A DNA stretch of 33,148 bases, from the NCBI GenBank assembly GCA_024280895.1, contig JAJRPI010000011.1, forward strand, positions 1-33,148, read 5' to 3'. The notes under the pieces are model-generated. The model was given only the letters and a program-made list of their open reading frames with translations. It was not told where the DNA came from and did no database searches. Source of the DNA: Alphaproteobacteria bacterium. GTDB lineage: Bacteria > Pseudomonadota > Alphaproteobacteria > Rhizobiales > JAKIUO01. Shown piece after piece: positions 1-33,148 of this stretch (positions are counted from its first letter, which is position 1; the number at the start of each line of letters is the position of its first letter). Made by a program: the position numbers and the translations under genes.

Positions 1-1700
<1,700 letters not shown>

Positions 1701-1723
1701 GGGACCGCAAGAAGGTGCACAGA

Positions 1724-2251
1724 TCAGTCTACCAGCTCATAGGTCGCATCAAAAGTTTCTTTGTGATTGCCGTAGATCTCAGCTCCGTTGCGCAACAGAT
1801 AGCCTTGATCGGCGCGCTGCATTTCGCCCCATGGGGCGATGATTTCAAAACCGCCGGGCAGATAAAGACACTCCACCTGTGAAATGGCACGATAGATGTC
1901 ACCAAAACTGTTGGTGCCCTCATGACGCGTATAGAGAGCGGGGAATTTATCTGCGCGAATGGCGTAGATATTGGCATTGCCGCCCTCATCTCGCATTATG
2001 GTCAAATCGGGGGTAAGATTGGTGACGATCCAATCGCCGGTTTGCGCCGTGATCTGGCTTTCCTTGCCGTTCCACAAGGTCTCGACCAGCTGCTCTTTAT
2101 CCGCGCGCCTTGCTGCAACGAAACCAATCTTGCGCGCCTGAGCGATTGGGGTGCCCAGCATCAAGGCCAGCTCATCAAAATCACTCGCGGACATTGCCTT
2201 GCTGGCGATCACCCTTTGGCACTTGGCGTTTTCGATTATGAAAGTCTGCAT
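1724..2251 (-). CDS. Hypothetical PGDYG-like protein, downstream partner of a DsrC-like gene
   Basis: This 175-residue soluble protein has no signal peptide or membrane segment. The central part (ITAQTGDWIVTN and, further on, ALYTRHEG) and the second half (IIAPWGEMQRADQGYLL and then FDATYELVD) look like two copies of the small PGDYG-type fold, in which a Gly-Asp-Tyr/Trp turn is followed by a strand and a terminal TYE-like motif. That assignment is by motif only. The ATG lies 6 bases after the TAA of the DsrC-like gene, so the two are almost certainly cotranscribed. Its work may therefore be linked to sulfur relay, but nothing in the sequence shows a catalytic site. It is convergent with the WD40 gene, with a 23-base gap. 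Confidence 0.75.
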   Translation of the reverse strand: MQTFIIENAKCQRVIASKAMSASDFDELALMLGTPIAQARKIGFVAARRADKEQLVETLWNGKESQITAQTGDWIVTNLTPDLTIMRDEGGNANIYAIRADKFPALYTRHEGTNSFGDIYRAISQVECLYLPGGFEIIAPWGEMQRADQGYLLRNGAEIYGNHKETFDATYELVD

Positions 2252-2257
2252 GGTACT

Positions 2258-2623
2258 TTATCCCGTACTCCAGGCCCTTGGTTGGCGCATCCCGGCAATC
2301 TTGCAAGCCTGCTTCACATAGCCATAGGGGAATAGCCCGAAAAAATGTCGGCGCGCTTTTTTGCTGGACTGACCCAGATGATCAGACAGGAAAGAAAATA
2401 CGAACCGGGCATCCGCTGGTATTTCATGTTCATTGAAATAGTCGCGCATAAAATCCAGAATAGCCCAATGCTCAATGCCAAGCTCAAGCCCCTCTTCGCA
2501 AGCGATAGCAATGGCCACATCCATGTCCCAGTCACCAGGGTCCAAAAGATAGCCATGTCCGTCACGATCAATGTCGCGCCCCTTGACGTTAAGGATCGAT
2601 ATTTTATCCGGCTTTGTTCTCAT
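2258..2623 (-). CDS. DsrC/TusE/DsvC-family sulfur relay protein lacking the terminal cysteine
   Basis: DsrC/TusE proteins accept and pass on sulfane sulfur through cysteines on a flexible C-terminal arm. The family signature is clear: GYLLDPGDWDMDVA near the N-terminus, EEGLELGIEHWAILDFMRDY in the middle, and a C-terminal arm GYVKQACKIAGM. The cysteine of KQACKIAG (CysB) is present. Eleven residues later, where classical DsrC and TusE have CysA next to the C-terminus, there is a Trp in RAWSTG. It is therefore a single-cysteine variant of the kind assigned to regulatory or RspA-like DsrC homologues, not a TusE, which keeps CysA. I chose the ATG at 2623 (121 aa) because AGGTG lies just before it and the family length is about 110; an upstream ATG at 2671 has no ribosome site. 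It is the first gene of a two-gene operon. Confidence 0.88.
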   Translation of the reverse strand: MRTKPDKISILNVKGRDIDRDGHGYLLDPGDWDMDVAIAIACEEGLELGIEHWAILDFMRDYFNEHEIPADARFVFSFLSDHLGQSSKKARRHFFGLFPYGYVKQACKIAGMRQPRAWSTG

Positions 2624-2688
2624 CAAGCACCTATTTGGTTTAAATTCTTGCATGATAATATGCGCAAACAAGCGGCAATATAAAGCAA

Positions 2689-2832
2689 ATGGTGAAGCTG
2701 GACGTAGAAAAACCGAACCGGCAGCCGCAGAGCCCGGCGAGGAGGCGCGCGAACAGCCGCTCCATCGGCGACCTGGACGCAGTAAAATTTAGACAAGAAA
2801 TACAAGAAAATGGTGGGCTGGGCTGTAGCTGA
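2689..2832 (+). CDS. Possible 47-residue basic peptide or gene fragment
   Basis: A short frame runs from an ATG at 2689 to a TGA at 2830-2832. It is rich in Arg, Pro and Gln at first (NRQPQSPARRRANSR) and then amphipathic (SIGDLDAVKFRQEIQEN). The GC-rich stretch 2695-2780 differs from the AT-rich restriction island beside it, so it may be a piece of a former gene cut by the island insertion. I see no strong ribosome-binding site and recognise no family. It could be chance. Confidence 0.2.
   Translation: MVKLDVEKPNRQPQSPARRRANSRSIGDLDAVKFRQEIQENGGLGCS
2809..2818 (+). repeat. Left copy of a 10-bp direct repeat (candidate att site)
   Basis: AATGGTGGGC here is identical to bases 5995-6004, which are the 3' end of the CAU tRNA (encoded CCA, discriminator and first acceptor-stem bases). 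The two copies bracket the AT-rich restriction-modification segment. Ten bases is short, so this is a candidate only. Confidence 0.35.
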
Positions 2833-2908
2833 GAAACCTCGAACACAAAGACCGTTGCAATAAGGGTCGGTTTTCCAGCGCAGTAATTGGCGCGGTCACA
2901 GCACTGGT

Positions 2909-2932
2909 ACTTAAAGTCCGTGGACTCATAGT
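2909..2932 (+). promoter_or_regulatory. C-box operator of the restriction-modification controller
   Basis: Two half-boxes, ACTTAAAGTC (2909-2918) and GACTCATAGT (2923-2932), are joined by CGTG. The GACT...AGT dyads and central CCGTG closely resemble the known operator type of C.Esp1396I-like controller proteins. It lies 24 bases before the controller ATG, where such proteins activate their own gene at low level and repress it at high level. Confidence 0.72.
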
Positions 2933-2947
2933 GCGCAGACATGAAAA

Positions 2948-2953
2948 TATATT
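2948..2953 (+). promoter_or_regulatory. Probable -10 element of the controller/REase promoter
   Basis: TATATT lies 15 bases after the C-box and only 3 bases before the controller ATG at 2957. Transcription from it would start at or just after the ATG, as in the leaderless controller transcripts known from several restriction-modification systems. There is no Shine-Dalgarno sequence before this ATG, which agrees with that. No good -35 is visible, as expected for an activator-dependent promoter. Confidence 0.45.
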
Positions 2954-2956
2954 CAG

Positions 2957-3193
2957 ATGAAATCTGATGATTCTGATACACGTTTGAAGTTATTTGGCGA
3001 TCGCGTTCGTTCACTGAGAATGGAACGCTCTATTTCTCAAGAAAGTTTTGCTGATCTATGCGATTTAGATCGAAGCTATATTGGTGGTGTTGAGCGTGGA
3101 GAACGCAACATTAGCTTAATCAATATTTTTAAAATTTGCAGAGCGCTTGAAATGCTTCCCGAAAAACTATTTGAGGGCATTGCTTATGAGTGA
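2957..3193 (+). CDS. XRE-family controller (C) protein of the restriction-modification system
   Basis: This 78-residue protein is one helix-turn-helix domain from end to end: LFGDRVRSLRMERSISQESF, then the recognition region DLDRSYIGGVERGERN. The length and the YIGGVERGERN motif are typical of type II C proteins, which bind as dimers to C-boxes and delay restriction enzyme synthesis until methylation is established. A C-box sits immediately upstream. The TGA overlaps the ATG of the restriction gene by 8 bases, so translation of the two is coupled. Base composition is AT-rich compared with the flanks, in line with horizontal acquisition. Confidence 0.92.
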   Translation: MKSDDSDTRLKLFGDRVRSLRMERSISQESFADLCDLDRSYIGGVERGERNISLINIFKICRALEMLPEKLFEGIAYE

Positions 3194-3833
3194 TGAAATA
3201 GAACGGGCTGGTGAGTATGCAAAAAATTTACAAGTTGCAATGCGAAGCCTTCTAAATTCAATAGGTAATATTCCAATTGGTAAAGAGTCTCAATTTCCTT
3301 TCGGTTGGAGAAAGGCCGCAAAAGGGAGAACGGTTTGGCGGTTATTAGAAGAAGTTGTTTCTCAGAACCTAGAGAATTCTGCAGATAAAATCGGCTTAGA
3401 TAATTTCAAACCTGCTGAATCAGAAGTTGGGGTATATGACTTTAGTTTTCAATTTCAGAATAGCCCAACAATATATGTAAATGTTAAATCTGCAGTAGCA
3501 GGTGGGCGAACGAATAAGGATGATATATCGAAGGCACCCGCTCTTTATAAATTTGTTTCTGATAAAAGTCCTTGCTTTTTGCTTATCGCGACAATCGAAA
3601 TTAAGTTTATAGAAAACCCATTATCTATATCGCTCAATGAATGCTATGTTGTCCCCACGTTGTGGTTGCCAGACATTTATGTGAACCCATCAAACAACGG
3701 TAACTTGCAGTCCTCTAAATACAAGAGTATTGAAGGTTCTATTCCTAGAACTAGAGAACAATTTTTAGAAGCACTTGAAAAAGAAATGGGTGTTGCTGCG
3801 GCCAAACGTGCGGCTAAGCGCGCAAAGAATTAG
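3186..3833 (+). CDS. Type II restriction endonuclease (putative PD-(D/E)XK variant)
   Basis: The ATG at 3186 overlaps the controller stop and gives 215 residues. A frame extension back to 3147 lies inside the controller gene and is not used. Identity rests mainly on position: it follows a C protein and ends 4 bases inside a convergent adenine methyltransferase. Within it, Glu78/Glu80, Asp85 (GVYDFSF) and the strand IYVNVKSA with Lys101 have the layout of a PD-(D/E)XK nuclease core. The acidic residue normally two before the Lys is Asn99, so it would be a variant site. The C-terminus is Lys/Arg/Ala-rich. I cannot name the recognition sequence. AT-rich codon use matches its neighbours in the island. 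Confidence 0.75.
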   Translation: MSDEIERAGEYAKNLQVAMRSLLNSIGNIPIGKESQFPFGWRKAAKGRTVWRLLEEVVSQNLENSADKIGLDNFKPAESEVGVYDFSFQFQNSPTIYVNVKSAVAGGRTNKDDISKAPALYKFVSDKSPCFLLIATIEIKFIENPLSISLNECYVVPTLWLPDIYVNPSNNGNLQSSKYKSIEGSIPRTREQFLEALEKEMGVAAAKRAAKRAKN

Positions 3834-5350
3834 GTTAGCTTAGTAACATTAGAGCTAAATTCAGATATAAAATTTATAATTTGAGAGTTAAATTTTAGAT
3901 CGTCGTATATCACTCGATCAATTTGAGAAATGTAGAACTGACTTTCTTTCGGTACTGTTTTTGCTTCGTATGCCTTGTTAGCTAGAGACCCTATTTTTTC
4001 TTTTGCGGTCTTGGATAGTGAAGGAATCGGGATTCTAGAAACATACCCTGCAGTGATCATATTTGATCTAATCATTACGCCGCGAACTATGTAAGTACAT
4101 AGACTGCTGTTTAAGTAGGCTAGTAACCACCATTTGTCATTTCCCTCTACAATGATATTGGCATTGACACCAAACACGGAATTTTTTGGTAATACGGCGG
4201 CACCGAATGCGACGCCCATTGATGAACATGTTATACCGCCTTTAAACAGATATCTTTTATTGCGAACCATGAAGTTGGAAATAGTAGAATCAAGGGTTAA
4301 AAAGTTCGTTGTCAAAAAAGCATCAGGTTGAGTATAAAATCGTCTAGAACTAGGGTTTTTATAGAATGGGTAGGGAAATTCGTCGCTTTGCGATGCCGAC
4401 AGATGAAGGCGATCATTGCCCGTCGAAATGCCTGTAATACAAGGGAATTTCTCGCCCAACCTGCTTTCTAAAAATAACTCTCTGACTTTATTAGGTACCT
4501 CGATCAAAAACTCCATACGATCTCTTTCACCTGAAAGACAGAGTTCATCTTGTTTCACAAACTCAAAATTTTCAGTTTCTAATAGAGTTTGAAAGTCATG
4601 TGTAGAAGCAGGTCGGTTAGAAGTGGCTATGTACCCAATAGTTTTTTTTGTTTTTTGCATGATAAGAATGCAAGTTCTAACATCTGCGCCTTGTTTAAAA
4701 AACAAATCAGTCGGGCAAAGGTGCAAACAGTGAACGGTACAGTTTTTTAAAATTTCTCGCCGAAGCGCCTCATGCCCACGTGCGGTTAAAAAAGAGTCAT
4801 GAATTATGACACCAATAGCCGCCCCAGGTTTAGCAAGGCGGATTATAGCGCTCAAAAACAAAGAATACATGTTCAGTGTGGCGTGAGAACCGAAGATAGC
4901 TGCAAAACGTTTTTTATTGGAGCGCAGATAATCAGTTTCATGACAATTATATGGTGGGTTCGCAATTATGATATCTGGAGAAGGTAACTTTCTTCCCAAC
5001 AGTGGCGATAAGTGATCATCTATGAATAAATCAATGAAATCATCTTGTGTGAAATAATCAACGCATTCTGGCGAAAAATCTAATATGTCTATGCCGTGAA
5101 CCTTCAGGTGTGGACGCTTTACATGAAGAGTCATCTCACCTTTCCCAACACATGGATCTAGAGCTATAGATGCTTTAGGGCATAGTTCATGAAGTTTTTT
5201 AGAAATATATTTTGAAATAAAATCAGGGGTAGAATAATAGCCCGTTTCCCTCCGATCAACGCCAGATTCATTCGTTACAATTTTAATATTTCGAGCCAAA
5301 TTTACGTCCTTTTGATAAATCTCTATTACATTTGGAAGCTGTAAACGCAT
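3830..5350 (-). CDS. Type II N6-adenine DNA methyltransferase (gamma class)
   Basis: This 506-residue enzyme transfers a methyl group from S-adenosylmethionine to adenine in the recognition site, protecting host DNA. Motif X (TGYYSTPD, residues 36-43), motif I (DPCVGKGE, 65-72) and motif IV (NPPY, 131-134) occur in that order, followed by a long C-terminal half that would hold the target recognition domain. This is the gamma-class order of M.TaqI-like enzymes. NPPY indicates adenine-N6 rather than cytosine-C5. Its 3' end overlaps the convergent restriction gene by 4 bases. The ATG lies 9 bases after the small gene at 5360-5527, so both are probably on one minus-strand transcript. Alternative starts exist in the first 20 codons. 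Confidence 0.93.
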   Translation of the reverse strand: MRLQLPNVIEIYQKDVNLARNIKIVTNESGVDRRETGYYSTPDFISKYISKKLHELCPKASIALDPCVGKGEMTLHVKRPHLKVHGIDILDFSPECVDYFTQDDFIDLFIDDHLSPLLGRKLPSPDIIIANPPYNCHETDYLRSNKKRFAAIFGSHATLNMYSLFLSAIIRLAKPGAAIGVIIHDSFLTARGHEALRREILKNCTVHCLHLCPTDLFFKQGADVRTCILIMQKTKKTIGYIATSNRPASTHDFQTLLETENFEFVKQDELCLSGERDRMEFLIEVPNKVRELFLESRLGEKFPCITGISTGNDRLHLSASQSDEFPYPFYKNPSSRRFYTQPDAFLTTNFLTLDSTISNFMVRNKRYLFKGGITCSSMGVAFGAAVLPKNSVFGVNANIIVEGNDKWWLLAYLNSSLCTYIVRGVMIRSNMITAGYVSRIPIPSLSKTAKEKIGSLANKAYEAKTVPKESQFYISQIDRVIYDDLKFNSQIINFISEFSSNVTKLT

Positions 5351-5359
5351 GGAAAGCGA

Positions 5360-5527
5360 TTACTCACCTTCCACAGCCCTTGAGTACGAATAAGAAATAA
5401 TCTCATTGGGGCTCATGCCGCACCGTACTGCCATTGCAACTATAGTAGCGAGCAAGTCAGGGGCAAAGCGTAAGGCAACAGTCACCCTTTTGGCTTTCTT
5501 TACAGTGTTATTGTATATCACTTTCAT
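5360..5527 (-). CDS. Small ribbon-helix-helix-like protein upstream of the methyltransferase
   Basis: The ATG at 5527 gives 55 residues. The core KRVTVALRFAPDLLATIVAM is a strand followed by a helix, and GMSPNEIISYSYSRAV makes a second helix. This is the layout of MetJ/Arc-type ribbon-helix-helix DNA-binding proteins. The frame stays open upstream to 5782, but that extension runs through a strong hairpin and is not protein-like. It is directly followed by the methyltransferase gene (9-base gap), so it may repress or balance methyltransferase expression independently of the C protein. The family assignment is by pattern only. Confidence 0.55.
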   Translation of the reverse strand: MKVIYNNTVKKAKRVTVALRFAPDLLATIVAMAVRCGMSPNEIISYSYSRAVEGE

Positions 5528-5996
5528 ATCGTTTTGAAGGCCTTTGTCTAGATGCCAGAGGGATGCAACGGGAGAGCGCAGCATCTCCCTTGCCAAGAGG
5601 TGTTGTAATACAACACACATCTTGCGGTACGCGATAACCTTTGTTTTTTGTAGAAATAAACTGAGTAGCCATCCTTTCGGAGCCGCTGTCGCTCGCCTTG
5701 CCCTGATCTGGGTGAGCGAGAGGGGTGGAGGAAGGATGGCGGGCTTTCCTTTTGGTGGGCTTGAGCTGTTAAAACGGGTCATTCAGGGCATGTTAAAAAA
5801 ATTTATCGAACACCTGCTGGTGTTTTCTGCAAGTCTTTGAAATTTCTGGGTTTCAGATGGATTCGCCTTGAAGCAATAAGCCCCGCAAGCTGGATTTTCA
5901 GCGTTCATTTTATGCCGTCAAAAACACCGTTCTCGAACACCAAAAACCGCCCTGCCTTCAAGGGGTTAAACGGCATTTGCATAAAAAATGAAGGAA
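5528..5996. other. Gene-free stretch between the restriction island and the tRNA
   Basis: I see no convincing gene here. It should hold the promoter for the small gene and the methyltransferase (AT-rich bases 5600-5665, reading leftward). It also holds the large composite hairpin at 5668-5740 and, at the end, bases 5995-5996 of the candidate att repeat. Confidence 0.5.
5668..5740. repeat. Composite palindrome, two nested 9-bp stems
   Basis: The outer arms GCCATCCTT (5668-5676) and AAGGATGGC (5732-5740) are perfect complements. The inner arms TCGCTCGCC (5689-5697) and GGTGAGCGA (5711-5719) pair with one G-U. Each outer-inner junction is exactly 12 unpaired bases, and the apical loop is 13 bases. 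No T-run follows on either strand, so it is not an ordinary terminator. It could be a REP-like element, a structured leader of the minus-strand methyltransferase transcript, or the end of a mobile element. Confidence 0.6.
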
Positions 5997-6004
5997 TGGT
6001 GGGC
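5995..6004 (+). repeat. Right copy of a 10-bp direct repeat at the tRNA 3' end
   Basis: AATGGTGGGC covers the encoded CCA, discriminator and outer acceptor stem of the tRNA and matches 2809-2818 exactly. tRNA 3' ends are common integration sites. No integrase gene remains between the copies. Confidence 0.35.
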
Positions 6005-6073
6005 CCGGCAGGACTCGAACCTGCGACCGGACGGTTATGAGCCGTCAGCTCTAACCAGCTGAGCTACAGGCCC
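5997..6073 (-). tRNA. tRNA with CAU anticodon, probably tRNA-Ile2 (lysidine type)
   Basis: The complement folds as a full cloverleaf. The acceptor arms are GGGCCTG (6073-6067) and CGGGCCC with one U-G pair, there is a TAGCTCAG D-arm, an anticodon stem GACGG/CCGTC with loop CTCATAA, and a T-arm with GGTTCGAGTC. The discriminator is A and CCA is encoded (5997-5999). CAU is shared by initiator Met, elongator Met and Ile2. The loop CTCATAA and the non-initiator acceptor stem favour Ile2, whose C34 is converted to lysidine by TilS; elongator Met is the alternative. Confidence 0.93.
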
Positions 6074-6340
6074 ATCTGTTTTCCATTGCAAACCGCATAT
6101 TGCCTCAATAGGGCGAACAGGCCCCTGGCAAGATTTAGCGCAATAAAAAGGTGCTTTCGTGGTCAGATCCCCACATCTATTACGGATTGACGGGTGCATG
6201 CAAGAGCAAATCCACTTCTGTTTTTCTTGTGACCATCTTGCAGCCATAGAATATTGATAATTTATGTTAAATAGTGAGATATTACGGCCCCTTATTGCTT
6301 AATGCGGGGGCTTTGACAAACCCCGAACCGGAGCCTCCCC

Positions 6341-7111
6341 ATGCGATTCATTCCCAATTTTCAACAATCTGCCCCCTTGCAGCCCCGATCCATCGTGCTG
6401 ATGGCCCTGATGGCAGCGATTGCCCTGCTGGTTCTTCGCCAGCCCCTGCCACTACACGCCCATGACGGCAATGGAGATGGCGCAAAAGCCACACGAACAC
6501 TGACGCTTTCGGCCATTGGTTCCATCAAAAGCCAGCCTGATATGGCCAGCATCAACACAGGGGTAACAAGCGAAGCCGTGAAAGCCAGAGACGCCCTTGA
6601 TGATAATAATGAAGCCATGGCCCGCATGATGAAAAGCCTGAAAGCGGCTGGGCTAGAGGGCCGCGATATCGCCACATCGCAATTTTCCGTGCAACCACGC
6701 TACCAGCACTTCAAAAATGGACGCGCCGCCAGAATCATTGGTTATCGGGTCTCCAATTCCGTGCGCATCACGGTACGCAACCTGGATCGACTGGGCACCA
6801 TCCTTGATCGGGTCGTAACCGTTGGCTCGAACCGTATTAGCGGTATCCAGTTTGGCCTTTCAGATCCCGATAAAACTCTTGATGATGCGCGTAAAGACGC
6901 GATGCGTGCGGTGCTCGACAAAGCGGCCCTTTATGCCAAAGCAGCTAATGTTGGACTTGGCGAAATTCTATCGATCAGCGAACAGGCCAATCAGAATTTT
7001 CCGCGCCCCATGCAAATGCGTGCCATGCGAGCCGCAAGCTCAGTTCCCATTGCGCCAGGCCAACACACAACCAAGGTCACCGTGCATGTCAAATGGGCTC
7101 TTACTAAATAG
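6341..7111 (+). CDS. Exported SIMPL-domain (DUF541) protein
   Basis: This is a 256-residue protein with an N-terminal export helix (IVLMALMAAIALLVL, residues 18-32) ending near LHAHD, so it is probably periplasmic. The rest matches the SIMPL family: RTLTLSAIGSIKSQPDMA at the start, SQFSVQPRY, a middle GYRVSNSVRITVRNLDRLG, and ISGIQFGLSDP, all characteristic. Family members form oligomeric periplasmic rings, and some affect oxidative stress tolerance; the substrate is unknown. The ATG has GGAG 7 bases upstream. It is convergent with bdhA, with a 29-base gap, and forms a single-gene unit. Confidence 0.9.
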   Translation: MRFIPNFQQSAPLQPRSIVLMALMAAIALLVLRQPLPLHAHDGNGDGAKATRTLTLSAIGSIKSQPDMASINTGVTSEAVKARDALDDNNEAMARMMKSLKAAGLEGRDIATSQFSVQPRYQHFKNGRAARIIGYRVSNSVRITVRNLDRLGTILDRVVTVGSNRISGIQFGLSDPDKTLDDARKDAMRAVLDKAALYAKAANVGLGEILSISEQANQNFPRPMQMRAMRAASSVPIAPGQHTTKVTVHVKWALTK

Positions 7112-7140
7112 GGGGTAAATCGACACCGCTGACACGAGCA

Positions 7141-7950
7141 CTATTGCGCTGACCAACCGCCATCAATCGACAAAGAGCTACCGGTCATATTATGCGCCAG
7201 AGGGGAACATAGAAACAAAACAAGCGCGCTGATCTCACGCGCGTCTGATATGCGCTGGCTCGGTTGTTTTTCCAAGAGCATATCTTTAATACCCGCCTCG
7301 CGGTCTCCATCATGTGCTTGTGCCCTTTCCTCGATCTGCGGCTCGATAAGCGCTGTCTCCGTCCAGCCGGGGCAGATCGTGTTGACCGTCACACCGCCCT
7401 GCGCTTTTGTACCAACGTCCGCATATTCCAGCGCTGCCGCTTTGCTCAAACCATTGAGACCAAATTTGCTGGCCACATAAGGCGCCTTGTCAACCGACGC
7501 CACAAGCCCATGAACCGAGGCGATATTTATCACCCGGCCATAGCCGTTTTGCGCCATTTTTGGCAGGGCATGACGCATGGTATGAAAAGCAGCACTCAGA
7601 TTGACCGCAAGGACATTATCCCAGATCTGCGCTGTTGCCTGCGCTAGCGGCGTGGTGATCTGAATACCGGCATTATTGACCAGGATATCAACGCCCCCCG
7701 CCTCATCCAATTGTGACATCATCTGATCAATCGCGCTCACATCGCGCAAATCGACATTGAAATATTGGCTCTCCCCGGCTCCCGCGCCATCCACTTGCGC
7801 TAACGCATCCGCGTGGTGCTGTTGATCACTTTGACCATGCAGGACGATCCGCGCCCCGGCCTGCGCCAAACCAATCGCAATGGCCAGTCCGATGCCGCTG
7901 GTTGATCCTGTTATCAATGCCATTTTACCGTTCAGATTAAGATCACTCAT
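7141..7950 (-). CDS. bdhA: D-3-hydroxybutyrate dehydrogenase
   Basis: This enzyme oxidises D-3-hydroxybutyrate to acetoacetate with NAD+, feeding polyhydroxybutyrate or ketone-body carbon into acetyl-CoA. The 269 residues are a classical short-chain dehydrogenase: the cofactor motif GSTSGIG (15-21), NNAG (92-95), catalytic Ser145 in NIASVHG, and the Y158-x3-K162 pair in YVASK. Family-specific marks of BdhA are CPGWTETALIEPQ, LLEKQPSQRI and the C-terminus GGWSAQ. GGGAG lies upstream of the ATG. It follows the DUF3307 gene by 15 bases on the same strand, so it is probably the last gene of a cyclase-DUF3307-bdhA transcript. Confidence 0.93.
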   Translation of the reverse strand: MSDLNLNGKMALITGSTSGIGLAIAIGLAQAGARIVLHGQSDQQHHADALAQVDGAGAGESQYFNVDLRDVSAIDQMMSQLDEAGGVDILVNNAGIQITTPLAQATAQIWDNVLAVNLSAAFHTMRHALPKMAQNGYGRVINIASVHGLVASVDKAPYVASKFGLNGLSKAAALEYADVGTKAQGGVTVNTICPGWTETALIEPQIEERAQAHDGDREAGIKDMLLEKQPSQRISDAREISALVLFLCSPLAHNMTGSSLSIDGGWSAQ

Positions 7951-7965
7951 AGCGGCTCCCTTTTG

Positions 7966-8346
7966 TCAGATAAGCAGATAAATGATGGCAATATAGGTCA
8001 TCATATGGAGGAGTTGATCAAGGCCAAAGGCGATCCAGTATCGCCGGTTTCGAGTGGTCAGCCCCTTGTTCAATACGTAATTTTTCTTCAGCCAGTCCAG
8101 ATGGTAATGGACGATGATTTCAGCACTGATCAAGGACACCGCAACGAGCAGGCTGGCGGCAGGCAAAATCAGAAATACTGGCACCGAGCAGATGCCATGT
8201 ATCCCCGCATGCTCCAAGCCTCCCCAATGCCCATAAATATGTTTATTCTTGAACTGGCTCTGACTTTGAAAAACAAAATCGGCGAAAAAATGCTTGATCG
8301 TAAGCCAGCTGATTGCCAGCAATATTATATTTGGATCAATATTCAA
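7966..8346 (-). CDS. DUF3307 membrane protein with TTG start
   Basis: This 126-residue integral membrane protein has about four hydrophobic segments. Family marks are KHFFADFVFQ near the start, GGLEHAGIHG, EIIVHYHLDWLKK and GLDQLLHMMTY; the repeated His/Asp residues inside or beside the helices suggest metal binding, which is inference. The start codon is TTG at 8346-8344, overlapping the TGA (8345-8343) of the decayed cyclase in the sequence TTGA. Translation was therefore presumably coupled to the cyclase, and now that the cyclase is broken its expression may be altered. bdhA follows 15 bases downstream. Confidence 0.85.
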   Translation of the reverse strand: MNIDPNIILLAISWLTIKHFFADFVFQSQSQFKNKHIYGHWGGLEHAGIHGICSVPVFLILPAASLLVAVSLISAEIIVHYHLDWLKKNYVLNKGLTTRNRRYWIAFGLDQLLHMMTYIAIIYLLI

Positions 8347-8676
8347 TTAGATTTCCCTGCCCTTTGAGGCTGCTCATCAAAGGCCAAGCGTCTCTCGTAA
8401 TGAGCATATAGCCGCTCCAGCCCCTCAAACTTAACTTGCATACAATCTTGCAACAAGGCCCTCACCTCTTCCCTGACGCCCCTTGGTCCTCACATCATCG
8501 ACTTTAAGAAAGGCAAGAAGGGGCGCTGAAGTTACAATGCTTTTGGTGACAAGAATATCAACATCGTAGGTTTTGGTCAAAGCCTCGACGCGCGACGCTA
8601 TATTGACGCTATCGCCAATGGCAGAATAGTCAAAACGCTCCAGCGAACCAAGATTGCCGACACAGCACGCCCCCAA
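8343..8676 (-). pseudogene. Remnant of a class III adenylate/guanylate cyclase
   Basis: Bases 8676 to about 8455 encode the C-terminal catalytic part of a class III cyclase: GACCVGNLGSLERFDYSAIG, then DSVNIASRVEALTKTYDV. The reading frame then shifts near 8447-8465. The family's usual C-terminal tail (VKFEGLERLYAHYERRLAF) continues in another frame to the TGA at 8345-8343. The ATP-binding N-terminal half, CHASE or membrane parts are missing, and upstream bases to about 8780 carry stops in this frame. It is therefore a truncated, frameshifted pseudogene. Its stop overlaps the start of DUF3307, showing the former operon. Confidence 0.85.
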
Positions 8677-8898
8677 GGGTCAACTCTTCGGGTTTTCCAT
8701 CAAAATGCCAACAGCCCCCTTGTGCGGCCACTAATACAAAGCAGAGGATTTATCACCAAGCGCCATGACCGGCGGTTCTCAAATAGAGGTTTTGAAATGT
8801 CGAAAACAAGATAGAAAAGCGCTTTCCATATCAATAAATGCGTTTAACATCCCAACTCTAAACAGCTATGTAAATTTTTTCATTTTCCAGGAGCTTTC

Positions 8899-9468
8899 AT
8901 GCCTGACGATTTTAAAGCATATTGGCGTAAAGCCTTTCCAGATTGCGATCCTGCTGGCTATATGCTGCGCGAACAACTGCCCGAGCAATGGTGGCGCTTT
9001 CATTCCTTGCCGCTCTCAAAACGTTATCCTGACAATGAAAACGAGATGAAGATCGTGCTCCATCGAGCCAATGCTGTCGCCTCTGATATATTAGGAAACG
9101 GAGCCGATTGCTGGGTTGTTTCCAGCCTGTTTCATAAACCTGAAGAACCATTTCAAACCAAATGGGAGCAAAATGTCCGGCACCCTCTCGATTTGCAACG
9201 CGCTTTTAAATGGCAAGCCTATGACGATGAGCAAGTCTTTCATGCCTATGCCGGGTCATGCTGCTGGCGACCAACAAAACAAGATGATCTTTTGTCTCAA
9301 CTTGCCGACGATAAGTTCCGGGACATTCTTTGGATATCCAAAAAAACCGGTGCCATCTTTGCGCCCTATGCCGGAGGCGTCGATATTTTCATGCCCCGCA
9401 ATGAAAGCGCTCAAGACTATAAGAAAAAATACAAGATGTGGCTTTCAGAGCACCCCGGCGGGGTGTGA
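8899..9468 (+). CDS. DUF3885-like cytoplasmic protein
   Basis: This is a 189-residue soluble protein. The region WWRFHSLPLSKRYPDNENE followed by a variable aromatic-rich half resembles DUF3885 proteins, which are often found with immunity or toxin-related genes in other bacteria; the match is from memory of the motif. AGGAG lies 7 bases before the ATG, a good start. Two adjacent cysteines (SCCWRP) and many Trp/Tyr residues are visible, but no catalytic motif. The next gene starts 75 bases downstream on the same strand. Confidence 0.7.
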   Translation: MPDDFKAYWRKAFPDCDPAGYMLREQLPEQWWRFHSLPLSKRYPDNENEMKIVLHRANAVASDILGNGADCWVVSSLFHKPEEPFQTKWEQNVRHPLDLQRAFKWQAYDDEQVFHAYAGSCCWRPTKQDDLLSQLADDKFRDILWISKKTGAIFAPYAGGVDIFMPRNESAQDYKKKYKMWLSEHPGGV

Positions 9469-9543
9469 TTTTACAAAAAACCTTTTTGTGATCGCCATCA
9501 CTTTTATCCTCATTGTTTGTGGCAGTATCAATCAGCAAGCGCG

Positions 9544-10290
9544 ATGAGCGCTGCACAACAGCACGCATCAAAAATTGTAGCAAGGGTCAATGAAATGCCG
9601 CGCCTTCTTTCACTATTAGAATTCCTGCAAACGGGGTCGCTAGGACCTGTAAATCTCCAATGCACTTCCTTGGAGATTGCAAAACATCTTGGTCGCCTGT
9701 TGGACTCAGATGAAGACGAACTTCTATACTGGCTATATGGAGAACACCTGAAGATACTGTTCCATGCTGCCCCTTTGGAGCAGATGGAGTTTTTCAAGAT
9801 TGACTATGCCGCTCAACTGTCGGGCGATCGTTTCGCAATTGGGCCGCAGTTTGACGTTTCCCTCGATGGATTTCGTGGCGATATGACGGCCTCCGATTTC
9901 CTGCGCTGGCTGCTTGATGCTGGCATTGAGTGCCATATTGAATATGAGATCTATAAATATGACACGGATCGTATCGGCCTTCTTAATTTTGAAATCTACA
10001 TAAGCGAGCACGTAAGGGTCATGTATGGCGGCACATCAGGATACGGCTTGTCTGATGTGCTAGGCAAGGCTTGCCAGGGTCGTTGCTTTCTTGACTTCAA
10101 AAACGATGATCACCATCAATTGCTCGCACAGATTGACGGTTTGCACGACATCATACGAATGACCGCCATCCCTGCTGCGCACAATGTGCCAGCAACGCCG
10201 GGCTCTATCAAGCTGGCGGCCAGGGACTATCTGGTGCTGGTTGATGAAAAATCCTGTGCAACAAATAAGCTCGCACCCCACCAAAGATAA
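9544..10290 (+). CDS. Hypothetical soluble protein, no recognised family
   Basis: From the ATG at 9544 the product has 248 residues; a TTG at 9517 would add nine. It has no signal peptide or membrane helix. The N-terminal third is helical and Leu-rich (RLLSLLEFLQ, then DEDELLYWLYGEHLKILF). The middle is a mixed acidic domain with GLSDVLGKACQGRCFLDFK. Weak ribosome signals precede either start. Its tail is convergent with the DUF2147 gene, 18 bases apart. It may be cotranscribed with the DUF3885-like gene. I can suggest no function. Confidence 0.7.
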   Translation: MSAAQQHASKIVARVNEMPRLLSLLEFLQTGSLGPVNLQCTSLEIAKHLGRLLDSDEDELLYWLYGEHLKILFHAAPLEQMEFFKIDYAAQLSGDRFAIGPQFDVSLDGFRGDMTASDFLRWLLDAGIECHIEYEIYKYDTDRIGLLNFEIYISEHVRVMYGGTSGYGLSDVLGKACQGRCFLDFKNDDHHQLLAQIDGLHDIIRMTAIPAAHNVPATPGSIKLAARDYLVLVDEKSCATNKLAPHQR

Positions 10291-10308
10291 AGAAGTGGCG
10301 AAGCCAAC

Positions 10309-10707
10309 CTATCGGCGGGTCCAGTTTTGCCCACCGCAAATAAGACCGCCCAGCACACAACCTTGCACTTGCAGGCGTTTCTTGCCGATCAGGCGCATTT
10401 TTGAAATGTACCATTGCCCAGCATCTGCATCGAGGATTTGCCCGCCGGAGTAAGAGCGGCCCTTGCGGCGCATGCTCTTGACGATGATCGTGCCAAACAT
10501 TTTGCGGTTCACGTTGCGCCCACCTCCACCAACCAGCCTGCCGCAATATCTAGTGCCGCAACGGTAAAACTTGATGTAACCCCATGAGCCGTTTTTGGCG
10601 CCGGTTTTCCAAGTGCCAAGGATATCAGCGTGGGCAATGGCGGGGATTGCAAACACCGATAATATCGTAACAATTATGATGGAGGCCTGGAGCGTCAACG
10701 TCTTCAT
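10309..10707 (-). CDS. Exported DUF2147 protein coupled to a histidine kinase
   Basis: This 132-residue precursor has a clear signal peptide ending at AIAHA-D (about residue 27). The mature part has DUF2147 marks: DILGTWKT, the cysteine pair FYRCGTRYCGRLV, GGQILDADAGQWY and the terminal GCVLGGLICGGQNWTR. Four cysteines could make two disulfides in the periplasm. The ATG overlaps the TGA of the kinase (ATGA), and AGGAAA lies just upstream inside the kinase gene, so translation is coupled. An accessory sensing role for the kinase is possible but unproven. Confidence 0.88.
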   Translation of the reverse strand: MKTLTLQASIIIVTILSVFAIPAIAHADILGTWKTGAKNGSWGYIKFYRCGTRYCGRLVGGGGRNVNRKMFGTIIVKSMRRKGRSYSGGQILDADAGQWYISKMRLIGKKRLQVQGCVLGGLICGGQNWTRR

Positions 10708-12320
10708 AGCATTTCCTTTTTTAGCGGAACCATAAGTGTAAATTTCGTGCCAGCCTCAGGACTGCTGGTGTGTTGCAACGATAGTCCTGCAGTTTCAGCC
10801 TGTTGGCGAACAATTGCAAGGCCTAAGCCGAAGCCGGATGACCCCTCACCCTTTTGCCAAGGATCGAATAATCCTTGCCCCTCAGGGTCGAGCTTGTCAA
10901 AATCGCCATGAGTGTTGTTGGCAACTTCAAACGCCACCTGCGGTCCTTCAACTCTTGCAATGAGGCTGACTGTGCCGCTCCTGGTATGCTTTATCGCATT
11001 GGAAATCAAATTCGATAAAACCCGCATCAATGCAAGAGGGTGAACCTCGATAGTCCGGTCCACCGATTTAACATTGAAACCAAGATCCTTGCCATTTGCT
11101 TCATCGCGAAACCTGCGCTGCAGTGTCTTCGTGATAAGATCGACCGAGACGGGTTCGCTAGCATTGAGCTCAAGGGCGGGCCGCTCATCATCATGCACCG
11201 GATTTGCAACAGGCGCATCGGTAGCAATATCAGGGCTTTTCCCCTCCCTCGCTTCCTCCATGTAGCTGGCAGCCAGTTGATCGAGATATTCAAACGCGGT
11301 TTTCAATTGCTCTTGTACTTCTGGTGGCTTGTTCTGGGCCAAAACCGCGATACTGGTTCGCAGGGAAGATATTGGCTGACGAATATCGTGGGATGCCGTT
11401 GCCAGGCGCATGTTTTGCAGGCGCGCAACTTCGCGCGCCGCGCTATAGCGTTTCTCCGCTTCCAGCAATTCCTTATTGATACGTGCCTGTTCCATCGCCT
11501 GATCAAGCGATTTTTGAATGACCTGTTCGCGGTCAGAACGCACAACAATAATCTGATTGAGAAATAGAAACGAGAAGGCGATGAGGCACAGGGCCATAAC
11601 CACCCTGTTGACGGTCGTGAGATGGACGTCAAACCCGAACCAGCCAAAAGAGATAAAGACGGCTGCAAAAACAGCACAAACAAGAACAAAGCCAATCAGG
11701 TAACGAATGAGCTGGTCTGGCCCTCCTTGCAGCCGCGTAAAGGTGGCAAGCGGGATAAAATGTATTATGCCTGAGGAAGCAGCCACAACGTTGAATAATA
11801 AAATGGAGGTGTCAAGCGGCAGGCTAAGACTGGTCAACCAGGGTATCCAGACCAAAACAGCTGCAACGCGCAACGGCATCTTGAAACGGGTGAAGGGGTG
11901 ATCTGGCGTAATGGAGTATGATGCAAGCGCCACGATGCACATCGTCGTGAGATAGCCAAAGACCTGCAGTTCGCGCGGCTCAAGCGCTAAACCTGACCAG
12001 ACAATGCCGGTTACATTTTGTTCAAGCAGACCGACATAAGCCAGGCCCATAGCAATGAGACCCATATAAGCGGACCAAATATACCGTTTCAGAGCGATCG
12101 ATACGCCAAGAAGCGCAAAAATCATGGTAAACAGGCAGGTATAAAACACTGCTGAACTGACTACCGTTGCATTCAAATGGCCTAGTTCTACCCTTTGCGT
12201 GGCGAACTCGATCGCAAAGGCTGGCGGGCAAAACAAACTGCTTGCGAGCAAGACCGCCATCGTCGCTGGGCCGCGGTAACTATTGAAACCTGCTTGCGAT
12301 AGTTTACCTTGAACAAACAT
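10704..12320 (-). CDS. Sensor histidine kinase with seven-helix membrane domain
   Basis: The 538 residues begin with a signal-like helix. About seven transmembrane segments follow (roughly residues 52-258) in a 7TMR-DISM-like arrangement, then a coiled coil (about 265-300) and the kinase core. The H-box is SHDIRQPISSL with phospho-acceptor His311, the N-box is NLISNAIKHT (437-446), and the lid and G2 box lie at LFDPW and GFGLGLAIV (484-504). The G1 box, usually DTGxG, is replaced by NNTHGDF, a departure from the norm. It is divergent from a LuxR-type regulator 38 bases away, its probable partner, and overlaps the DUF2147 gene by 4 bases. Confidence 0.92.
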   Translation of the reverse strand: MFVQGKLSQAGFNSYRGPATMAVLLASSLFCPPAFAIEFATQRVELGHLNATVVSSAVFYTCLFTMIFALLGVSIALKRYIWSAYMGLIAMGLAYVGLLEQNVTGIVWSGLALEPRELQVFGYLTTMCIVALASYSITPDHPFTRFKMPLRVAAVLVWIPWLTSLSLPLDTSILLFNVVAASSGIIHFIPLATFTRLQGGPDQLIRYLIGFVLVCAVFAAVFISFGWFGFDVHLTTVNRVVMALCLIAFSFLFLNQIIVVRSDREQVIQKSLDQAMEQARINKELLEAEKRYSAAREVARLQNMRLATASHDIRQPISSLRTSIAVLAQNKPPEVQEQLKTAFEYLDQLAASYMEEAREGKSPDIATDAPVANPVHDDERPALELNASEPVSVDLITKTLQRRFRDEANGKDLGFNVKSVDRTIEVHPLALMRVLSNLISNAIKHTRSGTVSLIARVEGPQVAFEVANNTHGDFDKLDPEGQGLFDPWQKGEGSSGFGLGLAIVRQQAETAGLSLQHTSSPEAGTKFTLMVPLKKEML

Positions 12321-12358
12321 GCTATCCTACTCCCAGCTCGGCTGGAGAAAATTTTTTT

Positions 12359-13021
12359 ATGCCATACCACACTGGAAGTAAGTTTACTGCGATAATTGCC
12401 GATGACCATACGATTGTACGATCAGGATTAAGGACTGCTCTGGAAGAGCCAGGCTTTCTGGGAATTGACGGTATTGAAGTCATTGGCGAAGCGGAAAACG
12501 GCCTGGAAACCATAGAGCTGGTCAAGACCTTGCGGCCTGATCTGTTGCTTCTTGATATCTCCATGCCGTTCGCCTCGGGCGCCGAGATTTTACTCGATAT
12601 CCAGCGCTGGAGCCCGGATACCAAAATTGTCGTGCTGACGGCGGTGACGTCAAGCGGCCTATTGGCTGGTCTGGTTGAGGCGGGTGTCGAGGGCTTGTTT
12701 TCCAAGGCTTCAGACAGTGCAGAGCTATTTGAGAAATTACCCCTGATCCTTCGTGGCAGTAAACATGTTGAATCAAAAATACTTACACTTTTGGAGCAAT
12801 CTCCACCACTGCCTGATCTGACACCGCGCGAACGCCAAACACTCAACATGCTTGTCGCAGGGAAAACCAATGCGGAAATTGCTGATCTGATGGGGATTAG
12901 CCCTAAAACAGCGGAGAAACACCGAGCAAGCTTGATGGCAAAAATGCAGGTACGCTCGCTGGTTGAATTAATGTCCAAGGCATTGAGAGAAAATCTCATC
13001 GAACAACAAAATATTCTGTAG
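12359..13021 (+). CDS. NarL/LuxR-family response regulator
   Basis: This 220-residue protein has a receiver domain and a LuxR-type helix-turn-helix. The acidic pair is Asp15-Asp16 (IADDHTIVRSG), the phospho-acceptor is Asp66 in LLLLDISMP, the conserved Thr is in VVLTA, and Lys is in LFSKASDS. The C-terminal domain LTPRERQTLNMLVAGKTN, then EIADLMGISPKTAEKHRASL, is standard. It is transcribed away from the kinase gene with only 38 bases between the starts, so both promoters overlap and mutual control is likely. Its targets may include the exported-protein genes just downstream. Confidence 0.94.
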   Translation: MPYHTGSKFTAIIADDHTIVRSGLRTALEEPGFLGIDGIEVIGEAENGLETIELVKTLRPDLLLLDISMPFASGAEILLDIQRWSPDTKIVVLTAVTSSGLLAGLVEAGVEGLFSKASDSAELFEKLPLILRGSKHVESKILTLLEQSPPLPDLTPRERQTLNMLVAGKTNAEIADLMGISPKTAEKHRASLMAKMQVRSLVELMSKALRENLIEQQNIL

Positions 13022-13098
13022 TAAATAAAGTCCATCTTACAATTCCTCGTGTGTAAATCGTCATTGCAATATGAATGTAAGATGAATAAGCCCCCCGT

Positions 13099-13113
13099 GG
13101 AATGGGGTATTCC
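13099..13113. promoter_or_regulatory. Dyad GGAAT-N5-ATTCC upstream of the GX3 gene
   Basis: GGAAT (13099-13103) and ATTCC (13109-13113) are perfect inverted repeats. A nested GGGG-TATT-CCCC lies at 13104-13115. The dyad sits 102 bases before the ATG at 13216 and 77 bases after the response regulator stop. It could be an operator, for example for that regulator, or part of a weak terminator; no T-run follows. Confidence 0.35.
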
Positions 13114-13215
13114 CCCCATATGATCCAGCACGTTCAGTATGTATCTTTTTCTCAACGGCAACAAAATTGCCAAACGGCAATCACCGTCACACAGCTTGAG
13201 AGAAGGAACTTCAAA

Positions 13216-13689
13216 ATGTCGAAAATTGAAAAATCTACCACCAGTAAAATAACCCGCCGCAACCTCCTTACCCGCGCCATTCTACCCGCCCTGGCAGTTG
13301 CCCTGCTCGCTGGTGTAAGCGTAACAACCTATTCCAGCACGGCAGAGGCTGCTGCCTCCTCCTACTCTAAAGGATATAGCCAAGGCCGCAAAACCGGCTA
13401 CAATCACGGCTACGAGGATGGCTATAAACGCTCCTACAAGGCTTCGTACAGAGATGAACTCAGCCGTCCCAGTTCTCGTGGCACCTTCTCCAGTGCCAAC
13501 TCCAACAACAGCTGGGCAGACTTTGTCCGTGGCTACCAAGCAGGTTACAAGAAGGGCTACAACACAGGCTACCCGGTAGGCAAAAGTGCTGGCCGTAGCG
13601 ATGGCAGGGACGATGCCATAGACCTCAAAGACGATCTGCGCTCAAGACTGCGCGAATGTATGCGAAGCGGTGGTTACAACTGTGGCTAG
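13216..13689 (+). CDS. Exported GX3-repeat (Gly every fourth residue) protein
   Basis: The ATG at 13216 has AAGGA upstream and gives 157 residues. The N-terminus has a Tat-like motif, TRRNLL, before a hydrophobic stretch ending at AEAAA, so it is probably exported. The mature protein has two arrays with Gly at every fourth residue: Gly53, 57, 61, 65, 69 (then Ser73, 77), and Gly106, 110, 114, 118, 122, 126, 130 (then Ala134). Most glycines are followed by Tyr or precede a charged residue. The same period defines the deca-GX3 motif of Yae1-type proteins, which form a helical hairpin, but those are cytosolic. Two cysteines lie at the C-terminus (ECMRSGGYNCG). Function unknown. Confidence 0.8.
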   Translation: MSKIEKSTTSKITRRNLLTRAILPALAVALLAGVSVTTYSSTAEAAASSYSKGYSQGRKTGYNHGYEDGYKRSYKASYRDELSRPSSRGTFSSANSNNSWADFVRGYQAGYKKGYNTGYPVGKSAGRSDGRDDAIDLKDDLRSRLRECMRSGGYNCG

Positions 13690-13847
13690 GACGCCAGAAA
13701 TGGCATGACGGCGGCGGGGGTGCAAAAAGCCTCGCAACCGTCAGTCCCCTTAAGTCAGCACACCAAGCAATTGGCAGTAAATGACATTGCCCTGTTCACG
13801 CCAGACTGAAACAGGCAAGCTACTCAATACAGTAAAAGGAAAGAAAA

Positions 13848-14390
13848 ATGTTTCATTCAAAGCAATTCTTTTATACGCGCGGGGCGAAACTAAAACATAT
13901 TCTCCTTGCGACCATTACCGTTGGCGCGCTTTTCGTGACAGGGACCGCCCAGGCAGTGATCATATCGCCAAACGGCATGACGATAAAAAGCCCTCCGCTG
14001 ACCTAGTTTGACAACACTCTCGTCCAGCAGGTTCATTACCGCAGCTATCCTCACCGCCATCATAAACAACATCCTGGCGCCGGTAATGGCAAGAAAAGAC
14101 CTGATCATTATATTTCCAAAAAGCAGTGCAGAATTGCCTGGAAAAGACGGAAAGCCTATCGTGGAAAATATACGGTTCCCTCATGGTATAGGAGCAAATG
14201 TGTCGCCCAGTACGGATATCCACCTATTGGGGAATCCGGAGCGGAAACAAATCCGGCAATACCGCAGCAGTGCATAAGAGCCTGGAGACAGTACAAAATT
14301 TTCTTGAGAACGTCCAGTTCTTCGATGACCCAGAGGATGCTCGCAATCTTTCGAAAGTGTATGAGCATTTACGCGAACACAACGAGATAG
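13848..14390 (+). pseudogene. Exported-protein gene interrupted by an in-frame TAG
   Basis: An ATG with AAGGA upstream begins a signal peptide (ILLATITVGALFVTGTAQA) and a short mature start, then an in-frame TAG at 14004-14006. The same frame continues protein-like after the TAG: KKQCRIAWKRRKAYRGKYT, VPSWYRSKCVAQYGYPP, with Cys, Trp and Tyr spaced as in small exported proteins. It then runs to a second TAG at 14388-14390. From about 14240 another frame (14198 onward, with LETVQNFLENVQFFDDPEDA) looks more coding-like, so a frameshift near there is also likely. It is either a decayed gene or a 52-residue secreted peptide with debris after it. Confidence 0.5.
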
Positions 14391-14446
14391 GCTCAACCCC
14401 ATTGACCTGCGCCCCAAGAACCATTCTGATGGAAAAGACCAAGATA

Positions 14447-14887
14447 ATGAACAAGACATATCATCAACACGCGATACAAAAACCAAGTTCCGCTTTGGCT
14501 GCTTTGACGACAGCTATCGTAACAGCGGTGGCCCTCACAGCTATTACCTTGCCAGCAAGCGCAAGTAAGTTTGATAGCTGTCGCGATAATTGCGCCAAAC
14601 TGCAGCTGATCTTCACTCCACAGCGAGATGATGATGGCGACGATAGCGAACAGCGGTTCTGGAAGCCAAAATGGCAAGGCGTACGCCTGGATGCACGCAT
14701 GCACATTGACGCCGGTTATGACCATCCCTTTGTTGCACACGAATATTGCAATGAACGGGGATATAAACGAGCCTCAAGCTACCGGGTCGCGACGGCGAGG
14801 CGCACCATCGGCCGCGGCGACAAACATATCTTTCGCAACGGCAAAAGCTCCAACACCGCGTTTCGCTACATACACTGCGCACGCTAA
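14447..14887 (+). CDS. Exported small protein of unknown family
   Basis: From the ATG at 14447 the product has 146 residues; an in-frame ATG at 14429 is an alternative. A signal peptide (LAALTTAIVTAVALTAITLP, then ASA) ends near residue 41. The mature part has four cysteines (DSCRDNCAK, HEYCNER, YIHCAR), a charged middle and the motif GDKHIFRNG. It lies in a run of three small exported genes after the two-component system and resembles them in size and design, not in sequence. I recognise no family. Confidence 0.7.
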   Translation: MNKTYHQHAIQKPSSALAALTTAIVTAVALTAITLPASASKFDSCRDNCAKLQLIFTPQRDDDGDDSEQRFWKPKWQGVRLDARMHIDAGYDHPFVAHEYCNERGYKRASSYRVATARRTIGRGDKHIFRNGKSSNTAFRYIHCAR

Positions 14888-15212
14888 ACATCGCCCCCGA
14901 GACACCATGGCAAGAGTTGACGGGGGCTGATGCTCAAGGCTTCATGGACGATAACAAGTCGCGGTGTGTCGAGAATTACACGATTAAAAAACAGGCGATT
15001 TTCAGCTCAGATTAAATGACCCTGGAGCACTCGGCCAGCTCAGTGGATTGGCATTGCCATCACTCCGGAAAGCCGTATTAACGGACTATTTACATATTTT
15101 TTTTAAGTCTAAACGATATTATTAAGTTTTTGACTTACGATTTGCAAATCCCACGTCGTTAGGGAAAAGTTCTAAGCCAACTGGCGTTTGAATTTAACAG
15201 ATGAGATAAAAT
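14888..15212. other. Gene-free stretch before the outer-membrane protein gene
   Basis: A GCCCCCG (14893-14899) and CGGGGGC (14921-14927) inverted repeat just after the preceding stop may act as a weak terminator, though no T-run follows. Bases 15080-15150 are strongly AT-rich and probably hold the promoter of the barrel gene. I see no gene. Confidence 0.4.
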
Positions 15213-16358
15213 ATGACGATCACCGGTATTTTCTCGTGCAGAGAAAAAGTGCCTAGTAATTCATTATTTAATATTTTTTTTGCTAGCACAGCAATAGCAT
15301 TCTTTTTATGTCCAACCCAAAGAGCTGCCTTAGCCGAGGATCTAAATCACCCTCGTATCGAGGTAGATTTAGGTGTTGAGGCTGGGGGGGACTATACTTT
15401 TAGATCAGAGGATTCCGCAGCTGAAGTCAGTGATGTTTATCCAACCATCAATTTGGGTATCGGGCTACATGCTAACCAATATTTTTCTCTTCACGGGGCA
15501 TTTGTATTGGAACCTGTGATAGATATTGAACCACGCACTCATCGCTATTTCAAACATCTCGGCGTGTACCTAGAAGAAGCCAATGTGCAATTTTACTCTA
15601 ATGGTTTCCGTCTGACGGCAGGTAAATTTAATCCCTCTTTTGGAATGGCATGGGAACGTGCGCCATCCATTTATGGAGCAGACTTTGCAAAAGACTATCA
15701 ACTGACTGAACAAATCGGCCTTGCAGGAGAGATAACCCTGCAACGAAATCCATTCGGCAAGATGGCTTTCACCACAGCAATCTTCTTCGATGATACAACG
15801 GACCTCAATCGATCCTTCATAACCAAACGTGGGCACGCAACACTTTTCAATGGGGGAGCCGGTAACACCGAAAAGCTGAATAACATATCTCTCACGCTTG
15901 ATGGTGAAGCCTTTCTGGGGATGGATAATCTAAATTATCACTTGGGATACCGTTTCCGCTCTAAGGGAGAAACAAGCCAATATCCCCATGATGAAAATGG
16001 TCTTGTTGCCGGATTGTACGGAATGCTCAAGCTTGATGACCGTGAGATCGAGTGGATTGGTGAATTTACTACAATCAACAATGTCAGTGGATCATCTAAC
16101 AACGCGTACTGGTTCACATTGGGGGCAAGCACCCAATACGGAGTTTATAATGTTGCTGCCAGCTATACGGGACGATGGATTGATGTTGAAAGTGGCAGAG
16201 ATCTCAACGACACCCTGCTGTCTTTTTCCGCCGGGCGTGAGCTTGATCGGGGCTGGAGCGCTGATCTTGGTTATAAATATGAGCGCCTGTCCTATACGAA
16301 CAATCATACGATTGGCCTGAGATTTTCCAAAAGCCTTGAATACAATTCCGCAGAATAA
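15213..16358 (+). CDS. Outer-membrane beta-barrel protein (porin-like)
   Basis: The 381-residue precursor has a signal peptide (IFFASTAIAFFLC, then AALAED). The mature protein is built of alternating polar/nonpolar strands with Gly, Tyr and Asn turns: FRLTAGKFNPSFGMAWERAP, NYHLGYRFRSKGE, WIGEFTTINN, YNVAASYTGRW, SADLGYKYERLSY. This is typical of a 14-18-strand barrel. It lacks the usual C-terminal aromatic (ends YNSAE), although the preceding strand IGLRFSKSLEY ends with Tyr. The motif GKFNP is common in phosphate- and carbohydrate-type porins. It is more AT-rich than its neighbours and stands alone, with a terminator after it. The transported solute is unknown. Confidence 0.8.
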   Translation: MTITGIFSCREKVPSNSLFNIFFASTAIAFFLCPTQRAALAEDLNHPRIEVDLGVEAGGDYTFRSEDSAAEVSDVYPTINLGIGLHANQYFSLHGAFVLEPVIDIEPRTHRYFKHLGVYLEEANVQFYSNGFRLTAGKFNPSFGMAWERAPSIYGADFAKDYQLTEQIGLAGEITLQRNPFGKMAFTTAIFFDDTTDLNRSFITKRGHATLFNGGAGNTEKLNNISLTLDGEAFLGMDNLNYHLGYRFRSKGETSQYPHDENGLVAGLYGMLKLDDREIEWIGEFTTINNVSGSSNNAYWFTLGASTQYGVYNVAASYTGRWIDVESGRDLNDTLLSFSAGRELDRGWSADLGYKYERLSYTNNHTIGLRFSKSLEYNSAE

Positions 16359-16374
16359 AGTAGTTCAGGGTAAT

Positions 16375-16400
16375 CCCCCCATTTTAAACGGGGGTTATTG
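16375..16400 (+). terminator. Hairpin terminator after the outer-membrane protein gene
   Basis: CCCCC (16376-16380) and GGGGG (16390-16394) form a stem closed by a loop of nine bases and followed by TTATT. It lies 17 bases after the stop codon. Confidence 0.55.
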
Positions 16401-16645
16401 GTAGAACCTTGTTTGTCATGCGGCGTTTGCCAGTTTTGCTGCTGGCTGGAGGTCAATCAATAGAGTTAAGACACATGATTGTGAAAGATCGGCAAGACAA
16501 GAGGCGTGAAGCTCCTGTTGAGTTAATGCAATATGATCGCTGAAACTATGTTTCTATCTGTGTCACTTAGTGTGACCTCAAAATCTGTTTTATTGCAAGC
16601 CCGCCACATTTTGATTGCAAGCCGTTACAACTAACCAAAACACCC

Positions 16646-17272
16646 TCAGGATTGCCCTTGATTTGACCCCATATTGAGGACTGCCAAGAACATTGTGACC
16701 AATTCATCAACCAGTTGATCTATGGTTTTGTCGGCAAAACGGTCATCTTTTTGCAAACATTTTGTTATCAGCGCCTCGCGGATCATACCCTGAAACATCA
16801 GTCCGGCAATTTGCGAATTGATGCTCACCGCCTCTTCTTCATTGGTTTTTTCTTCGATCACATAGTCAATGAAATCGACAAAATTCTTCCAGCGGTTTTC
16901 AAAGAATTCCTGGCTTGCATCTGAACCATCTAGAAGGCTGTGTAACTCCATTTTGAGAATGCTCGGATGCCTCGACATCTTACGTACAAAGATGTGGGTC
17001 ATATTTCGCAACACCTCTTCGAGATCATCCCCCGCCTGATGCACGACATCCAGATATTCTTCGCGGCGGCAAGCGAAGCGATGCTGCACGGCCTCGTATA
17101 GCTCCTCTTTCGACTTGAAATGCTGGTAGAGCAGCGCCGGACTGACACCAACCTCTTGCACAATATCATCTATGGAAACGCCGTGAAATCCCTTTTCAGA
17201 AAACAGCTGCATTGCCGCTTCAATGATCATGGCCTTTCTCTCTTGCCCTGATAGGCGCTTTGTTGGGGCCAT
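16646..17272 (-). CDS. TetR/AcrR-family transcriptional repressor
   Basis: This 208-residue protein has the N-terminal TetR helix-turn-helix: MIIEAAMQLFSEKGFHGVSI, then DDIVQEVGVSPALLYQHFKS. The C-terminal ligand-binding helices are typical of the fatty-acid/multidrug subgroup but give no ligand. It is transcribed away from the tusA-dsrE2-AhpD genes. A 24-bp dyad lies 118 bases before its start, between the two units, and is its likely operator, giving autoregulation plus control of the sulfur-relay genes. Confidence 0.92.
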   Translation of the reverse strand: MAPTKRLSGQERKAMIIEAAMQLFSEKGFHGVSIDDIVQEVGVSPALLYQHFKSKEELYEAVQHRFACRREEYLDVVHQAGDDLEEVLRNMTHIFVRKMSRHPSILKMELHSLLDGSDASQEFFENRWKNFVDFIDYVIEEKTNEEEAVSINSQIAGLMFQGMIREALITKCLQKDDRFADKTIDQLVDELVTMFLAVLNMGSNQGQS

Positions 17273-17389
17273 TTCATTTGCTTTCTGTTGATTTGGGTAC
17301 TTGTCCTATAGCAGATGAAAGGCTTGAATTCATCCAAATTTTTAACTCTGCTTTGCGGCCCTCATACTGTTTGGTTTGTTTTTTCTTGA

Positions 17390-17413
17390 TTATAAGTAAG
17401 TATTCACTTATAA
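17390..17413. promoter_or_regulatory. 24-bp dyad, probable TetR-family operator
   Basis: TTATAAGT (17390-17397) and ACTTATAA (17406-17413) are perfect inverted repeats separated by AAGTATTC. The arms AAGT...ACTT around an 8-base centre have the size and AT-rich make-up of TetR/AcrR operators. It lies between the divergent regulator and the tusA operon. Confidence 0.72.
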
Positions 17414-17521
17414 ATTCTCCGAATGCTGGATGTCAGTCAATTGTCTACGCGTAAAAGTCCCCTCTCACCCGGCTGCACTTCAGGTAAGGAGCGTGTTTTT
17501 TGATCTGCAAGGAGAACGTTT

Positions 17522-17638
17522 GTGCAAAAGAAAACAGTTTTGGTTACCGGCTCCACGAGCTTCGTTGGCAGCCATATTCTTCAAGCTTTGATCTGCCTTT
17601 GCTCCTGGCGTATCGAGGCTGCAAAAACACCCCCATAG
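17522..17638 (+). pseudogene. N-terminal remnant of an NAD-dependent epimerase/dehydratase
   Basis: A GTG at 17522 has GGAG 7 bases upstream and begins QKKTVLVTGSTSFVGSHILQ. This is the Rossmann start of an extended short-chain dehydrogenase (usual motif GATGFVG; here the first Gly-x-x-Gly-x-x-Gly is altered to GSTSFVG). After about 24 codons the similarity stops, and the frame ends at a TAG at 17636-17638. Full members have about 300-350 residues. This is therefore what is left after an internal deletion. It keeps the ribosome site and the first position in the TetR-controlled operon. Confidence 0.65.
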
Positions 17639-17722
17639 CAAACGCTCTGCATCCACACTTTATAGGAAGTTCGCAAGGATCGGCTATCGATCGAGCTGAC
17701 AAAAAAACCAGGGAGACGAAAA

Positions 17723-17968
17723 ATGAATGTCACATCAATCGCGCGATTTGACGAGGATCTTGATGCAAGGGGCCTGAATTGCCCGCTGCCGATACTCAGA
17801 ACACGTAAAGCCATCAAGCCACTTGAAACCGGCGCTCTCTTACGGGTGTTGTCAACAGACCCCGGATCGCAAAGCGATATCGAAAGCTTTTGCAAGGCGA
17901 CTGGTAACGAGCTTGTGTCCTCGCAAGAAAATAGCGGCGAATTTGAATTCATTATTCGCAAAAACTAG
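17723..17968 (+). CDS. tusA: TusA-family sulfur carrier protein
   Basis: This is an 81-residue cytoplasmic protein that carries sulfane sulfur as a persulfide. The signature is ARGLNCPLPILRTRKAI: Cys20 followed by Pro-x-Pro (CPxP) is the sulfur-carrying site. The rest (GALLRVLSTDPGSQSDIESF, then TGNELVSSQEN) follows the family to its normal length. It lies 16 bases before dsrE2 and is probably in the same transcript. This pairing with DsrE2 is the known tusA-dsrE2 arrangement of sulfur-oxidising bacteria, rather than the lone tusA used in tRNA thiolation. GGGAG lies upstream of the ATG. Confidence 0.93.
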   Translation: MNVTSIARFDEDLDARGLNCPLPILRTRKAIKPLETGALLRVLSTDPGSQSDIESFCKATGNELVSSQENSGEFEFIIRKN

Positions 17969-17984
17969 AACAGGGAAAAAAGAC

Positions 17985-18614
17985 ATGAATGTTGTCGATA
18001 AAACGAATACGAAACCTTCTTCCGACGATTTGAGCCCACAGCAAAAAGACGCCATGAAACGCTGGGTCGAGACCCTGTTTGAAGAGGAGATGAAAAAACG
18101 CGAAGCGGCACATACGCCCAGCATGGCAATTATTGCCACCAAGGGTACGCTCGATATGGCCTACCCGCCTTTCATTCTCGCATCAACCGGCGCTGCACTG
18201 GGGTGGGATGTGTCGATCTTCTTCACCTTTTATGGCTTGTTACTCCTCAAAAAAGATATTGATGCCAAGGTCAGTCCGCTTGGCAATCCGGCCATGCCGA
18301 TGAAAATGCCGATGGGGCCAAAATGGCTGCAAGACATGAATATCACCCTGCCCAATGCCATTCCATCTCTTGTGCCCGGTTTCGAAAGCACAGCCACGGC
18401 CCTTATGAAGAAGACGTTTAAAAACAAGGGCGTCGCCACCATTGAGGAATTGCGTGAGCTATCGATAGAAGCAGACGTTCGGATGCTCGCATGCCAAATG
18501 ACCGTCGATGTGTACGGTTTCAAGCATAGCGATTTCATCGAGGGCTGCGAATATGTTGGCGCTGCAACCTTCCTGCCTGAAGCGCAAAAAGCAGATGTGA
18601 CGTTGTTTATCTAA
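17985..18614 (+). CDS. dsrE2: DsrE2-like sulfurtransferase (DsrE/F family)
   Basis: The 209-residue product has a charged N-terminal helix, then the DsrE fold: MAIIATKGTLDMAYPPFILA, and STGAALGWDVSIFFTFYGLL, which is hydrophobic and matches the membrane-associated segments of DsrE2. The conserved cysteine is Cys170 in MLACQMTVDVYGF; a second, Cys188, is in IEGCEYVGA. In Allochromatium and others, DsrE2 works with TusA and a rhodanese; here no rhodanese is present. The ATG follows the tusA stop by 16 bases with AGGG upstream. The Met/Pro-rich loop MPMKMPMGPKW is characteristic of this subgroup. Confidence 0.87.
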   Translation: MNVVDKTNTKPSSDDLSPQQKDAMKRWVETLFEEEMKKREAAHTPSMAIIATKGTLDMAYPPFILASTGAALGWDVSIFFTFYGLLLLKKDIDAKVSPLGNPAMPMKMPMGPKWLQDMNITLPNAIPSLVPGFESTATALMKKTFKNKGVATIEELRELSIEADVRMLACQMTVDVYGFKHSDFIEGCEYVGAATFLPEAQKADVTLFI

Positions 18615-18694
18615 ATCTGTAACGGCAAGAGAACCACCTAAATGTTCAGACTGCAATCACCATCTATTTACGTGACCTATTGAAAGGGCCAGAT

Positions 18695-19783
18695 ATGCTG
18701 ATCAAAGCCATTGAAGACCAGGTCTTCCGCAAGGCGGCACCGCTTGCTGTCCGCTATCTGGTGAAACCTGATCTTAAAACCAAATAGCCCCTGGCCCGTC
18801 AGGTCCTGGATCAGGCCGCGCGAGAATTTCAGGTCGCCCCACCAGTGACCATTCATCTCTATGACCCACAACTCATGGCCGGGGTATGGAGCGCGGCACG
18901 AGAAGTTTATGTGGTCAATCAACAAGGACGCGTCATGCGCGAAGCGGTGGCCGCTGCCATATCCTCTCTCAATAAATGTCCCTATTGCGTCACCGTCCAC
19001 ACCTCATTGTTTGCCAGTACTGGAGGAAACATTCGCCATCTTGACGAGCCTGCCAAACTCACAGCTGAAATCAGCGCGGCTTATGAGTGGGCGAAAAAGA
19101 CGCTTGAGCCTGGCGCGAAAAATCTACAGCATCCCTCCGTCGCCCCGTCTGATATCCCGCAGATTTTTGGGACGGCAGTAGTCTACCATTATCTCAATCG
19201 TGTGATCAGCGTGTTTCTCGGCGAAGTACCGGTGGCGCTTCCCGGTATGAAGAGTTCGCTGGGACAAAAAATGATGCGGGCCAGTTTCACGTTTTTTGGC
19301 AATCGCTTTGCCAATCTTGACCCACAACCGGGTCAATTCATCACGCCTGAAAACAAGGAATTACCTCATCAGTTCTCTTGGGCTGCTTCTAATACACATG
19401 TCGCTAAAGGGCTGGCACAGTTTGCCTGGGCCGCCGAACAGGCAGGGGCAGAAGCCGTACCAAAGGAAGTGCGGGCGCTTGTTCTTGATCATCTTTCAAA
19501 CTGGCGCGGCGAGCATCCACCGCTCTCAAGGCAATGGCTGGAAGATCTAGTTGCCCCCCTTAACAATCAACAAAAGCCGGCTGCCCGATTAGCGTTGTTG
19601 AGCGCCCGCGCGGCATGGCAGGTCGACGGTTCGCTCATCAAAGATTTTCGCAAAATTACCCCGGGCGACAAGGTGCTTCTCCAAACGGTTGCATGGGCAA
19701 GCTTTGCCGCTGCCCGCCACATAGCAGGCTGGTTCCCGATTTCTCAATCCAGGGAAGCATTGGAAAGCGATCATGACCAGTAA
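18695..19783 (+). pseudogene. AhpD/carboxymuconolactone decarboxylase-like gene with an in-frame amber codon
   Basis: An ATG at 18695 with GAAAGGG upstream opens a frame of 363 codons broken only by TAG at 18785-18787 (codon 31). The protein sense is continuous across it: RYLVKPDLKTK before, PLARQVLDQAAREF after. Past the stop lies the AhpD-type site AISSLNKCPYCVTVHTSLF, where Cys95, Cys98 and His102 form the CxxC-x3-H redox motif, then a long C-terminal region. Members reduce peroxides or act on lactones; with tusA and dsrE2 a role in thiol or persulfide chemistry is a reasonable guess. A restart at GTG 18845 lacks a ribosome site. It may be a true nonsense mutation or a base error. Confidence 0.75.
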
Positions 19784-19868
19784 ACAAACACAGGCAGAAT
19801 TCAAGAGCATCCGAGCCCATCATTTTCCCGGCACGCGAGCTTTAAAACCTTCATGTTCATATCTGCCA

Positions 19869-20097
19869 TCATTTAGGTGACTCTAAATCTCCATGAAGTT
19901 CATGAGGGGTGCAAAAACTATAGAAATAGCGACCAAACATTGAATTCTTGTCTTCCAGAGCTTCATACTTTTTGATGCTTTCTTCATTTTTTTGCGCTTG
20001 CTGGCCTCTTCTTTTTTGCCGCAATCTCTGCATCTTCCACATCTGGAACATCTTCAACCGTCAAATCGAATGGACGAACAGGTGTTTCAGGAGGCAT
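19869..20097 (-). pseudogene. Small gene with probable frameshift in an A7 run
   Basis: From an ATG at 20097 the frame encodes MPPETPVRPFDLTVEDVPDV, an Ala/Lys-rich helix, and a TGA at 19986-19984. That stop directly follows a run of seven A (19987-19993 on this strand). Dropping one A joins it to KNEESIKKYEALEDKNSMFG and a tail RYFYSFCTPHELHG ending at 19869, giving a 75-residue protein. The joined sequence looks natural, but I do not recognise it. A weak start and no homologue in mind keep this tentative. Confidence 0.35.
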
Positions 20098-20165
20098 GGT
20101 TTATGAGGCTGGTCGAAAAACCTGAAAATTTGACATAACCAGACTCAGTATAAAATGTTTTGTAA

Positions 20166-20381
20166 GTTTATCACCTAACTGGAAACCGCTATGGGTACAC
20201 TCAAAAAGGTCATGACAAAAGCGGCTTTCCAACCATCTATGACCGCATCTATCACGCTTTAGCCATTCGCATGGTTGGCACCTTCTTGACGGCTGACAAG
20301 AGGCACTACGCCAAAGCAAAGAGCTTCGGGCACATCAAACTAATTGAAGACTGGGAGAGTATTTTTATCGACGCGCAATAG
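20166..20381 (+). pseudogene. C-terminal fragment of a VapC-like PIN-domain toxin
   Basis: A frame open from 20166 to the TAG at 20379-20381 contains SGFPTIYDRIYHALAI and GTFLTADKRHYAKAKSFGH, then IKLIEDW. The order YD-x4-YHALA and the LTADKRHYAKA strand-turn are the C-terminal half of PIN-domain ribonucleases, whose conserved acidic residues sit in YD and TAD. The N-terminal half with the first Asp and the antitoxin are missing, and no start codon with a ribosome site is visible, so it is a dead remnant. Confidence 0.65.
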
Positions 20382-20397
20382 GCTGACAGCCTGTTTA

Positions 20398-20436
20398 AGG
20401 CCAGAAGGGCACCAGAAGGTCCCGGCCTGTTTTTCT
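20398..20436 (+). terminator. Terminator-like hairpin after the vapC remnant
   Basis: AGGCC (20398-20402) and GGCCT (20424-20428) pair, with inner GG/CC pairs, followed by GTTTTTCTTTTT. Confidence 0.5.
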
Positions 20437-20592
20437 TTTTCACCCGCAATACCCCAAAGAATGGGAACTTAGCCACAAATAGTGACACACCCAAGCACAG
20501 GGCAGATTGTTACCCATGCGTTAGCCAGGACAATAACTGAGAATTACACCAGATTTCAGTGCTGTGTAAGTCGTTGTTTTATAGAGAAAAAA

Positions 20593-20668
20593 TGGTGCCC
20601 GGAGGCGGATTTGAACCACCGACACGCGGATTTTCAATCCGCTGCTCTACCAACTGAGCTATCCGGGC
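20593..20668 (-). tRNA. tRNA-Phe (GAA anticodon)
   Basis: The complement gives a full cloverleaf: acceptor GCCCGGA (20668-20662) pairing with TCCGGGC, D-arm TAGCTCAG, anticodon stem-loop CGGATTGAAAATCCG with anticodon GAA, T-arm GGTTCAAATC, discriminator A and encoded CCA (20593-20595). The region beyond its 3' end (19869-20590) holds gene debris, as often seen next to tRNA integration sites. Confidence 0.95.
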
Positions 20669-20852
20669 ATTTAGTCTTTTGCGTTTGGAAAACCAAGTTT
20701 CCCTAAACGACCCAAGCTAGCACTCAGGCAAGAAACCTTAGGGCAAAGCAATATGGCGAGACCCGCCGTTTATAGTCTGTTCAATTCCTCATGTCCAGAC
20801 TTCATATGGGACTTTACGCAACTATCTTTTGTTGGGCGAATGCGACCGCAAC

Positions 20853-20881
20853 AAGGGGTCAATCAGGCTGATTAACCCCTT
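20853..20881 (-). terminator. Strong hairpin downstream of the OmpA-family gene
   Basis: AAGGGGT (20853-20859) and ACCCCTT (20875-20881) pair. After a C/A mismatch, AATCA and TGATT extend the stem around a GGC loop. It lies 31 bases past the OmpA stop on the minus strand. The T-rich side (TATATTTAT) is on the plus strand, so it may work in both directions. Confidence 0.6.
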
Positions 20882-20912
20882 ATATTTATCTCACAAGATT
20901 TTAGACGCTCCC

Positions 20913-21989
20913 TTAACGAACCAGGGTAATAAACTCGACCCGCCGGTTTTCGGCAGCTTCGGAATCGCCACTGTTTTTCAAACGTTCTTCACCATAACCA
21001 ACGGCCAGCAGCCTTTTGTCGGCAATTTTAAAACGGCTCTTGAGAAAATCGAGAACCGCCGTAGCGCGTTGCGACGACAGGCCCATATTATATTTGCTAC
21101 CACCAACTGAATCTGTGTGCCCGGCGATGACAAAAGTCGCACCCGCCAGCTGACCATCGGTCAGGGCCTTGCCAATGCTTTCTAGTTGCGGCAGTGCTTT
21201 GTCGCTCAATTTGGATGATTTGTAGTCAAATTCGATCACCACATCAATCGCCGGCAGTTTTTTCTCGCTAACCAACTTGCCCAGATCGGTGCGCTCTTTC
21301 TTGGTCAGCAGAGCCACCTGTGTGCCTGATTGGGCCGACTTGGCTGGTTGGGCGGGCTTGACTGGTTTTTCCACCTTCATTGCCAGTTTTCCCGCCTTCA
21401 TTGCCGGTTTGACCATGGCGGGCGCTGGAGCCGTCACCTTTGGCGCGACACTGACGAGCGCTGGTTGCGTGCGCTTATCGGCTTCATAATTGATATTCTT
21501 TTTCGCCACGACCATCGGCTTTTCAACGACAACGGGTTTGATTGCAGCGATCCGGGCTTTTTTCTTGATTGTTTCGACCAGTTTGTCAGCAGCTTTTTGT
21601 TTGGCCAGATCGGCCGTTTTGACTGCTTCCATCGAAACCGCCATTTCGCGCGGCTCTTGCACCATTGTGCTCGTTGCCATAGTGCCCGAAAGGGCGGCGA
21701 CAAGCTTACGCGTTTTCGCATCGCTGGCCGATTTTTTTACCGGCTGCTTGGCAGGCATAACCATAACAGGCTTGCTCATGCCAATTTTTGTGTTCTCACC
21801 GGCTATTGCACCTGGCGGAGTTTTGGGCGCAGACCAAACAGGGCGGCGGACATTCTTATTCGTCTCCTCCCCCGTGATCGCGGCCATGAAACTGGCCACT
21901 TGCGAACCAGGATTGTCCATGGTTGAAAGACCCGCCACCGCGGTCCCCGCAACAAGAATAGCCCCACCAAATACTACCAACGGTTTCAT
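20913..21989 (-). CDS. OmpA-family peptidoglycan-binding protein
   Basis: The ATG at 21989 has GGGAGG upstream and gives 358 residues; the frame extension to 22085 is not used. An N-terminal export helix (LVVFGGAILVAGTAVAG) precedes a long Lys/Ala/Pro/Val-rich, low-complexity middle (about 30-235). This stretch could span the periplasm like a TonB or Tol-Pal linker. The C-terminal OmpA domain has IDVVIEFDYKSSKLSDKA, FVIAGHTDSVGG, YNMGLSSQRA and ENRRVEF, with the Asp and Arg that hold diaminopimelate. The product is probably anchored in the inner membrane or periplasmic, fixing the envelope to the cell wall. It is a single-gene unit. Confidence 0.9.
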   Translation of the reverse strand: MKPLVVFGGAILVAGTAVAGLSTMDNPGSQVASFMAAITGEETNKNVRRPVWSAPKTPPGAIAGENTKIGMSKPVMVMPAKQPVKKSASDAKTRKLVAALSGTMATSTMVQEPREMAVSMEAVKTADLAKQKAADKLVETIKKKARIAAIKPVVVEKPMVVAKKNINYEADKRTQPALVSVAPKVTAPAPAMVKPAMKAGKLAMKVEKPVKPAQPAKSAQSGTQVALLTKKERTDLGKLVSEKKLPAIDVVIEFDYKSSKLSDKALPQLESIGKALTDGQLAGATFVIAGHTDSVGGSKYNMGLSSQRATAVLDFLKSRFKIADKRLLAVGYGEERLKNSGDSEAAENRRVEFITLVR

Positions 21990-22235
21990 ACCGGCCTCCC
22001 AGAAACAAAATTCGTACAATATGCCTATATTCTTAGCACCCGAATATAACGAGAACGTCCGCGCTTCGCAAGTTATCAGCCGCACATGTCAATGTGTCAT
22101 TCGCGCGCCAGGGTAATTTGCCGCAAAAAAGACTGGGTATACAGATGGTTCCAAGGCTGATCGTGCGTTAACCACAGTTTACATTGGCAACGGAAATGAC
22201 CATGAGATGGCAAATAAAGCTAACGATTGAAATGT

Positions 22236-22931
22236 CTAGACAGAGGACGCGATAAAATAATCTCGCACAGTGCGCTGCTTCTCATCCATGTCTTGTTCGC
22301 TCTTATAGCGCTGATGGATCGCGAAAATCGTGCGCAGCCGTTGATCATGATGGGGGCTTTCCAACACCACTTTATCATCGTTTTTTGACTGTAAAAAATC
22401 GCTCACCCACTCACAGTCATCGCACAAAATGATCATGCAGCGCAGCATGCCGCTACGCACCGCGCGCTCATAAGTCAGGGCCATCACAGCTTTTCGCTCG
22501 ACAACCGGTGCGCCAAGAAACTGAGCAATCACGGCATCGCGAAAATGGCCATTCCAGCGCTTGATGAGGGCGTTGCCAATGAGCTCCCTGTCAACTTCGT
22601 GGGGCACGATCACCATCGGCTGCTCACGGGCTGTTTGACGGGCGGCCGCCTTGACGGTCTGTATTAATCCGCCATTGGGGATAATATCGGCAATATTGGT
22701 TTCTTCGAGGGGGCGAATTTTCATGGCCACGGTGTGCTCGTCAATGCGCTGGAACGTGGTGAGCGAAAAATCAATAGTGTCTTCTTGCGAACGGGTGCGG
22801 CGCAATTTGTGCTGTTTGTAACGCCCCCAGATGCGCGTCAGGATTGCCCCGCCAATAACACCACCAAGCGCCGTCATGACGCCTGCCCAGAAATTCTCGA
22901 CAAAAAACGCCAACATCGGATCAAAAACCAT
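22236..22931 (-). CDS. Hypothetical one-TM membrane protein
   Basis: The ATG at 22931 follows GGAGGGAG and gives 231 residues; the longer frame to 23018 lacks such a site. A single hydrophobic Gly-rich helix near the N-terminus (VMTALGGVIGGAILTRIWG) is followed by basic residues (RYKQHKLRR), so the main domain is cytoplasmic. That domain is mixed alpha/beta, with IIPNGGLIQTVKAAARQTA, EVDRELIGNALIKRWNGHF and RCMIILCDDCEW (a C-x5-C-x2-C-like set). I recognise no family. It stands alone between lepA and the OmpA gene. Confidence 0.75.
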   Translation of the reverse strand: MVFDPMLAFFVENFWAGVMTALGGVIGGAILTRIWGRYKQHKLRRTRSQEDTIDFSLTTFQRIDEHTVAMKIRPLEETNIADIIPNGGLIQTVKAAARQTAREQPMVIVPHEVDRELIGNALIKRWNGHFRDAVIAQFLGAPVVERKAVMALTYERAVRSGMLRCMIILCDDCEWVSDFLQSKNDDKVVLESPHHDQRLRTIFAIHQRYKSEQDMDEKQRTVRDYFIASSV

Positions 22932-23043
22932 CAAGTAAAACTCCCTCCACGACCCCCTCATAAAGACTAGCTCAATTTGAACCATTGTGCCATCAACAAT
23001 GCCGCGCACAGAGTTCAATAAACGTCATCCATGAATACTCAAC

Positions 23044-23079
23044 ACCCTAAATAGGGTTTCCAAAGGGCTGGCCCTTTGG
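23044..23079. terminator. Two adjacent hairpins after lepA, REP-like
   Basis: ACCCTA (23044-23049)/TAGGGT (23052-23057) and CCAAAGGGC (23060-23068)/GCCCTTTGG (23071-23079) are perfect palindromes with 2-base loops. They are followed on the lepA side by a GC-rich GGGCGGAGCCC stretch. Similar CCAAAGGG palindromes are common intergenic repeats in alphaproteobacteria. They probably end the lepA transcript. Confidence 0.6.
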
Positions 23080-23113
23080 CGGGAGCGCGAGGGCGGAGCC
23101 CTTCACCCCTGCC

Positions 23114-24931
23114 CTAGTCCTCATCCATCTTGAGGGCCTTGATAAACGCTTCTTGGGGGATGTCGACTTTGCCGAACTGGCGCATTTTCTTTTTGCCGGC
23201 TTTTTGTTTTTCCAGCAATTTGCGTTTGCGGGTGATGTCGCCGCCATAGCATTTTGCGGTAACGTCCTTGCCCATCGAGCCGATGGTTTCTCTGGCGATG
23301 ACTTTGCCGCCAAGGGCCGCTTGAATGGGGATTTTGAACAGATGGCGCGGGATCAAGGTTTTGAGCTTTTCGCACATGCTCCGGCCACGGGCCATCGCTC
23401 TGTCCGCATGCACGACGATGGATAGGGCATCAACGGGTTCGGCATTGACGAGGATCTGCATTTTGACGAGATCGCCTTCTTCATAGCCGGTGAGATTATA
23501 GTCGAAACTGGCGTAACCGCGCGTGATGCTTTTGAGGCGGTCATAGAAATCAAACACCACTTCATTGAGCGGCAGATCATAGACCACCATGGCGCGCGAA
23601 CCGGCATAGGTGAGATCTTTTTGGCGGCCGCGCCGATCCTGACAAAGCTTTAACACCGCGCCCAGATATTCGTCCGGCACCAAAATGGTAGCCTCTATCC
23701 ACGGTTCTTCGATGCGCTCGATTTTCATCACATCAGGCATGTCGGCTGGGTTATGCAGCTCGATCTCCGTGCCATCGGTCAAGTGAATATGATAGATCAC
23801 CGAGGGAGCTGTTGTGATGAGCTCAATATCGAACTCGCGCGTTAAACGCTCGCGGATAATTTCCAGATGCAGCAGGCCCAAAAACCCGCAGCGAAAGCCA
23901 AAACCAAGCGCCGCGGAGGTTTCCATTTCAAAGTCGAAGCTGGCATCGTTCAGGCGTAGTTTGGCCATGGCCTCGCGCAGATCTTCAAACTCGGAACTAT
24001 CAACTGGAAACAGGCCGCAAAACACCACGGATTGCGCGGGCTCAAAACCAGTCAGGGCCTCAACGCAGGGATTTTTTTCATCGGTCACCGTATCACCGAC
24101 GCGGGTGTCGGCCACCTGCTTGATGGCGGCGGTGAAAAAACCGATCTCGCCCGGTCCCAAAATGTCGGTCATTTCCTGTTTGGGGCGGAACACACCAACG
24201 CGGTCAATGAGATAGTTGGCATCCGTTGACATCAGTTTGACCTTCTGGCCTTTTTTCAAGATGCCATCGATCACCCGCACCAGCACCACAACACCCAGAT
24301 AAGCATCATACCAGCTGTCGACCAGCATGGCTTTCAATGGCGCATCAATGTCGCCTTTGGGGGCTGGCAGTCCTGTGACGATGACCTCAAGCACTTCATT
24401 GATGCCAATGCCGGTCTTGGCGGAGATTTCCAGCGCCTCAGAGGCATCCAGCCCGATCACATCTTCGATCTGTTGGCGAATGCGTTCTGGTTCGGCAGCT
24501 GGCAGATCGATCTTGTTGAGCACGGGGATGATCTCGTGATCATTTTCCATGGCCTTGTAGACATTGGCCAGGGTCTGCGCTTCCACCCCTTGGCTTGCAT
24601 CCACCACCAGTAAGGAGCCTTCAACGGCGGCCAGCGAGCGCGAAACCTCATAGGCAAAGTCCACATGGCCCGGCGTATCGATCAGGTTGAGCTGGTAGGT
24701 CTCCCCATCATGGGCTTTATAGTCAAGGCGTACAGTTTGCGCCTTGATGGTGATACCGCGCTCGCGCTCAATATCCATATTGTCGAGCACTTGCTCTTTC
24801 ATATCGCGTGTGGCCAGCCCTCCTGTCACCTGAATGAGGCGATCGGCGAGAGTCGATTTGCCATGATCAATATGGGCGACAATGGAAAAATTGCGGATCT
24901 TGTCCAGCGGAGTGGGTTGGTTTTTGCTCAT
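23114..24931 (-). CDS. lepA: Elongation factor 4 (LepA), back-translocating GTPase
   Basis: This 605-residue ribosomal GTPase acts on stalled or mistranslocated ribosomes. G1 is AHIDHGKST (about 18-26), the switch I region is [14 protein letters not shown]3 is DTPGHVDF, G4 is NKIDLP and G5 is SAKTG. The elongation-factor domains II, III and V follow, and the lepA-specific C-terminal domain ends in [20 protein letters not shown]. The length is normal for the family. It starts from an ATG at 24931 and has palindromes behind its stop. It is a housekeeping gene and a good anchor for taxonomy; its sequence fits the alphaproteobacteria. Confidence 0.98.
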
Positions 24932-25287
24932 CAGGGCCTATTTAAATGTTCTTACTGGCTTTTCACAGCGATATCACACCAAAAAACGCTGCAAACTAAT
25001 GTCTGCGGGCGCCAAGTCTGGCTGATCAGGTCGCGAGAAAAGGGTCAATTAACCGGTCTGCATGCCATCATGTACTGCGAACAGGGCTGTCATGTCGATA
25101 AAAAACACCACATAAAGCGGCGAGCAGATATCATGAGAAGAAGAGAAAATCATTTGATCCGTGATTTTGCTTCGATTTGTCAAACTTAACGCTCTTCATT
25201 AATATTGGCGTGCCCGACACGAAAAATCTGTACGGGATTGAAAAACCACAATATATTGAACTTGTTTTATAATTTACGATTGAGTTC
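24932..25287. other. Intergenic region between divergent lepA and the exported repeat protein
   Basis: It should hold both promoters. TATAAT at 25268-25273 is a perfect -10 for the rightward gene, 14 bases before its ATG. No clear -35 is present at 17 bases. Bases 24940-25200 hold only short frames without ribosome sites; I see no gene. Confidence 0.45.
25268..25273 (+). promoter_or_regulatory. Consensus -10 element TATAAT before the repeat-protein gene
   Basis: TATAAT ends 14 bases before the ATG at 25288, giving a leader of only about 8 bases and no room for a normal ribosome-binding site. The leader GATTGAGTTC has only a weak GAG. Confidence 0.4.
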
Positions 25288-26142
25288 ATGAAAGTATTCG
25301 CACTCAAAACAGGGCGCTATGCCCTCACTCTGGCCTTACTGGGCCTCGCGTTTCCATCTAATGTCGTTGCTGGCGGACTTGATAAGGGTGTCAAAGTCGA
25401 CAAGCATGGCGGAGCAGATGGGCGCCTGCTCACTCCCGATTCCAAATCTTCAACAAAACAAACACGCCCTACTCCCAAAGCTGAAGGTCGCCGCATGCGT
25501 CCCTCATTTGATCGCCCCGGCTCGAATATGCGAGAAGCGCGGGAGGCACAAGAGGCACGAGAGGCACGGGAAGCACGAGAGGCACGGGAAGCACGAGAGG
25601 CACGGGAAGCACGGGAAGCACAAGAGGCACGGGAAGCACAAGAGGCACGGGAAGCACAAGAGGCACGGGAAGCACAAGAGGCACGAGAAGAAGACGGCTT
25701 CGATAGCCAGAGCTCATCCCAGTCCTATCCTAAAAGCGATGCCATCCGCGACACGCCAACAACCTCTGCCAAAACCTATACAAAAGCTTTGGGTGCTATG
25801 ATTGAGGCCAATAACAAAAAAGGCCGTCGGCAAGGGCATATAAAACTCTATGCAAAACGCCGAAACTGGGGACCGGGCGTCAAAATTCAGGCTTGTTTTG
25901 GTGACAATGTTCTGACCAAATTTACGATTGCTGACAAAGGGGCCAGTCGCACCTTGCGATTCCAGTATCAAAGGGTCACAGGCAAAACGAGCCCTAGCAA
26001 GCGGAACAAATGGGTCGCGGCCACGCCTGGCAAGCTTATCAAAGGGCGGTATATATATCTTCGAGCCCGATCTGAGCGGGAAAGTGATATTATCACGTTG
26101 CGCGTTGTGGGCATATGTATCGATAGTTCAACGATTAGATAG
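25288..26142 (+). CDS. Exported protein with a long Arg/Gln-Glu-Ala repeat helix
   Basis: The 284-residue precursor has a signal peptide (YALTLALLGLAFPSNVVAGG). A disordered basic stretch is followed, from residue 82 to 135, by 17 copies of Arg-Glu-Ala or Gln-Glu-Ala plus a final Arg-Glu-Glu. This would form a single charged alpha-helix or coiled rod of roughly 54 residues. The C-terminal 110 residues (KLYAKRRNWGPGVKIQACFG, then YIYLRARSERESD) look like a beta-sandwich with two cysteines. I recognise no family. The rod between a variable linker and a compact domain suggests a spacer that holds the domain away from the membrane or wall. The next gene, 42 bases on, may be cotranscribed. Confidence 0.75.
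   Translation: MKVFALKTGRYALTLALLGLAFPSNVVAGGLDKGVKVDKHGGADGRLLTPDSKSSTKQTRPTPKAEGRRMRPSFDRPGSNMREAREAQEAREAREAREAREAREAREAREAQEAREAQEAREAQEAREAQEAREEDGFDSQSSSQSYPKSDAIRDTPTTSAKTYTKALGAMIEANNKKGRRQGHIKLYAKRRNWGPGVKIQACFGDNVLTKFTIADKGASRTLRFQYQRVTGKTSPSKRNKWVAATPGKLIKGRYIYLRARSERESDIITLRVVGICIDSSTIR
25531..25692 (+). repeat. 9/18-bp coding tandem repeat
   Basis: Eighteen 9-base units encode xEA triplets (the last Arg-Glu-Glu). They group into 18-base units: three of CGAGAGGCACGGGAAGCA, then four of CAAGAGGCACGGGAAGCA. Near-identity at DNA level shows recent duplication; copy number is expected to vary between strains without frameshift. The two versions and their grouping show the block grew in at least two expansion events. 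Confidence 0.95.
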
Positions 26143-26184
26143 TCGCTTGTTGCCAGATTACTGACTCTTGGGGGAACTGCGAAG

Positions 26185-26553
26185 ATGGTCTGGAAGCTGA
26201 TTGCGAAAATTGCCCGTCTCTATGCGCTCATTGCCCTTGGCATCCTTGGCCTTATGTTGGTGAGCGACAAAATCATAGCGCACCAGCCAAGCGCGGATGA
26301 AAAGCTGCTGGCGCTATTCTTTCCTTATGGTGTGCTGGCCGGTCTGGTCATCAGCTGGATCTATATGAGGCTTGGTGGATGGCTCACGATTATGTCTGTT
26401 GCCGGATTTTATGTGACGTCTTACTGGCAGTCGGGGATCTGGTCATCAAATAATCTCCCCTTGCTTCTACCGGGAGCCGCGCCGCTTTTTCTACTGGCCA
26501 GTTTTATCAGGTCGATGGGCCAGCCCAAGCGAAAAAAGAAAAAGTCCCGTTAA
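26185..26553 (+). CDS. Small integral membrane protein, unknown
   Basis: This 122-residue protein has about four transmembrane segments: LYALIALGILGLMLVS, LLALFFPYGVLAGLVISWIY, WLTIMSVAGFYVTSYW and LLLPGAAPLFLLASFI. It ends in a lysine-rich tail (PKRKKKKSR) that should be cytoplasmic. GGGGGAA lies before the ATG. It may be a DUF-type four-helix protein of the kind often annotated only as membrane protein. It follows the repeat-protein gene by 42 bases on the same strand and has a strong terminator behind it. Confidence 0.75.
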   Translation: MVWKLIAKIARLYALIALGILGLMLVSDKIIAHQPSADEKLLALFFPYGVLAGLVISWIYMRLGGWLTIMSVAGFYVTSYWQSGIWSSNNLPLLLPGAAPLFLLASFIRSMGQPKRKKKKSR

Positions 26554-26573
26554 GACCATAGAGCCCAAACGCC

Positions 26574-26612
26574 AAAGAGGCCATTTTGCTTTTTTTAGCA
26601 AATGGCCTCTTT
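26574..26612. terminator. Bidirectional terminator between convergent genes
   Basis: AAAGAGGCCATTTTGCT (26574-26590) pairs with AGCAAATGGCCTCTTT (26597-26612) with one bulged base and a six-T loop; a T-rich stretch follows. It serves the membrane protein gene rightward and the large exported protein leftward. Confidence 0.9.
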
Positions 26613-26659
26613 GTGTTTTTCAAAGTATTTGCGTCAATAATGACAGCAACAGCTCTCGC

Positions 26660-29173
26660 CTATCTCTTCCCGTATACACAAACATTACCCTTTCTGGGGG
26701 GGAATGATAGTTTTGCCTTGGCTGTCACAACAATATCGGAAATAAATCTGCGATTCCCTTTGAGGTCCAATGGCCCGGTTGAATCGCCACTTCCCAATCG
26801 ACCTCGATAAGACAGAACCTGCGAGGAGCGGTTACCGAAGGTGACCTTGGCCTCATAGATCGAAAGCCTTGCCTTGCCAGCCTTCAGCATCAAACTGCTG
26901 AACCGGCCCTTGCTGCGACCAACCGTGAAGCGTTCTCTATCCTTCTTGAAGGCAATCCTGGCACATCCAATTGGCACCCATTCACTCTCTTGCACGGGAC
27001 GATTATCAATCCGGTCCAGGCAATTGCGTAACTGGTTTCTGTGCCTGACGATAAAGCGATCAGCAACTCGCAACCCGTTCCGGCGGCACCAGCGATGATG
27101 CCGGTTGGCCTCGCCATGCCAATTTGTGCCAATGAAACCGCATGAGTTACGTCTTGAGCGACGGAACTGGGTGACAGCTCGATCCGCATAATCGCGGCAA
27201 TTTGCCAAATTGGCACCTGGACCAATCGGAGGAGCAATTGGGCGCGGGGCGGGCCGCCGGTCCCTTGCAACTTGATCATCAATGGACCGCGACGAGGTGG
27301 CCCAATAGCTACCAAACGGCATGGCGATCACACCCAGCACTTCATTGGTATGGTTGGTTTCACGATCTCTGCTTTGCTCTTCTTGCAAGCGCAACTCGAC
27401 ACGGCGTGATGTCAATCTACGATAGCGTATATCAAAGGTGTCAGCCCCATTTGAAGACTGAGCCCTTGCAAACAAAGCGGGGTTTCCACCAAAACGATTG
27501 GGGAAGGCAATCTTGCGCCACTTGTCATTAGTCCGCGAGACGCGTCCACTCCAGACGTTAACATCGCTGGCACGACCGCCATCGAGACGAAGACGACCTT
27601 GCGACATCGCCACATATCCAACCACTTCGCGGGCATGCCCACGGCGGTCACTTTCCTGCTCGCTCAAGGTAATCTCGAACCCGCGGCGAGAAACATTTTT
27701 GATCCGGGCATTCACAGGATCGCTCCCCTTGAAAGTCTGGGTCTGAGCAAGCACCACGGGAGCATTGCGCCATCTGTTGAACAAGCGGACCGATGACCAG
27801 TCACGATCAACCATGTCGGCGCTCGTGGAAATAGCCCCTGCCTCAATGATGGTTCCGTCAAAATTGTGAATTCCTTTTTCGATCACCATATAAGAAAGGC
27901 TTTCACGGACATGTGCCCCGTCTTTGCCAAATTCCTCAATGCGGAATTCAAAACCACGCGGCGAAACTCTGCGCACGCGTGCATGTGCCGGGTCACTGCC
28001 ATTAAAGGAAACGGGCCCCATGATCACAACGGGATCTCTGAATCTCTTCGAGAACCTTACACTATGCCATTGACGGGCATTTCTCTGGCGCACCTCAACC
28101 GATCCGGTTTCCATGACTTTGGGCTGCGAACCGCGACGAATACAACGGTTTATGTACCTCTTGCGCAATTGTGTTTTGGCGCGCATTTGACGACCATTTA
28201 GAGTACGGCATGCTTTATAATGCGTTTTGAAATCTCGCGCCCAGGTCGAACCACTCGTCCGACATCTGTTCTTTCTAGCTTGACCAACCTGTTCGAGCGC
28301 ATCTTCTGCATAGATTTCACAGCGCTCCGAACGTGCACCACCACCGCGCCTGATACAAGATGCGAGCTTGGCTTGCGCCCGTTCAAGAACATCACGGCGT
28401 TTCGATCTGCCATTATCAAGGCACCACTGATAAACCCGCTCATGCTCTTTGTCCCACTCACGATTGGGCGTCCGACAATTATTGGCATTGGCCTGCTCAA
28501 GAACATCCATTGCGGTGCTCGCATAACGATCACATTTACGGTCCCTGCGCACGCGGCGATTATCACGACACTCACTAAGCTGATCATCGCGTGCTTGCGT
28601 TTCGCGTACCGAAGCCCGTCTTGAGCTATTCATGCACCAGCGATAATGATTGCGATAATTTCCCTGCCATCTAGTCCCACGCAGGCGGCAGCGCTGGGTC
28701 AGGTTTTTATCTTGTTGATCCAGAGCAGATTCCGCGTAGTTGGCACAGCGTTCGGCCTTGTTAGGGCGGGTGCGTTGCACAACCCGTTTAACGCCCGATG
28801 TGCAACATTCATTGGCATGCTTTGGACCAACGCTATGTTTGAGACGGCATTGAGGAGGAATGATTTCTCTTTTTCCACCAAAACCGATATTGAGATCAGG
28901 ACCAAGATTAAAGCTGATACCTTCTTTTTTCTTTGTCCGCTGCTTGATAAAGGTCCAGGCCTTGCAGCTCGCATCATCTTTACAGGCGCGCCGGCAAACT
29001 CTGAAGTCATCTCCGACCCGCAAGGTCAAAAATTGATAGTCTCCACCAATTCTCAGGCTATCTACTTCTTCAGCTATCGCATTGCCAACTGGCGCGAATG
29101 TAATAGCGATCAAAGTAAAGAGCGCAATGAACGCTCCCTTGGAAAATTGGTAGGTCTTTCGAAACGGCTGCAT
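26660..29173 (-). CDS. Large exported multidomain protein: PAN-like, cysteine repeats, lectin-like repeats, DUF2541-like
   Basis: The ATG at 29173 has GAGGAG upstream and gives 837 residues; the longer frame to 29365 crosses a terminator. A signal peptide ends near AIAEE (35). A PAN/apple-like domain follows with Cys60, 64, 70, 109, 123, 124. Then come three copies of a cysteine repeat with invariant spacing C-x18-C-x17-C-x21-C (143-202, 214-273, 285-344). Three H-type-lectin-like repeats (about 355-440, 445-535, 540-625) each have W-x2-[VI]-x-F, a P-V/A-[LV] strand and an E-x2-[GS]-[YV]-[VMI] end. A fourth cysteine repeat is at 659-718. The C-terminus (731-837) resembles DUF2541, a periplasmic beta domain. 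It is probably surface or periplasmic and binds glycans. It is a paralogue of the gene upstream, from which a terminator separates it. Confidence 0.85.
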   Translation of the reverse strand: MQPFRKTYQFSKGAFIALFTLIAITFAPVGNAIAEEVDSLRIGGDYQFLTLRVGDDFRVCRRACKDDASCKAWTFIKQRTKKKEGISFNLGPDLNIGFGGKREIIPPQCRLKHSVGPKHANECCTSGVKRVVQRTRPNKAERCANYAESALDQQDKNLTQRCRLRGTRWQGNYRNHYRWCMNSSRRASVRETQARDDQLSECRDNRRVRRDRKCDRYASTAMDVLEQANANNCRTPNREWDKEHERVYQWCLDNGRSKRRDVLERAQAKLASCIRRGGGARSERCEIYAEDALEQVGQARKNRCRTSGSTWARDFKTHYKACRTLNGRQMRAKTQLRKRYINRCIRRGSQPKVMETGSVEVRQRNARQWHSVRFSKRFRDPVVIMGPVSFNGSDPAHARVRRVSPRGFEFRIEEFGKDGAHVRESLSYMVIEKGIHNFDGTIIEAGAISTSADMVDRDWSSVRLFNRWRNAPVVLAQTQTFKGSDPVNARIKNVSRRGFEITLSEQESDRRGHAREVVGYVAMSQGRLRLDGGRASDVNVWSGRVSRTNDKWRKIAFPNRFGGNPALFARAQSSNGADTFDIRYRRLTSRRVELRLQEEQSRDRETNHTNEVLGVIAMPFGSYWATSSRSIDDQVARDRRPAPRPIAPPIGPGANLANCRDYADRAVTQFRRSRRNSCGFIGTNWHGEANRHHRWCRRNGLRVADRFIVRHRNQLRNCLDRIDNRPVQESEWVPIGCARIAFKKDRERFTVGRSKGRFSSLMLKAGKARLSIYEAKVTFGNRSSQVLSYRGRLGSGDSTGPLDLKGNRRFISDIVVTAKAKLSFPPRKGNVCVYGKR

Positions 29174-29363
29174 GCGGAGCTCCTCATTGAAACGCCATGG
29201 TATAATTGGCGCATTCTTCTTGGTGTCGAGTGCAAAACGGACCCGACTATTAGCATTTTTGTAACGATAGTATGCCAGCAGTTTGGTCAAATTAAAACAG
29301 GGTACGGCATTTTTTTTGAGCATTGTGGTTTTAAAGTGCTCGAAAATGCGGTTTTCACAGACC

Positions 29364-29401
29364 AAAAAAATACCGCACTCACCAAGTAGTGCGGTATTTT
29401 T
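29364..29401. terminator. Perfect 13-bp stem terminator between the two paralogues
   Basis: AAAATACCGCACT (29367-29379) and AGTGCGGTATTTT (29388-29400) pair perfectly, flanked by A- and T-runs, so it works on both strands. It lies 27 bases after the upstream paralogue's stop and ends that transcript before the larger gene. Confidence 0.92.
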
Positions 29402-29428
29402 AGAAAATCCATTCGCTCTTTCATTGAT

Positions 29429-30877
29429 CTAACGCGGGCGACCAAACGGCAATTTAAAACCAAATTTACAGGTCGAAAGCAGCGCCTTGCGCTCTAGCAT
29501 TTTGCGAGAACGCCGTCCCCTCGATGCCTTGGCACACCATTTATAGTGACCAATATAGCTATCATGCCAGTATTTGCCGCGATAATTGCAGCTGCGTGCA
29601 ACATTCTTCTCAAATTGGCGAAGCGAGCGCACCGCATAGGTATCGCAGGCTTCATTGAAGGGACCACCGCCACGCTCGAAACATTTCGAAAGTTCCGCTT
29701 CGCGATATTTCAGCTCGCCATCACGATTGACTTTTGACGTTTTGGCGCACCAGGACAAATGGCGATCATAATTAGCCAGCCAGCGCCGTCCCTTGAGGCC
29801 ACAGTTCTGTTTGCGATTGGAGCGCGTTTGCTCACTTGCCAGACGGGCATAGTGATCGCAGGCGACTTTGCCTTCGCCGCCGCCGCCGCCTTGCGCGACA
29901 CATCGCTCCAACGTGTCGGCCCGCACTTGCGTTTCGTTGCGGATATCCCAGGGATCAACCTTTAAGCACCATTGGTAATGAGCACGATAGCCATCATGCC
30001 AGCGGCTACCAGAAAAACCACACTCATTGCTGCGCGCCTTGCCATATTGTTTGACCGCTCGCTGCGCATAATTATCGCAGCGCTTCACAAAGGGCCCGCC
30101 CCCTCGGCGCAGGCAAGAAGACAAAGCAGCGCGCGCATCACTCAAAACATCCTCGTTGGCATCATCCTTGTTGCGGCGACACCAGCTATAGGCTGCATCA
30201 AAGCCGCCAAGCCATTTAGTGGGCGTTAACTGGCAATTATTACGCCCCGCCGAATCGGCAATATCTTCGGCTGTCTGAGCAAAAAGCTGACATTCGCGAT
30301 TAGTGCGGCGTCTGTTTTTCTCACAGCGCTGCAACGCGCTCTTGCGCCCCCCCCTCAGCGCGTTTCGCTGTTTGGGGCTCAAGGTCAGGCAACCACGGAA
30401 ATGTTTTTTATAGCGCTCGCTCCAGTTATCGCCACGATAACCACATTTGCGCGCCAGGTTTTCATCTTGCTGATCGACGGCCTGACTGGCAAAATCAGCA
30501 CAAATTTCCCGGCGGGTTTTCTTTTTGGAGACCTTTTTCACCCCCGATACACAGCATTTACTGGGGCGAGCCGGCGCAACGAAGCGCTTCAGACGGCATT
30601 GGCGACTTGGCTTGATATAGGTCCAGGATTTACATCTGGCATCGATGCGGCAGCTCTCTTCACACCAGCGATAACCCGATCCCGCCGGTACTCTAAGATA
30701 ATTATAGTCACCGCCAATACGGATCTGGTTGGCTTTCGCCGCCAGCGCTTGTGGAGCATATGAAAAACCCGAAATAGCCGCGAACAATATGGCCAAGGCG
30801 GGGACTACTAATTGCCAGCTCACGAAAAAACGAGAGCCGTTGAAAGCACATTCTGGAAGACGAGGAGCCTGGCGCAT
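29429..30877 (-). CDS. Exported PAN-domain protein with five invariant-spacing cysteine repeats
   Basis: This 482-residue precursor has a long N-terminus with an export helix (LVVPALAILFAAISGFSYAP) ending near ALAAKA (48). The PAN/apple-like domain has Cys72, 76, 82, 94, 108, 109, with RIGGDYNYLRV before and RCKSWTYIKPSRQCRLK inside. Five tandem repeats start at Cys126, 196, 267, 340 and 411. Each has cysteines at exactly +19, +37 and +59, an invariant Trp 7 residues after the second Cys, C-x2-[FY]-A at the start, and mostly H/A-x3-W/G-C before the third Cys; GGG linkers join most copies. Four even cysteines per repeat suggest two disulfides each in an oxidising compartment. The smaller paralogue lacks the lectin-like and DUF2541 parts. 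The function is unknown; AAGG precedes the ATG. Confidence 0.87.
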   Translation of the reverse strand: MRQAPRLPECAFNGSRFFVSWQLVVPALAILFAAISGFSYAPQALAAKANQIRIGGDYNYLRVPAGSGYRWCEESCRIDARCKSWTYIKPSRQCRLKRFVAPARPSKCCVSGVKKVSKKKTRREICADFASQAVDQQDENLARKCGYRGDNWSERYKKHFRGCLTLSPKQRNALRGGRKSALQRCEKNRRRTNRECQLFAQTAEDIADSAGRNNCQLTPTKWLGGFDAAYSWCRRNKDDANEDVLSDARAALSSCLRRGGGPFVKRCDNYAQRAVKQYGKARSNECGFSGSRWHDGYRAHYQWCLKVDPWDIRNETQVRADTLERCVAQGGGGGEGKVACDHYARLASEQTRSNRKQNCGLKGRRWLANYDRHLSWCAKTSKVNRDGELKYREAELSKCFERGGGPFNEACDTYAVRSLRQFEKNVARSCNYRGKYWHDSYIGHYKWCAKASRGRRSRKMLERKALLSTCKFGFKLPFGRPR

Positions 30878-31090
30878 ACAATCAAAACCTTACAACAAAA
30901 AGCAACATGCAAAATGGTCCAAAACGTGGGAGCGGTCTCAATCCACGCCAAATTCGCCCGATTGATCAAGCAAATACCATCCAGATATTCTTGCCAGTAA
31001 CCGCGTTTAGTTGCAACCCCCGTCAGCTTTTATGGGTAAGCTTTTTCAAACGGCAATTAGTCGTGCTGCTTGCGCGCTAGCACCTCAAAC

Positions 31091-31130
31091 AAAAAGGTCG
31101 TGGGCATATTTCGCCCACAACCTTTTATTT
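31091..31130. terminator. Terminator between dodecin and the paralogue region
   Basis: AAAAAGGTCGTGGGC (31091-31105) pairs with GCCCACAACCTTTT (31113-31126) with one mismatch, followed by a T-rich tract. It ends the minus-strand dodecin transcript 29 bases after its stop and can work in both directions. Bases 30878-31090 hold no gene that I can see and should contain the promoter of the exported paralogue. Confidence 0.85.
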
Positions 31131-31158
31131 TCTTGATTGAGATATCAATGGCTGCCTG

Positions 31159-31362
31159 TTAGGCGTCAAGCTCAAAAGTCAGCTTTACAGTGACGCGATA
31201 ATTTGTGATTTTGCCGCCTTTGACCGTTGCACTTTGATCTTTGACCCAAACTGTTCTGATTTTCTTGACGCTTTTTGAGGCTTTTTTGACGGCATTGTTG
31301 GCCGCATCAGACCAGCTTGTTTCGCTGTCTGCCATAATCTCAATAACTTTTATAATCGCCAT
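31159..31362 (-). CDS. Dodecin flavin-binding protein
   Basis: This 67-residue protein forms hollow dodecamers that store flavin (or coenzyme A in some relatives). The family pattern is complete: IIKVIEIMADSETSWSDAAN, then AVKKASKSVKKIRTVWVK, and the C-terminal strand KITNYRVTVKLTFEL. The Trp of TSW is in the position that stacks on the flavin ring in bacterial dodecins; the Trp of TVWVK is a second, in the strand. AAGGATAG lies before the ATG. It is a single-gene unit with its own terminator. Confidence 0.94.
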   Translation of the reverse strand: MAIIKVIEIMADSETSWSDAANNAVKKASKSVKKIRTVWVKDQSATVKGGKITNYRVTVKLTFELDA

Positions 31363-31675
31363 TACATACTATCCTTTTTACAACACTCTTCTTTAAAATT
31401 TATAGCCTGGGTTCTTTTTTCGCCCCGCGCTCTTTGCAACACCATATTCCGCCACATTCAGGCGCGAACATGAACCAGTTACCAATTCTATATACGATCA
31501 GCTACACGATAATTCCATAGTTCAGCTGTTCCATCATTAAGAACCCTGGTTGTCAGCACACCTGTATCTGCTGATCGGTTGCGTAAAAATAGCCCCGCTT
31601 TAGGGGCAATCATTGTCCGCAGGCGTTTCATTTATCAGGTTAGCAGACCCCATAAATTGAAAGCGCAGCGTACCA
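31363..31675. other. Gene-free stretch between dodecin and the DUF937 gene
   Basis: It should hold both divergent promoters; AT-rich bases lie at 31365-31405 and 31480-31525. A GCCCC (31592-31596)/GGGGC (31603-31607) hairpin is followed on the minus strand by TATTTTT, so it looks like a leftward terminator with no minus-strand gene to its right that needs one. I see no gene. Confidence 0.4.
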
Positions 31676-32359
31676 ATGGACATTCTCAACCTCATCTCAA
31701 CGGCCAGGCAAGGGCAAACGGTTCCCCTATTTGGGGCCTATTTCAAATTGTCAGAAAAACAAGTAGAGGCGGTGCTCGCATATGTTGTGCCCATGCTGGA
31801 GGACGCCCTGACGAGGCGCATGGCCAGCCCACAGGGAGTGGCGACCATCCTTGCACAACTGGCCTCAGGGCAGCATCAGCGGGATCACAACGCTGGCGAT
31901 CTGTTTGAAAACTCCCGCATCCTTGCCAACGGCACCGGTGTTTTGAGCCTGCTTTTACGCAATGAAGCGATTATTCGCACTGTTTCCTTTGTGGCCGCCG
32001 AGGGCGCTGACATTGATGTTACACTCGTGCGGCGCATGATGCCCTATATCGCCACCTTTTATATGGGAGCGCTCGCCAAACGCTCCAACGAACCCTTGCA
32101 CCAACTCGCCAAGCGCTGCCCTGATATCGGGCCGTTTAGCGGTCATACGTCATACGAGGCCAGTACCTATAAGCTTGCCGAGCTTGTGCGCACAAAAAGT
32201 CCCTCGCCAAAACCTCTGCCCGCCAAGAAACGGCCCAAAAGTTCGATCAAGGATATTCTCAATACACTCGCCAAAGTGGAATTGGATGAAAAACTCAGCT
32301 CCCTCAATCTTGCTGATGGGGAATATGAGCAAACAGAAATTGAGTATAGAGCCTATTAG
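31676..32359 (+). CDS. DUF937 (YidB-like) family protein
   Basis: This is a 227-residue cytoplasmic protein without membrane helices. The family pattern is visible: an N-terminal helical region with LSEKQVEAVLAYVVPMLEDA, a middle AGDLFENSRILANGTGVLSL, and a region LVRRMMPYIATFYMGALAK followed by a Pro/Lys-rich linker (SPSPKPLPAKKRPK) and an acidic tail. DUF937 proteins are of unknown function; the MMPYIATFYMGAL helix is the most conserved part. The ATG at 31676 lies in a weak context. It is convergent with the transporter gene, 20 bases apart. Confidence 0.8.
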   Translation: MDILNLISTARQGQTVPLFGAYFKLSEKQVEAVLAYVVPMLEDALTRRMASPQGVATILAQLASGQHQRDHNAGDLFENSRILANGTGVLSLLLRNEAIIRTVSFVAAEGADIDVTLVRRMMPYIATFYMGALAKRSNEPLHQLAKRCPDIGPFSGHTSYEASTYKLAELVRTKSPSPKPLPAKKRPKSSIKDILNTLAKVELDEKLSSLNLADGEYEQTEIEYRAY

Positions 32360-32379
32360 GTCCGTTTTGTAGCAGGTGC

Positions 32380-33148
32380 CTATGGGGCCGATTTGCGCAC
32401 AACGACCAGATAGAGCCCCGCCAACACCAAAAGCGCGGCAATCATTTTATCTGCGCTAAAACGCTCTCCCAGCAACAAAGCCGCGGAGGCCATGCCAAAT
32501 ACCGGCACCAGCAAGGAAAAGCTGGCAACTCTGGCGGCCTGATAGTGATGCAATAAGAGCCCCCACACTCCGAATCCGAAAATCGTAGCGCCATAGGACA
32601 TAAAGGCAATGGATGCAGCGCCGCTCAATGACAGATTTGCAAGCGCGTTTACGATCTGATCGGGCCCCTCAACCAGCAACGACACCGCGAACATAGGCAA
32701 TGCCCCAAGCGCCGCGACCCAAATCAGCAAGGCAAACATGTCGATAGAGCCGGCCCGCTTCATAAAAATATTGGTAATCGCCCAGGACAGGCCGCCAAAA
32801 ATTGTCAGCGCCAATCCAAGCGCAGTGCCAGAGCCCCCTTGTGAAAGGGCAATCATGGTCATGCCCGCAAAGGCCAGCCCCATCCCGGCGATTTGACGCC
32901 CGCGCGGCCTCTCTCCCAGCAAAAATGCCGCCAGAAGCACCGTGAAAAAAGCCTGCAACTGGATCACAACCGAGGCGATACCAGCGGACAGGCCCGCGGA
33001 CATGCCAAAAAACAAAAGATTAAACTGTGAAACATGGAAAAAGGTAATGGCGGTGAGTGCGCCCCAGGAGATATTTGGACGCTTAACAAAAAATACGGCA
33101 GGAACAGCCGCTACCAGAAACCGCATGGCTGAGAGCAGCAAGGGCGGC
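32380..33148 (-). CDS. EamA/DMT-family transporter, N-terminus outside the window
   Basis: The frame is open to the window edge (33148), giving 256 visible residues; the usual length is about 290, so some 35 N-terminal residues lie outside. There are nine hydrophobic helices, two EamA halves and the family motifs: PLLLSAMRFLVAA at the start, IQLQAFFTVLLAAFLLGERP, SWAITNIFMKRAG, SLLVPVFGMASAALLLGERF and AGLYLVVVRK. Members export or import small metabolites such as amino acids; the substrate is not deducible. It ends with TAG at 32380-32382. Confidence 0.92.
   Translation of the reverse strand, partial: PPLLLSAMRFLVAAVPAVFFVKRPNISWGALTAITFFHVSQFNLLFFGMSAGLSAGIASVVIQLQAFFTVLLAAFLLGERPRGRQIAGMGLAFAGMTMIALSQGGSGTALGLALTIFGGLSWAITNIFMKRAGSIDMFALLIWVAALGALPMFAVSLLVEGPDQIVNALANLSLSGAASIAFMSYGATIFGFGVWGLLLHHYQAARVASFSLLVPVFGMASAALLLGERFSADKMIAALLVLAGLYLVVVRKSAP

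Follow-up and report, generated by a model that had tools for sequence, protein, structure and literature searches.

The extracellular modules of bacterial proteins form a vocabulary of adhesion and recognition, and four described groups bear on the locus presented here. The PAN/apple domain (PF14295 PAN_4, PF00024 PAN_1) is a disulfide-containing recognition domain. H-type lectins (PF09458; discoidin II, SLL-2) bind GalNAc/galactose. Carbohydrate-binding modules (CBMs), for instance CBM32 or the one in AlgX, serve diverse proteins as non-catalytic accessories, and this is the role that we propose for the module described below. The GLG1 cysteine-rich repeat (PF00839) is about 60 residues long, repeated, cysteine-rich and exported.

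The window, the whole stretch of 33,148 nucleotides that was analysed, carries two genes (A and B) whose products share a repeat of similar character. We consider it reasonably probable that this repeat defines a previously undescribed family of helical modules that are exported and held by disulfide bonds, used here in what are probably surface glycan-recognition proteins.

Two predicted exported proteins and their domains

Gene A (26660..29365, minus strand) was called as a frame of 901 amino acids starting at TTG 29365, and gene B (29429..30877, minus strand) encodes 482 amino acids. For A, the Met at residue 65 (29173) appears to be the likelier start, because it is followed by a signal peptide, read from the sequence as MQPFRKTYQFSKGAFIALFTLIAITFAPVGNAIA (approximately 29072..29173, minus strand, ending near residue 98 as judged by eye), and because the orthologous frames L077 and L126 also begin just upstream. 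A signal peptide was likewise read from the sequence of B (approximately 30740..30877, minus strand), so that the export of both proteins, as proposed in the initial annotation, was borne out as a computed prediction.

Both proteins carry a PAN_4 domain directly N-terminal to their repeat arrays. In A (28925..29047, minus strand) it scored 28.4 bits against a gathering score of 27 in hmmscan and 32.3 bits in the genome search; in B (30587..30715, minus strand) it was over the cut-off in the genome search (27.9 bits) and below it in hmmscan (21.1 bits). Like the new module, the PAN domain is exported and cysteine-rich; it occupies a segment separate from the repeat, and none of the Pfam families listed for 37 repeat copies was a PAN match.

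The repeat occurs nine times, all on the minus strand and all with the exact spacing C-x18-C-x17-C-x21-C. Four copies lie in A: A1 (28568..28747, residues 207-266), A2 (28355..28534, residues 278-337), A3 (28142..28321, residues 349-408) and A4 (27020..27199, residues 723-782). The five copies of B are B1 (30323..30502, residues 126-185), B2 (30113..30292, residues 196-255), B3 (29900..30079, residues 267-326), B4 (29681..29860, residues 340-399) and B5 (29468..29647, residues 411-470). A six-frame scan of the whole window found this spacing nowhere else, and the Cys content of each protein leads one to expect 0.0006 and 0.004 exact matches by chance. The description of the repeat in the initial annotation thus holds for the nine copies, as it does for the Trp seven residues after the second Cys and the opening C-x2-[YF]-A, each present in 9/9. 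Its GGG linkers were read in four of the six stretches that join adjacent copies, not in all.

B therefore consists of a PAN domain and five modules. In A, the PAN domain is most likely followed by three modules, then by three H-type-lectin-like units, and after these by module four and a CBM-like domain at the C-terminus. Units 1 (27845..28099, minus strand) and 3 (27290..27541, minus strand) were delimited by alignment of the internal repeat and have no Pfam match when taken alone. Unit 2 (27569..27820, minus strand) may resemble H-type lectins in fold and does so weakly in sequence: across A residues 423-692 the best H_lectin (PF09458) score was 17.9 bits, below the cut-off of 24, and the orthologue L083 reached 23.6 bits, also below it. 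H_lectin was thus seen in two of the four A orthologues scanned (the window's and L083) and was not listed for L077 and L126; a search with the H_lectin family found no match in the genome of origin and none in the controls either, which makes that search uninformative, and a profile of the units found nothing among PDB sequences. In a model of A residues 410-901 of low confidence (pLDDT 58.7), unit 2 (model residues 93-182, A residues 502-591) could be superposed on discoidin II over 88 residues (Z 9.3, rmsd 2.9) and on SLL-2 over 82 residues (Z 8.9, rmsd 2.5). Discoidin II ranked 22nd in the Foldseek search of this model (E 0.019). The sole Foldseek match at E <= 0.001 was a phage baseplate chain with a TM under 0.1, which was taken as meaningless.

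The C-terminal beta-rich domain of A (26663..26989, minus strand) matched DUF2541 below the cut-off and, in the same low-confidence model, aligned with AlgX (Z 10.1, 100 residues, rmsd 2.6). This CBM-like fold and the lectin-like units stand beside the module, which itself differs from both; these CBMs are beta-sandwiches, whereas the module is predicted to have three helices.

Named families and the predicted fold of the module

The initial annotation knew of no named family with this spacing, and our searches agree. Against Pfam, NCBIfam, PHROG (whole A and B compared) and PDB sequences there was no credible match covering the repeat, with scattered weak matches only, each to one copy at most; a confident Pfam match over the repeat was looked for in particular and did not arise. 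Among 37 copies scanned against Pfam, with HMMER filters that discard weak matches, each family matched at most one copy at E <= 0.5. The literature listings and abstract openings that we looked up by descriptive terms did not describe it. The repeat is a real domain family, as its distribution (below) shows, and one that is apparently undescribed.

AlphaFold2, given an alignment of 91 of the 92 listed tandem pairs (the last pair was left out), produced a confident, compact three-helix model of the module (pLDDT 91.3). The module of about 60 residues would thus comprise helices at about residues 2-17, 31-40 and 43-63. Foldseek found no match to this model in the PDB at E <= 0.001 (best E 5.7), and the best VIA alignment had Z 5.0 (60 residues, rmsd 2.4), a value ordinary for helical models. 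A distant kinship with some named cysteine-rich repeat, missed by sequence profiles, is very improbable. The GLG1 repeat would be one example, with its similar length and its cysteine-rich, repeated and exported character, but its cysteine spacing differs, it was not matched when the 37 copies were scanned against Pfam, where no family matched more than one, and the PDB search by fold returned nothing at the threshold above.

The cysteine pairing that we infer is Cys1-Cys3 and Cys2-Cys4, which most likely locks the helices together. It is favoured, though not proven, because C2 is lost together with C4 and because of covariation. All four full-length copies without C2 also lack C4; three of the four belong to a single genome (L075/L109), and C1 is missing as well from one of these. 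A seeming exception, L071 with 'CxCC', was rejected, as its C2 is shifted by one residue (spacing 19) and not lost. The covarying column pairs include C20-C60, R26-E49, C1-C38 and Y4-W37. All six Cys-Cys column pairs are coupled (z 3.9-6.3, values inflated by gaps at the alignment ends), with the proposed pairs first and third of the six and C1-C20 (4.75) above C1-C38 (4.47). Nine non-Cys pairs picked from the covariation beat all 1000 shuffles of 183 reduced sequences, the shuffles ignoring relatedness. Conservation and covariation also suggest that Tyr4, Trp27, Trp37 and Leu57 form the core and that Arg26 and Glu49 make a salt bridge. Of the compact disulfide-bonded domain of about 60 residues that had been predicted, the compact fold is supported, and the disulfides remain at the level of a favoured pairing. 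Separately, a partial copy in L075 (5035-5379), which was excluded from the co-loss count, lacks both C2 and C4.

The spacing proved fixed within the window but not across the family. Among 255 distinct full-length copies, collected across many genomes, 180 retain the exact triple and 247 have 18 residues between C1 and C2; these shares are biased upward by a profile seeded with exact-spacing copies and a DNA pattern that demands 17 residues between C2 and C3; the set comprises copies covering approximately model positions 2-56.

Architectures of the family and candidate roles

Across the family the module behaves as an autonomous unit: in some proteins it stands almost alone after a signal peptide, in others it is repeated up to eight times, and in many it is attached to other extracellular domains or to hydrolases. 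Of the 72 family frames with 250 amino acids or more, 58 have a signal-like segment, compared with 141/526 other frames of that length; over all lengths the family figure is 85/107. Partner domains include PAN_4, WSC, Tectonin, crystallin, PASTA, S8 and M48. Among the 25 Pfam families listed of 30, only PAN_4/PAN_1 and Kre9_KNH (twice) recur, the others appearing once. The proposal that a PAN-like domain always precedes the repeat holds for both window proteins, but PAN_4 is present in only 33 of 111 family proteins and lies downstream of the modules in L054. This count took 111 of 116 frames, omitting L075:5889, whose gene is already represented by L109, L127:10566, which is one piece of a split gene, the weak matches L025 and L026, and L075:5035.

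Two or more copies (2-8) occur in 64/116 family proteins, linkers in the window measure 10-13 residues, and the modules combine a near-fixed length with a diverged surface. These features would suit a passive spacer or stalk, in which stacked disulfide-locked helical units hold PAN, lectin-like and CBM-like domains at a distance and have no ligand of their own. We regard this as rather unlikely, given that 52 of the 116 frames are single-copy (some of them cut by contig ends) and that some proteins consist of a signal peptide and one module with little else, where a lone spacer is implausible; positional repeat types may also persist between families (81/81), which weakly points the same way.

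The one-module exported proteins, with about 60-75 residues after the signal peptide, bring up another possibility, that the module is an inhibitor of periplasmic or secreted enzymes (e.g., a lysozyme or a protease), acting alone in small proteins and multivalently in arrays. Small, exported, cysteine-rich one-domain proteins of this kind do exist, yet the repeat matches no known inhibitor family and its single fusions to a subtilase and an M48 peptidase are equally expected of a targeting domain, which makes an inhibitor improbable.

We prefer recognition, for which the PAN, lectin-like and CBM-like domains of A provide the plausible context, in keeping with the surface recognition or adhesion role first suggested. 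A and B most likely sit at the cell surface or are released, and we infer that their ligands are glycans or matrix, the modules serving as accessory binding units and as rigid, protease-resistant parts of the array. A broader version is put forward tentatively, with less confidence than the family itself: the module may represent a class of extracellular binding domain not described before, whose fold of three helices and two disulfides is its own, employed as CBMs and PAN domains are, as a mini-protein, in arrays or as a targeting tag. It would then serve many Proteobacteria and Desulfobacterota, the tag being attached to peptidases, nucleases and lectin-like proteins. A module as widespread as this one, which no Pfam, NCBIfam or PHROG model picked up here, would allow many secreted proteins that are so far uncharacterised, in Hyphomicrobiales and in sulfate reducers, to be seen as a single family. 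The one-module proteins are small enough for their structure and binding to be studied quickly, which makes it directly testable what the module binds.

Distribution and genomic context

Module homologues were found in 24 of 61 genomes, the genome of origin included here and in the following counts. In larger samples, where scoring covered the 16-22 best candidates of each genome and the counts are lower bounds, the module occurs in at least 51/297 genomes of the order, at least 3/289 of the class (the other two being weak partial matches) and at least 5/397 of the phylum, one match lying outside the order. Phages and plasmids searched with B, plasmids searched with three other family proteins and viral contigs searched with the DNA pattern gave no match, so there is no sign of a mobile family.

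Gene order B-A in tandem was seen in all four other genomes of the genus examined. Around 25 small module genes there was no widely shared context: the largest group of neighbours, which we take to be helicase-like, occurs at 3/25 loci and the others at two. In named genomes the module was confirmed in all 52 stretches found by the DNA pattern. Many alphaproteobacterial homologues had been named as support for a new family; the numbers within the order agree, but the family is not confined to Alphaproteobacteria, as the titles of the 52 stretches are alphaproteobacterial in 33 cases and otherwise mostly belong to other Proteobacteria and Desulfobacterota.

Nine copies of a cysteine module and their database matches

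The initial annotation described nine copies of a cysteine repeat in two genes, and a motif scan of the translated genes bore this out: A (26660-29365, minus strand) carries four modules (A1-A4) and B (29429-30877, minus strand) five (B1-B5), all spaced exactly C-x18-C-x17-C-x21-C, versus 0.0006 and 0.004 copies expected from the respective Cys contents. A six-frame scan of the window revealed no copies beyond these nine. Pairwise identity among them is 18-40%, and C1, A5, C20, W27, C38 and C60 (module positions, with C1, C20, C38 and C60 being Cys1-Cys4) are common to all nine. In the source genome, the nine module copies and both PAN_4 matches found by profile all lie within A and B. The same annotation held the spacing to be absolutely fixed, which is true of the window copies but not of the family: among 255 distinct full-length copies (116 protein frames from all loci, near relatives included), 180 keep 18-17-21 and 247 keep the Cys1-Cys2 spacing of 18, shares that are favoured by the profile seeds and the DNA pattern used. 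The Cys2-Cys3 and Cys3-Cys4 spacings differ by a few residues. Frames carry from one copy (52/116) up to eight.

Pfam places PAN_4 at the N-terminus of both A and B. The repeat in A and B had no credible match in Pfam, nor in NCBIfam, PHROGs or PDB sequence searches. When 37 diverse copies were scanned singly, 14 Pfam and 6 NCBIfam families appeared, each in just one copy and none credible, in agreement with the suggestion that the repeat belongs to no named family. No published description was found in listings and abstract openings of the open-access literature.

Predicted fold and proposed cysteine pairing

AlphaFold2 modelled the tandem pair B3-B4 from 91 alignment rows (pLDDT 91.3, pTM 0.64); its helices span 2-17, 31-40, 43-63, 68-90, 104-112 and 116-131. 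Foldseek returned no PDB chain for the module model at E <= 0.001 (best 5.7), and the best VIA Z was 5.0, an ordinary level for helical models. The lack of a significant PDB match does not prove the predicted fold to be new.

Covariation across 258 copies ranked C20-C60 (z 6.3) and R26-E49 (6.2) as the top long-range pairs, followed by C1-C20 (4.75) and C1-C38 (4.47). As all six Cys pairs couple (z 3.9-6.3), partly via end gaps, covariation favours the Cys2-Cys4 part of the proposed pairing more clearly than Cys1-Cys3. When the copies were reduced to 183 at < 62% identity, nine chosen non-Cys pairs, including R26-E49, Y4-W37, Q12-S29 and Q11-R53, exceeded all 1000 shuffles, which do not keep relatedness. 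Most of the nine run helices 1 and 2 antiparallel and helices 1 and 3 parallel, an arrangement that places Cys1 beside Cys3 and is compatible with Cys2 beside Cys4. Four full-length copies lack Cys2, and all of these also lack Cys4, while Cys3 is kept in 4/4 and Cys1 in 3/4; three come from one genome, so they represent fewer than four independent events. Modules with this joint loss occur in L075 1690-4899 (-), L109 1-2292 (+) and L062 5733-7049 (-), stretches from other genomes, and may be natural single-disulfide or disulfide-free variants.

Spread and copy history

The nine-copy profile matched 24/61 genomes (the source genome and 60 relatives), including all five of the genus, with some matches outside the genus being weak. 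A 37-copy profile matched 51/297 genomes of the order (32/118 genera) and, counting the source genome, 3/289 in a class sample and 5/397 in a phylum sample, all of them lower bounds, since scoring covered only a subset of the candidates in any genome. A 57-base DNA pattern for the Cys2-Cys3 part, with no matches in 100 window shuffles, found 52 stretches in a collection of named species genomes, and the profile detected the module in all 52. By record title, we take 33 to be alphaproteobacterial. Among the remaining 19 are Dethiosulfatarculus sandiegensis, Desulfarculaceae, Syntrophobacterales, Desulfohalobiaceae, Thiohalobacter, Chromatiaceae, Lysobacterales, Sulfurovum, and MAGs titled Nitrospirae, Thermoanaerobaculia and Pirellula, for which mis-binning is possible. 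Sixteen of the genomes without an alphaproteobacterial title hold 1-10 module copies each (E <= 0.01).

In a tree of 80 copies, which rests on 60 columns and leaves most forks without resolution, A2 and B2 pair up on a long branch (99/95), and a weakly supported grouping (81/81) joins B4-like copies of several families, as would be expected if array positions were old. All five Dethiosulfatarculus copies cluster (99/99), and so do four of the five from Thiohalobacter (99/90); both clusters are within-protein expansions. In D. sandiegensis (L037 530-2332, minus strand), five similar modules follow a 270-residue N-terminal region that had no credible Pfam match.

Export, partner domains and the genus locus

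In 58/72 family frames of >= 250 aa, a basic start is followed by a hydrophobic segment within the first 70 residues, versus 141/526 non-family frames equally long, which are open frames rather than curated genes; across all lengths, 85/107 family frames show it. By eye, 11 frames of 97-113 aa consist of a signal peptide, one module and a few residues. A PAN-like domain had been said always to precede the repeat, which did not hold: PAN_4 occurs in 33/111 family proteins (PAN_1 in 10/111; E <= 0.001), and in L054 PAN_4 (216-267) is C-terminal to the modules (69-199). Among the partner Pfam families listed (25 of 30), two occurrences were counted for Kre9_KNH and one for each of the others, including Tectonin, subtilase, FG-GAP, YARHG, WSC, Exo_endo_phos, M48, FecR, PASTA, crystallin, CARDB and ankyrin. 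PAN on either side and varied partners indicate that the module moves between architectures, with PAN common and not obligatory. Computationally, the copies are well supported as exported, three-helix, probably disulfide-bonded domains. Considering the one-domain proteins and partner domains, we infer that the modules bind something extracellular; alternatively, they may be passive spacers with no ligand of their own.

B and A keep their order and strand in each of the four further genomes of the genus that were read. DUF937 lies on the side of B in every one of them, and LepA on that of A in both stretches long enough to include it (L126, L127). Between A3 and A4 lies a block of three internal repeats. 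In a low-confidence model of A 410-901 (pLDDT 58.7), the stretch at model residues 93-182, which is mostly unit 2, can be superposed on two H-type lectins, the second part of discoidin II at Z 9.3 and SLL-2 at Z 8.9. Pfam matches of A to H_lectin and DUF2541 fell below cut-off; for H_lectin (24 bits), A scored 17.9 and its orthologue L083 23.6, and no match was listed for the orthologues L077 and L126. The C-terminal domain of the same model aligns with a part of AlgX (Z 10.1) that we take to be carbohydrate-binding. In one genus member, the A orthologue at L126 2040-4886 (-) has a Tectonin domain (1.1e-58) in place of the C-terminal beta-rich domain. That the C-terminal domain varies while the PAN-module-lectin-like body stays constant fits a recognition protein.

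The A orthologue at L127 ~8821-11480 (+) is in two frames, split near residue 621-631, either an assembly error or a real break. In the window, 25288-26142 (+) encodes a protein whose start looks signal-like by eye and which contains an extended series of Glu-Ala-Arg-Glu-Ala-type units. Homologues (34-80% identity) occupy the same position in the four other genomes of the genus, and contig ends truncate two of these homologues. A WD40 beta-propeller protein is encoded at 3-1700 (+), its frame extending past the window start. Close to a module gene in two related genomes is an exported-looking protein with presumably curlin-like repeats (L151 3419-3859 (-) and L156 2667-3107 (-)).
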